Of a stretch of 64,000 nucleotides of DNA, positions 1 through 64,000 are shown piece by piece. The notes beneath the pieces are model-generated. The model searched no databases. It was not told the DNA's origin and worked only from the letters and a program-made list of their open reading frames with translations. Position 1 is the first letter of the stretch. The number at the start of each line of letters is the position of its first letter. The position numbers were made by a program, and so were the translations under genes. This DNA is from an uncultured Pseudothermotoga sp. (GTDB lineage Bacteria; Thermotogota; Thermotogae; Thermotogales; DSM-5069): assembly GCA_937995655.1 (NCBI GenBank), contig CALKJI010000005.1, positions 124,001-188,000 on the forward strand. Reading direction: 5' to 3'.

Positions 1-572
1 TCAAAGGCTCTCTCTATAACCTTTGGCGGTACCATGTCCACAGTGAGACTTCCAACAAGCAGAAGCTTCGCACCAAGGTCTGTACTCCAAAGGTCTGGTA
101 GAAGTAAGCCCGGTGTATCCAATACTTTGAATTTATCGGCAACAGAAAACCACTGTATACCTTTTGTTATACCAGGTATCGCGCCAACTTGAGCCGATTT
201 GGTTCCTTTCAATTTATTTATGAAGGTCGATTTTCCAACATTTGGGACGCCCACAACTATGACGAAACCATTTCTTTGAACAAATTTTGTTATGAATTCG
301 ATAACTTTTTCTCTCTGAGTATATTTGTTGAAAAGGAAGACCTGTTCATTCAATTTTTCAAAAAATTCTTTCCAGAGAATCACTCCATCATCGAGAGCCA
401 GATCTGATTTCGTCATGACTATAACACTTTTCTTTGCTTTGATAGGATTCCTGCTGTAGGAACGGGTGGCAGCTGGAGCCCTTGCATCCAGTAATTCAAC
501 GACTAGATCAATATTTTTCCTGAGGCGTTCTATCAATTTTGAAGCCTTTGCCATGTGCCCGGGGTACCACAT
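1..572 (-). CDS. rbgA: RbgA/YlqF-type circularly permuted ribosome biogenesis GTPase (3' end cut by window)
   Basis: GTPase of the YlqF/RbgA family, which helps late assembly of the large ribosomal subunit in the cytoplasm. The GTPase motifs occur in permuted order: TKSD (G4-like) at residues 54-57 comes before the Walker A motif GVPNVGKS at about 108-115 and DTPG (G3) at about 152-155. This order is diagnostic of the cpGTPase group. The ATG at 572 is preceded by an AGGAGG ribosome binding site, and the N-terminus MWYPGHMAKA is typical of the family. About 190 codons are present; the C-terminal RNA-binding part lies beyond base 1. It is divergent from glgD. Confidence 0.93.
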   Translation of the reverse strand, partial: MWYPGHMAKASKLIERLRKNIDLVVELLDARAPAATRSYSRNPIKAKKSVIVMTKSDLALDDGVILWKEFFEKLNEQVFLFNKYTQREKVIEFITKFVQRNGFVIVVGVPNVGKSTFINKLKGTKSAQVGAIPGITKGIQWFSVADKFKVLDTPGLLLPDLWSTDLGAKLLLVGSLTVDMVPPKVIERAF

Positions 573-592
573 CGGGAAAACCTCCTTTAAAA

Positions 593-621
593 TTGTATAC
601 CAATATGTGTTTTTCTATACT
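593..621 (+). promoter_or_regulatory. Putative sigma-A-type promoter for glgD-glgC
   Basis: TTGTAT at 593-598 and TATACT at 616-621 are separated by 17 bases. They lie in the 80-base divergent gap between rbgA and glgD, upstream of the GGAGGGG ribosome binding site of glgD. The -35 box is only a partial match. Confidence 0.4.
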
Positions 622-652
622 CAGATGATAGAATTAAATTGGAGGGGTTTTC

Positions 653-1759
653 TTGAGAATTCTGGGTTTGATTCTTGCCGGAGGCCATAGTGAATCTCTT
701 CGTTCACTCGTTGCAAAGCGAGCCAGTGCAGCCTTACCTGTTTTCGGCAAGTACCGAGCCATCGATTTCACTCTAAGCAATATGGTCAACGCAGGGATCA
801 GAAAGGTTGGTGTTCTGACTCAGTACAATCCCCGTAGCCTGATGGACCACCTTGGTTCTGGTAAGGAGTGGGATCTTGACAGAAAAAACGGAGGACTGTT
901 CATATTACAGCCGTACGTTAGCCAAGAGGGATCTTACTGGTACAAGGGGACAGCTGATGCAATATTTCAAAATATGACACTGCTCAGAAGAGGAGAGGAA
1001 GACTACATTCTGATTGGCTCGGGTGATCATATTTATAAAATAGACTTTTCTCGAGTCTTTGATTTTCATCTTTCGAACGATGCTGATATAACGCTTTTGG
1101 TAAAAGAATTAGATGATACCTATAATTTGTCACAGTATGGAATAGTCGAATTATCTGGAAATCGGATAACCAATATAGAGGAAAAACCACAAAAACCCAA
1201 GACAAACATAGGTTTTCTTGGGATCTATTTTATGAATAAGTATCTTCTCATGGAGCTTTTGTACAACTATGTCACAAAGGGCGAAACGGATCTTCTGAGC
1301 ATTGTAACCTCACAGTTGGATAGATTGAGGGTTTGTGGATATCTTTTCAACGGGTATTGGAGAAATGTGAAAAAGGGAATTGATGAATACTTTCGTATAA
1401 ATATGGATGGTTTGAAAAAAGAAGTGCGCGAGGAACTCTTTTACAAGTATGGCAAGATTTACACAAAATTGAAGGATCTTCCACCACCTAAGATTGGCAG
1501 CACTGCAATCGTGAAAAATTCCATATTGTCTGATGGTTGTATCGTCAATGGAACTGTAGAGAACTCCATATTGTTCAGGGGAGTCTATGTAAAAGCCGGT
1601 GCTACAATTGTAAACTCTGTTATAATGCAGGATACTGTTATTGAAGAAGGGGCAATCGTCAAAAACGCCGTCCTTGATAAGGAAGTCCTCATAAGACAAG
1701 AATCACGCCTTGTGGGCAGAGATTCTATAGCCATTTTGGAAAAAAGAGCAGTGCTCTGA
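653..1759 (+). CDS. glgD: Glucose-1-phosphate adenylyltransferase, GlgD-type subunit
   Basis: Homologue of ADP-glucose pyrophosphorylase, 368 aa, with an N-terminal nucleotidyltransferase domain and a C-terminal left-handed beta-helix of hexapeptide-like repeats (about residues 285-355). The N-terminal signature is degraded: the GGxGxRL of the catalytic subunit reads GGHSESL, and the RAKPAVP-like motif reads RASAALP. As in Gram-positive GlgD, this suggests a non-catalytic or regulatory partner for GlgC, which follows at once. The TTG start at 653 has a GGAGGGG ribosome binding site about seven bases upstream. Role: glycogen synthesis, modulating ADP-glucose production. Confidence 0.9.
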
Positions 1760-1769
1760 GGTGGTTAAG

Positions 1770-3032
1770 ATGAGGAATGTTCTTGCGCTTATTCTTGCTG
1801 GAGGGCATGGTAAGAGGTTAGGTATCCTAACAGAAAAGATAGCAAAGCCAGCAGTACCATTTGGGGGTAAGTACCGATTGATTGATTTCACTTTAAGTAA
1901 CTGTGTGAATTCTGGGATCTACCAAGTGGGTGTTCTCACGCAGTATCGCCCTCATCTACTCAATAATCACATTAACATTGGCAGACCTTGGGATCTGGAC
2001 AGAAAGAAAGGTGGAGTTACCATACTGCCACCGTATCTTGGTGGTGTCTCAGGTTGGTATAAGGGCACAGCGAATGCGGTTTATCAGAACATAGAATACA
2101 TAGAATCATACAATCCAGATTTTGTAATAATTTTGTCTGGTGATCACGTCTATGCAATGGATTACAACGATATAATAGATTTTCACATATTAAAAGGTGC
2201 GGACGGTACCATCGCTTGTATAGAGGTACCCATAGAAGAGGCCAATAGGTTTGGCATTATGATAACAAATCTGGAGCACAAGATTGTTGATTTTGAAGAA
2301 AAACCAGCTCAACCTAGGTCAAATCTTGCATCTCTTGGAATATACGTTTTCAACTGGAGATTTCTCAAAGAATATCTCATCGAAGATGAAGCGGACCAAT
2401 CGAGCACGCATGATTTTGGCCATGATGTGATACCGAAGATGATCAAAGATAATCGAAAAATATATGCCTACAGGTTCAGCGGTTACTGGAGGGATGTTGG
2501 TACAATTAAGTCGTATTGGGAAAGTAATCTTGAACTAACAAGACCCATTCCACCTCTCAATTTGTATGATCGCCATTGGCGTTTTTATACGCAAACCGAA
2601 GAGATGCCCCCAGCATACTGCGCATCATCGTCCAGGATCGTAAACTCAATCATCAGTGAAGGATGCGAAATTCATGGGATCGTTGAAAATAGCGTTATCT
2701 TTCAGGGAGTATACATCGGTGAAAATACGGTTGTCAAAAACAGTGTTATTATGACGGGAACCTGTATCGAAAGAGATTGTCTGATTTCTGACACTATTGT
2801 AGCTGAGCGTGTAACTATTCAAGAGCGAGTGACAATAGGTAAAGGTGAACCAGCACCCAGCCGATTAGATGAGGAGGTCTACACGGACCACATAAGTGTG
2901 ATAGGAATGTATTCAAAAATACCAGCAGGTGTCATAATTGGGAAAAATTGTGTTATTGGAATCGGAGTTACGGAGAGGGATTTTGAACTGTCAAACATCG
3001 AATCAGGTGGGTATGTCCTACATAGGGAGTGA
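1770..3032 (+). CDS. glgC: Glucose-1-phosphate adenylyltransferase catalytic subunit
   Basis: Makes ADP-glucose from ATP and glucose-1-phosphate, the committed step of bacterial glycogen synthesis. The intact signature [20 protein letters not shown] is followed by [29 protein letters not shown] (metal/substrate site) and the C-terminal beta-helix are also present. The frame is open from a GTG at 1761, but the ATG at 1770 is preferred because GAGGTGG lies just upstream and the family begins MxNxxAxILAGG. It follows glgD with almost no gap, so the two are probably co-transcribed and form a GlgC/GlgD heteromer. Confidence 0.95.
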
Positions 3033-3038
3033 ACGTTC

Positions 3039-4082
3039 TTGGATTTTTACTTTGTAAAGTACCGTCTGAAGAGTCGTGTAACTGCAGAAGAAGGCATCGG
3101 ATTTTTCTTTGGAAAGGCTAACGAACAACCTGAATACGATTTAGTAATCGTGCCCAGTAGATATTCAAATTATCTGAATGTGGACCTACTCTCTGAATAT
3201 GCAAGTTTCATCAAAGCTTTTGGCGAGATGAAAAACAAGATTTTCGCCCAGATTCCGGAGAGTTCTGATCTATCGCGAGAGTTTTTGAATCATCTTTCAA
3301 GTTACATCTCGCGCAAGGGTTCTCAAATTTTCGGTGCCGAGATCACTGCGGCCGTTCAAGATAAAGATGCAGATCTTGTTCAATACATTGTCTCAGAAAT
3401 TTTCAAGGATTGGGCACCCAAGATCGAAGTTGTCGTTGACTTTAAACAGGTGAGCTATGAAGAGATCTCTGCAGAGAATTTCATGCAACTGTGGGAACAA
3501 TTCGACGATGAAGGTTTAGCTGAGTTTCTCAAAAGACCTGATATAGCAAACCTTCCAGAAATTTTTCCACTCGTGGATCCAATAAAGGGTAGAACGATTG
3601 CTGATTTTGATCTTGGTGATCCATTGTTCTTCGTTGTCTTGAATGTCAGAAATCAGGAAAACCTTGAAAAATTGAAAAGTCTTTATCCCAAACATTTTTC
3701 AGAGAAGGGTAATATCATGCCGCTGGCAGGGACTCTTGTGGGAAAGGAGTTGTTGAAAGGAAAAAAACAGGAATATTTTCTTATAAAAGTTGATGCAGGC
3801 GGAGGTATTTTGACTAGAGGCATCGTTCCAAAATCTGTGAAGGTCATGTCAGAACAGAATAGGTTCGAAGAAAAAATCAATACCATGCAGCAGCAAAAAT
3901 GGGAAGATAAAATATCTGAGATGGTACAAGAAACTGGTTTAACGAAAACTACAACCGCGCAGGCACATCGTACGAAATCTTTGCATGAATCTACTGGGTC
4001 TGATTTTCTCCTGGCTTTCTTGATGACACTAATGGTTCTAGGAATCATTCTGATAGTATCGTACTTTCTCACGCAGTTTTGA
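3039..4082 (+). CDS. Unknown protein with a C-terminal membrane anchor
   Basis: 347 aa; no function recognised. TTG start at 3039, six bases after the glgC stop, with GGGAG just upstream inside the end of glgC. Most of the chain is soluble-looking, mixed alpha/beta and acidic. A Q/E/K-rich region (about 280-315) precedes one hydrophobic segment at about residues 324-345, so the protein is probably a tail-anchored membrane protein with its bulk in the cytoplasm. Its place between glgC and the Rnf cluster suggests co-transcription, but this gives no direct clue to function. Confidence 0.75.
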   Translation: MDFYFVKYRLKSRVTAEEGIGFFFGKANEQPEYDLVIVPSRYSNYLNVDLLSEYASFIKAFGEMKNKIFAQIPESSDLSREFLNHLSSYISRKGSQIFGAEITAAVQDKDADLVQYIVSEIFKDWAPKIEVVVDFKQVSYEEISAENFMQLWEQFDDEGLAEFLKRPDIANLPEIFPLVDPIKGRTIADFDLGDPLFFVVLNVRNQENLEKLKSLYPKHFSEKGNIMPLAGTLVGKELLKGKKQEYFLIKVDAGGGILTRGIVPKSVKVMSEQNRFEEKINTMQQQKWEDKISEMVQETGLTKTTTAQAHRTKSLHESTGSDFLLAFLMTLMVLGIILIVSYFLTQF

Positions 4083-4138
4083 TAGATTTTTCTTAATTCA
4101 GAAGAATTTAAAGATTGATCATGTCGAGGTAAGAATTC

Positions 4139-4423
4139 ATGAAGGGATTTCTAATTTTAGATACGGTTATCGGCTTGTTACTTATTAGCATGATAGCGGC
4201 CATGACTTTTTCGACTGTTTCACATCAAAGAAAGCTTATACAAAAGGCTTATGAAATAGATCTGGCAAAACGTACTGTTATCAACCTACTGGTTAGGGAA
4301 ATCGTCAATGCAGAGATTCCCGATAAAGTAAACGGTTTTGACATACAATTTTCAGGTGGTAAGATTGAGTTGAAGTCTTATGAAAAAGTGTATATCTATG
4401 AAGCCGGAGATGATAAAAATTGA
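4139..4423 (+). CDS. Pilin-like / pseudopilin-like small protein
   Basis: 94 aa, beginning MKGFLILDTVIGLLLISMIA. This resembles a type IV prepilin N-terminus: a very short leader ending in Gly, then Phe, then one hydrophobic helix (about residues 4-24) followed by a charged extension. The usual Glu at mature position +5 is Asp here. The rest (about 70 residues) is too short for a full pilin headgroup, so it may be a minor pseudopilin or a pilin-like membrane protein. The stop overlaps the TTG start of the radical SAM gene, implying translational coupling. The assignment rests on the N-terminal pattern only. Confidence 0.6.
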   Translation: MKGFLILDTVIGLLLISMIAAMTFSTVSHQRKLIQKAYEIDLAKRTVINLLVREIVNAEIPDKVNGFDIQFSGGKIELKSYEKVYIYEAGDDKN

Positions 4424-5325
4424 TAGTCAGGGCATCGGTTGGAACACTGTACAAACTGAGATCGAAGAAAACTTCAATTTTTGATCTAAAGACAGCATAT
4501 TTGATGCTTGATGGGAGATGTCAATTCAATTGTTTATACTGTACACATGCCTCAATGTCCAAGACAGATCACAAATTCTTGAGCCGTGTGATCTGGGAGG
4601 AAGTTGACTCTGGAGAAATCATGGAACTGATTAAAAAAAGTGATTTCAAAAGAGTTTGCCTTCAGACTGTTTCTTATGAAGGTTACCAGGAACATTTGAA
4701 AGATTTATTAGTAGAGTTGAAAAAAACTAACATTGCAGTCTCTGTATCCGTTCGTGCAAGAACCTTGGAGGAAGTAGCTGAATATTTCGAACTCGGTGCA
4801 GATAGAGTCAGTATAGCCTTAGATGTGGCGAGTGAAGGTCTATTTTCAAGGATAAGAGGTGGAAATTTTCAACAGGCAGTACAGCTACTTGTCGACTCCT
4901 CAAATTCCTTCCCTGGAAAAATCTCAACTCATATAATTGTTGGCTTGGGTGAAACAGATTTGGAAGTACTCGATCTAATGAAAAAAATGCATGAGTTAGG
5001 TGTACAGGTAGCTCTATTTGCCTTCACACCAATGAAAGGAACGGCATTGTCAGATGCCAAAAGACCCTCGATCGAAAGATACAGAAGGATTCAGTTGGCA
5101 CGCTATTTGATATTTACTGATAGAGAAGATTCTATTGTTCTTTACAATGATCAAATAGTTGGTTTCAAGCAAGTACCGGCCGAAGCTAACAATGCATTTT
5201 TAACAAGTGGCTGCCCAGACTGTACAAGACCATACTACAACGAAAGACCTGGCGAGCCACTTTACAATGTACATTCCAAAGAACTTCTCAAAAGTGTTGA
5301 TGTCATGCGGGAGGTGAAATGGTGA
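4420..5325 (+). CDS. Radical SAM protein, biotin-synthase-related group
   Basis: 301 aa. The CxxxCxxC motif (Cys34, 38, 41 in CQFNCLYC) binds the [4Fe-4S] cluster that cleaves S-adenosylmethionine. The TIM-barrel-like remainder includes a glycine-rich HIIVGLGETD strand. A second Cys pair near the C-terminus (GCPDCTRP, about residues 263-270) may bind an auxiliary metal or cluster. It overlaps the upstream pilin-like gene by four bases (TTG start), and rnfC starts inside its 3' end. The substrate is unknown. The position directly before rnfC is compatible with a role in cofactor or lipid maturation, which is inference. Confidence 0.8.
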   Translation: MIVRASVGTLYKLRSKKTSIFDLKTAYLMLDGRCQFNCLYCTHASMSKTDHKFLSRVIWEEVDSGEIMELIKKSDFKRVCLQTVSYEGYQEHLKDLLVELKKTNIAVSVSVRARTLEEVAEYFELGADRVSIALDVASEGLFSRIRGGNFQQAVQLLVDSSNSFPGKISTHIIVGLGETDLEVLDLMKKMHELGVQVALFAFTPMKGTALSDAKRPSIERYRRIQLARYLIFTDREDSIVLYNDQIVGFKQVPAEANNAFLTSGCPDCTRPYYNERPGEPLYNVHSKELLKSVDVMREVKW

Positions 5326-6635
5326 GGTTGCTGACTTTTAAAGGGGGTATTCACCCACCAGAAAAGAAAGAGTTGGCGAAAGAGGAAAAATTACACTATC
5401 TTGATCCACCAGAAACTGTTTACGTCTTCCTTTCGAACCATGCAGGAGCACCTGCTAAGTGTGTTGTGAAAGAGAACGACCAGGTAAAGACAGGACAAGT
5501 GATTGGAGAGCCTGGTGGTTTTATATCAGCATATGTTCACTCTCCCATTACCGGTTTTGTGAAAAAGATAGACAAACTTTATCATCCCATACAAGGTAGG
5601 CCAATGGAAGCGGTGGTCATACAGAAAACTTCCCATGACGAATGGCAGTATTTGGAACATTCCGATTGGGAGGATCTTACCAAAGAGAAGCTTCTGGAGA
5701 TAATTAAGAAAGCTGGTATAGTTGGTCTGGGCGGGGCAATGTTTCCCACACATGTCAAACTTTCTCCTCCTCCTGAAAAGAAGATAGACACCTTCATAGT
5801 CAATGCCGCCGAATGTGAACCTTATCTATCGGTCGATCATAGACTGATGCTGGAAAGATCCCAAGATTTGATTTTGGGTATCAAGATAGTTATGAAAATA
5901 CTGCAAGTTCAAAGGGCATATATTGGCATTGAATCGAACAAAATTGATGCATACGAGCAATTGAAAAGTGTTTTGAATTCCGATGATATAGAATTGAAGC
6001 TTTTGAGGACCAAGTATCCTCAAGGGGCTGAAAAACAGCTCATATACGCCATCAATGGAAGAAAAGTACCCGTTGGTGGTCTCCCCATGGATGTAGGTAC
6101 TGTGGTACAAAATGTGCAGACCGTTATTGCAATAAAAGAAGCCGTGGTAGACAGGAAACCACTTATCCAAAGGGGTATAACGATAAGTGGTGAAGGTGTC
6201 AATAAACCAATCAATGTTGTAGCAAGGATAGGTACTACGGTGGAAGAACTTCTAAAATATGCCCAGGGAATGAAAGAAGATGCAGATAGGGTGATCTTAG
6301 GTGGGCCGATGACTGGTATAGCTATTAATAGACTCGATATACCTGTTATGAAGGGTACGAGTGGAATAACGGTGCTCTTGAAAGAAAAAGAGTATATCCA
6401 AAAAGCTTGTATTAGATGCACAAAGTGTGTCTCCGCTTGTCCAGTTGGGTTACAGCCTTACTTACTGTATTTGCTTGCAAACAAAAGAAAGTATGACGAT
6501 GCCGTCGATGAAGGATTACTCAGCTGTATTGAGTGTGGTTCTTGTGCGTACGTATGCCCTTCGAAGATAGAACATGTGCGAGCCATTAAACTCGCCAAGA
6601 AGGTTTATCAAGCTCTGAGAGGTGGTAAAAAATGA
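5319..6635 (+). CDS. rnfC: Rnf complex subunit C (NADH/FMN and Fe-S subunit)
   Basis: 438 aa peripheral subunit of the Rnf ion-translocating ferredoxin:NAD+ oxidoreductase. The sandwich hybrid region at about 30-100 precedes a glycine-rich GLGGAMFPTHVKL loop (about 135-147) and NAAECEPYLSVDHR, the Nqo1-like FMN/NAD region. Two C-terminal [4Fe-4S] motifs follow: CIRCTKC...CP from about Cys364 and CIECGSC...CP from about Cys403. The ATG lies in GGGAGGTGAAATGG and overlaps the upstream stop. First gene of rnfCDGEAB; it probably exchanges electrons with NAD(H). Confidence 0.96.
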   Translation: MVRLLTFKGGIHPPEKKELAKEEKLHYLDPPETVYVFLSNHAGAPAKCVVKENDQVKTGQVIGEPGGFISAYVHSPITGFVKKIDKLYHPIQGRPMEAVVIQKTSHDEWQYLEHSDWEDLTKEKLLEIIKKAGIVGLGGAMFPTHVKLSPPPEKKIDTFIVNAAECEPYLSVDHRLMLERSQDLILGIKIVMKILQVQRAYIGIESNKIDAYEQLKSVLNSDDIELKLLRTKYPQGAEKQLIYAINGRKVPVGGLPMDVGTVVQNVQTVIAIKEAVVDRKPLIQRGITISGEGVNKPINVVARIGTTVEELLKYAQGMKEDADRVILGGPMTGIAINRLDIPVMKGTSGITVLLKEKEYIQKACIRCTKCVSACPVGLQPYLLYLLANKRKYDDAVDEGLLSCIECGSCAYVCPSKIEHVRAIKLAKKVYQALRGGKK

Positions 6636-7606
6636 AATTAACTGTTAAAGATGCACCGCACATAAGAAGTGAAGATAGTGTTAGAAGCATTATGATCGAT
6701 GTCTTAATTGCGCTTGTTCCAGCCGTTGCTGGGGCGGCTCTATTTTTTGGCTGGTATGCACTCTTTTTGTGTCTTTTTGGAGCCTTTGTTGCCGAGATGA
6801 TCGAGTGGTTCATAGTTAAATTTCTACGAAAACAAAAAGATTTCGTACCTGATTTTAGTGCCGCAGTGACTGGAGTTTTGCTCGCTATGAACCTTCCTCC
6901 AACTGCTCCATGGTGGCTTTTGCTTATTGGCATATTAATAGCGATAGGCGTTGCAAAGCAGGCGTTCGGTGGCATAGGTCAGAATATATTCAACCCGGCA
7001 CTCGTCGGAAGGGTCTTTCTTTTGATATCATTTCCAACACTCATGACAAGGTGGATCAATCCAATTCTATCTTTTTCGAAGTCTCCATGGGATGTTTTAA
7101 CCTCAGCTACACCACTGGGTGTTTTAAAACAACAAGGACTAACTCAAGCTTTGAGTAATTTCAGTTATGCCAACCTTTTTTTTGGCAACATAGGCGGATG
7201 TGTAGGTGAGACAAGTGTACTCTTGTTGATCATTGGGTTTGTATATTTGTTTTACAAGAGAAGAGTCAATCCCATTATTCCACTCACTTACATAGGGACG
7301 GTCTTTTTACTCTCAGCTTTGTTCTATTTTATAAACGCCGATAAGTTTGGTACACCCTTATTTCACATCCTCAGCGGGGGACTCTTCCTTGGAGCATTGT
7401 TCATGGCTACAGATATGGTCACAAGTCCAATGACTCTTAAGGGCCAAGCGGTTTTTGGCTTGGGGTGTGGACTTGTTACGATGATCATACGATATTTTGC
7501 AGGTTATCCAGAAGGTGTGTCTTTGGCAATATTGCTCATGAATGCCCTGACTCCCCTGATAGATCGTGCCTTCAAGCCAAAGATTTTTGGAGAGGTGAAA
7601 CCATGA
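6632..7606 (+). CDS. rnfD: Rnf complex subunit D (flavinylated membrane subunit)
   Basis: 324 aa polytopic membrane protein of the RnfD/NqrB family. The motif D154-V-L-T-S-A-T160 matches the flavin transferase (ApbE) recognition pattern, so Thr160 probably carries covalent FMN. About nine to ten hydrophobic segments are visible, ending in the conserved LMNALTPLIDR. It starts four bases before the rnfC stop and ends in an ATGA overlap with rnfG. No apbE gene is seen in this window, so the FMN transferase must lie elsewhere. Confidence 0.96.
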   Translation: MKLTVKDAPHIRSEDSVRSIMIDVLIALVPAVAGAALFFGWYALFLCLFGAFVAEMIEWFIVKFLRKQKDFVPDFSAAVTGVLLAMNLPPTAPWWLLLIGILIAIGVAKQAFGGIGQNIFNPALVGRVFLLISFPTLMTRWINPILSFSKSPWDVLTSATPLGVLKQQGLTQALSNFSYANLFFGNIGGCVGETSVLLLIIGFVYLFYKRRVNPIIPLTYIGTVFLLSALFYFINADKFGTPLFHILSGGLFLGALFMATDMVTSPMTLKGQAVFGLGCGLVTMIIRYFAGYPEGVSLAILLMNALTPLIDRAFKPKIFGEVKP

Positions 7607-8271
7607 AAGAATACATAAGAAACGGTTTTATCTTGCTTATTTACTGCCTGGCAGCTGGTTTTGCTCTTGGCTTGGTCTATACTATTACGAAAGAGCGTAT
7701 CGCTATCACGGAGCTTGGAAAGAAATTTGAAGCGATAGAGGCTGTGTTGAAAGATGAGAGTGGAAAATATATAGTATCTTTAGAAAATATCAGAACAGTT
7801 GTTTCTCAGGTGAAGGATGAAACAAAGCAGATCTTCGAAGATGGTAAAGGTAAAGTTTACTCACCGGTCTATCAATTTAACTCGGAGTTGGGACCTGTTT
7901 ACGTTTTGAGTGCTTCAGCCATAGGTTATGGAGGAACAGTCTTGGTTGTGGCAAGTTTTGTGAAAAAATCTGACGGTTTCATGCTTTTCTCAATACGAGT
8001 GACAGATTATTCTCAAGAGACTCCAGGCCTTGGAGCGAAGATAGGTGAAGAGGATATTCAGAAACGATTCTATCCGATTGAACCATCTGCACTCCAAAAT
8101 GGCATTCATGTAGATAAAGATGCAAATGTGTCAGGTTTGTCCGTCGAAGAAGCAAAGGCGAAGGGAATCGCAAAGGTCAGCGATGTGATGACGGGTGCGA
8201 CGATTACTCCAAGAGCCGTTGCAAATGCTATCAACGCCATGCTTTCTTATTTAAGATCGGGGGTGAAGTAA
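7603..8271 (+). CDS. rnfG: Rnf complex subunit G (FMN-binding)
   Basis: 222 aa, one N-terminal membrane helix (about 8-28) and an extracytoplasmic FMN-binding domain. ETPGLGAKI is followed by D194-V-M-T-G-A-T200, the ApbE flavinylation motif with Thr200 as the probable FMN site. A longer open frame runs upstream to 7465, but the ATG at 7603 has GGAGAGGTGAAA before it and forms the ATGA overlap with rnfD, so it is the true start. Length and layout are normal for RnfG. Confidence 0.95.
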   Translation: MKEYIRNGFILLIYCLAAGFALGLVYTITKERIAITELGKKFEAIEAVLKDESGKYIVSLENIRTVVSQVKDETKQIFEDGKGKVYSPVYQFNSELGPVYVLSASAIGYGGTVLVVASFVKKSDGFMLFSIRVTDYSQETPGLGAKIGEEDIQKRFYPIEPSALQNGIHVDKDANVSGLSVEEAKAKGIAKVSDVMTGATITPRAVANAINAMLSYLRSGVK

Positions 8272-8879
8272 TGAATTCCCTGAAAGAGTTTACAAAAGGA
8301 TTTCTCAGAGAAAACCCGACCTATGTTCAAGTATTAGGGATGTGTCCGACTCTTGCTGTTACAACAAGTGCATTCAATGGTCTGGGAATGGGACTTGCCG
8401 CAACAAGTGTATTGGCCCTCTCTAATGTAGTGATCTCTATCATAAGAAAGAGTGTTCCTAAGAACCTTAGAATTCCTATTTTTATAACAGTCATAGCAAC
8501 CTTTGTTACCATACTTGATTTATTGATGCATGCTTTCACCTATGATCTTTGGAAAACTTTGGGGCTCTTCATACCGTTGATAGTAGTCAACTGCATAATC
8601 ATGGGACGTGCAGAGGCGTTTGCCTCCAAAAATGGTGTCTGGGCTGCTTTCTTGGACGGGCTTGGTATCGGTCTCGGATTTACAGGGTCTTTGGTTTTGC
8701 TGGGTACCGTAAGGGAGTTGCTTGGGAATGGAACCGTTTTTGGTTTAGAGCTTTGGGGCAAGGCATTCAATATCTTTGTCATGATACTCCCTCCAGGAGG
8801 TTACATGACCCTTGGACTCTTGGCCGCACTTTTTGCTTTCATTGGGTTGAAGCGTAAACAAAGAGGTGAACAGAAATGA
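8271..8879 (+). CDS. rnfE: Rnf complex subunit E
   Basis: 202 aa, six predicted membrane helices, RnfE/NqrD family. The conserved NPTYVQVLGMCPTLAVT near the N-terminus and NCIIMGRAEAFA in the middle contain the paired half-membrane cysteines that bind the membrane [2Fe-2S] cluster together with RnfA. The ATG shares its first base with the rnfG stop. It is co-translated in rnfCDGEAB and forms part of the ion channel and electron path across the membrane. Confidence 0.95.
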   Translation: MNSLKEFTKGFLRENPTYVQVLGMCPTLAVTTSAFNGLGMGLAATSVLALSNVVISIIRKSVPKNLRIPIFITVIATFVTILDLLMHAFTYDLWKTLGLFIPLIVVNCIIMGRAEAFASKNGVWAAFLDGLGIGLGFTGSLVLLGTVRELLGNGTVFGLELWGKAFNIFVMILPPGGYMTLGLLAALFAFIGLKRKQRGEQK

Positions 8880-9451
8880 GAGTCTTTTTAATACTCTTTT
8901 CTGCCCTATTGGTGAACAATTACGTCTTCATAAGATTTTTAGGGATCTGTCCATTCCTTGGAGTTTCAAAGAAGATGGACACAGCTGTGGGTATGGGATT
9001 TGCAGCCACCTTTGTACTGGTGATGTCGTCTGTGATTACGTGGTTGGTGAACAGGTTGCTCATTTCAATGGGACTAAGTTTTCTTCAGACTGTCGTATTC
9101 ATACTTGTTATAGCCACCTTTGTACAATTTGTTGAATTCTTTCTCAAGAAAAACAGTCCTGGACTTTACGAAGCTCTTGGAATCTATCTACCACTCATCA
9201 CAACAAACTGTATCATACTGGGAGTAGCGCTTCTGAATGCCCAAGCAAACTACTCTCTGCTTGAAGCGGTCTTTCATGCGCTTGGTGCAGGTTTGGGCTT
9301 CTTGCTTGCTCTGGTGGTTTTTGCTGGAATCAGAGAGAGGCTTGAACTTTATGACCTGCCAAAACCATTTGAAGGACTGCCGATAGCGCTGATACTCGCT
9401 TCTATAATTTCCATGTCATTTATGGGTTTTCAAGGCTTGATAAAACTGTGA
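8876..9451 (+). CDS. rnfA: Rnf complex subunit A
   Basis: 191 aa, six membrane helices in inverted topology relative to RnfE. Conserved FIRFLGICPFLGVSKK at about residues 18-33 and TTNCIILGVALLN in the middle hold the cysteines that complete the intramembrane cluster with RnfE. It overlaps rnfE by four bases (ATGA). Normal length for the RnfA/NqrE family. Confidence 0.95.
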   Translation: MRVFLILFSALLVNNYVFIRFLGICPFLGVSKKMDTAVGMGFAATFVLVMSSVITWLVNRLLISMGLSFLQTVVFILVIATFVQFVEFFLKKNSPGLYEALGIYLPLITTNCIILGVALLNAQANYSLLEAVFHALGAGLGFLLALVVFAGIRERLELYDLPKPFEGLPIALILASIISMSFMGFQGLIKL

Positions 9452-9460
9452 GGTGATAAA

Positions 9461-9748
9461 ATGACTGTCCTTTATTCCACTTTGTTGCTCGCAGTCTTGG
9501 GATTTGCCTTTGGCACCTTTTTAGCATACTCGGCAAAAAAATTTGAAGTGAAAGAGGATCCAAGGGTGGGAATGATCAAGCAGGTTTTGCCTGGCATCAA
9601 CTGTGGTGCTTGTGGTTATGCCGGTTGCGAGGCTTATGCAAAAGCAGTAGTTGCTGGCAAAGCATCTTACGACATGTGTATACCAGGCAGGCCATCTGGA
9701 GTGGCAGAAAAGATAAAGGAGATCATGCAGAAAAATGAAACCAATTGA
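9461..9748 (+). CDS. rnfB: Short Rnf subunit B lacking ferredoxin domains
   Basis: 95 aa. One N-terminal membrane helix (about 4-24) is followed by the RnfB [4Fe-4S] domain with Cys48, Cys51, Cys56 and Cys73 in NCGACGYAGCEAYAKAVV. The chain stops at residue 95. Most characterised RnfB proteins continue with one or more CxxCxxCxxxCP ferredoxin modules, which receive electrons from reduced ferredoxin; these are absent here. No ferredoxin-like frame follows, because dprA begins 14 bases before the stop. Either a reduced RnfB works in this lineage or a separate ferredoxin supplies the missing part. Confidence 0.88.
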   Translation: MTVLYSTLLLAVLGFAFGTFLAYSAKKFEVKEDPRVGMIKQVLPGINCGACGYAGCEAYAKAVVAGKASYDMCIPGRPSGVAEKIKEIMQKNETN

Positions 9749-10751
9749 AATATTTGCTCTTTCTTTTTTTGGCAAATTTTCAATTGACGAACTCGAATAC
9801 ATTACTTCGAATTTCGACTCCATAGACGACGTGTTGAAAGTAAATTTCATGGATGGTTACGAGAGATTCAAAGCCTACTACGATGAAGACTTTTTGAAAG
9901 ATCAAGAAAGAAAGATTGAAGAAACCGGTGCTAAGATAATAGATTTTTGGAATCAAGATTATCCACAGCTTTTGAAAGAATCAATTGCACCACCGGCTGT
10001 TTTGTTCTGTATCGGTAATGTAAAATTACTCAACAAGAACTGCATCGCGATTGTTGGTACAAGGCGTATGACAGATTATGGAAAGCTGGTGATTAAGAAA
10101 TTCGTACCCGATCTTGTTCACGCCAATCTTGTCATTGTCAGTGGCATGGCTTTTGGTGTAGATAGTCTTGCCCATGAAGTTGCCATTGAGAATGGTGGAG
10201 AAACAATAGCCGTTCTAGGAACCGGTGTCGATGTGTGTTATCCAACTTCTAACAAAAGACTCTATGCGAAGATAACTGAAAGCGGTTGTGTTGTGAGTGA
10301 ATATCCCCTTGGCACGAAGGCAGCCAAACAAAATTTTCCCGCCAGGAACAGAATAATTGCTGGTTTATGCAAAGCAACACTTGTGATGGAAGCACCTATA
10401 GACAGTGGTGCCTTGATCACTGCGCGGATGGCTGCCCAGATGGGGAGAGATGTCTTTGCTGTACCTGGAGATATAGACAGAAAGATGAGCGAGGGGTGTA
10501 ACTGGCTCTTAAAGATGGGAGCAACGCCTTTAACAAGTCCCTCTCAGGTACTCGAGTACTATGGAATAACTTCCAAGAAAGATCAAAGAGAAGATGATTT
10601 TTTGAGAATTTTTGATGAAGGACCATTATTGGCAGAACAAATATCGGAAAAATTGAATTTAGATCTTTCAGAGGTTCTGTCAAAGCTTACAGAGTACGAG
10701 CTCAACGGTATGGTTATGAAGTTCCCAACGGGACATTACAATAGAGTTTAG
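9735..10751 (+). CDS. dprA: DNA processing protein DprA
   Basis: 338 aa DprA/Smf protein, which loads RecA on incoming single-stranded DNA during transformation. The Rossmann-like core shows [36 protein letters not shown] and [10 protein letters not shown]. The C-terminal winged-helix-like region (about 280-338) has the form seen in many DprA proteins. It starts inside the end of rnfB, so it is probably translated from the rnf transcript. Confidence 0.95.
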
Positions 10752-10764
10752 AGGAGGGAATCTT

Positions 10765-11982
10765 GTGAAAGTACTGGTTGTTAACTGTGGAAGTTCATCG
10801 GTAAAGTATCAGTTTGTTGACATGAAAGGCGAGAAAGTTCTTTGCAAAGGTATTGCAGAGAGGGTTGGAATCGAAGGCAGCAGGCTTGTTCATCGAGTTA
10901 ATGCGGATAAACATGTGATTGAAAAGCCCATGAAAGATCACGAAGAAGCTTTGAAGTTGATACTTGAAGTATTGCTCGATCCGGAAATAGGCGTGATAAA
11001 AGATCTGTCTGAGATCACTGCTGTCGGTCACAGGGTTGTGCATGGCGCCGAACGGTTTGCAAGTTCTGTTTTGATCGATGAAGAAGTAATGAAGGTGCTA
11101 CAGGATAACGTCCATCTTGCACCCTTACATAATCCACCAAACATCATGGGAATTCGCGCCGTTCAAAAACTTCTACCCAACGTTCCAAACGTTGGTGTCT
11201 TTGACACAGCTTTTCATCAATCTATTCCTAAGAAAGCATTTCTATACCCTATACCATATGAATTTTACGAGAAACACAGAATCAGAAGGTATGGCTTTCA
11301 TGGTACCAGTCACAGATACGTTTCCAAAAGAGCGGCCGAGATACTCGGCAGGGACTACTACGACTTTAAAGTTATAACCTGTCATTTAGGTAATGGCGCT
11401 TCCATAGCGGCTGTGAGACATGGCAGGTCGGTAGACACATCCATGGGATTCACACCACTTGAAGGGGTTGCAATGGGAACAAGATCTGGCGATATCGATC
11501 CAGCCATCGTGATCTATATGCAGCAAAACCTTGGGATGCCTGTAGATAAAGTCTACGACATACTCAACAAGAAAAGTGGCATGCTTGGCCTATCACAATT
11601 GAGCTCTGATATGAGAGATATCGAAGAGGCCGCACAGGCAGGGAATGAAATGGCTCAACTCGCCCTCGATATCTATATCTATAGGATAGCGAAATACATA
11701 GGTGCTTACGCTGCGGCCATGAATGGTGTCGATGCCATAGTATTTACCGCGGGTGTTGGGGAAAATTCACCCTATGTGCGTGAAAAAGTCTGTGAATATC
11801 TTGGATTTCTTGGTATCAAAGTGGACAGAAGTCTCAACCAGGTAAAAGGTACAGAAAGAATCATCAGTACGCCTGATTCAAAGGTTGCTGTTTTGATAGT
11901 ACCGACCGATGAAGAAATGGTTATAGCGAGAGATACAAAACAGATAGTTGAAAGTGGAGTAAAAGAACTCAAACTCTTCTGA
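10765..11982 (+). CDS. ackA: Acetate kinase
   Basis: 405 aa, makes ATP and acetate from acetyl phosphate, the main substrate-level phosphorylation of acetate fermentation. The ASKHA fold shows [11 protein letters not shown] at the N-terminus, [16 protein letters not shown] (catalytic Asp), [28 protein letters not shown] (catalytic Arg) and [11 protein letters not shown]. Full family length. The GTG at 10765 follows GAGGAGGG. It sits 13 bases after dprA. No pta gene is visible in the window. A strong terminator follows the stop. Confidence 0.97.
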
Positions 11983-12655
11983 GGTATATTGGGGGCTCGA
12001 CTACAAGTCCGATGCCCCCATTTTTCGCGCCTTTTAGGAGAATAAACTGTGCACTTGCTTTTAAAGTACCGTAGACTGGTAGAAGTTTTTTAGGTTGAAG
12101 TCTATGTTTTATGAACTCCGAAATCCAGAAACTAAAGTGCGTTGGTGGCAAGATATATACGAAAGTGCCCCCGTTTTTGAGCAGAAACTTTGTTGCATCG
12201 ATGAATTCCGTGGCTGTTTGAAAGTCGGCTGTCCTGGTTGCCCTTCTCAGTGAGTCTGGACTTGGTACATTCGTTAAGTGATGTGGAGGGTTTGATATAA
12301 CCATGTCAAAGGACTCTGACTGAAAAAGATGGCGTACCTGTGAACAAGCAATGTTATGAACGGTCATATTGGATAGATTATTTAATTGGATCGTCTTCTG
12401 AGCAAATTTGAATAAGTATTCATCTTTTTCTATGGCAACCACATCGACTTTGTGTACCAAAGCCAAGTATGCCGAAACGGCCCCAGTAGCGCAACCCAGT
12501 TCAATTAACCTTTTCTGTGATTTATTGGGTTTTGAATACCATGCCAACAGTGTCGTCGCATGTGTTGGACGATAGGATTTACCCACATCTGGCAACTTGA
12601 TGATTCTCAGGAGATCCTCATGGAATTCACATGCTGAGAATTTCCGATTTTCCAA
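11969..12655 (-). CDS. TrmN6-like tRNA/small-molecule N6-adenine methyltransferase
   Basis: 228 aa class I SAM-dependent methyltransferase. SAM-binding motif [15 protein letters not shown] is at about 58-72, followed by acidic VVAIEKDEY and the catalytic (N)PP motif in [10 protein letters not shown], as in tRNA1(Val) A37 N6-methyltransferases (YfiC/TrmN6). The fourth residue is His instead of the usual Tyr or Phe. TTG start at 12655 with GGAGAGGT upstream, inside the 3' end of the preceding gene. Its last 14 bases overlap the convergent ackA. The tRNA substrate is inferred. Confidence 0.8.
11990..12025 (+). terminator. Rho-independent terminator of ackA
   Basis: Stem TGGGGGC at 11990-11996 pairs with GCCCCCA at 12014-12020, extended by TCG/CGA across a bulge, and TTTTT follows at 12021-12025. 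The hairpin lies inside the 3' coding end of the convergent methyltransferase gene. Confidence 0.8.
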
Positions 12656-14201
12656 CCTTGATTACCTCTCCAAGGATTTTAGTTTTAACAAGCCTTACCC
12701 TTGAATCTTTTGCGTAGATGGCTGTGGAGGAAGATAGATCGTTGGCAAAACTGTCCAAAACCGAATAACCGGACAGAGTAATAGCGATATCACCGTTTAA
12801 TTGTGTACTTCTCAGTCTCAAAACAGAGTAATCTTGCACTTGAGCACATTTATTGGCAGAGATCCAACTGTCTATGAATTCAACAACGGAAAAGTTGCTG
12901 ACTAAAAGAGCATTGTCTTTGGAATAAACTGAAGTTGAATACAGCCTTCCTCGAGAAAAGGTAGAGACATTCAACTGATTTATTCTCGAATTGATCATTA
13001 GGAATTTTCCAGTGTTCTTAACGATTAGACTACCAATCTCACAAGAGTTGAGCCAAGCCATTTCTGTATTTGTCAGTTCAAGTTCCTTCGTTTTCACCCC
13101 TTTGAACGAAATGGCAGCCGCTCTGTTTATAGAAAGACTTACCTTTGAAAGATCAAGATCAGAAAGCCACACAATACAGGAACCCGAAACTGTCACATTA
13201 ATTTCTAGTTTGGCACCAGATGCCGCAAATCTCCCTTCATCTGCTATAGTCAACCTACCTTGGCCAACGATCTTAGTCCCTGGTTCGGCAATCAATGTAC
13301 CCTTTACTATTATTTCGCAACCTTGCGGTATCTTCAGTGTGGCATTCTGTTTAAGTACCACCGTTTCTGATGAAGGTATAACTAATTTGCCAAAGATGGT
13401 ATATTCTCCCGATGTCAACAAACCACTGTTGAGAGTAATTAAGTTTGTGGTGATGATTTTGTCAAGTTGCCTGTGTGAATAATTCAGCACAGGAAAACTT
13501 TCATTTCCAGCACCATCAATATCACAAACAAGATAGAAATCTTTCATGAAAGTGTCCTGCTTGAAGTCTCTTTGCCTCAATTCGCCCTCTTCGATATAAT
13601 ATGCCCGATGAACTCTATTAGAAACAACCCTACCAGAACTGACTGAAGGAGGATCTGGTAACTGTGGGACGACCGTAAATCTGTAGGTCTTGTCAACAAC
13701 ATTTGAAGCACTATCTCGACAGACTACTCTAAGTCTGTGTTCTCCAGAATGAAGCAAAAATGCATCAATTACAATGGAGCCATTTCTAAAACCGTTGAAG
13801 GATTTACCATCTAGGTATGTTCGAATTGTCAATTTATTCACATCATCCCAATCATCCATTATAGATACGGGGATCTGTATTTTCTGTGCAGGAACATATG
13901 TCGGAACATTCAGAGTTATTTTAGGTGCAAGATCCTTACTTGCGTTGATCTTCAGTGTCAGTGACTCTTTCTCTTGATTATTTACTATGGGTATGAGTGT
14001 AACAGTAGCATCTGCATTTTTCTGCCAGGGGATTCTGATATTTTTTGCATCGACAACAAAGCTAACTTGGTCTATCAGGACTTTTACAGAATCGTAGTTT
14101 TCTAGACCTTTTATAACAAGATTGGCACTTTCAAAATAATAGTTGACAGAGGCAAAAAGGGATGAACATAGGAACACAAAGAGCAAAACCCATTTATTCA
14201 T
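12627..14201 (-). CDS. Secreted protein, probable Ig-like plus right-handed beta-helix
   Basis: 524 aa from the ATG at 14201; two codons upstream a TTG at 14207 is possible, but AGGAGG sits nine bases before the ATG. A signal peptide covers about residues 1-18. Residues 20-210 look like Ig/beta-sandwich domains. From about 240 to the end there is a regular run of short beta strands with repeated N, S, V, L rungs, as in parallel beta-helix or polymer-forming proteins. No catalytic motif was found. It sits between the ABC exporter gene, which it overlaps by eight bases, and trmN6. Probably periplasmic or surface-exposed. Confidence 0.7.
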   Translation of the reverse strand: MNKWVLLFVFLCSSLFASVNYYFESANLVIKGLENYDSVKVLIDQVSFVVDAKNIRIPWQKNADATVTLIPIVNNQEKESLTLKINASKDLAPKITLNVPTYVPAQKIQIPVSIMDDWDDVNKLTIRTYLDGKSFNGFRNGSIVIDAFLLHSGEHRLRVVCRDSASNVVDKTYRFTVVPQLPDPPSVSSGRVVSNRVHRAYYIEEGELRQRDFKQDTFMKDFYLVCDIDGAGNESFPVLNYSHRQLDKIITTNLITLNSGLLTSGEYTIFGKLVIPSSETVVLKQNATLKIPQGCEIIVKGTLIAEPGTKIVGQGRLTIADEGRFAASGAKLEINVTVSGSCIVWLSDLDLSKVSLSINRAAAISFKGVKTKELELTNTEMAWLNSCEIGSLIVKNTGKFLMINSRINQLNVSTFSRGRLYSTSVYSKDNALLVSNFSVVEFIDSWISANKCAQVQDYSVLRLRSTQLNGDIAITLSGYSVLDSFANDLSSSTAIYAKDSRVRLVKTKILGEVIKVGKSEILSM

Positions 14202-15933
14202 ACTCAAGTTCCTCCTGGATCATCTGTTTTTTGAACATTCGAGCATACATTCCATCCAGATCCATCAGTTGTTCATGATGACCCTTTTCAACGATTTCGC
14301 CTTCATCAAGAACTACAATAATATCTGCATCTTTCAATACTTTCAACCTGTGAGTGATCACGATCATGGTTTTTTCTCTGTAGTTTTTCCTCAATGCATT
14401 GATGATTCTTTCCTCTGTCTCTGGATCTACTGCAGATAGACAATCATCGAAAATCAAGAGATCTCTTTGGGTATACAAAGCCCTTGCGATAGTGACCCTC
14501 TGTTTTTGTCCACCCGAGAGTGTCACACCCCTCTCACCAACAACTGTTTCATAACCATGAGGTAATTTCTCTATTTCATCATGGACAGAAGCAAGTTGTG
14601 CATAATGTACTACTTTTTCTTGATCAATCTCTTCCTGTGCAAAGGCAATATTTTTCCGCACTTGGTCAGAAAACAAGAAAGATTCTTGTGGAACAAAGGC
14701 AATGAGTTCTCTCATATTCTTTGATGAAATATCATTGATATCTATACCGTTGACAAATATCTTTTCTCTTTCAACAGGATACAGTTTTGTCAACAGCTTT
14801 ACCAGTGTAGATTTACCACTTCCAACTGTACCCACTATACCAACCATGTCGCCCTTCTTGAAAGAGAAACTCACATTTTTAAGGACAATTCTTTCTGTAC
14901 CTGGATATCGATAGGTCAAGTTCTTGAACTCGATACGTTCGATCTTGTCAATTTTCACAGGTTTTTCTGGATCTTTCACCTGAGGTTTCTCGTTTACTAT
15001 CTGCATCAATCTTTGATAAGACGCCCTGCCTCTTTGGATCATATTCAATACCCATCCTAAGGCCATCATGGGCCAGGTGAGCATACTAAGATAAGAATTG
15101 AAAGCAACAAATTCACCAAGTGTTATTGTGTTGTTTATAACCATCTTTCCACCAAAGCTCAGCGCGAGTATCTGTGACGAAGCAGCAAAGAATGTCATCA
15201 ATGGGAAGAACAACGAGGAAACCTTTGCAAGAGACATACCCACCTGATAGTTCCTTTGAGATCTGTAATTGAATAACTGATGTATCCTATCGTTTGCAGA
15301 GAACGATTTCACTATCCTGATGCCAGAAATCGTTTCTTCAGTGAGTTCACTCAAAGAAGAATATTCTTTTTGAACCTCCATAAATCTCTTGTGAATCATT
15401 CTGCCAAAGAACAAGGCAACAAAGGCAAGTCCTGGTAAAGGTATACAAGAAAGTCTCGTCAGGCGCCAACTGACAGTTGAGCCCATGAAAAACACGGTCA
15501 TGACAGCCATGAAGGTTGCATCGACTGACATCACAACTCCTTGTGCCAGTGCCATTCTCACAGCTTGTAAATCGTTGGTGAGCTTTGCCATCAAATCTCC
15601 ACTGCGATTTTGATCGAAATATCCCGGCGTCAAAGACATGAGTTTTTCAAACAAGAAATTTCTCGAGACGTATTCAAATCTTCTCGAGGCACCTATTATG
15701 AAAAACCTCCAGAAAAATCTCAAAATGGCCATTCCAAGAGCTATTCCCATTATCCAACTTATCATCAACCATAAATACTTCTGATCGGGATTTGGTAACT
15801 TGAGATGATCGACTACTTGCCCAACGAATCTGGGAACAAAGAGCTGTGACAGATCAACTAAGATAAGCACAAAGACTCCAAGTAGATATTTGTACCAGTG
15901 CTTCTTAAGAAACTCTTTGATCACTCCCTTCAC
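14194..15933 (-). CDS. ABC exporter half, MdlA/YheI-like, degenerate Walker B
   Basis: 579 aa. Six-helix exporter membrane domain (about 15-300) fused to an ATPase domain. Walker A GTVGSGKS is at 368-375, signature LSGGQ at 472-476, H-loop His528. The Walker B is LLIFDD, so the catalytic Glu is replaced by Asp497. This is typical of the MdlA/YheI/TM287 halves of heterodimeric exporters, which need a partner with the intact site. No second exporter half is adjacent. It overlaps the upstream aminotransferase by four bases and the downstream secreted protein gene by eight. Substrate unknown. Confidence 0.9.
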   Translation of the reverse strand: MKGVIKEFLKKHWYKYLLGVFVLILVDLSQLFVPRFVGQVVDHLKLPNPDQKYLWLMISWIMGIALGMAILRFFWRFFIIGASRRFEYVSRNFLFEKLMSLTPGYFDQNRSGDLMAKLTNDLQAVRMALAQGVVMSVDATFMAVMTVFFMGSTVSWRLTRLSCIPLPGLAFVALFFGRMIHKRFMEVQKEYSSLSELTEETISGIRIVKSFSANDRIHQLFNYRSQRNYQVGMSLAKVSSLFFPLMTFFAASSQILALSFGGKMVINNTITLGEFVAFNSYLSMLTWPMMALGWVLNMIQRGRASYQRLMQIVNEKPQVKDPEKPVKIDKIERIEFKNLTYRYPGTERIVLKNVSFSFKKGDMVGIVGTVGSGKSTLVKLLTKLYPVEREKIFVNGIDINDISSKNMRELIAFVPQESFLFSDQVRKNIAFAQEEIDQEKVVHYAQLASVHDEIEKLPHGYETVVGERGVTLSGGQKQRVTIARALYTQRDLLIFDDCLSAVDPETEERIINALRKNYREKTMIVITHRLKVLKDADIIVVLDEGEIVEKGHHEQLMDLDGMYARMFKKQMIQEELEYE

Positions 15934-17069
15934 CTTCCTATGAATTTTCCAATTCTGGCGATGCCTTCTTTGAGCAGATCTTCAGAGGTTGCAAAGGAGA
16001 GTCTCACAAATCCCTGTGCGTTAAAAGCTGAGCCAGGTACAAGCGCGACGTGCTGATCGTTCAAAAGTTTCATACAAAATTGCACATCATCTTTTTCGAA
16101 CTCTCTCACATCTATCAAAACGTAAAAAGCACCTTTTGGTTTTATGAAATTCAACTTCAATTCAGACAGCATAGAACAGACCAAATCTCTTCTATCTTTA
16201 AATTTTTTCTTCATATAGCTTGTATCAACATCAAAGGCCTTCAATGCAGCGTACTGAGTTATGCTGTTTATATTCGAGGTCAAATGTCCCTGAACCTTTG
16301 CTGCAGCCTTGGCTATCTCTATTGGAGCGACCAGATAACCTACTCTCCAGCCTGTCATAGAATGGGATTTTGAAAAGGCATTCACAAGAACCGTTCTATC
16401 ACCTTTTGAAATACTGAACAAAGAAATGTGTTCCGTGTCATAGACCAAAGGTTCATATACCTCGTCGCTTATGATCAAAAGATCGTACTTTTTAGCGATC
16501 TCATATATCTGGCACAAGGTCGACTCATCATAAACAGTACCTGTTGGGTTATTTGGGCTGTTGACGATTATAGCTTTTGTTGCGGGACTAATCGATTTTT
16601 CTATGTCCTCTAGTTTAGGAATAAAATCCCTCTCAAACTGTGTTTTCACATGGACTGCTTTGCCACCAAGTAAAAGGGCCATAGGTTCATAACTGACCCA
16701 GCATGGATCGATGATGATCACCTCATCGTTCTGACTCACCACGCTCGCGAGTGCATTGAAAATAGCTTGTTTCCCACCATTACTCACAACGACCTGGTCT
16801 GGAGTACATGGAACTTTGAATCTCTCTGAAACATTTTTGGCTATCATCACTCTTAGTTCGGGAATTCCTGAAGAATCTGTGTATTTTGTGAAACCCATCT
16901 TGAGAGCCTGCACAGCTGCTTGAACAATGGGATCTGGTGTGGGAAAATCAGGCTCGCCTGCGGTTAGATTCACAACATCGATACCTTTTTTCTTGAGTTC
17001 TTGTGCAAGTGCGTTCACTTCCAGAGTCTTTGACGCAGCTATTGAGGAAACGTTCTTTGATACAAGCAT
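15930..17069 (-). CDS. Class I PLP aminotransferase, aspartate aminotransferase-like
   Basis: 379 aa fold-type I transaminase. PLP lysine K234 lies in SKSHSMTGWRVGY. SPNNPTG is at 171-177, Asp202 and Tyr205 contact PLP, and the conserved C-terminal Arg is in FVRLSFATS. The N-terminal AGEPDFPTP is typical of the AspC/PatA I-gamma group. Aspartate/2-oxoglutarate is the likeliest substrate pair, but aromatic or other substrates cannot be excluded. ATG at 17069 is preceded by AGGGGGT. First gene of a minus-strand operon with the ABC exporter, the secreted protein and trmN6. Confidence 0.9.
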   Translation of the reverse strand: MLVSKNVSSIAASKTLEVNALAQELKKKGIDVVNLTAGEPDFPTPDPIVQAAVQALKMGFTKYTDSSGIPELRVMIAKNVSERFKVPCTPDQVVVSNGGKQAIFNALASVVSQNDEVIIIDPCWVSYEPMALLLGGKAVHVKTQFERDFIPKLEDIEKSISPATKAIIVNSPNNPTGTVYDESTLCQIYEIAKKYDLLIISDEVYEPLVYDTEHISLFSISKGDRTVLVNAFSKSHSMTGWRVGYLVAPIEIAKAAAKVQGHLTSNINSITQYAALKAFDVDTSYMKKKFKDRRDLVCSMLSELKLNFIKPKGAFYVLIDVREFEKDDVQFCMKLLNDQHVALVPGSAFNAQGFVRLSFATSEDLLKEGIARIGKFIGR

Positions 17070-17131
17070 GAATAAGACCCCCTGTTCTTATCGTTATGAC
17101 AAGTGTTATTATACTATGGAGGTGACTCATT

Positions 17132-17845
17132 TTGCTAACCTTTGAGCAGTTGATGGAGAATGCAGATGAATATCTCTGGATCATGTTACAAAGTTGGTAT
17201 GTAGTTATACCGATCTGCGCTTTCTTGATCTTTGCAGCAAAGTTCGTTGAAAAGGTTTCTGTGAGCTTGTTTGGTTTTCTACTTGGGGGATTTGTAATCT
17301 ATCCTGTGCTCTACGACAGATTTGAGAAATTTCGTGAGTGGGTGGCTGGATCGGAGTTGAGCCAGTACGTTGCTTTCTTTGTACTTGCAATAGTATCTGC
17401 AATAGCGCTGTATGTACTGTTCAAAGTTTTTGTCTTCTTGGTCGGTTTCTTTGCAGGTGCCGGTGTGGTCTACTATCTTTTGGATTTCTTGATAAAGAGG
17501 TTTGATGTTTTATCAAAAACGAACGAGTTCTTTCAGAACAATTGGTTTATGATATTACTTGGAATATGTGCGTCTTTTGGAATCTTTGCCGGTCTTTTTG
17601 CCATGAGAAAGAGCTCCTCAGTTATAGCAATACTAAGTCTTTTGACAGCCTCTGTGATACTTTCAATAGAAACAATTGGGTGGATTTACTTTCTCATCTC
17701 AGATAATAAAGAAAAAACCATTGCAGTTTTTTCAAGTACAGCAGGGCTCGTAGTGTTGTTAATTCTTTCACTGGTTATATTCGCCATGGGGATCTATCTG
17801 AACTTCTCAAGGAGACGTAAAACTCAAAAAACAGAGGTTACCTAA
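17132..17845 (+). CDS. Multi-pass membrane protein of unknown function
   Basis: 237 aa with about seven hydrophobic helices spaced through the whole chain and a basic C-terminus. GGAGGTGA lies upstream of the TTG at 17132, which decides the start. The pattern of glycine-rich helices (LGGFVIYPVL, FFAGAGVVYYLL) resembles small DUF4203/TMEM198-like proteins, but this is only a resemblance. Divergent from the aminotransferase gene. The last four bases overlap the convergent thioredoxin-like gene. Confidence 0.7.
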   Translation: MLTFEQLMENADEYLWIMLQSWYVVIPICAFLIFAAKFVEKVSVSLFGFLLGGFVIYPVLYDRFEKFREWVAGSELSQYVAFFVLAIVSAIALYVLFKVFVFLVGFFAGAGVVYYLLDFLIKRFDVLSKTNEFFQNNWFMILLGICASFGIFAGLFAMRKSSSVIAILSLLTASVILSIETIGWIYFLISDNKEKTIAVFSSTAGLVVLLILSLVIFAMGIYLNFSRRRKTQKTEVT

Positions 17846-18510
17846 TCCTGCTTCACAACTAGTATCCTGAAGACCCCTGCATTTGAAAGTCTTTGCGCCA
17901 GTTCGTCCTCTTGCACAACATACACTTTGTATGGATCTATCTTTTGCGGCAATTTGTCGACTAGGACCGAATAAGGATCGTTCTTCAGCACATATTGGGC
18001 TTGTTCTCTGCTAACGAGAATAATCTTTTGCTCACCTTGGAAATTGTCTTTTCTTTTCATATATTGTTGGAAATCTTCAGTTAATTCCTGATAGACATAC
18101 TTGAGAACTTGTGCAAAGGTCTGTGCAGGAGCATAGCCAGGTAGATAGATCAGTGGTGTCCCTTCACTCGTGAAAAACCATGTAACAGGTACACTGTTGA
18201 CCTGGAATACGGAAAAAAGTTCAGGATAGGTCATGGACCTACCGAAGGCTGATGTTTTTTTGTTGTAGTCAAACATTGCTTCTGCAAAGATGTAGTTTGC
18301 TAGTATTAATTCTTTCACAGTCTTATCGGTCAACGTCTCATTTTTCAACTTCACGCAATAGGGACAAGTTTGTGTGGTGAAGACTATGGCAAGCTTTTTC
18401 TGTTCTATCCTTGCCAAGTTTACTGCTACTTCAAGATCTGTAAAGAGAATTGATTGTGCTATCAATAAGCTGCCAAGTAAAAGACCAAGGAGTATCATAG
18501 ATGTCTTCAT
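17842..18510 (-). CDS. Exported thioredoxin-fold protein
   Basis: 222 aa. A hydrophobic signal peptide or anchor at about 4-20 is followed by a thioredoxin-like domain with active site Cys49-Pro-Tyr-Cys52 in TTQTCPYCVKL and a cis-Pro region VNSVPVTWFF. The layout matches SoxW/thioredoxin-7 type periplasmic reductases. A long C-terminal extension (about 140-222) is unassigned. It lies 15 bases downstream of ccdA, which would deliver electrons across the membrane, so the pair probably keeps exported proteins or cytochrome/Fe-S clients reduced. Confidence 0.87.
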   Translation of the reverse strand: MKTSMILLGLLLGSLLIAQSILFTDLEVAVNLARIEQKKLAIVFTTQTCPYCVKLKNETLTDKTVKELILANYIFAEAMFDYNKKTSAFGRSMTYPELFSVFQVNSVPVTWFFTSEGTPLIYLPGYAPAQTFAQVLKYVYQELTEDFQQYMKRKDNFQGEQKIILVSREQAQYVLKNDPYSVLVDKLPQKIDPYKVYVVQEDELAQRLSNAGVFRILVVKQD

Positions 18511-18525
18511 TTTGCAAACACCTCT

Positions 18526-19176
18526 CTAAGAGAAAAATTTTCCTGTAAAAACTAAAACACCTATTATGAAAAGCAACATACTTGAAGCGTATTTGAGAAT
18601 TCTTTCAAAAACCGGTCTTTTGAAGCTCACCCTTGTGAAAACCTTTGAAACTATTCCTCCCACTGAGAGAAAGGGAATAGATATTCCCAAAGAATAGACA
18701 AAAAGCATCAATGCGCCTTTTGAAACACTTGTTTTTGTAGAGGCAATCACCAGTATCGAGGCCAATACTGGACTTGCACAGGGTATCCAAACAAGACCTA
18801 TGCCAACACCAATGATTATGCCTGATACAAAACCACCAGATCGGAAGTGATAGAAATTAAAGGATCTGATCTTAAAGATTTGAACTTCAAACAGAAAAAG
18901 GACTGCCATTAACAAGATCAAAGAACCAGCCACATAACGCATCAATGATCTATTTACCAGAACACCTACGGAACCTGAAAGAGCACCTAAGATAGAAAAA
19001 GTTATGGAAAGACCTACAAAAAAACCTATGATTCTCCAGAAAGATTTCATTCCCTTTTCTGAAACTAACAAGGCTATGAATGAAGGAATCAAAGGTATGG
19101 CGCAAGGGCTGAAAAAAGATATGATGCCATGCACAAAAGCTGTGAAAATATCAACCTGTGTCAGCGAGATGGCCAT
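18526..19176 (-). CDS. ccdA: CcdA/DsbD-family transmembrane electron carrier
   Basis: 216 aa, six membrane helices. Two conserved cysteines sit in the repeated proline motifs SPCAIPLIP (Cys24) and WIPCASPVL (about Cys135), as in CcdA and the membrane domain of DsbD. They shuttle reducing equivalents from cytoplasmic thioredoxin to the periplasm. Start ATG at 19176. It is transcribed with the thioredoxin-like gene, its likely acceptor. Confidence 0.92.
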   Translation of the reverse strand: MAISLTQVDIFTAFVHGIISFFSPCAIPLIPSFIALLVSEKGMKSFWRIIGFFVGLSITFSILGALSGSVGVLVNRSLMRYVAGSLILLMAVLFLFEVQIFKIRSFNFYHFRSGGFVSGIIIGVGIGLVWIPCASPVLASILVIASTKTSVSKGALMLFVYSLGISIPFLSVGGIVSKVFTRVSFKRPVFERILKYASSMLLFIIGVLVFTGKFFS

Positions 19177-19271
19177 AAAACACCTCCAAATTGAGACTAT
19201 CTTTATCTACATTATATCACCTTTGCTTCCAAACAATCAAGTAATTTGGTATGTCTAAAGAATAGTTGTTG

Positions 19272-19280
19272 TGGTAATAT
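19272..19280 (+). promoter_or_regulatory. Possible extended -10 element for the Omp-alpha gene
   Basis: TGGTAATAT (TGn plus TAATAT) at 19272-19280, about 34 bases before the ATG. No convincing -35 box at the right distance. Confidence 0.3.
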
Positions 19281-19313
19281 AGTACAAGAAAAAATCCAAT
19301 GGAGGTGAAATTC

Positions 19314-20519
19314 ATGAAGAGAATTCTTCTGATGGTTGTATTAACTGTTGCTGCTCTTGTTTACGCACAAAGTTTTTCAGATGTCCCAGTTAATCATTGG
19401 GCCTATGAAGCAGTGACAACACTTTCAAAGTTGGGAATCCTTTCGGGGATGCCTGATGGTACCTTCCAGGGCAACAATCCTATGACACGTTATCAAGTTG
19501 CCGTTGCCATGAAAAAGCTTTTGGATTATCTAACTCAACAGATCGAGAAAAGTGTTTCTACAGGTGATCTACAGGGTGTGATCAAGCGACTTTCTACAGT
19601 AGAGGACTTGGTCAGTACTGCATTGACGCGAGTTCAAAGGAACACTGAGCAAATTGCTGCAAGTGATCAAACATTACAAACTGTGCTTGCTGAAATCTCT
19701 AATTTGAAAGCAACCATCGTGGATATCGCTCAGGTAAAGAAAGATATGCCAACTATGATTGCTGCATCTGAAAATAAAATGATGACCATGTACAACCAAC
19801 TCTCTTCAAAAGTTTCTGCCCTTGAAAGGAATATTTCAGATCTCCAAGCGCAGATTTCTAATCAGGTTCTTGCACAGTTGAGAGGTAATATAGACGCCAT
19901 CAATGCGAATGTTTCATCTATTTCGTCCAAAGTTGATTTGCTGCCTGCGAGGATCGATACAGTGGCAAAGTCAGTTGACCAAGTTAAGGTGGATGTCGCC
20001 GCAGTGAGTAAAAGGATAGATGCAGTGGAAAGCAACATACAAACACTTCTAACACTCAGGAAGAGTTTTACCGATCTTGAGGCAAGGGTTGCCATGCTCG
20101 AGTCGAAGCTTGCAACGGACGTGGATTCTCTGAAAAAAGCTCTTACCACAACTTCGAATCAGCTGGATGCAAGACTTTCATTGGTTGAAGGTCAAGTGGC
20201 GTCACTTGCAACGGATGTAGAAAAGCTGAAAAGAGATGTGGCAGATGCAGCACAAGCTGCAAAGAAAGTATCAGTCCTTGAAGGAAATGTTGGTACACTG
20301 GCAGGGCAGGTTGTTTCTTTGAACCAGAAACTTTCCCAGAATGAACAGGAAATAGCATCGGTGAAAAAGACAGTTGATGGTAAACCATGGAAGACTGACG
20401 TAGAAGCTGCCACAGTACAGTTCTCAAAGAAGATCGACGAAGTTTACAACATGGCTATGATAGGTATCTTAGTTGGTGCAGTAGGTGCCGTGCTTGGCTT
20501 GATTGGATTGTTTTTCTAA
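19314..20519 (+). CDS. Omp-alpha-like outer sheath (toga) anchor: SLH domain plus coiled coil
   Basis: 401 aa from the ATG at 19314; the upstream in-frame ATG at 19299 lies within the GGAGGTGAAA ribosome binding site. Signal peptide about 1-17 ending VYA. One SLH domain follows (FSDVPVNHWAYEAV...GTFQGNNPMTRYQVAVAMKKLL, about 18-68), then roughly 290 residues of heptad-rich coiled coil (about 75-365) and a C-terminal hydrophobic segment (about 377-400). This is the known architecture of Thermotoga Omp-alpha, a rod that spans the periplasm between cell wall and outer sheath. A strong terminator follows, so it is probably a highly expressed single-gene unit. Confidence 0.92.
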   Translation: MKRILLMVVLTVAALVYAQSFSDVPVNHWAYEAVTTLSKLGILSGMPDGTFQGNNPMTRYQVAVAMKKLLDYLTQQIEKSVSTGDLQGVIKRLSTVEDLVSTALTRVQRNTEQIAASDQTLQTVLAEISNLKATIVDIAQVKKDMPTMIAASENKMMTMYNQLSSKVSALERNISDLQAQISNQVLAQLRGNIDAINANVSSISSKVDLLPARIDTVAKSVDQVKVDVAAVSKRIDAVESNIQTLLTLRKSFTDLEARVAMLESKLATDVDSLKKALTTTSNQLDARLSLVEGQVASLATDVEKLKRDVADAAQAAKKVSVLEGNVGTLAGQVVSLNQKLSQNEQEIASVKKTVDGKPWKTDVEAATVQFSKKIDEVYNMAMIGILVGAVGAVLGLIGLFF

Positions 20520-20531
20520 GCACAGTTTTAC

Positions 20532-20562
20532 AAAAAAGGACCCACTCGTGGGTCCTTTTTTT
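20532..20562 (+). terminator. Rho-independent terminator after the Omp-alpha gene
   Basis: Perfect stem GGACCCAC (20538-20545) with GTGGGTCC (20548-20555), preceded by six A and followed by seven T. The A and T tracts make it potentially bidirectional. Confidence 0.92.
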
Positions 20563-20590
20563 GTTAAGATAGACCTAAGGGGGTGGTTCT

Positions 20591-21232
20591 GTGTTTGTCA
20601 AGGATGCCATGACTCAAGAAGTGATAACTATTTCACCAGATAGTACCTTCTCTGAAGCAATGGACTTAATAAGAAAAAAGGGTATAAGGAGATTACCAGT
20701 TGTTAAGGACGGGAAGGTTGTGGGGATCGTCACGGAGAAAGATTTACTTTCTGCATCGCCTTCCCAGGCTACAACATTGGATGTCTGGGAACTCACGAGT
20801 CTTTTGAATAAACTGAAGATAAAGCAAATCATGAGAAAAGAAGTGATTCATGTTCACCCTAATACGCCCATAGAAGATGCAGCAAAGATCATGGCCGATA
20901 AAAAGATAGGTTCCCTTATAGTTCTTGAAGAAGAAAAGTTGGTCGGTATAATAACAGAATCGGATATCTTTAAAGTTTTCACAAACATGCTTGGTGCGAG
21001 AGAGAAAGGGATAAGATATGTATTTCGTGTACAAAATGTCCCGGGCATTCTATCGAGGATACTGTATCTGATGTATCAATCAGGTGGTGATCTCATTTCT
21101 GTCTCTACCTATGAAAAATCAGAACAAGAGTACAACGTGGTAGTCAAGGTCAAAAATCTCAAGAAACAAGAATTCGAAAGGAGATTTCTTGAAGGAATTC
21201 CCTCTGCTTCTATACTGGATGTGAGAGAATAA
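20591..21232 (+). CDS. Tandem CBS domain protein with C-terminal ACT-like domain (AcuB-like)
   Basis: 213 aa. Two CBS domains (about 1-58 and 78-135; VKDAMTQEVITISPDS and IKQIMRKEVIHVHPNT open them) probably bind an adenine nucleotide. Residues about 140-213 (FRVQNVPGILSRILYLMY...) look like an ACT regulatory domain. The CBS-CBS-ACT order is that of AcuB-type proteins; no enzymatic domain is attached. GTG start at 20591 behind AAGGGGG. It lies between two terminators, so it depends on read-through or on a promoter overlapping the upstream terminator. Confidence 0.85.
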   Translation: MFVKDAMTQEVITISPDSTFSEAMDLIRKKGIRRLPVVKDGKVVGIVTEKDLLSASPSQATTLDVWELTSLLNKLKIKQIMRKEVIHVHPNTPIEDAAKIMADKKIGSLIVLEEEKLVGIITESDIFKVFTNMLGAREKGIRYVFRVQNVPGILSRILYLMYQSGGDLISVSTYEKSEQEYNVVVKVKNLKKQEFERRFLEGIPSASILDVRE

Positions 21233-21253
21233 AAGGGGGCCAGAGCCCCCTTT
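21231..21253. terminator. Bidirectional terminator between convergent CBS and PEGA genes
   Basis: Stem GGGGGC (21235-21240) with GCCCCC (21245-21250), flanked by AAAA on the left and TTT on the right. It serves both converging transcription units. Confidence 0.8.
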
Positions 21254-21255
21254 GA

Positions 21256-23082
21256 TCACTGAATGGGTCTCAAGGTAGTGTTGATAGTTATATTTTTCTT
21301 ATCTACTTTCATCGTAATGATCTCTGCATAATAGCCACCTTTTATCAAAATAAGCTGGTAAGTGCCATAGTCAAGATCGATCTTCAACGGCGTGACACCC
21401 TTCAAATAACCGTTTATATAGACCAATGCATTGGCTGGTGTGGTGTTTATACTTACCGTTCCAACCTTCAGTATGGGTTGAAGTGTTAGAGTGACAGTCC
21501 TTGTTTCGTTCGGTGCAACCTGAATATCTACCGAGGCATCTTCATAATCTGTCATAGATGCCAAGATTCTGTGTACAACATTTGCATTCACTTCAATATT
21601 GAGCCCACCTGAAGGCGCTGTACCATAATAGGCACCATTGACGTAAACTGAAGCACCTACAGGGTTGGTGAAGACTCTGATGATACCTTTTCTGACCACC
21701 GGTACGAGTGTTATATCCACTCTTCTTGTTTCGCCAGAAGCGACATTGACGATCACACTCGATTCTTGATAGTTCGCAAGTTGTGCAATGACCGTATGAA
21801 CACCAGGGTCGACTTGAACACTCAGACCACTGGAAGTAGATACACCCACGTAGTTACCATCTACATATATGGAGGCACCAACGGGGTTAGTGAAGATGTT
21901 GAGTGTTCCTTTTCTGATTATTGGAATGAGTGTTAGATCAACTCTCCTAACTTCACCGGCATCTACTGTAACTATGGAGGAAGCATCCTGATAGTTTGAA
22001 AGTTTTGCAGTTATCGTGTATGTGCCAGGAGCTAAGGCGATACTGAGTCCAGAAGGTGGTGCTGTACCCCTGTACTGGTTGTTTACATATATAGAAGCGC
22101 CACTGGGAACCGTAAAGATATTTAAGGTCGCCTGTTCGGGATTGAGATTCAACGTGATCGTTCTGGTTTCTCCCGGTGAAACGGTGAAACTCTGTTGAGC
22201 AGGTTGATACCCAGCCTTTGTTGCCAAGACAGTGTGTTGGCCAGGTTGGACCTCCACTTGAATGGGGGTGACACCTATATAGGCTCCGTCAAGAAAGATC
22301 TGTGCACCCGATGGGTTTGTTCTTATATCCAGCACGGTCTTTCTGACAAAGTTTCCCCTTACCACTACGGTTTGTCCCGCTGTGATAAAGAAGGTTTCAG
22401 TGATCAGTTCATTTTGCCAGTAAAAGGTTGCAAAGTGCTGACCTTCGTCTAATTCGACCCGCGCAGGGGTCCTGCCGATATACTTACCATCTACATAAAC
22501 ATAAGCACCTGTTGGATTAGATTCCAACTGGGCTATGCCAGTCCTCGCACCCCTTCCAACGTAAAAATAGGTGATATCACTTGCCCATTCACCGGTTAGG
22601 TAAGGAATTATCTGTTGTTGCACATAACTTTCAGCGTCTTGTGAAAGCAGTGGGAAAGATTGTCTTGTTCCAAGATCTTTAAGTTGCTGAATTATTGGAA
22701 TAAAGCTAGTGGAAGCTATGATTTGAATGTATTCTTTACCTTCCGGTGGACTGACTTTGAAGGAGTACAAATTCGATATGGGCAATTTGTATGTCACATT
22801 TGGCGCAATGTAGTTATTTGAGTCGTATTTGTTGGGAAACAAAAGGGTTATCTTTCCATCGGTTCTGATATCATAGATCAATATATAACAACTCTTGTTT
22901 GCCTTGAAAAAGATATTGAGTGACTCATTCACTTGATAGACAGCGCCCTCTGGTTTGTTTAGCCAAACCTTTACTTCAAGATCACTAGGTTTTGGAACTA
23001 TGATCACATTTTTAAGCTGCATATCTGCAAAACTCATTACCCCAACCGTTAAGATGAGCACTAAAAGAAGTGCTTTCTTCAT
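21256..23082 (-). CDS. Exported DUF4384-like protein with six PEGA repeats
   Basis: 608 aa. Signal peptide about 1-19. An N-terminal domain of about 150 residues resembles DUF4384 (FKANKSCYILIYDI, DGKITLLFPN). Six PEGA domains follow, each with the core xPxGAxVYVDGxYxGxTP and a partner strand PGxHTVxAxxxGYQ, starting at about residues 185, 255, 325, 395, 470 and 540. PEGA domains are beta-sandwich surface or cell-wall modules in several bacteria. The repeats are clearly homologous to each other, most closely repeats 3 to 5. It is convergent with the CBS gene and downstream of a lipoprotein gene in the same direction. Confidence 0.88.
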   Translation of the reverse strand: MKKALLLVLILTVGVMSFADMQLKNVIIVPKPSDLEVKVWLNKPEGAVYQVNESLNIFFKANKSCYILIYDIRTDGKITLLFPNKYDSNNYIAPNVTYKLPISNLYSFKVSPPEGKEYIQIIASTSFIPIIQQLKDLGTRQSFPLLSQDAESYVQQQIIPYLTGEWASDITYFYVGRGARTGIAQLESNPTGAYVYVDGKYIGRTPARVELDEGQHFATFYWQNELITETFFITAGQTVVVRGNFVRKTVLDIRTNPSGAQIFLDGAYIGVTPIQVEVQPGQHTVLATKAGYQPAQQSFTVSPGETRTITLNLNPEQATLNIFTVPSGASIYVNNQYRGTAPPSGLSIALAPGTYTITAKLSNYQDASSIVTVDAGEVRRVDLTLIPIIRKGTLNIFTNPVGASIYVDGNYVGVSTSSGLSVQVDPGVHTVIAQLANYQESSVIVNVASGETRRVDITLVPVVRKGIIRVFTNPVGASVYVNGAYYGTAPSGGLNIEVNANVVHRILASMTDYEDASVDIQVAPNETRTVTLTLQPILKVGTVSINTTPANALVYINGYLKGVTPLKIDLDYGTYQLILIKGGYYAEIITMKVDKKNITINTTLRPIQ

Positions 23083-23095
23083 TCATATCCCTCCC

Positions 23096-23752
23096 TTAAG
23101 GATATATGACTCGCGCATCTACAACTTTGCCACCATCAATTCTAAAGAATGCAAAACCTGTGTTGGAAAGTTCTGTTGAAGGAATAGCTTTTGGAACGTT
23201 GAAATTTTTCCAATCACCACCTGCTTGCACTTTTTTTACCTTGTACAAGCGCTTTGTATTATCAATCATTTGAAACTCTACAAGTACATAATTAGTTACT
23301 GCTACCTTAGTTTCACCGCTTTCACCTATTATCAGATCGTATTCAGTTCCAAGTAAGTCCTTGGCTCTCAGTAGAAGGATCAGACTGCCAGTCAAAGGGT
23401 CAGTAGTTTTATTTGTTATTGAATTTTTTATACCATCTAAATTAGTATTACCATAATTACCTACGTACTGATTATCTGCATACACACTTTTGTCAGAGGC
23501 TGTCTGATCGAAAATACTATTACGATCATTAAATCCTGATGGTTGATTAACTAAGTCATACCAAAGCATCAATTTATTGTTTTCGCGACACCAGGATGAC
23601 AGATCTAATAACGTGTTGTCTCTTGCATTTGCCGTCACTTCCACTACATGACGTGTAACACTTCCAATTGTTTGGTATCCAGGCATACATGCCAGTGTTA
23701 ATAATATTAAAAGTGCTGCTAATAACAAAAGTCTCCATCTCACACCCTTCAT
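23096..23752 (-). CDS. Predicted lipoprotein of unknown function
   Basis: 218 aa. The N-terminus is basic, then a hydrophobic stretch ends in the lipobox LTLAC (Cys at about 22), so the mature protein is probably lipid-anchored. The body is beta-rich with Asn/Thr-rich stretches; no family recognised. It lies 13 bases before the PEGA gene and 35 bases after htrA in the same orientation, suggesting co-transcription with envelope functions. Confidence 0.75.
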   Translation of the reverse strand: MKGVRWRLLLLAALLILLTLACMPGYQTIGSVTRHVVEVTANARDNTLLDLSSWCRENNKLMLWYDLVNQPSGFNDRNSIFDQTASDKSVYADNQYVGNYGNTNLDGIKNSITNKTTDPLTGSLILLLRAKDLLGTEYDLIIGESGETKVAVTNYVLVEFQMIDNTKRLYKVKKVQAGGDWKNFNVPKAIPSTELSNTGFAFFRIDGGKVVDARVIYP

Positions 23753-23787
23753 TCAATCACCCCCTCGAGTTTTTGAAAGGTGGGTCA

Positions 23788-25158
23788 TCAACGGTATGTG
23801 AAGGTATAGATCATCTTTGCGCCTTTGCGGTATACAAAGATCGCCACAAAATCACCTTGTTTGATCTTTGATACAATGCTGTTCCAATCATTCACAGATT
23901 TGATGGCACTGTTTTTCCCATTCACTGCGATTTGATATATCACATCTCCCTGTTGAATTTGTGTCGTACCCTTCACCTGCCTTACTATCACACCATTCAG
24001 TGAAGCAGGCAGTGAATAACTTTCCCTATCTGAAACCGTGATCTCGTCCACTACTATTCCCATGAATTCCTGAACCGTTTGTGTTGTTTCAGGAACTTCT
24101 TCGGTGGAAGAGCCCAATGTAACAGTCAGAGTGATCTCCTTTCCAGATCGGTTCACCACAATTTTTACAGTATCACCAGGAACATGACTGTGAATCAAAG
24201 ATACGAGCTCGGCATCGCTTGTGACAGAAATGTTGTTAAACTTCAAAATAACGTCGTTTTCCTGAAGTTTTGCCCTTTCGGCGGGTGAATTTTCCATCAC
24301 TTGAACTACCAATACGCCTTGGTTTACCTTCAATCCCATGGCCTTTGCAAGATTTTCTGTAACGGTCATAACTCGCACACCAAGGTATGCCTTTTGTGCC
24401 TTTCCAGTTTTTATAAGCTGATCGATGAATCTTTTGACAGTGTTAATAGGGATAGCAAACCCTAAGTTTACAGCTTCTTGAGGGTTGATGATCGCTGTAT
24501 TGATTCCTACCACCTGGCCATGGATGTTCAAAAGGGGACCACCACTGTTTCCTGGGTTTATGGCTGCGTCGGTCTGAATGAGGTTGGTGTAATAACCTGA
24601 ACCACCTGGTTTTGGTATCCTTCTTCCAGTCGCACTGACTACACCGATAGTTACCGTGTGTTGAAAACCTAAAGGATTTCCAATCGCTATAGCCCATTCG
24701 CCGATCTTTAATTTGTCTGAATCACCAAATTCCAGTACCGGAAGGTCTCTGTCTGGTTTAATCTTTAAAACGGCGATATCCAGTTCACTATCTCCACCTA
24801 TGTATTCCGCTTTGTAGGTCGTACCATCGAGCAATGTAATGGTTATATCCTTTGACCCGCTAACCACATGTTCGTTCGTCAATATGTAACCTTGATTGTC
24901 AAAGACAAAACCCGAACCAAGGCTCGTAATCTGCTGCGTCCCACCAAAGGGGTTGTAACCGAACCAACGCTTGAAAAACTCTTCCATGAATGGATCGAAA
25001 TATGGCGATGTCGTGTACTTAACTGCCTCTACTTTGACTACGGCAGGCGCACACGCCTCTACGACGGCAACAACGGGACTCTGATAATCGGGATTTACAT
25101 AACCAAAGATAGTTGCACTAACAATCAATATAAGCACAACTAATGAAAGTTTTTTCAT
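23788..25158 (-). CDS. htrA: HtrA/DegP-type periplasmic serine protease
   Basis: 456 aa. Signal peptide about 1-19. Trypsin-like domain with catalytic triad His97 (TNEHVV), Asp127 (ELDIAVLK) and Ser205 (NPGNSGGP). Two PDZ domains follow at about 255-345 and 365-455, the second more diverged. HtrA degrades or refolds damaged exported proteins, consistent with a hot environment and with the neighbouring envelope genes. The start overlaps the dusB stop by four bases (end of operon obgE-nadD-dusB-htrA). Confidence 0.95.
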   Translation of the reverse strand: MKKLSLVVLILIVSATIFGYVNPDYQSPVVAVVEACAPAVVKVEAVKYTTSPYFDPFMEEFFKRWFGYNPFGGTQQITSLGSGFVFDNQGYILTNEHVVSGSKDITITLLDGTTYKAEYIGGDSELDIAVLKIKPDRDLPVLEFGDSDKLKIGEWAIAIGNPLGFQHTVTIGVVSATGRRIPKPGGSGYYTNLIQTDAAINPGNSGGPLLNIHGQVVGINTAIINPQEAVNLGFAIPINTVKRFIDQLIKTGKAQKAYLGVRVMTVTENLAKAMGLKVNQGVLVVQVMENSPAERAKLQENDVILKFNNISVTSDAELVSLIHSHVPGDTVKIVVNRSGKEITLTVTLGSSTEEVPETTQTVQEFMGIVVDEITVSDRESYSLPASLNGVIVRQVKGTTQIQQGDVIYQIAVNGKNSAIKSVNDWNSIVSKIKQGDFVAIFVYRKGAKMIYTFTYR

Positions 25159-26118
25159 CTGTCACACCTCCTGTCAAGACTGTTTTCAACCCATTCGACT
25201 ACTTTATTCTTGCACTCGTTCATTAGAAAACTATTAAAAAATTCTTGTACACACCTTTTCATATCATTCCAATCATTGAGTCTCATAAATTCTTCTCTGA
25301 ATTCTCTTGCGCCCCTCATTCCATGGGTGTATCCTGCAATATATTGACGCATCTTATGAATAGAGCTTTCACCCTCTTCCTCAATTTGCATCTTCAAATG
25401 TTTTAGAAACATATCTCTGATCTCTTCAACTGAAGGTGTTCTCTTTTGAAAAATTTCTGCAAATATCCAAGGCTTTCTCAGAGCACCACGGGCGATTAAA
25501 ACTGCACTTGCACCAGATACTTCAATGGCTCTTTCTATATCTGCTGTTTCATAGATGTCACCACTTATGACAGTTGGTATGCTGTACTGTGAAAGTTTTA
25601 AATCCCACGATGCTTTGCCACCATATTGTTGAACGACGGTCCTACCGTGAACCTCTATTCCATCTGCTCCAGCTCCTATACAACTTTGGATTATTTGATC
25701 CAAGTTGTTTTGATCAAACCCGATCCTTATTTTGACTGTCACTGGCTTTTCTATAGATGATTTGACAGATTTTATGATCTTTTCAAGTCTGTGAAGGTCT
25801 TTGAGTAAGGCACCACCAGAGTTTTTCTTCATCACCTTTTTAACGGGACATGCTGCATTTATGTTGATCCATGAAGCGTAAGGTTCAACGATTTTTGCAG
25901 CCCTCGCAACTTTTTCTGGATCGCTTCCAAAGATTTGCACCGCAACATTTGATTCATTTTTTGGTAGCATTTTCTCCACTATTGTGAAGTTCCTTAGTAC
26001 ACTTTCTGCACTTATCATCTCTGTGAATGAAAACTGTGCACCCCATAGGGTGCAAACAATTCTAAAAGGCCTGTTCGTAATACCGGCCATGGGAGCCAGT
26101 CCAACCATGCCTGGGTAT

Positions 26119-26138
<20 letters not shown>
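25155..26138 (-). CDS. dus: tRNA-dihydrouridine synthase
   Basis: 327 aa FMN-dependent Dus family enzyme that reduces uridines in the tRNA D-loop. VGLAPMAGITNRPFR (FMN site), the catalytic Cys97 in NINAACPVKK, MKKNSGGALLKD and VKIRIGFD are all present, as is the C-terminal helical domain with RQYIAGYTHGMRGARE. It belongs to the DusB-like COG0042 group. It overlaps nadD by about 20 bases upstream and htrA by four downstream. Confidence 0.93.
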
Positions 26139-28003
<1,865 letters not shown>

Positions 28004-28058
28004 TCACCTCTTTTGCATTTAGATTGTACTACACTGGCAAAGTACCTGTTAAAGTGAA

Positions 28059-28067
28059 TGATATAAT
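28059..28067 (+). promoter_or_regulatory. Extended -10 promoter directly before murB
   Basis: TGATATAAT (TGn plus a perfect TATAAT at 28062-28067). The first base of the murB ATG is at 28075, seven bases after the box, which is where transcription would start. No clear -35 box and no ribosome binding site, so a leaderless murB transcript is predicted. Confidence 0.5.
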
Positions 28068-28074
28068 TTTATTG

Positions 28075-28932
28075 ATGACCGAGAACAATCTTTGTGAGTA
28101 CAAATTTGGAGAACCTCTGAAGAATCATACAAGTTTCAAGATAGGTGGTCCTGCAAAAATCTTTGTTCAGCCAAAGAGTATTCAAGGTTTGATCTGTACA
28201 CTGGAAAAATTCGAGCAGGCCAGGATAATCGCCAAGGGCACCAACATCCTTGCACCAGACGAAGGTGTAGATGTCGTGGTAAGTACACTCGGTTTAAATA
28301 GCTACCAAGTAGATGGAGATTTGATCGTGAGTGAAGCTGGTGTGTCATTGTCAGCGCTTTGTAAAATAGCTGCAGAGCATGGCTTATCTGGCTTGGAGTT
28401 CGCCTATGGTATACCTGGTACGATTGGTGGTGCACTATATATGAATGCAGGCGCCTATGGTGGAGAAATATGTGATGTTGTTGAATATGCGGAAGTCTAC
28501 GATTATAACAAGGTTATCAAACTTGATAGATCTCAGATGGAGTTTTCTTACAGATCGAGTATTTTCAAAAAAAACCACTGGATCGTTCTTAAGGTTTCCT
28601 TGAGGCTAAAACGTGGAGACAGACAGATCATCACCAAGTCTATGGAAGAAATCTTCAGAAAGAGAATTCAAACACAACCACTTGATCTACCAAGCGCGGG
28701 CAGCGTTTTCAAGAGACCAAAGAATGATTTTTACGTTGGTAAGGTGATTGAAGAACTCGGTTTGAAAGGCTTTCGTGTGGGTGATGCCCAGGTTTCTACA
28801 AAACATGCTGGTTTTATAGTAAATCTTGGTGGCGCAAAGGCAGACGATGTCAAAGAATTGATCAAGATCATTCAACAACAGGTGCACAGGAGTTACGGGG
28901 TTCAACTTGAGCCAGAGGTGGAGATTTGGTGA
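28075..28932 (+). CDS. murB: UDP-N-acetylenolpyruvoylglucosamine reductase
   Basis: 285 aa from the ATG at 28075. An in-frame TTG at 28024 would add 17 residues that do not match the family. FAD-dependent second step of UDP-MurNAc synthesis: NHTSFKIGGPAKIFV, GLSGLEFAYGIPGTIGGALYMNAGAYG (FAD site), FSYRSSIFK, the catalytic Ser in LPSAGSVFKRP and the C-terminal Glu in LEPEVEIW. No Shine-Dalgarno sequence before the ATG. Confidence 0.94.
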   Translation: MTENNLCEYKFGEPLKNHTSFKIGGPAKIFVQPKSIQGLICTLEKFEQARIIAKGTNILAPDEGVDVVVSTLGLNSYQVDGDLIVSEAGVSLSALCKIAAEHGLSGLEFAYGIPGTIGGALYMNAGAYGGEICDVVEYAEVYDYNKVIKLDRSQMEFSYRSSIFKKNHWIVLKVSLRLKRGDRQIITKSMEEIFRKRIQTQPLDLPSAGSVFKRPKNDFYVGKVIEELGLKGFRVGDAQVSTKHAGFIVNLGGAKADDVKELIKIIQQQVHRSYGVQLEPEVEIW

Positions 28933-29513
28933 TGGAATTTTTCACAATTCTGCAAGAAACTTGTGCAAAACTGAGTGTACATCGATCTCAATTCTACTCA
29001 CATCTCTTTGAAATAGAAAATATATCACATGCCAAAGAGAGGCTTAAAACCTTTTCAAGATCATATACCGATGCAACTCACATTTGTTGGGCTTTAAGAG
29101 TGGTTGAAAAGGAACTTGTAGAGCTTTCTTCAGACGGAGGAGAACCCTGTGGAACAGCAGGCTTTCCCATTCTCAACGTATTGAGAGAAAAGAACTTGGT
29201 GAACCTTTGCTGTGTTGTTGTTAGATATTTCGGTGGGATAAAACTTGGTATCAGAGGTTTGATAGATGCATATTCACAAGCAGCTCGCCTTGCAATTGAA
29301 AGGACACACATTGTCAAAGTCACAAAGGTTTTTGAACATACCTTCACCTGTAGATATGACGAGATTGGCCAGCTTCTCACTGTTATAAGGAAACACAATG
29401 GAAAGATAGAGAAGGTCGAGCAAGATGAGTTAGTGACGGTGAAGGCTTTGTTAAACGATAGAGTGGATGAATTCCACCCGCAGGTGGTAGAAAAGTTGGT
29501 GAAGTTGATATGA
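28932..29513 (+). CDS. YigZ/IMPACT family protein
   Basis: 193 aa from the ATG at 28932 (TGATG overlap with murB, GAGGTGGAG upstream); earlier TTG and GTG codons at 28926 and 28929 are possible. Family hallmarks: the N-terminal KERLKTFSRSYTDATHICWALRV, SSDGGEPCGTAGFPIL, VVVRYFGGIKLGIRGLIDAY, and a small C-terminal domain. IMPACT proteins are linked to translation stress; the biochemical role is unsettled. Confidence 0.9.
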   Translation: MEFFTILQETCAKLSVHRSQFYSHLFEIENISHAKERLKTFSRSYTDATHICWALRVVEKELVELSSDGGEPCGTAGFPILNVLREKNLVNLCCVVVRYFGGIKLGIRGLIDAYSQAARLAIERTHIVKVTKVFEHTFTCRYDEIGQLLTVIRKHNGKIEKVEQDELVTVKALLNDRVDEFHPQVVEKLVKLI

Positions 29514-30058
29514 AAAGAGACAGAATTTTCCTGGTGCTTTTGAGTATCTTCGCTGTACTCTTCCTTGTTAGTTTTCAAGCCTATCGTTCCACAAAACAGT
29601 TACAAGAAAGGTATTTTAAGATCGTCAAAGCTTATGAGTTGTATGCTCTGGGCAAGTATGATGAATTTTCCAAATATATTGAACAACATAAACTAACAGA
29701 GTTGTCCTATTTATCAAGTTCAATAAAGGAACAGAAGTTTCAACAGTTCTATCTTTCTGCAATCAAAGAATTCAATTTGGGCAACTTTGCTTCTGCCGTT
29801 GAGTTCTTTAGAAAAGCATTGCAACAGATCGACACCAAAGATACTCGATATAACGAGCTTTTGTACTATCTTTCTGTTAGTTTGGTGAATTCAAACAGAA
29901 TTCAGGAAGCAAAGATTGAACTTTCGACTTTTGTGAGCCTTGAGGATCCTGTGTATAGAAATAAGGCTTTACAACTTTTGAGTGATCTTTATAAAAAAGG
30001 TGGCGAATTGGTAAAGGCGCAGGAAATTGAGAAGTTACTTTTGGAGGTGAAGAAATGA
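29510..30058 (+). CDS. TPR-like protein with N-terminal membrane anchor
   Basis: 182 aa. One hydrophobic helix at about 6-22 (IFLVLLSIFAVLFLVSF) is followed by helical pairs resembling tetratricopeptide repeats (EFNLGNFASAVEFFRKAL; NRIQEAKIELSTFVSL; KALQLLSDLYKKGGELVKAQEIE). Probably a bitopic membrane protein with a protein-binding helical domain. It overlaps the YigZ-like gene and glmM by four bases each, so it is co-translated with glmM. Confidence 0.75.
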   Translation: MKRDRIFLVLLSIFAVLFLVSFQAYRSTKQLQERYFKIVKAYELYALGKYDEFSKYIEQHKLTELSYLSSSIKEQKFQQFYLSAIKEFNLGNFASAVEFFRKALQQIDTKDTRYNELLYYLSVSLVNSNRIQEAKIELSTFVSLEDPVYRNKALQLLSDLYKKGGELVKAQEIEKLLLEVKK

Positions 30059-31365
30059 AAAAGTTGTTTGGTACCGATGGGATACGGGGAATATTCAATG
30101 AGGATTTGACCGAGGATCTTGCATACAAAGTTGGGGTTGCCATAGGAAGAATGCATTCAGAAGGCAAGTTCTTGATTGTGCGCGACACACGTGAATCTGG
30201 ATTGGCTTTGGAGAGAGCAATAGCACAGGGTCTTGTCAAGAGTGGTGCAACAGTTTATTTGGGTGGTATACTCCCCACACCGGCGGCGGCGTTAATAACA
30301 AAGATAAAAAACTGGTTTGGCGTTGTGATTTCTGCATCTCACAATCCTTATTACTATAACGGCATCAAATTGATGAAATCAGGCTTCAAGCTTGCAGACG
30401 AGGAAGAAGAAAAAATTGAAAAAGAGATTGAGTTGAGAGATTTTTCTTCTTCAAATTATAGCACAGGTAAGATCATCGATCTGCCCGAGATCAAAGACAT
30501 CTATCTTCAAAGGATCGTAGAGATGTTCTCAGATGTCGACCTTGGTGGTATATCTGTCGCTGTTGATGCTTCAAATGGTGCTGCTTATGAGACTACTCCA
30601 ACTGTTTTAGAAAGACTCGGTATAAAGGTGACGTGTTATTGTAATGAACCAAATGGCAAGAATATAAATGATAACTGTGGATCACTGTATCCACAATACC
30701 TGGCACAGAAGGTAACTGATTTTGATTTAGGAATTCTGCACGATGGTGATGCAGACAGATGCATACTTTTGAGCAAAGAAGGTAAGGAGATAAATGGAGA
30801 CAAAATCATGGGTATCGTTGCCGTTTACATGAAAAAAGAGTCAAGGCTTAAAAACAACCTCTTAGTGGCGACAATCATGAGTAACTTGGGTTTAGAACTC
30901 TTCCTAAAAGAGAATCAAATAGAGATGATTCGAACCAGGGTGGGAGACCGCTACGTGCTTGAACAGATGTTGAAATCTGATGCTAACATAGGCGGTGAAA
31001 GGTCCGGGCACATAATTTTCCTGGATCGATCCACCACAGGAGATGGTTTGATCACAGCCTTGGAATTCTTACGCGTCATGGTCTTGAGTGGAAAAGATTC
31101 GTCAGAACTTGAAAAAAAGGTGAGTGATTTACCGCAATATGTGATCAACGTAGAAATGCACGATAAAACTGTAGCAGATGATCCACAATTAAAAGAAAAG
31201 GTTTCACAGCTGCAAAGGAGTGGTTTTAGAATTGTTGTAAGAGCATCTGGCACAGAACCCGTTATACGTGTCATGGCAGAGGGTCCAGATCCAGCCAAAA
31301 CAAGATCGGTTGCTGAGCAAATAGCAGATTTTGTTAGGGCTTTGAAGAGTTGCCAAAGAGGGTGA
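30055..31365 (+). CDS. glmM: Phosphoglucosamine mutase
   Basis: 436 aa. Converts glucosamine-6-phosphate to glucosamine-1-phosphate for UDP-GlcNAc synthesis. FGTDGIRG at the N-terminus, the phosphoserine loop SASHNP (Ser95), Mg loop DGDADRC, sugar-specificity loop GGERSGH, and phosphate-binding RASGTEPVIRVM at the C-terminus. The GERSGH motif distinguishes GlmM from phosphomannomutases. It pairs functionally with murB upstream in peptidoglycan precursor supply. Confidence 0.95.
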   Translation: MKKLFGTDGIRGIFNEDLTEDLAYKVGVAIGRMHSEGKFLIVRDTRESGLALERAIAQGLVKSGATVYLGGILPTPAAALITKIKNWFGVVISASHNPYYYNGIKLMKSGFKLADEEEEKIEKEIELRDFSSSNYSTGKIIDLPEIKDIYLQRIVEMFSDVDLGGISVAVDASNGAAYETTPTVLERLGIKVTCYCNEPNGKNINDNCGSLYPQYLAQKVTDFDLGILHDGDADRCILLSKEGKEINGDKIMGIVAVYMKKESRLKNNLLVATIMSNLGLELFLKENQIEMIRTRVGDRYVLEQMLKSDANIGGERSGHIIFLDRSTTGDGLITALEFLRVMVLSGKDSSELEKKVSDLPQYVINVEMHDKTVADDPQLKEKVSQLQRSGFRIVVRASGTEPVIRVMAEGPDPAKTRSVAEQIADFVRALKSCQRG

Positions 31366-31371
31366 ATTCGG

Positions 31372-34300
31372 ATGAAAGTTGGTATTTGTGTTGGCTCAAG
31401 CAGTGTATCGGTCTACTCAGAGGGGATTTCACCGCTCTGGGTTCAGCACAACGGCGATCCGTTGAGCGTTGTACGACAGATCCTCGGTGATCTTCCTGAT
31501 TCATTGCAAATCGCATTCACCGGAAGAAAACTCAGAAGATATTTTGGTGCTCCTTCTATTTCTGAATCCCAGGCATGTGAAATAGCATACTCTCAGTTGA
31601 GGGAAAAGTATAGCCAATGTCAAGCCATTGTATCGGCTGGAGGCGAGAATTTTGTCCTCTATAAGCTTGACGAGAAGGGCCACATAGTGGGGATTTACAC
31701 CGGTAATAAGTGTGCTTCTGGGACCGGTGAATTTTTCCTCCAACAACTCAAAAGAATGGGGATAGATCTATCACAGATACCCAACTTTAGTTACGATGGA
31801 ATCTATAAACTTTCCTCAAGGTGTACAGTTTTCTGTAAGAGTGACTGCACCCATGCATTGAACAAAGGTATCCCAAAAGAGATGGTTCTCAACGGTCTGG
31901 GTAAAGTGATGGCTGATAAGATAATACAACTTGCGCATTCTGCACGTGTTAAAAAGATACTACTCATTGGTGGTACTACAAAAAATCAGCTGATGATTAG
32001 AAATCTGGAGGGTCAGATAGAATTCGTCGTAGCAGATGAGTCAACTTACTTTGAAGCCTTTGGTGCATACATTTGGATCGGGAATCATACCCGAACTGTT
32101 AACAAATCATCAATACTCTCCACCAAGTTGCCCTCGGCTTTTTCAAGACATAAACCTTTGCTCAACTTTTCATCGATGGTTGAATTCAAGCAAATGGAAA
32201 GGGGAATGGCTCGTACCGATGATGAATGTGTCTTGGGTGTAGATGCTGGTTCAACAACGACAAAGGCTGTTTTGGTGAGAGTGCATGACAAAAAAATTCT
32301 TGCCAGTAGTTATCTAAGGACGCTGGGAGATCCTGTCAAGGCTTCTAAGAATTGCTATGGGGAAATATTAAAACAGATTGAAGTGCCTGTGAGAATCGTC
32401 GCCGTTGGAGTGACCGGGTCTGGCAGAAAAGTGGTAGGTCTGCATGTGGGTACAAATGCTGTCTATAACGAAATCATGGCACATGCTAAAGCAGCGGCAT
32501 TTTTTGATCCAGAGGTTGATACCATCTTTGAAATAGGTGGTCAGGACGCCAAATACACATATTTGAATGAAGGTGTACCCTATGACTATGCCATGAATGA
32601 GGCTTGTTCGGCGGGTACTGGCTCGTTTCTTGAGGAAGCAGCGGCAGAATCACTTGGTATAGAATACACGCAAATAGCTGATTATGCCCTGAAAGGACAG
32701 AACCCACCCAATTTTAGTGATCAGTGTGCTGCCTTCATAAACAGCGACATAAAAACGGCCATTCAGGAAGGGATCTGTGCCGAAGATATATGTGCTGGCC
32801 TCGTCTATTCCATTTGTATGAATTATATTAACCGGGTGAAAGGCAACAGACCCGTGGGAAAAAGGCTCTTTGTTCAGGGTGGCACCTGCTACAACAGGGC
32901 GATTCCTTATGCAATGGCTGCACTGACGGGCAAGAAGGTGATCGTACCACCTGAGCCAGGTCTAATGGGCGCCTATGGTGTTGCTCTCATGACCATGGAG
33001 AATCTGGAAAAGGGAATTTTGCAAAAAAAGATCTATGATTTGGAAGAACTTGCTAGACGAAAGGTGAGTTATCTAAAGCCATTTGTATGCTCTGGGGGCA
33101 AGGGCAAGTGTGACAGAAAATGCACCATAAGTGTTATCGAAATAGACGGTAAAAGGCTCTTTTTTGGTGGTTCTTGCAACATGTACGAGAATATCAGGGA
33201 AAATCGGGAAGACACTGAAGGATTGGATTTCTTGAGAGAAAGAGAGCGTATTGTTTATTCGATACCAAAGCAGAAAGTTGGTCATAAAACGATAGGCCTT
33301 AGTAGGTCCTTTGCTATGAATACTTTGTTCCCTTTCTTTTCAAGATTTTTCTGTGAACTTGGTTTTGAGGTCGTCCTTCCAGATGAACCTGACGAACAGG
33401 GAAAGGACAGGATGGGTGCGGAGTTTTGTTTTCCCGTTGAACAGTCCCACGGTTTTATGATTTCACTGCTTAAGAAAAAACCAGATTATGTATTCATTCC
33501 AAGGATCAGGGCCATGAAGGTTAATAACTCAGAGAGCAACGGTGTATTCTGCCCCTTTGTTCAGAGTGAAGTCGACTGGCTGAAGGCTGACATCTCAGAG
33601 TTAAAGGATTTCAAGGTCTTGACATGTAATATAGATTTCACTGAACCAGAGAATAAGATTATAGAATCACTTGGCAAGATGTTGGATCCTTTGGGTGTGC
33701 AAATAGGAAGAGTGAAAGATGCCTTCTACGTTGCAAAGAAAACACAGTATGAGTTTGAAGACAAACTAAAAGAGATTGGCAGGAGGTTTCTTGATGAAGT
33801 TGAAAACAGGGGCATTGGTATAGTGATCTTCGGTAGATCTTACAACGCCTTTCTGAGCTATGCCAATCTCGGTATCCCCAGAAAGATATCCAGTTATGGT
33901 TATCCTGTTGCAAGTTTTGATGTATTACCTTTTGAGGATAAACCTGGCTATGAGAACATGTACTGGGCTTGGGGTGAGATGATACTGAAGGCAGCCAGTT
34001 ACGTCAGAGATCACCCAAAGCTCTATCCAATTTACATAACAAATTTCAGTTGCGGTCCAGATTCTTTTGTGCTTTCCTACTTCAAAGACGTGATGAAGGA
34101 TAAGCCGGCTTTGATATTAGAGTTAGATAGCCATACGGCAGATGCAGGTGTTGAAACAAGAATCGAAGCTTTCTTTGATGTGATAAGATACAGAAAACCT
34201 ATCCAACAAACCCAGCAGGAGTACAAACCTTTAGATATCACAATCAATAAAAATGGAGTTTTCATTCACAAGGATTCCAAATTGATACCATGGACCGACA

Positions 34301-35511
34301 AACGCGTACGCCTTGTCTTTCCAACAATGGGAGCCTTTGGTGCGTCTTGTCTTGCCGCAGCCATTGAGCATTTCGGTGTGAACACCCATGTCTGTCCACC
34401 GATGGGTGAAACGGAATACAAGCTGGGTAGAGGCAATTCTTTGTCAAAAGAATGTCTTCCTCTGCAACTTACCCTTGGAAGTTTGATCAGGTATCTCTAT
34501 GAAAATAGATCAAAGGATGAACTTACTCTTTACTTCATGCCGCAAACATCCGGCCCCTGCCGATTCGGGCAGTACAATGTGTATATGAAATTATGGCTCA
34601 GGCAAAACAAAGTTAATGATACAGCACTGTTGTCACTTAACTCTGAGAACGCCTATGGTGGCCTTGGGATCGCGTTCACGCTCAGGGCATGGATCGCCAT
34701 CTTGATATCTGATCTGTATTCAAACATTGAAAAATCTCTAATGGCACTTCATTCAGATAAGGATTTGGTAAAGGAAATGATAGAAAAACACGAAAAACAA
34801 ATAATAAAATCACTCAAATCAGACAACCTTTTTGGAATATTCAAAACTCTTGAAAAAATATCGCAGGAAATAACTTTACTGAATCTTTCTGAAGAATATT
34901 CACAGGCACCAAAGGTCTTACTCACTGGTGAGATATATGTCAGGTGGGATGAATTCAGTAGAAGAAGGTTGGAAGACCTTTTTGCATCGGAACAAATAGT
35001 CCTTCATATATCTCCTATCCATGAGTGGATGTACTACACAGATTACATATTCCTCAAAAGATTGACCAGCAAAGATTCAACAACTTTTCAGCGTATCAAG
35101 AAGTTTGCAGAGATTTTCGTGAAGAAGTACTTTGAAAGGAAGATAAAGAGAATCTTTGCAAAAACAGGGCTGTGTGATACAAAGATTTTGGATATAAAGC
35201 ATGTCGTTAACCATGCTTCTTCATCACTCAACCCTGTTTTGACTGGAGAATCCATTCTGACTATAGGGAGCACATTGGTAGAGATCGGGGAACACTATGA
35301 CGGTGTGATATCTATAGGACCATTTGGATGTATGCCAAGTAGAATCGCTGAATCCATAATAAAAAGTGAACTGGAAAAAAGAAAGGCGACTACTTCAAAA
35401 AGATTACCCTTCATCTCTCTGGAAGTGGACGGAAATCCTTTCACACCCTCTGTTGAAGCAAAGATCGATTCTTTCATAGCTCAGATCAAGGCTGCAAAGG
35501 GTAGAATATGA
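31372..35511 (+). CDS. Giant ASKHA ATPase / 2-hydroxyacyl-CoA dehydratase-like fusion
   Basis: 1379 aa. Two BadF/HgdC-type ASKHA domains in tandem come first. The first (about 1-240) has a degraded phosphate loop (VGICVGSSSVSVY) but keeps GNKCASGTGEF and FCKSDCTHALN cysteines. The second (about 284-560) has GVDAGSTTTKAVLV, GGQDAKY, NEACSAGTGSF and SDQCAAFINSD. A Cys-rich linker and a DUF2229-like domain (about 630-860) follow, then a region resembling the HgdB dehydratase subunit (about 975-1370; GRGNSLSKECLPLQL, TSGPCRFGQY). The cysteines predict [4Fe-4S] clusters and ATP-driven low-potential electron transfer within one chain. Substrate unknown. Confidence 0.87.
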   Translation: MKVGICVGSSSVSVYSEGISPLWVQHNGDPLSVVRQILGDLPDSLQIAFTGRKLRRYFGAPSISESQACEIAYSQLREKYSQCQAIVSAGGENFVLYKLDEKGHIVGIYTGNKCASGTGEFFLQQLKRMGIDLSQIPNFSYDGIYKLSSRCTVFCKSDCTHALNKGIPKEMVLNGLGKVMADKIIQLAHSARVKKILLIGGTTKNQLMIRNLEGQIEFVVADESTYFEAFGAYIWIGNHTRTVNKSSILSTKLPSAFSRHKPLLNFSSMVEFKQMERGMARTDDECVLGVDAGSTTTKAVLVRVHDKKILASSYLRTLGDPVKASKNCYGEILKQIEVPVRIVAVGVTGSGRKVVGLHVGTNAVYNEIMAHAKAAAFFDPEVDTIFEIGGQDAKYTYLNEGVPYDYAMNEACSAGTGSFLEEAAAESLGIEYTQIADYALKGQNPPNFSDQCAAFINSDIKTAIQEGICAEDICAGLVYSICMNYINRVKGNRPVGKRLFVQGGTCYNRAIPYAMAALTGKKVIVPPEPGLMGAYGVALMTMENLEKGILQKKIYDLEELARRKVSYLKPFVCSGGKGKCDRKCTISVIEIDGKRLFFGGSCNMYENIRENREDTEGLDFLRERERIVYSIPKQKVGHKTIGLSRSFAMNTLFPFFSRFFCELGFEVVLPDEPDEQGKDRMGAEFCFPVEQSHGFMISLLKKKPDYVFIPRIRAMKVNNSESNGVFCPFVQSEVDWLKADISELKDFKVLTCNIDFTEPENKIIESLGKMLDPLGVQIGRVKDAFYVAKKTQYEFEDKLKEIGRRFLDEVENRGIGIVIFGRSYNAFLSYANLGIPRKISSYGYPVASFDVLPFEDKPGYENMYWAWGEMILKAASYVRDHPKLYPIYITNFSCGPDSFVLSYFKDVMKDKPALILELDSHTADAGVETRIEAFFDVIRYRKPIQQTQQEYKPLDITINKNGVFIHKDSKLIPWTDKRVRLVFPTMGAFGASCLAAAIEHFGVNTHVCPPMGETEYKLGRGNSLSKECLPLQLTLGSLIRYLYENRSKDELTLYFMPQTSGPCRFGQYNVYMKLWLRQNKVNDTALLSLNSENAYGGLGIAFTLRAWIAILISDLYSNIEKSLMALHSDKDLVKEMIEKHEKQIIKSLKSDNLFGIFKTLEKISQEITLLNLSEEYSQAPKVLLTGEIYVRWDEFSRRRLEDLFASEQIVLHISPIHEWMYYTDYIFLKRLTSKDSTTFQRIKKFAEIFVKKYFERKIKRIFAKTGLCDTKILDIKHVVNHASSSLNPVLTGESILTIGSTLVEIGEHYDGVISIGPFGCMPSRIAESIIKSELEKRKATTSKRLPFISLEVDGNPFTPSVEAKIDSFIAQIKAAKGRI

Positions 35512-35512
35512 G

Positions 35513-36469
35513 TTGTGGGTGGCTCAATTGAGCGTAAGGGTGCTTTCAGGTGATGCAAGGGTTTTGAAGGATGAATATGTGAGGGAAATGATCTTGCAGA
35601 AAGGATTAACAAGAATAAAGATCGATGTGGACGACGCAGCAAAAATATCACAAATTCTGTCCCAAAATACTCTTTTCTCGTCGTTTCTCATCGATGTGGT
35701 TGACTACAGTGAGTGGAAGAAAGAAGATCAAAAACAGCTGCTTGAACAGATTCAGAAGACGTCTATACCTGTCATATTGAGAAGCTCTAGCCCCATGAAG
35801 GGGCACGACTCGATAGACCTTTCTTTGCCCAAGCCGTGGGAACGTGAAAAATGGCTTGAATACATAAGAGAGAGGTTTAAGAAGCACTCTCTACCTTTTC
35901 AAGTCGATGCTTTAGAAGTATTTTTCCATCTGGTGGGCCCTGACGATCTTTTAATCGAAAGGGAAATAGAAAAACTAATTTGCGTCGGTGAAAAGGTGAC
36001 GCCGGAAATAGTCAAGAACTTTGTTTTCAATCACTCAAAGATGCAGATCGATGAAATGTGTTTTTCCGTATCGTTGGGTGATCAGAAACGGGCACATGAA
36101 GTTTTGTCAAAAATTCTGTACTACGCCGAACCAGTTTTTGTTGTTAATAGCCTCAGCAGACACTTCATTGATTTGTACAAGATCTTGTCCTTTGTCGAAA
36201 AGCGTGATGACTATTCATGGCCATATATAAAGGATATCTCAGAGAAGCTTGATGTACCAACTGTGAGAGCGGCAAGATTTCTGGGGTTTACCTTTAAAGG
36301 TCAACCACGCGCCATTAATCATTTGCAAATCTATGATTTTGAAAAATTGGAGTCCATATTGAACCAATTGCAGGTGTTAGACGGGGAAATGAAGTCTTCT
36401 GAGAACAAGACGATCCTCATTCATTTATTCATAGATTTTGTGAGTGAAATAATAGGTGGTAGAACTTGA
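35513..36469 (+). CDS. holA: DNA polymerase III delta subunit
   Basis: 318 aa clamp-loader delta subunit. Layout is of the HolA family: N-terminal AAA-like domain without a functional P-loop (LSGDARVLKDEYVREMI), a central region with LPKPWEREKWLEYIRERFKK and LEVFFHLVGPDDLLIEREIEKL, and the C-terminal helical collar domain. The TTG at 35513 is just after the preceding stop. It works at the replication fork with DnaX and HolB, which are not in this window. Sequence conservation is low, as usual for HolA. Confidence 0.82.
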   Translation: MWVAQLSVRVLSGDARVLKDEYVREMILQKGLTRIKIDVDDAAKISQILSQNTLFSSFLIDVVDYSEWKKEDQKQLLEQIQKTSIPVILRSSSPMKGHDSIDLSLPKPWEREKWLEYIRERFKKHSLPFQVDALEVFFHLVGPDDLLIEREIEKLICVGEKVTPEIVKNFVFNHSKMQIDEMCFSVSLGDQKRAHEVLSKILYYAEPVFVVNSLSRHFIDLYKILSFVEKRDDYSWPYIKDISEKLDVPTVRAARFLGFTFKGQPRAINHLQIYDFEKLESILNQLQVLDGEMKSSENKTILIHLFIDFVSEIIGGRT

Positions 36470-37620
36470 AACTCATTTTCAGAATTGAGAAGAACAACCG
36501 ATATAGCCTTATACCATTGATAGGTGCTGTGCATAGTAGAATGAAAGATGTCCAAATATTTATTGCAAAGAGCGTACAAGAACTCGTAAAAGTTCCACCG
36601 CCCGCTGTTGTTGCTTATTCTTTTATGAGCTTCGATCTTGACCAGATTTTCAAAGAAGTACATGATTTAAAAGCCATGAACTACACACTGATAGCTGGAG
36701 GACCACATGTCACGGCAAAGCCATACGAATCTTTGCGTTTAGGTTTTGACCATATTTTTGTTGGAGATGGTGAAGAAAATCTCTTGAAATTTTTGAATGG
36801 CGAAAAGAAGATCGTCTTTGATGGGCTCAAAGATCGCATAAACCTGGATGATTATCCTCCATTTTGTGCGGAACTTGATCTCTTCATGCCGATTGAGATA
36901 ACAAGAGGTTGTGTCTTTGAATGTGCCTACTGCGAGACACCGCTGATAGGTGGTAGAAAACTAAGGCACAGAAGTATTGAGTCAATAGTTTATTACTGTG
37001 AAGTTGGTTTGAAAAAGAACAGATATATAGCAAGATTCATATCACCAAATTCTTTTGGGTACGGTTCAGTTGATGGGATCAAACCAAATGTGCAGGCTAT
37101 AGATGAGTTACTTTTTGAATTGAAAAGAAGCGGCATGAAAGAGATATACTTTGGTACCTTCCCATCAGATGTCAGACCAGAATCTGTTAACGACGAAGTA
37201 CTGAAAGTGATCAAAAAATACGTCAACAACAGGTCGATTGTAATAGGTGCCCAGAGTGGAAGTGAAGGGATTCTCAAAAAAATCAAAAGAACACACTCTG
37301 TGGAAATCTTACTGAAGGCCGTTGATTTGATTCTTGCAAATGGTTTCACACCACAGGTGGATTTCATCTTTGGATTTCCTTTTGAAAGGGACGAAGATAG
37401 ATATGAAACACTCAACTTGATGGAAAAGCTTCTTAAAATGGGCTGCAAGATACATGCTCATACCTTTATGCCTCTTCCCGGTACGGAACTAGAACAAGTT
37501 GGTAGCGCCTTCATGCCGGAATGGTTCCGAAGGAAAATAGCTCAACTTTCGTCGCAAGGCAAACTTTATGGATATTGGGAAAAACAGCAAATCTTATCAC
37601 AAAAATTGACTGGTCATTGA
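36466..37620 (+). CDS. B12-binding-domain-like radical SAM protein
   Basis: 384 aa. N-terminal Rossmann-like part (about 40-115) with AYSFMSFDLDQIFKEV and IAGGPHVTAKP as in cobalamin-binding B12/radical SAM proteins; the usual DxHxxG cobalamin ligand is not seen. The radical SAM cluster motif CVFECAYC is at Cys149, 153, 156. The rest of the barrel has IGAQSGSEGILKKIKR and FIFGFPFERDEDRYETL. Archaeal-type relatives (MJ_1487-like) come to mind, but the substrate is unknown. It overlaps holA by four bases. Confidence 0.82.
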   Translation: MKLIFRIEKNNRYSLIPLIGAVHSRMKDVQIFIAKSVQELVKVPPPAVVAYSFMSFDLDQIFKEVHDLKAMNYTLIAGGPHVTAKPYESLRLGFDHIFVGDGEENLLKFLNGEKKIVFDGLKDRINLDDYPPFCAELDLFMPIEITRGCVFECAYCETPLIGGRKLRHRSIESIVYYCEVGLKKNRYIARFISPNSFGYGSVDGIKPNVQAIDELLFELKRSGMKEIYFGTFPSDVRPESVNDEVLKVIKKYVNNRSIVIGAQSGSEGILKKIKRTHSVEILLKAVDLILANGFTPQVDFIFGFPFERDEDRYETLNLMEKLLKMGCKIHAHTFMPLPGTELEQVGSAFMPEWFRRKIAQLSSQGKLYGYWEKQQILSQKLTGH

Positions 37621-37703
37621 TTTTTTTGTTGATCAGACTTTTGTGAACTTTTATTAACTATGAAAACCATCCATTGTGTTACAATGATACTGGAGGGAGA
37701 TAA

Positions 37704-38918
37704 TTGGCAGAGAAGTTCTGTTCGTTTTGTGGGAGACCGGCCAGTCAGGTGAACAAATTGATAGCTGGTCCGAGTGCTTATATATGTGATGAATGTGTAG
37801 AGCTCTTCCATGACCTTCTTGTAACTGACAAGCGCGTGAAGAAAGAGAAAAAGCGCCAACTACCAAAGCCCGTTGAGATAAAGGCCGAGCTCGATAAGTA
37901 TGTAGTTGGTCAAGAGATGGCAAAGAGAATCATATCTGTCGCAGTTTATAATCATTATAAGAGGGTTTTCTATGGCGCTGATACCGATGATGTTGAAATA
38001 GAAAAATCTAACATAATGCTCGTAGGTCCCACTGGTTGTGGGAAAACCTTGATAGCTAGGGTTCTTGCAAAGATACTGGACGTTCCATTCGCAATAGCCG
38101 ATGCTACACCGTTGACAGAGGCAGGTTATGTCGGAGAAGATGTTGAAAACGTAATTTTGAGACTCTTAGAGGTTGCACACTTTGATGTGGAAAGAACTCA
38201 ATACGGTATCATATACATAGACGAAATTGACAAAATAGCTCGCAAATCTCCCAATCCTTCCATCACAAGGGACGTTTCTGGTGAAGGTGTTCAACAGGCA
38301 TTACTCAAGATCGTGGAGGGGACCATAGCAAATGTACCACCACAGGGCGGCAGAAAACATCCCTATCAGGAGTTTATAAAGGTTGACACAACAAATATTT
38401 TATTCATAGCTGGAGGAGCCTTCAATGGGCTTGAAGAGATCGTGAAAAGAAGGATTCAAGATTCCACGATGGGCTTTGGGGCTGATGTGAAAAGCAAAAA
38501 ACAGATGAGACTTGGTGAGATCTTATCTCATGTAACCCCAGATGATCTTGTACAATACGGTATGATACCTGAGTTTGTAGGACGTTTCCCCGTAATAGCT
38601 ACTTTAGACGATCTCAATGAAGAAGATCTGGTTAGAATACTCAGCGAACCTAAGAATGCAATTATAAAACAGTACAAAAAATTGTTGCAGCTTGACAATA
38701 TAGAACTTGAGATATCGCCAGAAGCACTCTATGCGATTGCCCGTAAAGCACTCAAGAAAGGGACGGGTGCAAGGGCGCTCAAAAGTGTCTTTGAAGAGAT
38801 CATGATAGATGTTATGTTCGAGATTCCTTCTTCGAAAGATGTAGAGAAAGTTATCGTAACTGCTGAGGCAGTTGAGGGAATTGAGAAACCAAAGATGATA
38901 ATGAGGGAGATAGCATAA
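37704..38918 (+). CDS. clpX: ATP-dependent Clp protease ATP-binding subunit ClpX
   Basis: 404 aa. Zinc-binding domain with Cys6, 9, 28 and 31, Walker A GPTGCGKT, Walker [12 protein letters not shown], arginine finger region and sensor-2 GTGARALKS. The ClpP-docking loop reads MGFGA (I/LGF equivalent). TTG start at 37704 with GGAGGGA upstream. No clpP is in the window. It unfolds substrates for ClpP. Confidence 0.96.
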
Positions 38919-38919
38919 T

Positions 38920-39912
38920 GTGCCTTTAGTCTTGGCAATTGAAACATCCTGTGACGAAACTTCTATTGCAGTAGTCGAAGATAGAAAGATCTTGTCTAAC
39001 GTAGTTTTGTCTCAGATAGAGATTCATCAAAAGTTCGGTGGAGTTGTACCAGAAATTGCAGCCAGGCAGCATTTAAGAAATCTACCTATTATATACAATC
39101 AAGCTATCAAAGAATCTTCTATCCATGTCTCTGAAGTAGACGCAATTGCTGTGACAATAGGCCCGGGATTGATTGGCGCTTTGCTTGTTGGACTCTCTTT
39201 TGCAAAAGGAATTGCAGTTTCTTTGAGAAAACCTCTGGTAGGCGTCAATCATCTGCTCGGTCATGTCTGTGCAGCAAATTTGTTTTTCGATCGTCTTTCA
39301 CCTCCTTATATTGCGTTGCTTGTTTCAGGGGGTCACACGGAGTTACTGCTTTTTGACAAATCTACAACGCAACCAAAGATACTTGGTAAAACTCTGGACG
39401 ATGCCGCTGGGGAGGCCTTTGATAAAGTCGCAAGATTACTAAATCTGGGATATCCCGGCGGTCCAGCCATAGAAAAGATTTCTAAAAACGGTGATCCCAG
39501 AAGATACAACTTCCCAAGGGCGATACTGGAAAGGGAAAACTTCGATTTCAGCTTTTCTGGTTTAAAAACTTCTGTCCTGTATCTTCTACAAAAAGAGAAG
39601 AATGTGGCTCCATGGGATATCGCAGCCTCTTTTCAAGAGACGGTTGTTGATATTCTGGTTCAGAAGGCGACAAATGCACTTGAGAAAACTGGTCTAAGAA
39701 AACTCGTTGTCAGTGGAGGAGTAGCCTCAAATGCAAGATTAAGAGAAAAGCTGAACCAGAGAGCAGCTGAAATGGGATTTGAACTTTATATTCCCCCAAA
39801 GATTTTCTGCACCGATAATGCCGCAATGATTGCACAAGCTGCTATTGAGATGATCAAAGAGGGCGTTAGCTTTCCACTCAGTGTGACTGCTGATCCTGCT
39901 CTTTCTTTTTGA
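38920..39912 (+). CDS. tsaD: tRNA N6-threonylcarbamoyladenosine synthase subunit TsaD
   Basis: 330 aa Gcp/Kae1/TsaD protein that transfers threonylcarbamoyl to A37 of ANN-decoding tRNAs. ASKHA-like fold with ETSCDETS at the N-terminus, metal-binding GVNHLLGHVCA, SGGHTELL, DDAAGEAFDKVARLL, YPGGPAIE and SGGVASNARLRE. GTG at 38920, directly after clpX. The last 35 bases overlap the convergent RemB-like gene. Confidence 0.96.
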   Translation: MPLVLAIETSCDETSIAVVEDRKILSNVVLSQIEIHQKFGGVVPEIAARQHLRNLPIIYNQAIKESSIHVSEVDAIAVTIGPGLIGALLVGLSFAKGIAVSLRKPLVGVNHLLGHVCAANLFFDRLSPPYIALLVSGGHTELLLFDKSTTQPKILGKTLDDAAGEAFDKVARLLNLGYPGGPAIEKISKNGDPRRYNFPRAILERENFDFSFSGLKTSVLYLLQKEKNVAPWDIAASFQETVVDILVQKATNALEKTGLRKLVVSGGVASNARLREKLNQRAAEMGFELYIPPKIFCTDNAAMIAQAAIEMIKEGVSFPLSVTADPALSF

Positions 39913-40135
39913 AAAGCCTCTGTCTAACCTTGTTTGCTTTCTCACCAAGGAGCAATATGTGACCGCTGTCTGTAACGATGACACTTCTTGCTTGCGCACC
40001 ATAGGTCAGATTGAACATTTTGTTTGAAAAACTAGCTGTTTCACGCATCTGTTTTGCCGTGATGTTATTGAGCGAAATAACAGCTCTAACACGGTCCTTG
40101 TTAACGTAGACTCCTCTGGCCACCTGTATAAACAT
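39878..40135 (-). CDS. DUF370 / RemB-like small regulatory protein
   Basis: 85 aa from the ATG at 40135 (MFIQVARGVYVN). Eight more codons are open upstream, but AGAGGGA lies just before this ATG. The pattern MFIxxxxGVxV...RVxAVISLNN...LTYGAQARSVIVTDSGHILL matches the RemA/RemB (DUF370) family, whose RemA member is a DNA-binding activator of matrix genes in Bacillus. The role in this organism is unknown; it is probably a DNA-binding or scaffold protein. Its 3' end overlaps the end of tsaD. Confidence 0.75.
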   Translation of the reverse strand: MFIQVARGVYVNKDRVRAVISLNNITAKQMRETASFSNKMFNLTYGAQARSVIVTDSGHILLLGEKANKVRQRLFKKKEQDQQSH

Positions 40136-40149
40136 CTCTATCCCTCTTT

Positions 40150-40611
40150 TCAAAACCAATCACGCATCGAAAAGTGCATTGGCCGGCCATCTTGTCTGAG
40201 TATCTTGTGGTTGACGATTTTACCATTGTAGATCATGTGATCACCAGATTCGAATCTACCCTGAAGTTCACATTCAAAGTAGCCAAGTACTCCTTCAATT
40301 ACCGGTAACTTCAGTTTTTCACTCTTTGACCATTTGACCTTTGAAAATTTATCGAAATCTCTGCTTGAATGATAACCAAAGATCTCTGCTATCTGGCGTT
40401 GTGTTTCCTCAAGGACTTGGATGAGAAATTTCCCGCTTTTATCGATGAGCTCTGCTGTTCGTCTTGTGGGGCCGAGTGCTACTGCAAGCATGGGTGGCTT
40501 AAAGGAAGATTGCATTACCCATGCGGCTGTCAAGCCTGCCAGCTGATTTTCGTACTCTGTTGATACAATGTAAATTCCTTGTACCAAATAATCGAAGACG
40601 TTTCTGAACAT
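40150..40611 (-). CDS. Flavin reductase-like domain protein
   Basis: 153 aa of the flavoredoxin/flavin reductase fold (FMN-binding split barrel). Family signs: GIYIVSTEYENQLAGLTAAWVMQSSFKPPMLAVAL, TRRTAELIDKSGKFLIQVL and GYFECELQGRFESGDHMIYNGKI (here quoted in parts of the family pattern). Such domains bind FMN and reduce it with NAD(P)H or pass electrons to rubredoxin or dioxygen-reducing flavoproteins. It starts at the ATG at 40611 and is divergent from the ABC transporter operon. Confidence 0.85.
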   Translation of the reverse strand: MFRNVFDYLVQGIYIVSTEYENQLAGLTAAWVMQSSFKPPMLAVALGPTRRTAELIDKSGKFLIQVLEETQRQIAEIFGYHSSRDFDKFSKVKWSKSEKLKLPVIEGVLGYFECELQGRFESGDHMIYNGKIVNHKILRQDGRPMHFSMRDWF

Positions 40612-40664
40612 TTTATCACCTATTTAATATACTAGCATAAAATACATAGTAAGGGGGTGTTCAG

Positions 40665-41576
40665 ATGAACGTTATAGCGGTCAAAGATCTTAAGAAATAC
40701 TATGGTACGACGAAAGCAGTTGACGGAGTTAGCTTTGAAGTACCCCAAGGGCAGGTGGTGGCACTCCTTGGACCCAATGGTGCAGGTAAAACGACGACCA
40801 TTGAAATTATAGAAGGTTTAAGAAAAAAAGACGAAGGAGAAATCTATTATTTTGGGAAAAAGGTTGACGAAGTTGACAAGAATGTGAAAGTTCAAATAGG
40901 AGTGCAGCTTCAGAAATCGGCTTTTTTTGATTATCTAACGGTTTATGAAACCATCGAACTCTTTGCAGGATTGTACAACGTTCAAGCAAAGAAAAAGGAT
41001 ATAGAGAAGTTAATAGATCTTGTAGCACTTGGAGAAAAAGCCAAGAGTAAAGTAAAAAACCTCTCTGGTGGACAACTTCAAAGATTGGCTCTTGCTGTAG
41101 CACTTGTCAACGACCCTAAGATTCTGTTTCTTGATGAACCCACAACTGGTTTAGATCCCCAAGCCCGCAGGCACGTCTGGCAGATCATAGGAGAACTGAA
41201 AGAAAAGGGCAAGACAATTGTCTTAACCACTCATTACATGGAAGAGGCTGAAAAGCTTGCCGACAAAGTCTTCATAATGGATCATGGCAAAATAATAGCT
41301 TCTGGCACGGTGCAAGAGCTTATCAAACTGATTAAAATGGACAGCTATATTGAATTCTCTTCTGATAGCCCACAGGTACTCCTCAAAGAGATCAGCAATC
41401 TGAGAATGACCAACCATGAGAGACTCATCTTACCAACTTTTGATGTTGAGGAATCAATTCATATGCTTTTGAACAAAGCAAAACAACTGAAAGTTAATAT
41501 CGACAATGTCATCATAAGAAGACCAAACCTTGAGGATGTATTCCTCAACCTGACTGGTCGTTCTCTGCGGGATTGA
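40665..41576 (+). CDS. ABC-2 type transporter ATP-binding protein
   Basis: 303 aa ATPase. Walker A GPNGAGKT (about 38-45), Q-loop VQLQKS, signature LSGGQLQR, Walker B KILFLDEPT and H-loop TTHYMEEAE: all catalytic elements are intact. The C-terminal extension of about 90 residues is of the DrrA/CcmA type. The AAGGGGG ribosome binding site precedes the ATG at 40665. It energises the two membrane proteins that follow; the substrate (drug, lipid or peptide) cannot be told from sequence. Confidence 0.93.
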   Translation: MNVIAVKDLKKYYGTTKAVDGVSFEVPQGQVVALLGPNGAGKTTTIEIIEGLRKKDEGEIYYFGKKVDEVDKNVKVQIGVQLQKSAFFDYLTVYETIELFAGLYNVQAKKKDIEKLIDLVALGEKAKSKVKNLSGGQLQRLALAVALVNDPKILFLDEPTTGLDPQARRHVWQIIGELKEKGKTIVLTTHYMEEAEKLADKVFIMDHGKIIASGTVQELIKLIKMDSYIEFSSDSPQVLLKEISNLRMTNHERLILPTFDVEESIHMLLNKAKQLKVNIDNVIIRRPNLEDVFLNLTGRSLRD

Positions 41577-41585
41577 GGTGGGAAA

Positions 41586-42758
41586 ATGCGAATCTTTAAA
41601 ATGGCGAAGGCCTTCTTTCTAAATGATGTCCGTGAGTTTAATGGTTTCTTCTGGCCCTTTGTTTTTCCTTTGATCCTGTTCTTCATACTTGTTTCGGTGT
41701 TCTCGGGTACGTCAACAGTTGATAGTTCTGTTGTCTTCAAACTGGGTATCGTAAAAGAAGAAGATTTCGCAGGCTTTGGAAAGATTATAGAACAGGTCAT
41801 TGAAAAGATTCAGCCAGAACCATTTCGGGTTACAGTCTTTGAGAGTTTAGGTGAAGCGCAAAAAAGTCTGCAAACGAAAAAAATTGACCTGATACTCAGA
41901 ATACCAAAGGGATTGAATATGGCGATGGCAAGAGTCCTACTCTTTTCGGGTAGTCCAGCAAAGATTGAGATCTACGAACTTGCAAACTCCTTTGAATCCC
42001 AAACGGCGAGCAGAATATTTCAATCGATCTTTCAACAAGTTGATCTCGAGATGGCCAAGCAGACAATTGGTCGAACTGGCGGAGAATACAAGACGGTAGA
42101 ATTTATTGCAAAACCTGTTGAGAAAGAGGAACGCTCCAATAAGTTCCACTATCCAACATATCTTTTCCCAGCGATCTTACTCATGTCAGTCATGTCCCTG
42201 GCAATGTTCAACTTTCCACTTTGGTTAATAAATAACAGAGAAGAAGCGGTGAATAAGAAATTATACACGACACCAACCAGTTCTTTCGAATATCTTTTGT
42301 CGCTAGGACTTGGCCTTTCAATAAGTATGATACTTTCCTGTGTGCTGATTTACGTTATAGGTTTGACCGTTTACAGAGTTAACAATTCGTGCATCTTTAG
42401 TGATTTCATTTTGAAGCTCTTGTACTCCATAGTTGTTTGTTTCAGCATGGGGATAGTGGTTGTTTCTTTCTGTAGGAAGTTTTCTACTGCCATGGTTGTT
42501 ACTCAGGTTGCTTACCAACTATTGATGTTTCTTGGTGGTTTTTATTTCCCCATTTTGAACTTTGATATGCCTGAGCCGGTTAAGTTTGTGGCACGAGTGA
42601 TGCCCACTACTTATTTAGTCGAGAATCTAAGACATTCTCTTGGATTGCATTTTTACAGCTTTTCTCAAATGGAGTTATGGCTAATTCCTGGACTTTGGAT
42701 CATCGCTTCGGTTGTTGTTTTCTCCATCAACTTCAAGAAGGTGATGGGATATGAATAA
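41586..42758 (+). CDS. ABC-2 type transporter permease
   Basis: 390 aa. One N-terminal membrane helix (about 20-40), a large extracytoplasmic domain (about 45-190) and five C-terminal helices, the layout of ABC-2 membrane proteins (YhfB/YadH-like). GAGGTGGG lies before the ATG. It overlaps the next permease gene by eight bases; the two are distant paralogues and probably form a heterodimer. Confidence 0.88.
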   Translation: MRIFKMAKAFFLNDVREFNGFFWPFVFPLILFFILVSVFSGTSTVDSSVVFKLGIVKEEDFAGFGKIIEQVIEKIQPEPFRVTVFESLGEAQKSLQTKKIDLILRIPKGLNMAMARVLLFSGSPAKIEIYELANSFESQTASRIFQSIFQQVDLEMAKQTIGRTGGEYKTVEFIAKPVEKEERSNKFHYPTYLFPAILLMSVMSLAMFNFPLWLINNREEAVNKKLYTTPTSSFEYLLSLGLGLSISMILSCVLIYVIGLTVYRVNNSCIFSDFILKLLYSIVVCFSMGIVVVSFCRKFSTAMVVTQVAYQLLMFLGGFYFPILNFDMPEPVKFVARVMPTTYLVENLRHSLGLHFYSFSQMELWLIPGLWIIASVVVFSINFKKVMGYE

Positions 42759-43803
42759 AAGTTTCTTTGCTTTCACAAAATCGTACTTGAAGGAATCGTT
42801 AAGGAATCTGGTTGGTCTCTTCTTTAGTGTCTTTTTTCCTGCAATTTTTCTTCTGATCTTCGGATTTGTTTTCAGCGGTGAAAGATCTTACAGAAGAACA
42901 ATCGGAATATACACAAATGATGTAAAGATCATCAAAGCACTGGAAGGAATGGAAAATTGGGAGATAAAGAAGTACCAAGATGAGAAAGGTCTCTTGAAGG
43001 ATGTGAAAGATGCCAAAATACCCATGGGATTAGCAGCTTCCGACACGAGGGTCAGTTTGTATTATCAAAACAACCCCTCGCTCGCCGGGGACATAAAGAT
43101 CCTGGAACTTTCTGTCAAAAGTAGTATTGAGAAGAGTATTAACTCGACTCGACAATATATTGTGATCGATACTAAACAAGTTCAGCAGACTCGTAAAGAG
43201 ACCACGGAATTTGAATACATGATGATGGGTGTAATTGCACTATCTTTATTTTCAAATGGGATGTTTTCTATAGTAACGGTTTTTGGAAATTATAGAAAGA
43301 AAGGTGTTCTAAAGAGGTTAACCTTGGCAGGTGTAGAACCAATCAGCATTGTTTCGAGCGTTTCTTTCGTAAGACTGGCTTTTAGTTTTCTATCTCTCCT
43401 ACTCGTTCTTTTGTTATGTAGTATAGTTTTCAACACCACCATACAGTTTAACTGGTTCTTGCTGGTACCGAGCGTTGTTTTTGTTACAATCGGAATGATG
43501 GCAATCGGTGTGCTGCTTGTATCTTTATTTGAGAATCCAAACGCATCACTAAACGCTGCTTCAGTTCTAAACACAGTTATGGTCTTCTTCTCAGGGGTGT
43601 ACTTTCCCATCAGTTTTATGCCCAGTTATATAAGATGGATTGCCTATATACTGCCTGTTAAGTATGCCGCAGATCTTGTTCGATACAGCGCAAATGCTCA
43701 AGCTATGAATATCACGTATTTCCTGGTGGTTAACCTGATCTTTCTTGTGAGTGGTATTGTCGCACTGTGGTTTTCTGCTAAAATCTTCATGAGAGCCGAG
43801 TGA
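42751..43803 (+). CDS. ABC-2 type transporter permease (second subunit)
   Basis: 350 aa with the same arrangement as its neighbour: N-terminal helix (about 20-40), exported domain, then five to six helices including [34 protein letters not shown], which corresponds in placement to the FLGGFYFPI region of the first permease. It starts within the end of the upstream gene. Third gene of the exporter operon. Confidence 0.87.
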
Positions 43804-43816
43804 GGAGGTAGATAGG

Positions 43817-44011
43817 TTGAACTGCACTAATAAGGAAAGGAATCTAAAGAACTGTAATTGTTCTTACCCTGGCTGTCCACGTAAGGGAATTTGCTGTGAA
43901 TGCCTGGCTTATCATAGATCGCACGGCGAATTACCAGCATGCTATTTTTCTAAAGAAGATGAGAAGACTTGGGATAGATCGATTGATCTGTTCATCTCTA
44001 AGCACAAGTAG
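43817..44011 (+). CDS. Small Cys-rich protein, DUF6485-like
   Basis: 64 aa. Starts with TTG at 43817 behind GAGGAGGTAG. Eight cysteines lie in the first 45 residues in the pattern C-x(9)-C-x-C-x(4)-C-x(5)-CC-x-C, followed by PACYF. It looks like a small zinc- or Fe-S-binding protein of the DUF6485 type seen in anaerobes. Fourteen bases downstream of the exporter permease. No function known. Confidence 0.75.
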
Positions 44012-44028
44012 GTGAAAAGATCTTAGAT

Positions 44029-44543
44029 TTGAAGAAACCTTTATTGCTTGATCCAAAAAGGATAGCTACACTACCGATCATTCAAAGATGGTTGCTTCTA
44101 TGGCACTTGAATTGGGAAGAGCCTTGAAGCTCCCGAAAAAAGATTTGAAGCTTTTGTGCACGGCTGGTACACTTCATGATATAGGAAAGATTGCTGTACC
44201 TGAAAGTGTTCTTAACGAAAATGAGAAGCTTTCGGTGCAGGAGTACGAAATTGTCAAAACCCGTCCTGAGATAGGTGCACAGATCGTTGAAAGATTTCCA
44301 GGATTGAGAGAAACAGCGAAAATTATTCGATATCATCATGAACGCCTTGAAGGTTCTGGGTATCCGGCTGGATTGAAAGGTGAACAAATTTCATTACTCA
44401 GTCAAATTCTTGCTGTAGCCGATGTGTATTGGGCCTTGACCGACGACAGACCTTACAGAAGGGCTTACACAAAGTTAGAAGCCTTACAGATAATGAAGAC
44501 GATGCCTCTCAAGCAAGATTTAGTTAGCTTGCTAGAAAGTTAA
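44029..44543 (+). pseudogene. HD-GYP domain remnant with frameshift near its 5' end
   Basis: From the ATG at 44088 the frame encodes 151 aa of an HD-GYP-type phosphohydrolase domain: LHDIGKIAVPE, HHERLEGSGYP, ADVYWALTDDRPYRRAY. Homology extends upstream of that ATG in the same frame (DSYTTDHSKMV), including the first metal-ligand His, until a stop at 44049. The preceding frame reads LKKPLLLDPK, and the two join across the A5 run at 44055-44059 if one base is added. There is no room for an N-terminal sensory domain after the Cys-rich gene. Probably a decayed cyclic-di-GMP phosphodiesterase fragment; a sequencing error or recoding remains possible. Confidence 0.65.
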
Positions 44544-44703
44544 GTGTTTATGGAGGGATATCAAACTGTCACAAAAAGCGCGCTTTCAAAAGAATAAGCT
44601 CGTACCAACAAGATATTTCACACTTAGTTTATCAAGGATTTGCAGCAGTGCCTCTTGTGATGATTCTGCTCCGTTTTCTATATGAAGACATCTCAAAGTC
44701 CTC

Positions 44704-44732
44704 TTGACTTTTCTTGAATTTTCTGTCAAAAT
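44704..44732 (+). promoter_or_regulatory. Possible promoter of tRNA-Asp
   Basis: TTGACT at 44704-44709 and CAAAAT at 44727-44732, 17 bases apart. The tRNA begins 12 bases after the -10-like box. The -10 is a weak match. The rest of the 200-base gap 44544-44743 shows no convincing gene. Confidence 0.4.
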
Positions 44733-44743
44733 ACAAAAGTGTT

Positions 44744-44821
44744 GGGGACGTGGTGCAGCCTGGTTAGCATGCCGGTCTGTCACACCGGTGGCCGCGGGTT
44801 CAAGTCCCGTCGTCCCCGCCA
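44744..44821 (+). tRNA. tRNA-Asp (anticodon GTC)
   Basis: Acceptor stem GGGGACG pairs with CGTCCCC, and the discriminator G plus CCA is encoded at the 3' end. Anticodon stem CCGGT/ACCGG encloses the loop CTGTCAC, giving anticodon GTC at 44779-44781. The T arm GCGGGTTCAAGTCCCGT contains the standard GGTTCAA. 78 bases with CCA. Isolated single tRNA gene with its own terminator. Confidence 0.97.
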
Positions 44822-44822
44822 G

Positions 44823-44845
44823 AGGGAGGCATTAGCCTCCCTTTT
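44823..44845 (+). terminator. Rho-independent terminator after tRNA-Asp
   Basis: Stem AGGGAGGC (44823-44830), loop ATTA, GCCTCCCT (44835-44842), then a T run. It begins one base after the tRNA CCA end. Confidence 0.88.
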
Positions 44846-44872
44846 GTGTTATAATACTCACGAGGTGAACTG

Positions 44873-45415
44873 GTGAGGCTTCTGCTTGGAAGGCAGATAG
44901 TTTTGAAGGAGTTCTATCACACGGATTTGGCTATTTCATGGATTGAGGAACCTGTTGCTGGAGCATATACTTATCTAATCGGTAATGACAAGGGTTACAT
45001 GTACGTTGTTGCAAATTCAGACGAAATTCATTATGGTAGTGATTTTGATCATTTAAACACTCCTTTTGGAAAAGTATCAATTATTTGTTCTAGCAAGCCG
45101 ATCGGTTGGGAATTGATACACAGTTCCAAGAAATCTGATGCGCTGTTAGTAGTTGTCTTTCAACGATCTGCAAATATCTCTGAGTTGCTTTTGACGAAAG
45201 CAATTTGTTGGGGAGCTAGCAAGGAATTCAATATACCAGTAGCTCTACTGGTGAATCATCTGGACCATTTGCAATATGAGCTTTGTGTACCAAGGCAGGG
45301 TAAGGAACAATCAGGGATGGTTTACGATTCCAGTGCAAGTTGCATAATCGATATGGATGTTTCAAAGACAGAAACTGGTGTCTTTTTCACCGTGAGAAGC
45401 TTTGCTGAAGGTTAA
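44873..45415 (+). CDS. Partial nitrilase-fold-like protein, unknown function
   Basis: 180 aa; GTG at 44873 behind GAGGTGAA. The middle resembles the second half of a carbon-nitrogen hydrolase domain: GKVSIICSSKP, where a nitrilase has GVxICYDxxF, then WELIHSSKKSDALLVVVF and SELLLTKAICWGASKEFNIPVALLVN, matching the family's helix and Asn-ending strand. The Glu and Lys of the usual Glu-Lys-Cys triad would lie in the first half, which is not recognisable here. The one Cys in IICSS could be the nucleophile remnant. Followed directly by a second nitrilase-like gene. The call rests on pattern resemblance. Confidence 0.55.
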   Translation: MRLLLGRQIVLKEFYHTDLAISWIEEPVAGAYTYLIGNDKGYMYVVANSDEIHYGSDFDHLNTPFGKVSIICSSKPIGWELIHSSKKSDALLVVVFQRSANISELLLTKAICWGASKEFNIPVALLVNHLDHLQYELCVPRQGKEQSGMVYDSSASCIIDMDVSKTETGVFFTVRSFAEG

Positions 45416-45416
45416 T

Positions 45417-46277
45417 ATGATGGGTCTGACTCGGTTTCTCCTTTCTGCTTCACTTTCAAAGTCTCAAGTTCAACGTTGGCTCAAAGCTTTAGTACAACCG
45501 TTCCCTCAAAGAAGGATTAAAGGTGTAGTAAAGGCTGCGGTCATTCAGATGGACTACACTCCAGTCTCTGGAATTGGCGGATTTGTGACGTTAATCAATC
45601 ACTTTCTCGTGAAAATGAAGGATTTTTCACCCCAGATAATAGTTTTTCCGCACTTGATGGATTCTGTCTTTTCTGGTACTTTTCCTTTCTTTTTATTCCC
45701 ATCTGGCAAACTGTATACCAAAACGCTCAGGCAATCTTCCGCAATAACAAGCGGAGTCTGTGAAAAAATTATGGCTGAACTTTCAAAGGTTTGGAGTTGT
45801 TCTGTGATCTTTGGTACAACGCAAGGGTTGATGGCATATCATGAGGGTGTGAAACAAAACCTGATTTTTGAAACTCAAGGATACAAAATGGCAGTTGTAC
45901 CAAAAAGATTGCTTACAAGCAGTATGAAGTTAAAACAGTTGACAGATGATGGTGTCAGAATACTTTCGAGCCCTGGATTTGGGCTAGCTGACTATAAAGA
46001 ATGGGACGATCGATTTTACATGTGGGCACATTCACAGATGGTAGGATTTTATGGGCTATGGTCAGCAATGTCTGGAAGATTCTTTGCGAATAATTTAAAG
46101 GCTAAGGCTTGTGTTGTTGCTCCGATTCCCATTACCAACTCCCTTGACGGTTACATAGTTAAGAACAGTTCTACTAGTGGTGATACCGTCCTTTTAGCTG
46201 AACTAGATATGTACAAGCTTGAACTATTCATTCAATCAAGAAAGATCCCCGTTATTTACAATCCGGAAGATAATTGA
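45417..46277 (+). CDS. Degenerate nitrilase-fold-like protein
   Basis: 286 aa from the ATG at 45417; a TTG at 45402 overlapping the upstream gene is also possible. Nitrilase-type opening VKAAVIQMDYTPV and IIVFPHL, where the catalytic Glu of FPE is His. CSVIFGTTQ, NLIFETQGYKMAVVPKRLL (retaining a Lys at the expected place), and no Cys at the nucleophile position (region GFYGLWSAMSG). Thus the active-site triad appears lost. It ends with beta strands like a nitrilase C-terminus (SGDTVLLAELDM). The 3' end overlaps the convergent peptidase gene by 22 bases. Possibly a structural or binding relative. Confidence 0.55.
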   Translation: MMGLTRFLLSASLSKSQVQRWLKALVQPFPQRRIKGVVKAAVIQMDYTPVSGIGGFVTLINHFLVKMKDFSPQIIVFPHLMDSVFSGTFPFFLFPSGKLYTKTLRQSSAITSGVCEKIMAELSKVWSCSVIFGTTQGLMAYHEGVKQNLIFETQGYKMAVVPKRLLTSSMKLKQLTDDGVRILSSPGFGLADYKEWDDRFYMWAHSQMVGFYGLWSAMSGRFFANNLKAKACVVAPIPITNSLDGYIVKNSSTSGDTVLLAELDMYKLELFIQSRKIPVIYNPEDN

Positions 46278-47593
46278 TTCAAAAGCAATTCATCCCAACG
46301 TGTGTTTTTGGCAAATTCTGTTAGAATGTATTCTCGAATGTATTCTCGAATGTATTCTCGAGTGTCAATCTTGTTTCTGTCTTGGCAAACAAAGATACTT
46401 ATGGCGAGGCTTTGTGGTTTAGGGTTTGAAAGATATTTATACACAACTACATTATTGAACTTTTCTAAAGTTTCAGTTGCACCAAGAGTCTGAAGAACTT
46501 CACCTAAATCGTATAGGTAGTAGGGTTGGCTATAAGTTGTCCAAGTAGCTTCTTGTAACACAGGACCCGTCAACAAAAATTCATTGAAAGAATCTATAGC
46601 ATCGTCGATAGCATCTGTTTTGTAAACGGCGAGAGATGTAAGGCTAAGGCTTGTTTCGGGCTTGTTTTTATAGAATTCCTCGTAATAATCGACTAGTCCT
46701 TTACAAAATTCAAGGGGATCTTTCCTGCTCATGGAGCTTAAAAAACTATAATCCCAACCGGTGCCCTGGATTTCATATGCCGAAGCCACTATATAATCTG
46801 CGGTATTTCTTAAAGCATAGATCACCTCTACAGAACCCATCAAACAAGCATCCATCCCCAGTACATCCCATTTCTCTGTCACATTCTGTGCAATCTCAGA
46901 AATTTTCAGAAAATCCTTACTCTGATCATCATAAGCAATTCCTTTGACTCTATAATCTTGCGGAGTAACATCAATCCATGAAAAACCATGATTCCAAATG
47001 ATGAGAGCTTTGTAATCTGAATCAACCTTACTGAATCTTTCTGTATATTTTCTAAAAAGCGTTCCATCCCCGCTGTTTAGTTCATTTGTTTCTTCGATTT
47101 TCACCATCCTTGAATCGTTCGTCAGTGCATATATCCCGTCCTTTGATGGATCTGAACTGTCCCACACAACGATTGTAGAAACATCTTCGGCAGCCTTGAC
47201 CATTTCCAGAAAATCGCCATGCACAAAACGATCAAGGTTGTTATCAGATGCGAGCCATAGGAAGACTAACCACGAGGGCTTTTTGATATTGATCTGTAAT
47301 GTCTTAGTTATTGACCCGCACTCGATCTTCAGTTCTTTTGTACCAACTTCTTCAGAATAAATTGGGATCGTAGCATATCCATAGTCATCTGTTTTGTATT
47401 CAACGGCATCGACCTTTATTTTGAGATTTGATATCAACATACCGTAGTAATTCTTGAATCCGATCTTCAGATAATAAACTCTGCCAGCATAAACTTCGTC
47501 GCCGTTTTTGACGACTATTTCACTTGGTCTGATGATGTTAACACATCCATAAAGTAACGGCACCAGTACTGTTAGAAGAATTATTCGTCTCAT
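46256..47593 (-). CDS. Clostripain-family (C11) cysteine peptidase, lipoprotein
   Basis: 445 aa. Lipobox LLYGC with Cys17, an Ig-like beta domain (about 20-105), then a C11 peptidase domain beginning WLVFLWLASDNNLD. Catalytic His202 lies in IIWNHGFSW and Cys250 in LGMDACLMGS. Family members cleave after basic residues and are often exported. Near the C-terminus a 12-base tandem repeat encodes three REYI units. It overlaps the upstream PLP gene by four bases; its 3' end overlaps a convergent nitrilase-like gene. Confidence 0.88.
   Translation of the reverse strand: MRRIILLTVLVPLLYGCVNIIRPSEIVVKNGDEVYAGRVYYLKIGFKNYYGMLISNLKIKVDAVEYKTDDYGYATIPIYSEEVGTKELKIECGSITKTLQINIKKPSWLVFLWLASDNNLDRFVHGDFLEMVKAAEDVSTIVVWDSSDPSKDGIYALTNDSRMVKIEETNELNSGDGTLFRKYTERFSKVDSDYKALIIWNHGFSWIDVTPQDYRVKGIAYDDQSKDFLKISEIAQNVTEKWDVLGMDACLMGSVEVIYALRNTADYIVASAYEIQGTGWDYSFLSSMSRKDPLEFCKGLVDYYEEFYKNKPETSLSLTSLAVYKTDAIDDAIDSFNEFLLTGPVLQEATWTTYSQPYYLYDLGEVLQTLGATETLEKFNNVVVYKYLSNPKPQSLAISIFVCQDRNKIDTREYIREYIREYILTEFAKNTRWDELLLNQLSSGL
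46325..46360. repeat. 12-bp tandem repeat, three copies, inside the peptidase gene
   Basis: Unit AATGTATTCTCG at 46325-46336, 46337-46348 and 46349-46360, identical copies. In the minus-strand reading frame each gives Arg-Glu-Tyr-Ile, so copy number changes would keep the frame. Confidence 0.95.
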
Positions 47594-48591
47594 GACTTTG
47601 CAAACCTATTGGCTTGTGCGAACAATCCAAATAAGCCACCAGTGTGGATGAATAAAACTTTCTGTCCTTTTTTAGAAGTTTCCAACATCCCTCGGAAAGT
47701 TTTTGCGGTGTAGACTGGATCAAGGACAATTCCTTCAATCGATGCAACATGTTTGATACACTCCAAATCTGCTTCTGTTGGGACTGCATAAGCTGGCCCG
47801 GAAAAATCATCTAAAATATTCACATCTTCTCCTTTTATAGACAGATCGATGCCGAATTTTCTCAAACCATCGATGATTTCAAGTATCTTGTGAACGAATA
47901 TTTCTGACGAACTCTTTGTGACATTGATTCCAATTACAGGTACTCTGTAGCCAATGTACCTCAACCCAGCCAATAATCCTGCATAGGTACCACCACTGCC
48001 AACAGCACAATAGATGGCATCAAATTCATTTAAATTGAGTTGAGTACAAAGTTCAGCGGCTGCCATGACATACCCCATCGCTCCAAGTGAGTTTGATCCG
48101 CCCTCTGGTATCGTGTAGACTTTCAGACCATTTTTTTCAAAACGGTCTCGGTGTTCTTCATAGATTTCCTCTATCCTTGCATACTCTTGGACACTTACAG
48201 TTACCAATTCGGCACCCAAAAGTTTGTCAATTAGTAAATTGCCGTTTGGTATTTGCTCTTCAGCTGTCTCACATTTTTGAGAGATGGCTTGATCTGTTAT
48301 AGTCTTTGGGTTAGGTACTCTAAGAAACAATACAGGCTTGAGCCCAAGCTTTACAGCCAGATGAGCTGTAGCTCTTGCGTGATTCGATTGAATACCACCA
48401 CAAGTGAAAACCACTTTGCAATCTTTTCTGAGGGCATCTGCTAAAAGAAATTCGAGCTTCCTAATTTTGTTCCCGCTGGATACAAGCTCAGTCATATCGT
48501 CTCTCTTGATGAAGATTTCTCTTTCATACTCTTGACTCAATTTTGGCAAGAACTCAACTACAGTGGGAAGTTTTGCCAAAGATAGCTTCAT
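47590..48591 (-). CDS. PLP-dependent D-cysteine desulfhydrase / ACC deaminase family enzyme
   Basis: 333 aa fold-type II PLP enzyme. Motifs: LPTVVEFLPKLS, IKRDDMTELVSSGNKIRKLEFLL (the PLP Lys is in GNKIRKLE, about residue 43-46), CGGIQSNHARATA, and AVGSGGTYAGLLAGL (phosphate-binding loop). The family covers D-cysteine desulfhydrase, ACC deaminase and L-cysteate lyase; the sequence alone does not choose, though D-cysteine desulfhydrase is likeliest without the plant/ACC context. It starts directly before the AlaX-like gene ends. Confidence 0.87.
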   Translation of the reverse strand: MKLSLAKLPTVVEFLPKLSQEYEREIFIKRDDMTELVSSGNKIRKLEFLLADALRKDCKVVFTCGGIQSNHARATAHLAVKLGLKPVLFLRVPNPKTITDQAISQKCETAEEQIPNGNLLIDKLLGAELVTVSVQEYARIEEIYEEHRDRFEKNGLKVYTIPEGGSNSLGAMGYVMAAAELCTQLNLNEFDAIYCAVGSGGTYAGLLAGLRYIGYRVPVIGINVTKSSSEIFVHKILEIIDGLRKFGIDLSIKGEDVNILDDFSGPAYAVPTEADLECIKHVASIEGIVLDPVYTAKTFRGMLETSKKGQKVLFIHTGGLFGLFAQANRFAKS

Positions 48592-49704
48592 TCAAATCAC
48601 CTCCAGAAATTTCTCAGTGGTTAATAATAGTTCTTTCCAGCTAGCAGTGGTTTTGAAGGTTCCACGCCTTGCTCCACCTCCGCCAGTCCCAGGCAATTCT
48701 TTCTTGAGAGCTTCAATCAACTTTGAGCAATCAATTCCTTTTGAGGCAAACAGATAACCTTCAGAGGTCTTGCAGATCAACAGATCAGTTTGGAAATATT
48801 TTGTTAAAGAATATGCCACTTCATCAAGTCCTTCATAGGTTGAAACTGTGTAACCTTTGAATCGATGGGTTTCAAGCTTTTCATGAAGCACCTTTGCCAG
48901 TTCTTCCGATAAACTTTTTATTAAGGAAGCCTGGTCCTTTATCTTGTTCAAAAGACCTTCTATCCTATCTTGCATTTGGTCAATTGAACTTGTTAAAAGT
49001 TTTGACAGTTCCCTGAGTACAAGCACCTTTTTGTTGTAATCTTTTACTGCTCGATTACCTGCCAAAAAATAGACTCTCGTGAGCGATCCCTTGGTTTTTT
49101 CCCAGGAGACTACCTTTATAACACCTATCTCGCCTGTGTTTTTAACATGATATCCCCCGCAGGCTGATGTATCGAAATCATCTATTTTTACAATCCTTAC
49201 CAAATCTGCAACCTTTTCACTGAGCGCTTTTCTAAGGTTCATCTTTTCTGCCTCTTCACGATCAAGCTGGAGAATTTCAACATCAACACATTTTCTTACT
49301 ATCTCGTTGGCGAGTTCTTCCGATGCTTTGAGTGTTTCTATCGTAAGCTGGGGCATATCAAGATCGATTGTGGATGATTCTTCGCCCATGTGAAAACTCA
49401 CAGTTCCTGCCTGGGCAACCTTTAGAAAAGAAGCAGACAATATATGCTGTGCTGTATGTTGAGTTGCGATATCTTTTTGTCTTAATTGGTCTATTACACA
49501 GTCATACTCGCCGGGTTCGATGAATCTATCAAGTATATGAACAATTTCGTGTTCACTCGTTTCCTGTACATTCAAGACGTTGGCTGGTCCGATCTTTCCA
49601 CGATCGCCCAGTTGACCTCCTTTACCGTCAGGGTAAAAGGGGCTCTGATCACTTACAGCAAAAAACTTACCATTTTCTTCATAAACTCTTTTGATCTTTA
49701 TCAA
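48592..49704 (-). CDS. AlaX-type alanyl-tRNA editing protein with DHHA1 domain
   Basis: 370 aa free-standing relative of the AlaRS editing domain. SPFYPDGKGGQLGDRG, zinc ligands His83 and His87 in QHTAQHILS, and Cys182/His186 in CGGYHV. A coiled region (about 225-275) leads to a C-terminal DHHA1 domain ending LPGTGGGGARRGTFK. This is the long AlaX-L-like form, which hydrolyses mischarged Ser/Gly-tRNA(Ala). No AlaRS catalytic core is present. Confidence 0.9.
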   Translation of the reverse strand: MIKIKRVYEENGKFFAVSDQSPFYPDGKGGQLGDRGKIGPANVLNVQETSEHEIVHILDRFIEPGEYDCVIDQLRQKDIATQHTAQHILSASFLKVAQAGTVSFHMGEESSTIDLDMPQLTIETLKASEELANEIVRKCVDVEILQLDREEAEKMNLRKALSEKVADLVRIVKIDDFDTSACGGYHVKNTGEIGVIKVVSWEKTKGSLTRVYFLAGNRAVKDYNKKVLVLRELSKLLTSSIDQMQDRIEGLLNKIKDQASLIKSLSEELAKVLHEKLETHRFKGYTVSTYEGLDEVAYSLTKYFQTDLLICKTSEGYLFASKGIDCSKLIEALKKELPGTGGGGARRGTFKTTASWKELLLTTEKFLEVI

Positions 49705-49765
49705 ACCTTTAACCTCCTTGATCTGTAAAATAAGATTCAGAGTGCGAACAAAAGGGGGTCATGAA

Positions 49766-50926
49766 GTGACAACTCTTTCAGTACTTGTATCTCTTGCATC
49801 AGTGATTGTTTTTCAAAGATTTACCAGACGATTGGTCATATCTATGATAGCAGGTTTCATTGTCTTTGCAGCAATCAACCAACAAGTCATAACAGGCTTT
49901 CCTAGGGTCTTTTTAGCCTCTGTCAGCGATCTTTCTTTCATAACACTCTTACCAAGTGTCTTCTTAATTTATTTTCTAGGTGAACTCATGAATATTTCCA
50001 AGGACGCAGATCACTTTTCATCTTCTGTTCAAAAACTCTTTCAAGACACCAGATCAGCAGCTGTCTTGATGCCTGCGTTAGTAGGTCTCATGCCAATGCC
50101 AGCGGGAGCTATGTTCACCGCACCCATCGTTGATCAGGTAGGTGTAGATATGGACAATTTGCAAAAGACTACTATCAATTACTGGTTTCGTCATTGCCTT
50201 GAGCTTTTCTGGCCTGTATATCCTGCCATGTACCTTCTATCAAGCATTGTGAACACACCTCTAGGAATAATCTCCCTTAGACTGTCACCACTTTTTGTAA
50301 TTTCCTTTCTCTTTGGCTGGATCTATTTCAATGGTTTCACTCTGCCTAAAGTGAGGTACATGCAGAAAGATGACTGGAAGAAGATGTGGCCTGGACTGAT
50401 AATTCTTTCAACAGGTTTCATGATATTGGCTTTCAAGATCGATGGTTGGCTGGCACTTTTGATAGCCAGTTCCTTTTACGCAACACTGAGAATCAAGTTC
50501 CTTGGGAAAGCTTTGGCCAACTCATTCAAAAAAATGGACATCGTTCCTATTCTGTTGGTAGTTTTTCTTTATAAACACTCCATGATAGATCTTGGAATTG
50601 GCCAAAGAATGAATATTGAACTTTCAAAAGCAGGATTTGGAGTTTTTGTGGTATCAATGATTCTTCCACTTGTGATAGGTATGTCAACGGGTCTGACCAG
50701 CGGAGCTGTTGGGGTATCATTGCCTATCATCGTAGGAATGGGAGCAAACAATCTTGCTTTGATTGTTTATGTTTTTTCTGTGATTGGCGTTTTACTCTCA
50801 CCTGTTCACTTGTGCTTAGTATTAACCTCTCAGTATTTCAAAGTAGATTTTCTGAAAGTATTGAAGAGGGTCCTAGTACCCATAATTGTGGTTGCTGTTT
50901 CTGCAATATTGTTATATTCTTGGTGA
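49766..50926 (+). CDS. DUF401-family integral membrane protein
   Basis: 386 aa from the GTG at 49766, preceded by GGGGG seven bases upstream; the frame is open to 49691 but the upstream part does not look coding. About ten membrane helices with PALVGLMPMPAGAMFTAPIVDQVG and VIGMSTGLTSGAVGVSLPII, typical of the DUF401/TIGR00529 anion-transporter-like family. Function unproven. Co-directional with a phosphate transport module 14 bases downstream. Confidence 0.85.
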   Translation: MTTLSVLVSLASVIVFQRFTRRLVISMIAGFIVFAAINQQVITGFPRVFLASVSDLSFITLLPSVFLIYFLGELMNISKDADHFSSSVQKLFQDTRSAAVLMPALVGLMPMPAGAMFTAPIVDQVGVDMDNLQKTTINYWFRHCLELFWPVYPAMYLLSSIVNTPLGIISLRLSPLFVISFLFGWIYFNGFTLPKVRYMQKDDWKKMWPGLIILSTGFMILAFKIDGWLALLIASSFYATLRIKFLGKALANSFKKMDIVPILLVVFLYKHSMIDLGIGQRMNIELSKAGFGVFVVSMILPLVIGMSTGLTSGAVGVSLPIIVGMGANNLALIVYVFSVIGVLLSPVHLCLVLTSQYFKVDFLKVLKRVLVPIIVVAVSAILLYSW

Positions 50927-50940
50927 TTGGAGGGATAAAC

Positions 50941-51618
50941 TTGACTCGCTTTGTTGGAAAAATGTTCCCAAAGCAATCGCCGTTGAAACTTTTGTATGAG
51001 CATGCGATTGTAACACATAATGCTGCACAGTTCATAATACCGGCTTTGAACAGCTATTTTGATAATCAATCGATCGATCAAATGTGTACACAGGTAGATA
51101 TCCTTGAAGATAAGGCAGACGAACTCAAGGTAATGATCAGGGAAAGCTATTCAAAGCTCAAATTTGTTTATTTTGATAGAGTTGACATCCTCACAATCCT
51201 TCACGAAGAAGACGCCGTGATAGATGCGGTAGACGACTTTCTCAAATCGCTGACTCTGAACAAACTCGAAAAACCGCTCACAAAAGATTTAAAGGATCTA
51301 CTGTTCGAACTTGCACAGAACAGTTTTGATTCAGTGCATATGATGACTATGGCTGTGGAAGATCTACTCACGTTGGTAGAGTCTTCCTTCTCTCCTTCGA
51401 TAGCCTCAGAAGAAGATAAACTCACAGCGAAAGTAGAAACGGACGAATCTCGAACCGATAGAGTCTCTCTCCAGCTGGGTAAGAAAATTTATTCTATGAA
51501 AAATAGCATGCATCCTGTCGATTTGTACTTCCTTGAAAAATTAGCTGGGCTGCTCACGAGAATAGCAGATCACGCTGAAAATGTCGCGGAAAGGATCAGG
51601 ATGATAACTCATACCTGA
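50941..51618 (+). CDS. PhoU-like DUF47 phosphate transport accessory protein
   Basis: 225 aa from the TTG at 50941 behind GGAGGGA; an upstream open frame to 50812 lies inside the DUF401 gene and is not used. All-helical DUF47/PhoU-like protein with EDKADELKVMI and RIADHAENVAERIRMI, metal-binding-type acidic helices. Members usually sit next to PiT permeases, as here, and are thought to regulate their activity. Confidence 0.9.
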   Translation: MTRFVGKMFPKQSPLKLLYEHAIVTHNAAQFIIPALNSYFDNQSIDQMCTQVDILEDKADELKVMIRESYSKLKFVYFDRVDILTILHEEDAVIDAVDDFLKSLTLNKLEKPLTKDLKDLLFELAQNSFDSVHMMTMAVEDLLTLVESSFSPSIASEEDKLTAKVETDESRTDRVSLQLGKKIYSMKNSMHPVDLYFLEKLAGLLTRIADHAENVAERIRMITHT

Positions 51619-51629
51619 GGAGGTAAGAT

Positions 51630-52832
51630 ATGTTGATCTTTCTGGCTATTGTGACCGGTTTTGCCATGGCTTTTGCGATCGGTGCAAATGATGTTGCCAA
51701 CTCAATGGCGACAGCGGTTGGTGCTAAGGCTATAACTCCAAAACAAGCGGTCATAATAGCTTCTATTTTGGAATTTCTTGGTGCCGTACTTTTTGGGTCA
51801 CACGTCACTTTGACCATTGTCAAAGGCATTGTGAAACCCCAAGTCATTACTCAACCTGAAATATTAATTGCAGGTGGGTTTGCGGCATTGATCTCTTCTT
51901 CGATTTGGATCTTAGCCGCAACGATTTGGGGAATGCCTGTCTCAACCACTCATTCCATTGTTGGTGGTATGGCTGGCTTTGGAATAGCTGCTTCAGGCTG
52001 GGACGCAGTAAATTGGAAAGTAATGATTTCCATAGTTTCGAGCTGGATACTTTCACCGCTTGCTGGAGGACTTCTTGCCTATTCAGTTTTCAAGTTGATA
52101 TCTTTCCTCATACTGAGGAGACCTTCGCCGGCAAAGGCAGTGAAAAAAGTTGGACCTATTTTAATCTGGATCACTTTCTTCATCATTGTTTACCTGTTTG
52201 GTGTAAAGACACTCAAAATAGGTCAGACAAATTCCATATGGTCCGCAACAATTATTGCAACCACTGCTGCAATAGGGGGTTACTTCACCCTGAGGAAATA
52301 TTATCGAATCAGAACAAAGGATTATGAATTAGTGGAAAGTATCTTTAAACGTCTTCAAATCATGACCAGTTGTTATGTGAGTTTTTCACACGGTGCGAAC
52401 GACGTTGCAAATGCGGTAGGACCTCTTGCTGTAATATATTGGGTCATTAGGACGGGCGTGATCTCTCCAAAGGTGGAAGTTCCAATTTGGGTTTTGGCTC
52501 TTGGTGGATTTGGTATTTCGGTGGGTGTGTTGTTACTCGGTTATAGAGTTATGAAAACAATAGGAAGGGATATAACCCAGCTCAATAACACCAGGGGTTT
52601 TTGTATAGATTTTTCCACAGCTTCAACTGTCCTGATATCTTCTGTGCTTGGATTACCTGTTTCAACGACTCATATAGTTGTTGGGTCAGTTGTAGGTGTC
52701 GGTGTGGCACGCGGTGTAGAAGTGGTCAATGTTGGAGTTCTCAAGAACATAATCCTTTCGTGGCTTGCAACGGTTCCACTCGCAGCTGGGCTTTCAGCAT
52801 TGCTTTTCAAGTTTCTTGTCAAGGTCATTTGA
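51630..52832 (+). CDS. pit: PiT-family inorganic phosphate permease
   Basis: 400 aa, about ten to eleven membrane helices. Two PiT signatures are seen: GANDVANSMATAVGAKAIT at about 18-36 and GANDVANAVGPLAVI in the second half, each followed by a GLPVSTTH-type motif. Low-affinity Na+/H+-coupled phosphate uptake. Eleven bases after the DUF47 gene, with GAGGAGG upstream. Its last eight bases overlap the convergent small membrane gene. Confidence 0.94.
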   Translation: MLIFLAIVTGFAMAFAIGANDVANSMATAVGAKAITPKQAVIIASILEFLGAVLFGSHVTLTIVKGIVKPQVITQPEILIAGGFAALISSSIWILAATIWGMPVSTTHSIVGGMAGFGIAASGWDAVNWKVMISIVSSWILSPLAGGLLAYSVFKLISFLILRRPSPAKAVKKVGPILIWITFFIIVYLFGVKTLKIGQTNSIWSATIIATTAAIGGYFTLRKYYRIRTKDYELVESIFKRLQIMTSCYVSFSHGANDVANAVGPLAVIYWVIRTGVISPKVEVPIWVLALGGFGISVGVLLLGYRVMKTIGRDITQLNNTRGFCIDFSTASTVLISSVLGLPVSTTHIVVGSVVGVGVARGVEVVNVGVLKNIILSWLATVPLAAGLSALLFKFLVKVI

Positions 52833-53145
52833 ATCTAGATCTAATAATGAAGGCTTGAAGTATTCCTACTGAACCCATGGTAATAATCAACAAAAGAGGA
52901 ATTGAGAATTGAAGATCAGGAAGATTGTTGAAGATAGCAAAACACATGGCAATGAAAAACATCGCCCCACCCACCATTAAATGGGCATCTATACGCTGAC
53001 GATTTTTTTCAAAATCAACTATTCCAAAAAAATAGATTGAACTGAACACCAATATGCATAGAGAAAAGATTGGATCAATTTTTAAAAGGAGTAAGAAGCA
53101 AAGAAAACCAATTCCTGTTTCGATGATTAAGAGAAGTTTTTTCAT
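52825..53145 (-). CDS. Small membrane protein downstream of feoB
   Basis: 106 aa from the ATG at 53145; upstream frame lies inside feoB, and GGAGG precedes this ATG. Four hydrophobic helices (about 4-20, 27-45, 58-73, 82-100). It overlaps the feoB stop by four bases, so it is translated with FeoB. No family recognised. Possibly an accessory to ferrous iron uptake in place of FeoC, on position only. Confidence 0.65.
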   Translation of the reverse strand: MKKLLLIIETGIGFLCFLLLLKIDPIFSLCILVFSSIYFFGIVDFEKNRQRIDAHLMVGGAMFFIAMCFAIFNNLPDLQFSIPLLLIITMGSVGILQAFIIRSRFK

Positions 53146-55070
53146 AACACCAAACCTCCTATGATTTTGACTACGTAGGCCAAAAAATAGGCAGTGGCCA
53201 TGCTGTAAATAATAGAGATCATTAGATATCTTTTTCCTACCTCTGAAGTTATTGATCCAAGCGTGGCAAAACAAGGTATGTAAGACATAACAAAGACCAA
53301 GAAAGACAAGGCTGTAACAGTATCATAGGAATTGGCCAATGCATGCTTGAGAGTTTCTTCCTCCCCGAATCCGAAAAGCATGCTCAGTGTGGATACAATA
53401 ACTTCTTTCGCCGCTGATCCAAAGATCAGTGCAGTGCTCAATCGCCAATCGAAACCCAGTGGCTTCAGCACAGCTGAGATGGTCTTACCTATATAGGATG
53501 CGAAGGATTTTGTGGGATCCCCACTGGCTGGAAAGTAAGACAAAGCCCAAAGAACAAGGGAAGCCAAAAGAATTATAGTACCAGCCTTTACCAAGAAATG
53601 CTTTCCTCTGTGCCAAACATAGAGAAAAAGATTCTTAATCTTCGGCATTCGATATCTTGGAAGTTCAAGTACCAAAAAGCCAGGTTCTCCTTTGAAGAGG
53701 ACCTTATTCAGGAAGACGGCGCTGGCAAGTGCAATGACTATACTAAGTAAATATATTGAGAAAACGACCAGGCCTCTTTGTTTCTCAAAGAAGATGCTTG
53801 CTATCAAAAGATAAACTGGTAGTCTCGCACTACAGGAAATGAACGGAACAGAGACCACCGTGATAATTCTTTCGCGAAAATCTGAAATGCCTCTTGAAGA
53901 CATGATTGCAGGAACGGTGCACCCAAAACCGAGCAGGAACGACATAAAGGATCTACCAGAAAGTTTAAGTTTGTACATGATTCTGTCAACCACAAAGGCA
54001 GCCCTTGGGAGATAGCCGGACTCTTCCATGATTCCAAGCACTAAGAAGAGGGCAAAAATATTCGGTACAAACACTAAGATAGATCCAACGCCTGAGATAA
54101 TGCCATCGGCAATGAGTGAAGAGACTATAGAATCTCCGAATGATGATTTCACAAAATCTGAAAGGGCTGTAAACAACGATTCAATAGCATCTGAAACGGG
54201 CTGGATCGTTTGGAAAGCGAAAGTGAAGGTCATGTACATCAATGAAAGAAAGATTGGTATTCCAATGTATTTGTGGGTGAATACATGGTCCAGCGCATCA
54301 CTCATCGTAAGATTTGCTCCGGATGTTCTGAGTACTTCTTTAAGAATGAGATCGATATGACTGTATCTCCCCTGGGCTATTTTTTCTCTGAGCGTCCCTG
54401 GAGTGACCACAGCTTGTCCTATGAGCTTAATAGCTTCGGGGTCACCTTCAAGATATTTAGTCGCGAGCCAACGAGTAGGGAAACCTTTCAAAAGTGGTTT
54501 TGACATGATATCTGATTCCAGAAGTTCTATAGTTCTTTCTATCTCTTCATCGTAAAGGAATTGGAGATTTTTCTTTTCAGATGTAGCGGTTTTCAAAATT
54601 GTATCAAGTAATTCTTCTATTCCTTCTCCTGTCACAGCACTTGTGAGAACAACCGGGACACCTGTGTGTTTCGCCAGTTCTTGTTTATCAATGTGCAATC
54701 CAGCCTTTTTGGCTTCATCTATGGCATTCACCACTAAGATTGTCTTCGTATCCAGTTCTGCGGCTTCGAGAAACAAGTAAAGACCTTGTTTCATGGAGAG
54801 AGCGTCAACGACAACAAGCAAAACATCGGGGTTTTTATATAACAGGTAATCTCTGGCTATTTTTTCATCGGTGCTGAAAGATAACAAGCTGTACGTTCCT
54901 GGCAGATCTACAAAATCTATCTTCACACCTCGCCAATTTCTGATGCCCTCTTTGACTTCAACAGTGACGCCAGCCCAATTTGCCACATACTGTCTCATAC
55001 CAGTCAGTGCGTTGAAAAGACTTGTTTTGCCTACGTTGGGATTTCCCGACACTGCCACATGCAAAACCAT
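53142..55070 (-). CDS. feoB: Ferrous iron transporter FeoB
   Basis: 642 aa. N-terminal G domain: GNPNVGKT (G1), DLPGTYSL (G3), NAIDEA in place of NKxD (G4), then the helical spacer. The membrane part has about ten helices with the conserved GCTVPAIMSSRG and SCSARLPVYLL cysteine motifs. The chain is at the short end of the family and has no C-terminal FeoC-like extension. Starts one base after feoA. Confidence 0.95.
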   Translation of the reverse strand: MVLHVAVSGNPNVGKTSLFNALTGMRQYVANWAGVTVEVKEGIRNWRGVKIDFVDLPGTYSLLSFSTDEKIARDYLLYKNPDVLLVVVDALSMKQGLYLFLEAAELDTKTILVVNAIDEAKKAGLHIDKQELAKHTGVPVVLTSAVTGEGIEELLDTILKTATSEKKNLQFLYDEEIERTIELLESDIMSKPLLKGFPTRWLATKYLEGDPEAIKLIGQAVVTPGTLREKIAQGRYSHIDLILKEVLRTSGANLTMSDALDHVFTHKYIGIPIFLSLMYMTFTFAFQTIQPVSDAIESLFTALSDFVKSSFGDSIVSSLIADGIISGVGSILVFVPNIFALFLVLGIMEESGYLPRAAFVVDRIMYKLKLSGRSFMSFLLGFGCTVPAIMSSRGISDFRERIITVVSVPFISCSARLPVYLLIASIFFEKQRGLVVFSIYLLSIVIALASAVFLNKVLFKGEPGFLVLELPRYRMPKIKNLFLYVWHRGKHFLVKAGTIILLASLVLWALSYFPASGDPTKSFASYIGKTISAVLKPLGFDWRLSTALIFGSAAKEVIVSTLSMLFGFGEEETLKHALANSYDTVTALSFLVFVMSYIPCFATLGSITSEVGKRYLMISIIYSMATAYFLAYVVKIIGGLVL

Positions 55071-55071
55071 A

Positions 55072-55503
55072 TTATATCCTCCTTAAGAGAATGCGACTTG
55101 CAACGCCAATACCAATTTTGAAAATACCATTTTCAGTTTTAACTATCATTGGTTCCAAGACTTGAAGTTTTCTTTCTTTCTCTATACCCATTTTTTTCAT
55201 TTTTTGTTGAAAACCTATGCCACCAAACAACTCAACGACCGCGTAGATACCCTCCGGTGCCCCTGAAAGAACTACTAAGTCACTGTCCAGGACAACCTCC
55301 ACTTGCATAGCATCATTATTACGTAAGGTGATGAGTTTGTCCATGACAAGATAAACCCTCGGATCTCCAAGCGGTGCACATCTGACGACCTTCACATAAA
55401 CACCTGGAATGAAACCAAGGGATATGAGGCGTGAACCTACAAAGGAATTGGGTACAGATTTAACCTTGGCCGAGAGTCCGACTGGAACTTCCGATAAAGA
55501 CAC
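55072..55503 (-). CDS. feoA: FeoA protein with two fused FeoA domains
   Basis: 143 aa, about twice the usual size. The first SH3-like domain is at about 1-74 (VGLSAKVKSVPNSFVGSRLISLGFIPG) and the second at about 76-143 (GAPEGIYAVVELFGG...MKKMGIEKERKLQVLEP...FKIGIGVASRILL). The start at 55503 follows AAGGAGGTGAG. It partners FeoB downstream. A Fur-like palindrome sits directly upstream. Confidence 0.88.
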   Translation of the reverse strand: MSLSEVPVGLSAKVKSVPNSFVGSRLISLGFIPGVYVKVVRCAPLGDPRVYLVMDKLITLRNNDAMQVEVVLDSDLVVLSGAPEGIYAVVELFGGIGFQQKMKKMGIEKERKLQVLEPMIVKTENGIFKIGIGVASRILLRRI

Positions 55504-55515
55504 AAACTCACCTCC

Positions 55516-55538
55516 TTATTGAGATTCATTCTCAATAA
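55516..55538. promoter_or_regulatory. Fur-like inverted repeat upstream of feoA
   Basis: Arms TTATTGAGA and TCTCAATAA are perfect inverted repeats of nine bases around TTCAT. The core TGAGATTCATTCTCA fits the 7-1-7 Fur pattern with one mismatch. It overlaps the -10 region of the predicted feoA promoter and abuts the ribosome binding site, so binding would block transcription when iron is plentiful. Confidence 0.75.
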
Positions 55539-55562
55539 TATCATTCTGTTGCAAAAATTCAA
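55535..55562 (-). promoter_or_regulatory. Predicted promoter of feoAB operon
   Basis: On the minus strand TTGAAT (55562-55557) and TATTAT (55540-55535) lie 16 bases apart; the -10 box touches the Fur-like palindrome. Confidence 0.55.
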
Positions 55563-55634
55563 GTGTTATGATGGTTAAAAATGTGCTTAATTGAAAGTTG
55601 TCTTTAATGTACAATTATTTTTGGAGGTAGAAAG

Positions 55635-57311
55635 ATGGATCTATCTGTGAAGGCAAGGTTAGCACCAAACAGACCCGGTGTGTACATTTTCTATGGTCAG
55701 ACAGGTGAATATCTTTACATTGGCAAAGCCCGCAAGCTTAGAAATAGATTGCTTTCCTATTTCAGAGAGTCAACGCGAAAACAAAATAAAAAGATCGAGA
55801 GCATAGTGCAAGAAGCTTCTGAGCTTGATTTCATAGTTGTTTCCAATGAGAAGGAAGCTTTGTTGTTAGAGGCAAACCTGATTTTCGAGCATAAGCCTAA
55901 ATACAACGTTATGCTCAAGGATACTGAATTTTATCCATACATAGAGATCACGAATGAGGTTTATCCGACGATTAAGATAGTACGTAGAAGGGCTCAGAAT
56001 GGTATGTACTTTGGGCCGTACACGGATATGAGGTTTGTCAGAAATCTTGTTGATTTCTTACAACAAGTGTATCACTTCAGAACCTGTCAAAAAAACTTAG
56101 AAAAAGCTTCCAAATCTTGTATGGACTTTTACCTACACAGATGTGAAGGACCTTGCAAAGGTCAGATCAACGAAAAAGAGTACAATGAAAAGTGCATAGA
56201 ACCTGTCAAGAAATTTCTTTCTGGTGATATCTCATCTACTCTCAATTTGATTGAAACTAAAATGAAAAAACTCGCACAAATGATGGATTTTGAAAATGCT
56301 GCGAAGTATAGAGATCTTCTTCTTAAGTTTGAAAAAGTTATGGAAAAGCAAGGAGTCGTGCTTGATCAATACAGAAACTTAGATGTCATAGGGAGGATGA
56401 AAAATCTCTACGTTCTCATGAGGATTCGTGGGGGTCATTTGCTAGCAAAGCTTGTTTATGAATTAGACTCTACAAACGTTGAAGATTTTGTTTTCAATTA
56501 CTATCTGGTTTACAAAAATGAGATACCAGACGCAGTAATTTTGGAAAAAAATCTGACTTTCCATATGCCCAATTACTTTGGAAAACCTAGAGATGACGTT
56601 GAAAAGGACCTCTTAAAGAAGGCTTTGGACAATGCAAAAAATGAGCTGAACATAAAAGGTTTAAGAAGAGATGCTCTCAGCTCTTTGAAAGATCTTTTGT
56701 CTCTTTCGAAATATCCTCAGAGAATCGAAGGTTTCGATGTTGCACATTTGCAAGGCAATTTCACAGTGGCATCTGTCGTAGTTTTCTTCGATGGTTTCCC
56801 CTTCAAAAAAGATTACAGACACTACAGATTTCAAAGCAAAAAGATAGACGACTATGCTACGATGAGAGAGCTAGTTAAAAGAAGATACTTGAAACATCCC
56901 CTACCGGATCTCATAGTGGTAGACGGAGGTATCGGGCAAGTAAGCTCTGTTAAGAGAGCACTCGAAGAAATCGGCAAGGACTGTGATGTTATAGGTCTTG
57001 CCAAGGAACACGAGACTGTTTGTACCGAAAAAGGCGAACTCTTTCTAGAACTGGACAGTCCTATTTTAAGGATGTTGGTTGCTATAAGAGATGAAGCGCA
57101 CAGATTTGCAAATACTTTTCACAGAAGGCTCAGGACGAAAGAAGCTATTCTTTCGATTCTGAACGATATTCCTGGTATAGGTCCAAAGAGAAAAAGAAAA
57201 CTCATTGAGACATTTAGAAGTTTAGAGGAACTGAGAAAAGCGGACTTGGGCAAAATAGCCGAAATCGTGGGCAGCAGAAAACTCGCAAGTGAGATTTTAT
57301 CAAAGATATGA
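55635..57311 (+). CDS. uvrC: Excinuclease ABC subunit C
   Basis: 558 aa. GIY-YIG nuclease domain at the N-terminus (GVYIFYGQTGEYLYIGKA), Cys-rich region CMDFYLHRCEGPC, UVR motif (about 205-235), RNase H-like nuclease domain with FDVAHLQG and VVDGGIGQV, and a C-terminal helix-hairpin-helix (DIPGIGPKRKRKLIE). Makes both incisions in nucleotide excision repair. TTTGGAGGTAG precedes the ATG. A possible TACAAT -10 box at 55610-55615 has no good -35. Confidence 0.96.
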   Translation: MDLSVKARLAPNRPGVYIFYGQTGEYLYIGKARKLRNRLLSYFRESTRKQNKKIESIVQEASELDFIVVSNEKEALLLEANLIFEHKPKYNVMLKDTEFYPYIEITNEVYPTIKIVRRRAQNGMYFGPYTDMRFVRNLVDFLQQVYHFRTCQKNLEKASKSCMDFYLHRCEGPCKGQINEKEYNEKCIEPVKKFLSGDISSTLNLIETKMKKLAQMMDFENAAKYRDLLLKFEKVMEKQGVVLDQYRNLDVIGRMKNLYVLMRIRGGHLLAKLVYELDSTNVEDFVFNYYLVYKNEIPDAVILEKNLTFHMPNYFGKPRDDVEKDLLKKALDNAKNELNIKGLRRDALSSLKDLLSLSKYPQRIEGFDVAHLQGNFTVASVVVFFDGFPFKKDYRHYRFQSKKIDDYATMRELVKRRYLKHPLPDLIVVDGGIGQVSSVKRALEEIGKDCDVIGLAKEHETVCTEKGELFLELDSPILRMLVAIRDEAHRFANTFHRRLRTKEAILSILNDIPGIGPKRKRKLIETFRSLEELRKADLGKIAEIVGSRKLASEILSKI

Positions 57312-57320
57312 GGTGATGAG

Positions 57321-57773
57321 ATGAGGACAGCGCTTTATTTGATTTTGTTGCTTGGTATCTTTTGTACAGCAATAGGTCTACTGATGATTCTGGCATATGG
57401 CTTGTTCATCTACATATCACCAATTTTCAAAGATGCATTTAATCTCAGTTTTCACAGCTCAAAGTGGTTCTTTTTTGTTGTAATACTTACCACCTGTTCT
57501 GGGATCTGTATCAGTTTCTACAGTCTTGCAAAAGCAAATGATGATAATTACATAGCATTTCTTTCCTTTGCATTGATATCCAACGGTTTATCATTGTTTT
57601 CTCAGATATTCAGAATGATCATTCATGGTCTTGCATGGATTGGAGTAGAGCTCTTAGGGAAGACCGGGGATGTGAGACTCATGCAGTATTTGTCTGCAGG
57701 ATTTTTCATCTTTACACTTCTGAACTTTGTTCTGTGCCTGAGTATTCTTAGAGAGGAGAGATTGTCTCGTTGA
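57321..57773 (+). CDS. Four-helix membrane protein, unknown function
   Basis: 150 aa; GAGGTGATGAG precedes the ATG at 57321. Four hydrophobic segments (about 5-30, 50-70, 77-95 and 122-145). No motif recognised. It overlaps the TTG start of tmcAL by four bases and follows uvrC by nine bases. Confidence 0.65.
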   Translation: MRTALYLILLLGIFCTAIGLLMILAYGLFIYISPIFKDAFNLSFHSSKWFFFVVILTTCSGICISFYSLAKANDDNYIAFLSFALISNGLSLFSQIFRMIIHGLAWIGVELLGKTGDVRLMQYLSAGFFIFTLLNFVLCLSILREERLSR

Positions 57774-59059
57774 AGGTTCTGGGAATAGTAGTGGAATATA
57801 ACCCTTTCCATAACGGGCACCTTTACCACTTGAACAGTGCAAGAGAGATTGTAAAACCAGATTATGTTGTAGCCGTTATGAGTGGCAGTTTCTGCCAAAG
57901 AGGAGAGCCAGCGATTATAGATAAATTTTCAAGAGCACACATAGCGCTGCTGAATGGTGTCGACGTCGTTTTCGAACTACCATTCGTTTATGCTACTCAG
58001 GATGCCGGTGGATTTGCAAAAGGAGCCGTCTGGCTGTTGGAACGAAGTAATGTGATAACAGATATTGCCTTTGGTAGCGAGTCTGCAAATATTGATTTTC
58101 TGACAAAGATTGCTACGGTAATGATCGATCAACCAGAACCATTTCCAAGATTTATGAAAGAAGAACTGAAAAAAGGTCACTCCTTTCCAAATGCAAGGAA
58201 GTACGCTCTCTTGAAATATTTTGAGTTGACTAAAGAACTAAGTCCCAAAGAAGTCCTGAGGATAGAAAAGTCTAACGATATCCTCGGTGTTGAATACATA
58301 AAATCATTAAAAGAACTGAAAAGCAAGATAAAGGTACATGTCATAAAGAGAGTAGGTGCGGAGGATAAAGATGAGAGTTTTGGTGGGAAGTTCTCCAGTG
58401 CAACCTCCATAAGAAAATTGATCATCCATGGTGATTGGGACAAGGTGACACAAGCTGTTCCTGAAACGAGTTTGAAGATAATCGCCCGCGAGCTGAACGA
58501 AGGAAGAGGTCCCATAACACTTCAGCAACTGGAAGAAATAGCGCTTGCAAAACTTAGACTCATGGGAAGAGAAGAACTCCAGAGGCTCTATGGATTCAGC
58601 GAAGGTATAGATTTGAGATTTGTAGAGTGTGCTTCCAAATTTGGTGAACTTGATAATTTTTTGAGTTGTGTAAAGGCTAAACGATTCACGATGAGTAAGA
58701 TTAGAAGGCTCTTGTTATACTCCTTGTTCAACATTTCTCAACAGTTCCTTTCTAAATGTAACGAACTGGGTCCACAATACCTTAGGGTTCTTGGTTTCAA
58801 CACCAAGGGAAGACAGCTCCTGTCAGTAATCAAAAGAAAATCCACAATACCTGTTTTGTCGGTTTGTTCTCTTTATAGAAAAGTACTAAAGAAGGTTATA
58901 AAAGACAAAACAGGTAGGTTTGTTGTTGATCCAAACCTTTTTGAAAAACAGTTACTTCTTGACATCCAATCTACAGCTATACATTCTCTCTTGTTTCCAA
59001 ATAAATCTGAAAGATCGGCTCAAAGAGATTTTCACATACCACCTATCATCATTGAGTGA
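57770..59059 (+). CDS. tmcAL: tRNA(Met) cytidine acetate ligase TmcAL
   Basis: 429 aa nucleotidyltransferase-fold protein of the COG1323 family. IVVEYNPFHNGHLYHL (HxGH), MSGSFCQRGEPAIIDKFSRAHIAL, FELPFVYATQDAGGFAKGAV and SSATSIRKLI are all present. TmcAL uses ATP and acetate to make N4-acetylcytidine at the wobble position of tRNA(Met). TTG start at 57770 coupled to the upstream stop. Confidence 0.92.
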   Translation: MKVLGIVVEYNPFHNGHLYHLNSAREIVKPDYVVAVMSGSFCQRGEPAIIDKFSRAHIALLNGVDVVFELPFVYATQDAGGFAKGAVWLLERSNVITDIAFGSESANIDFLTKIATVMIDQPEPFPRFMKEELKKGHSFPNARKYALLKYFELTKELSPKEVLRIEKSNDILGVEYIKSLKELKSKIKVHVIKRVGAEDKDESFGGKFSSATSIRKLIIHGDWDKVTQAVPETSLKIIARELNEGRGPITLQQLEEIALAKLRLMGREELQRLYGFSEGIDLRFVECASKFGELDNFLSCVKAKRFTMSKIRRLLLYSLFNISQQFLSKCNELGPQYLRVLGFNTKGRQLLSVIKRKSTIPVLSVCSLYRKVLKKVIKDKTGRFVVDPNLFEKQLLLDIQSTAIHSLLFPNKSERSAQRDFHIPPIIIE

Positions 59060-59243
59060 TGTTTAATCAAATGAGATATTCAGAATGAAATCTCTTGCAT
59101 GGTATGAATTGTTCCTATCACTAAACTTGCCAAAGGTTCGACGGAAATAATCGTCTTGAAGGATGATAAAAAAGAATTTGGTACCGAGAGTAGTTAGGTA
59201 ATCTGTTAATAACAATGTAGTATAATCCATTGTGGTGGACGCC
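59060..59243. other. Intergenic region with TATAAT box before the histidine kinase gene
   Basis: TATAAT at 59221-59226 lies 17 bases before the ATG at 59244 and is the likely -10 box of the kinase gene; no clear -35. On the minus strand 59063-59182 can be read without a stop and ends RDFILNISFD, which may be a decayed gene end. Otherwise nothing is seen. Confidence 0.4.
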
Positions 59244-60770
59244 ATGTACTTGGTCGTTACTTTATTTAGCAGGATGACTTTGTTGGGAGTCATCATTTTT
59301 TTCTCACTTCAATTCTACCGAACTAAGAAATCCTTTGTAAAGCTTTTCGAGAGTGGCAAGCCATTGATTTTGGGAGTTTTCGGAGGAGTGTTTGGTGTCA
59401 TCGGTACAATACTGGGCTTACCTTACAAAGGTGCAATAATAAATTACCGTGACATGGGTGTGATAATTGCTTCTCTGTATGGTGGTTTACCTGCTGCTCT
59501 TTTGAGTGGTTCAATTGCGTCAACCCATAGATTTTTGCTTGGTGGACCTTCGGGATTAGCCTGCGCAGTTGGTACTTTGTCGGCAGGGGTCTTCTCAAGT
59601 TTCTTTAGAAAACAATTTGTAAAATCAAAGAAAAAAGTTGCCCTTGGTTGTCTTTTATCTGCTGTTTCAGAACTCATTCATTTGTTAATTGCTTATTTGA
59701 TTATCACACCACGTTCTTTAGCTGCCGATATAGTTTCAAATGCCATTTTACCAATGGTGATAACTAATGCTTCTGGAGTAGCGCTCATATTGGCTCTCAC
59801 TAGATACACGGAAGATGAAATCAAAGCTACGGCATCACGAGTATTCAAGGTTACATTGGGAACGGTGGAAGAAGCAATAAAATTTGTCGAAGATCCGAAA
59901 CAAGAAAATTTAATGAACTTTGCTAATAAGATATCGCGTGTTTTGGACGTTGACCAAGTCCTCATAAATTTGGATAAAGATTCACTGTTAGACGAAAACT
60001 ACGACGTGAAGAAAGTTCATGTACCTCTAAAATCAAAGGATGGTACAATGGGTGATTTGATTGTGATCAGCAGTATGGAACTTGAGAAAGAACAAATATT
60101 GATGGTAAGAGAAGTTGCCAAGTTTGTAGAAATAGTTGTACTCGCAGCAAGGGCAGTTAAAGAAGCAATACTTGCGCGCGAAGCACAAATGAGAGACTTC
60201 ACTTCAAAACTTGGACCGCATTTCTTATTCAATACTCTTGCAAGCATAAGATACCTTGTGAAAACTGATGAAGATAAGGCCATCAGAATGATTGATGAAC
60301 TATCAGAGTTGTTACGGTATTATTTTGAAGAGAAGGAACCTTTTGTTGCGCTTGAAGAAGAGATGGGTATGATAAAGTATTACCTTTCCATAATGAAGCT
60401 GAGATATGGAGAGGCACTAAATTACGAAATAGATGTTCCTGAGAATCTTAAACATTGTTTCATACCACCAATGATACTGCAACCAATCGTTGAAAATGCC
60501 ATTGAGCATGGTGAGAAGAATGGTATGATCACTGTAAAAATCAAAGCAATTCAGAGAGATCGATATCTGTTTGTACGAATATCTGACGAAGGCAGAGGCA
60601 TGAAACCAGGATCCAAAAAAGGAGTAGGTATGACGCTTATTGAAACAAGGCTGAAAAACATCTATTCAAATAGGGCAAGAATAGAGTATAAAAACGAAAA
60701 CGGACTCAGTGTGACTATAGGTATGCCCCTGGAGGAATCGTATGATAAAAGTAGCTGTTTTGGAAGATGA
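59244..60770 (+). CDS. LytS-type sensor histidine kinase (5TM-LYT)
   Basis: 508 aa from the ATG at 59244 (GGTGGA upstream); a GTG at 59232 is possible but lies at the predicted transcription start. N-terminal 5TM-LYT receptor domain with six or so helices (about 5-190; GLPYKGAIINYRDMGVIIASLYGG). A GAF-like linker is at about 200-300. The His_kinase box LGPHFLFNTLASIRYL places the phospho-acceptor at His326. The HATPase_c domain has NAIEHG and SDEGRGM. It forms a two-component pair with the overlapping LytTR regulator. Confidence 0.92.
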   Translation: MYLVVTLFSRMTLLGVIIFFSLQFYRTKKSFVKLFESGKPLILGVFGGVFGVIGTILGLPYKGAIINYRDMGVIIASLYGGLPAALLSGSIASTHRFLLGGPSGLACAVGTLSAGVFSSFFRKQFVKSKKKVALGCLLSAVSELIHLLIAYLIITPRSLAADIVSNAILPMVITNASGVALILALTRYTEDEIKATASRVFKVTLGTVEEAIKFVEDPKQENLMNFANKISRVLDVDQVLINLDKDSLLDENYDVKKVHVPLKSKDGTMGDLIVISSMELEKEQILMVREVAKFVEIVVLAARAVKEAILAREAQMRDFTSKLGPHFLFNTLASIRYLVKTDEDKAIRMIDELSELLRYYFEEKEPFVALEEEMGMIKYYLSIMKLRYGEALNYEIDVPENLKHCFIPPMILQPIVENAIEHGEKNGMITVKIKAIQRDRYLFVRISDEGRGMKPGSKKGVGMTLIETRLKNIYSNRARIEYKNENGLSVTIGMPLEESYDKSSCFGR

Positions 60771-61413
60771 AGAACTTGCCCGTGAAAGCATGATTCAGTT
60801 GATATCAAAATACCCTCAACTAAAAGTTTCAGGTACTTTTCGGTCCGCGAAGGAATTTTCAAAGCACAAGAAAGAATTCGATGTAGTTTTTGTCGATGTA
60901 AAACTGCCATCTGAATCTGGTTTGAGTATCGCAAGAAAACTGAAGGGCGTCGGAATAGTTTTTGTGACAGCTTACGAGCAGTATGCTGCACAAGCCTTTG
61001 AGATCGGGGCTATAGATTATTTAGTCAAACCTGTTCGCGAAGAACGGTTTGCTCTGTGTGTTGAAAGAATCATCCAGACATACTCTAAACCACTTGTAAA
61101 ATTGCCTGTAAAGGAAGGAAAAAGCATTTTGATGATAAATTTTGACAAAATACTGTATTTAGAAGCTTTTGGTAAGAAATCTCTTGCTGTTACGACCTTT
61201 GGAGAATATGAGGTTTATCGTTGGGGGCTAAATGAACTTGAAAAAAGATTGCCCAAGAACTTTGTCAGGACTCACAAATCATATATATGTAATTTGGATA
61301 AAGTCAAAAGATTGATTCGTACACCAAATATGGAAATAGAATTAGATGATTCGACTTTGATTCCTGTTTCAAGACAGTATCAGAAACTTGTCAAGTATTC
61401 TTTGTTCCTTTGA
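60742..61413 (+). CDS. LytTR-family response regulator
   Basis: 223 aa. Receiver domain (about 1-115) with acidic pair Glu8/Asp9, phospho-acceptor Asp52 in VFVDVKLPSESG, Thr in VTAYEQYA and Lys in DYLVKPVREE. LytTR DNA-binding domain (about 125-223) with YLEAFGKKSLAVTT and FVRTHKSYICNLDKV. It overlaps the kinase gene by 29 bases. The downstream cstA gene carries a direct repeat suited to LytTR dimers. Confidence 0.94.
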   Translation: MIKVAVLEDEELARESMIQLISKYPQLKVSGTFRSAKEFSKHKKEFDVVFVDVKLPSESGLSIARKLKGVGIVFVTAYEQYAAQAFEIGAIDYLVKPVREERFALCVERIIQTYSKPLVKLPVKEGKSILMINFDKILYLEAFGKKSLAVTTFGEYEVYRWGLNELEKRLPKNFVRTHKSYICNLDKVKRLIRTPNMEIELDDSTLIPVSRQYQKLVKYSLFL

Positions 61414-61424
61414 AGTATTTTTTT

Positions 61425-61459
61425 CTACACTTCATTCCCTAAAAACTACCTTTCATTCC
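61425..61459 (+). promoter_or_regulatory. Direct repeat, probable LytTR operator of cstA
   Basis: CTACnnTTCATTCC at 61425-61438 and again at 61446-61459, spaced exactly 21 bases (two helical turns). LytTR regulators such as BtsR and YpdB bind two direct repeats with this period. A TAAAAT -10 box at 61481-61486 without a good -35 follows, consistent with an activated promoter. Confidence 0.65.
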
Positions 61460-61522
61460 TACTTTAAAGCTTCATCATCATAAAATGAATTTTGGATTTC
61501 ACAAGCTAGGAGGTGTTGAAGG

Positions 61523-63268
61523 GTGAATTCGCTAGTTCTTGCATTAATAGCTTTCTTTGGTTACATAATAGCCTATAACACTTATGGAAAGTGGTTGTCC
61601 AGAAAACTCTTCGGTCTAAGAGAAGATAATCCAGTTCCCTCTAAAGCTTTCAAAGATGATGTTGATTATGTTCCAACCAAAAAACATATTTTGCTTGGGC
61701 ATCACTTTACAACCATTGCTGGCACCGGTCCGATAGTTGGTCCCGCAATAGGTGTGATTTGGGGTTGGCTACCTGCTTTTCTTTGGATATTACTGGGACC
61801 AATTTTTGCCGGAGGTGTACATGACTTTGCATCCCTTGTAATTTCATCAAGGCATGGTGGTAAGACTATTGGAGAAATGACAAGAGGTATCGTTTCTAAT
61901 CGCGTAGGAGTAATATTCTTGATTCTTATTCAGTTCTTGCTGTGGATCGTTCTTGCTGTTTTTGCAATGATAATGGGTATTTTGTTTAACATGTACCCTC
62001 AAAGTGTTTTATCCATATGGATGGAGATACCAATTGCCATCTGGATAGGTTACATGATTTACAAAAAGCGTAAGAATGACACTGTTTACTCCGTAATTGG
62101 TTTGATTCTTCTTTACCTCTTTGCAATCGTTGGAATATATCTACCACTAAAGATGCCACAGATTGGTGGTGTTTCACCCATTGTAATTTGGATAATAATA
62201 TTATTAGCTTACAGTTACTTTGCATCGGTTCTTCCTGTTCAGACGCTTTTGCAGCCACGTGACTATATAAATTCACATGAACTCTTGGTTTTAATGGCAG
62301 TACTATTTTTAGGAACACTCGTGGCAAGACCTCAGGTTGTTGCGCCCGCTTATCAACAGGTATCTGGTGCTCCAAGCATGTGGCCAATTCTTTTTGTAAC
62401 AATCGCTTGCGGTGCGATCAGTGGTTTTCACAGTCTTGCATCTTCTGGTACGACGGTCAAACAACTTGGGAAAGAAACAGATGCACAATTTGTAGGTTAT
62501 GGAGGCATGTTACTGGAAGGTTCTTTGTCGATCTTAATCATCGTTGCAGTGACGGCAGGGATCGGTATGTTCGGAGCGGGCAGCGCAGGATATTTGAAAT
62601 ATTATTCTTCATGGTCTACGACTGCTGGCGCAGGTCTTGCTGCACAACTGAAAGCAATAGTTGAGGGTGCTTCAAACCTGATGAGTGCAATAGGTATTCC
62701 CAAAGAACTAGGAGCAACCTTGATGGCGATTTTCGTAGTTTCTTTCGCTGGAACAACTCTTGATTCAGCTACAAGAATTCAACGTTTCGGCTTGGAAGAA
62801 CTCTTTAGAAACAAGGAAGGTAAACCAGTAGGCCCATTTGCAAACAGATATTTCACTACTTTCATTGTCGTAGCTGCCGCCTTTGCATTGTGTATGATTT
62901 CGCCTGACGGTCGAGGTGCTCTGAAATTATGGCCAGTATTCGGAGCTTTGAATCAACTTTTAGCAGGGCTTGCGTTGATGATTGCAACCGTCTATCTGGC
63001 AAAAAAAAGAAAACCCATCTGGCCGACGCTGTTCCCGATGATTTTTATGCTCACGATGACTATCTGGGCAACGACCTTGAACGTAAGAAATTACTACAAT
63101 GCAAAAAATTGGCTTCTTGTTTTCATTGCCCTCGTTACATTGATAATAGCTATATGGATGATAATTGAGGCTTTCATCTCAACCGTTAAATCTTACAGAA
63201 AGAAACAACTTTACCAGGAGGAGTTTTCAAAGAGTATATCTGCAAGTACTCATGTTCATATAGATTGA
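61523..63268 (+). CDS. cstA: CstA-family carbon starvation / pyruvate-peptide transporter
   Basis: 581 aa, about 15 to 16 membrane helices. Family motifs: YNTYGKWLSRKLFGL, HHFTTIAGTGPIVGPAIGVIWGW, GGVHDFASLVISSRHGGKTIG, FHSLASSGTTVKQL and FAGTTLDSATRIQR. GTG at 61523 behind AGGAGGTG. In enterobacteria CstA and BtsT take up peptides or pyruvate, and BtsT is induced by a LytS/LytTR pair; here the pair is the upstream neighbour. Confidence 0.93.
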   Translation: MNSLVLALIAFFGYIIAYNTYGKWLSRKLFGLREDNPVPSKAFKDDVDYVPTKKHILLGHHFTTIAGTGPIVGPAIGVIWGWLPAFLWILLGPIFAGGVHDFASLVISSRHGGKTIGEMTRGIVSNRVGVIFLILIQFLLWIVLAVFAMIMGILFNMYPQSVLSIWMEIPIAIWIGYMIYKKRKNDTVYSVIGLILLYLFAIVGIYLPLKMPQIGGVSPIVIWIIILLAYSYFASVLPVQTLLQPRDYINSHELLVLMAVLFLGTLVARPQVVAPAYQQVSGAPSMWPILFVTIACGAISGFHSLASSGTTVKQLGKETDAQFVGYGGMLLEGSLSILIIVAVTAGIGMFGAGSAGYLKYYSSWSTTAGAGLAAQLKAIVEGASNLMSAIGIPKELGATLMAIFVVSFAGTTLDSATRIQRFGLEELFRNKEGKPVGPFANRYFTTFIVVAAAFALCMISPDGRGALKLWPVFGALNQLLAGLALMIATVYLAKKRKPIWPTLFPMIFMLTMTIWATTLNVRNYYNAKNWLLVFIALVTLIIAIWMIIEAFISTVKSYRKKQLYQEEFSKSISASTHVHID

Positions 63269-63286
63269 ATAGATCAGTTAGTTGGC

Positions 63287-63319
63287 AAAAGGCAGGTTTG
63301 GAACCTGCCTTTTGTTTTG
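63287..63319 (+). terminator. Rho-independent terminator after cstA
   Basis: GGCAGGTT (63291-63298) pairs with AACCTGCC (63302-63309), with AAAA before and TTTTGTTTT after. Confidence 0.88.
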
Positions 63320-63445
63320 AAAATTATTCGGTACTTCAGCAACAAGATTTTTGAAAACTGAAATGATAAATTCAATTCGTTGTTGCGATATCAGTTAAAA
63401 CTGGTAGTATAATGAATTTTGCTGAGTTTCAAATTTTCTTGCAAG

Positions 63446-63474
63446 TTGACAAAATGCTGTTTGTGTAATACAAT
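63446..63474 (+). promoter_or_regulatory. Strong promoter of the str operon (rpsL-rpsG)
   Basis: Perfect -35 TTGACA (63446-63451), 17-base spacer, -10 TACAAT (63469-63474). Transcription would start about 63481, giving a leader of about 28 bases with GGGAGGA before rpsL. Confidence 0.85.
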
Positions 63475-63508
63475 CGGCATTTGGTATGGCGTTGAAGGGA
63501 GGATACAG

Positions 63509-63883
63509 ATGCCGACTATAAGTCAATTGATCAGACTTGGAAGAGGACAGAAAATTGAAAAATCTAAAGCACCAGCTTTACAAGGAAATCCACAGAAACG
63601 TGGTGTTTGTATTCGTGTGACGACCATGACACCGAAAAAACCAAACTCCGCTTTGAGAAAGATCGCAAGGGTAAGGTTGTCAAACGGTACTGAGGTTACG
63701 GCATATATACCTGGTATAGGACACAATCTGCAAGAGCATTCCGTTGTGCTTGTTAGGGGTGGAAGAGTCAAGGACCTGCCGGGCATAAGATATAAAATCA
63801 TACGTGGTACTCTTGACACTGCAGGAGTTGAGAACAGGAAACAGTCTCGTAGCAAATATGGTGCAAAGAGGTCGAAGAAGTAG
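63509..63883 (+). CDS. rpsL: 30S ribosomal protein S12
   Basis: 124 aa from the ATG at 63509 ([13 protein letters not shown]). The frame is open upstream to 63419 but the promoter and GGGAGGA ribosome binding site lie in between. Contains the decoding-centre [11 protein letters not shown] loop (streptomycin-sensitive Lys) and [12 protein letters not shown]. First gene of the str operon; normal length. Confidence 0.98.
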
Positions 63884-63901
63884 TTTCGGGAGGATGGTTA
63901 T

Positions 63902-64000
63902 ATGAGAAGAAGAAGAGCAGAAGTAAGAGAAGTATCTCCTGATCCTGTCTATCAAGACATACTGGTGGCGAAATTAATAAACAAAATCATGTGGGATGGT
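63902..64000 (+). CDS. rpsG: 30S ribosomal protein S7, 5' part (cut by window)
   Basis: 33 codons from the ATG at 63902, beginning [19 protein letters not shown], the start of S7, which nucleates the 30S head. GGGAGGATGG lies upstream. Eighteen bases separate it from rpsL. The rest is outside the window. Confidence 0.95.

Follow-up and report, generated by a model that had tools for sequence, protein, structure and literature searches.

Two adjacent genes at positions 44,873 to 46,277 raise the question of what a pair of nitrilase-like proteins could do when neither has a complete catalytic triad. They lie in the window analysed here, a stretch of 64,000 nucleotides from the 2.1 Mb genome (G000) of an uncultured Pseudothermotoga sp. 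A sequence-only reading of this DNA had drawn attention to the two genes, which we call ORF1 and ORF2, and its coordinates and reading frames for them were right. The locus contains the following features, in order along the forward strand:

44744..44821, + strand: tRNA-Asp (GTC), directly upstream of the ORF1/ORF2 pair
44821..44844, + strand: terminator-like hairpin between the tRNA gene and ORF1, with 10 pairs followed by a T-rich tail
44862..44868, + strand: Shine-Dalgarno-like GAGGTGA, four bases 5' of the ORF1 GTG, its function predicted from the sequence
44873..45415, + strand: ORF1, 180 aa with a GTG start, a putative shortened pseudo-nitrilase subunit
45420..46277, + strand: ORF2, 285 aa from the ATG at 45420, a full-length nitrilase homologue without the triad

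The TTG start listed for ORF2, at 45402, overlaps ORF1 and is probably wrong. The ATG at 45417 or 45420, one or four bases past the ORF1 stop at 45415, fits instead, because relatives begin at an ATG in that position. The hairpin is a weak prediction, since two hairpins were found where 1.6 would be expected in shuffled sequence. The tRNA-Asp (GTC) gene lies directly 5' of the pair in 9/9 pair-holding genomes of family f1 (the window and loci L002-L009), and none was found upstream of the pair at the three other loci scanned (L078, L083, L092). Downstream lies a convergent clostripain-family gene, and its 3' end carries a short tandem repeat with a 12-base unit (46325-46365), which encodes EYIREYIREYI near the C-terminus.

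Homology of ORF1 and ORF2 to each other and to carbon-nitrogen hydrolases

Neither window protein matched any Pfam or NCBIfam family up to an E value of 1. When ORF2 was compared with PDB sequences by phmmer, the sole matches were to a designed PPR protein (E 0.0035) and to AMPK kinases, and they were taken as chance. Profiles were built from 24 loci. Alignment A2 comprises 22 ORF2 proteins, namely the window protein (L001) and 21 others, L021, which is truncated, and L023, which duplicates L022, being excluded, and A1 comprises 21 ORF1 proteins from the same loci. Two further alignments, A8 and A9, hold the proteins of a full-length pair found in genomes G069 and G102, A8 being the triad-bearing homologues (ANC2) and A9 their partners (ANC1).

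The A2 profile matched solved nitrilases (3ivz at E 3.8e-6; also 6ypa, 7ovg and 1j31), and 3 of the 22 ORF2 relatives matched PF00795 individually, with a best E of 9.2e-6. The search against the CN_hydrolase family proposed in the sequence-only reading was positive for these three relatives and negative for the window proteins themselves. The A1 profile gave only weak matches, the aliphatic amidase at E 0.2 ranking below a designed protein at 0.13. Profile-profile scores were computed with hhalign, each against 30 column shuffles. ORF2 against the triad-bearing homologues (A2-A8) scored 153.8 (best shuffle 21.0), ORF1 against ORF2 (A1-A2) scored 51.9 (best shuffle 19.8), and ANC1 against ANC2 (A9-A8) scored 133.4 (best shuffle 20.5). 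ORF1 was also above shuffles against A9 (43.8, best shuffle 18.3) and A8 (47.4, best shuffle 18.0). These sequence comparisons showed that both proteins share ancestry with carbon-nitrogen hydrolases and with one another; for ORF2 the homology is direct by profile, and for ORF1 it is indirect, through ORF2, ANC1 and ANC2, its direct match being weak. The suggestion that both genes are nitrilase-like was thus confirmed at the level of profiles, not with single sequences.

The ORF2 alignment spans 255 columns, the entire fold with its second half included, so that the earlier description of ORF2 as a first-half protein was refuted. ORF1 can be aligned from about residue 56 onward, which corresponds to the second half of the fold as the sequence-only reading had seen it, and its N-terminus is unmatched. 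This protein consists of a family N-terminal motif (G6, E13, F14) followed by the nitrilase-like second half, in which W113 is invariant in A1. AlphaFold2 models from two-row alignments reached a mean pLDDT of 39.2 for ORF2 and 33.3 for ORF1. The alpha-beta-beta-alpha sandwich of nitrilases, whose absence would have counted against the sequence-only reading, is therefore a prediction from homology for both chains.

Among known families, the carbon-nitrogen hydrolases of PF00795 are linked to the pair by the profile homology of ORF2 and by ANC2 of G069, which matches the model at 62 bits. The window pair differs from them in having neither the triad nor a match to the Pfam model, and two features of its family, an invariant Trp and the Thr-containing insertion P-x3-T-x4-G, were not seen in seven canonical proteins. 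Among nitrilase-type proteins the ORF1 profile matched the aliphatic amidase (PDB 2plq, 4lf0, 4gyl) best, with the similarity lying around the nucleophile strand and a K-A-x-x-W helix; ORF1, however, has no catalytic Cys and about half the length. With a profile E of 0.2 and no triad, ORF1 did not qualify as a member of the aliphatic amidase branch.

Catalytic columns, a conserved tryptophan and a triad-bearing pair

The triad was scored in an alignment of 33 ORF2 proteins (the 22 of A2 plus 11 from families f5, f6 and f10), 2 ANC2, 2 ANC1 and 7 canonical proteins, the last including a 602-aa frame of the window genome itself (L046) and five proteins closely related to one another. The ORF2 proteins of f3 and f9, being too divergent, were excluded. 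The Glu column held Glu in 3/33 ORF2, 2/2 ANC2, 0/2 ANC1 and 7/7 canonical proteins; the other 30 ORF2 proteins had H, N, G, A, R, K, Q or Y there. Lys was found at its column in 1/33 ORF2 (where the alignment is poor), 2/2 ANC2, 0/2 ANC1 and 7/7 canonical proteins, and Cys in 0/33, 2/2, 0/2 and 7/7, respectively. The window ORF2 has H at the Glu column, a gap at the Lys column and K at the Cys column, in agreement with the earlier observation that FPH replaces FPE and that no nucleophile Cys is present.

Thirty ORF1 proteins were scored in the same way (the 21 of A1 and 9 of f5; f3, f6, f9 and f10 left out), and none had Cys at the nucleophile column, which was occupied by G in 16, N in 5, S in 4, V in 3, T in 1 and A in 1. 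The Cys of the window's IICSS, which had been placed at the nucleophile position, proved to lie one residue before that column; Ser occupies the column, and Cys stands at the IICSS position in only 5 of the 21 A1 proteins. The absence of a complete triad from both proteins thus held, no triad residue being conserved in either chain. Because the Glu-Lys-Cys triad was tested and not found, ORF1 and ORF2 are not members of the nitrilase superfamily as enzymes, although on sequence they are its homologues.

In place of the triad, another set of residues is conserved. A Trp was found in 33/33 ORF2, 30/30 ORF1, 2/2 ANC1, 2/2 ANC2 and 0/7 canonical proteins. The Gln four residues past it occurs in 33/33 ORF2 and 21/30 ORF1 proteins, and also in 5/7 canonical proteins, so it is non-specific. 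The Thr of P-x3-T-x4-G is present in 31/33 ORF2, 2/2 ANC2 and 1/2 ANC1 proteins, with a gap in 7/7 canonical ones. In A2 the residues W202, Q206, G219, P235, T239 and G244 are invariant, and residues 195-244 hold 6 of the 7 invariant columns other than Met1; the hypergeometric probability of such clustering is 1e-4, but the region was picked post hoc and the columns were treated as independent. In nitrilases this part of the fold packs dimers, and the conserved Trp helix hints at a similar contact in the pair.

A version of the pair with a triad was found in G069, a closed genome with one contig of 2,302,126 bp. At L092:2824-4643, two overlapping genes in the same order as ORF1-ORF2 encode proteins of 252 and 348 aa. 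FPE, Lys and Cys are all intact in the second protein, ANC2. The first, ANC1, matched PF00795 at 20.6 bits, short of the 23.2 required, and its residues at the triad columns are A, Q and S. A similar overlapping pair, with the triad in the second protein only, lies on a 5.1-kb contig of G102 (L141:116-2034). This contig may be foreign, since G102 has its own f9-type pair and 6% contamination. The pairs at L092 and L141 are candidate complexes of an active enzyme with a pseudo-enzyme in their own right.

In a tree of 39 selected rows, ORF2 and ANC2 formed a group with support 92/88 and ORF1 a single group with 99/98. Together with the ORF1-ORF2 and ANC1-ANC2 profile homology, this bears out the view of a duplicated and diverged carbon-nitrogen hydrolase pair. 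ORF1 and ANC1 share one side of an unsupported branch (53/0), and the alternatives ORF1+ANC2 and ORF2+ANC1 were marginally disfavoured (AU 0.043 and 0.052), so the order of stepwise loss set out below is only a proposal. When plasmids were searched with the G069 proteins, ANC2 matched 29 records, most of those listed bearing the annotation of an ordinary carbon-nitrogen hydrolase, and ANC1 matched a single one weakly. Two of the 29 ANC2 regions were opened, and neither had another nitrilase gene annotated next to the match.

Retention, selection and surroundings of the two genes

Presence was counted in 103 Thermotogota genomes at E up to 0.001 per genome, taking matches to A1, A6 or A10 as ORF1 and to A2 or A7 as ORF2. 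Each gene was detected in 71/103 genomes, and both in 69/103. ORF1 alone was found in two genomes (G018, G093) and ORF2 alone in two (G035, G011), the matches of the latter two sitting at contig ends. The remaining 30 genomes had neither gene by these profiles, and a complex of the two would therefore not be universal. The genes were adjacent, with ORF1 first, in 52 of the 69 genomes. In the 51 linked pairs checked by coordinates they lay on the same strand, ORF1 first, with match edges at most 230 bases apart; G069 is the 52nd. The other 17 genomes comprised all 15 of family f3 as well as G047 and G053, where the genes lie on different contigs.

Since these 17 genomes carry both genes unlinked, co-retention is independent of linkage. 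This is the strongest sign of joint function in the comparison, with related genomes counted as if independent, which they are not. The presence of both genes in 69 genomes, 52 times as neighbours, agrees with the sequence-only proposal that the pair acts as a complex, which we regard as very probable.

Assignment of the divergent families varied in firmness. The ORF1 proteins of f3 (A10) and f9 (A6) matched A1 at 96.5% and 95.5%, and A10-A2 and A6-A2 were indistinct from shuffles in hhalign. For ORF2 of f9, the A2-A7 score was 29.8 (best shuffle 15.5), but the hhalign probability was 14.5%, and A7-A8 was not above shuffles; these proteins belong to the family mainly by their position beside ORF1. 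At the separate f3 loci (L098-L117), ORF2 is shortened, with open frames of 168-270 aa, and the ORF1 open frame is about 163-193 aa. W-x3-Q and P-x3-T-x4-G are still readable in several of the f3 ORF2 proteins.

Seven of 14 comparisons had unsaturated dS (three for ORF1, four for ORF2) and gave dN/dS of 0.049-0.102; the remaining seven were saturated. Both genes are under strong purifying selection, as these sequence comparisons showed.

The ORF2 proteins start with a basic extension. We scored N-termini by the best 18-residue moment plus charge in 38 ORF2 proteins (the 22 of A2 and 16 picked from loci), and the median was 1.90 for these, compared with a background of 0.85 in 57 ORFs of the window; 21 ORF1 proteins had a median of -0.44. 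The window ORF2 itself scored 1.57, near the background 90th percentile (1.55). Because charge rather than moment drives the score, and because the window protein lies so close to that percentile, docking on a membrane is a weak suggestion.

No common pathway emerged from the neighbourhoods, which vary by family (f1, G021, G060, G069 and G102 were compared). In G021 an aminoacyl-tRNA-synthetase-like gene, named by eye from N-terminal sequences, lies on either side of the pair. In G060 (f9) ORF1 is immediately preceded by an M18 aminopeptidase gene (L143:5428-8142), which overlaps it, and the pair of G069 has an MFS transporter as its neighbour. The nitrilase pair on the G102 contig is overlapped at its end by a gene for a CHASE histidine kinase/response regulator (L141:2031-4109).

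In the open-access literature on pseudo-, inactive or heteromeric nitrilases and on Thermotoga nitrilases, and in that on Thermotogae signature proteins and on TM1088-TM1090 of T. maritima, nothing was found on the pair. PMC3824785 contains a sequence comparison with one Kosmotoga olearia entry, which was unmatched to the genes of the pair. The two-gene TrkA assembly TM1088A/TM1088B of Thermotoga maritima (PMC4380455) resembles the proposed complex in being a two-protein assembly encoded by adjacent genes, and differs in that its fold is unrelated to ORF1 and ORF2.

Possible roles of the pair

Several readings compete with that of a non-catalytic complex. The sequence-only reading had allowed for an active site shared between the chains, in which a single carbon-nitrogen hydrolase would draw its Cys half from ORF1 and its Glu/Lys half from ORF2. 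That the match of ORF1 is confined to the second half of the fold, and that the window protein has a Cys near the nucleophile position, would suit such a split. ORF2, however, spans the whole fold and has no Glu in 30/33 proteins and no Lys in 32/33, and the ORF1 Cys lies one residue off a column where Cys occurs in 0/30 and is present in only 5 of 21 A1 rows. With Cys in 0/33 ORF2 proteins as well, we consider a shared site very improbable indeed. A relocated site, built on the invariant Trp, Gln, Thr and Gly or on a Lys at the old Cys column, draws on the strong conservation of W202, Q206, P235, T239 and G244 and on the Lys found at that column in 14/33 ORF2 proteins. Yet the column varies (K, P, E, F, S, D, R), and except for E13 of ORF1 neither alignment has an invariant acid, His, Ser, Cys or Lys, which makes new catalysis improbable.

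Enzymes that have lost catalysis often end up binding ligands, and the pair could have kept a degenerate substrate pocket through which metabolite levels are signalled to another protein. The kinase/regulator gene overlapping the pair on the G102 contig would fit such a sensor, but that contig may belong to another organism, no such kinase was recognised by eye in N-terminal sequences from stretches of G069, G021, G060, G012 and G016, and a conserved pocket residue is not apparent; we hold this role to be unlikely, if conceivable. Decaying remnants beside a tRNA gene could account for the lost triad, the shortened chains and the missing Pfam match. The frames are intact, though, and both genes are kept in 69/103 genomes, and the pseudogene reading was rejected as contradicted by the selection test (dN/dS 0.05-0.10), so there is next to no chance that it is right.

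We therefore return to the non-catalytic complex: judged from sequence comparison, the two proteins rather probably assemble into a non-catalytic, presumably obligate heteromer within the nitrilase superfamily. Its origin may be pictured as follows. An ancestral dedicated nitrilase would have been duplicated, and one copy would first have turned into a non-catalytic partner. In most lineages catalysis would later have disappeared from the second copy too, the two copies remaining associated. The triad-bearing version of the pair suggests that a combination of active enzyme and pseudo-enzyme preceded the loss of catalysis in both subunits. The association may be mediated by a helix carrying the invariant Trp of each chain (W-x3-Q in ORF2), together with the nearby P-x3-T-x4-G, and the basic N-terminal extension of ORF2 might dock the complex on a membrane or other acidic surface. 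The complex would then be a binding or scaffold device, not an enzyme. Nitrilases build spirals, and a bolder version would make the two dead nitrilases an obligate hetero-oligomer or filament, anchored by the ORF2 N-terminus and serving as a phylum-specific structural or positioning scaffold; we rate this as decidedly improbable.

Homology has now been assigned to two Thermotogota proteins that had no Pfam or NCBIfam family. If the heteromer reading is true, the phylum would hold a natural series that begins with an active/inactive pair, passes through full-length proteins without catalysis and ends in subunits that are shortened and, in some genomes, no longer linked. With it one could ask which tasks a pseudo-enzyme retains once catalysis is gone, and the reading predicts specifically that the chains meet around one Trp in each.
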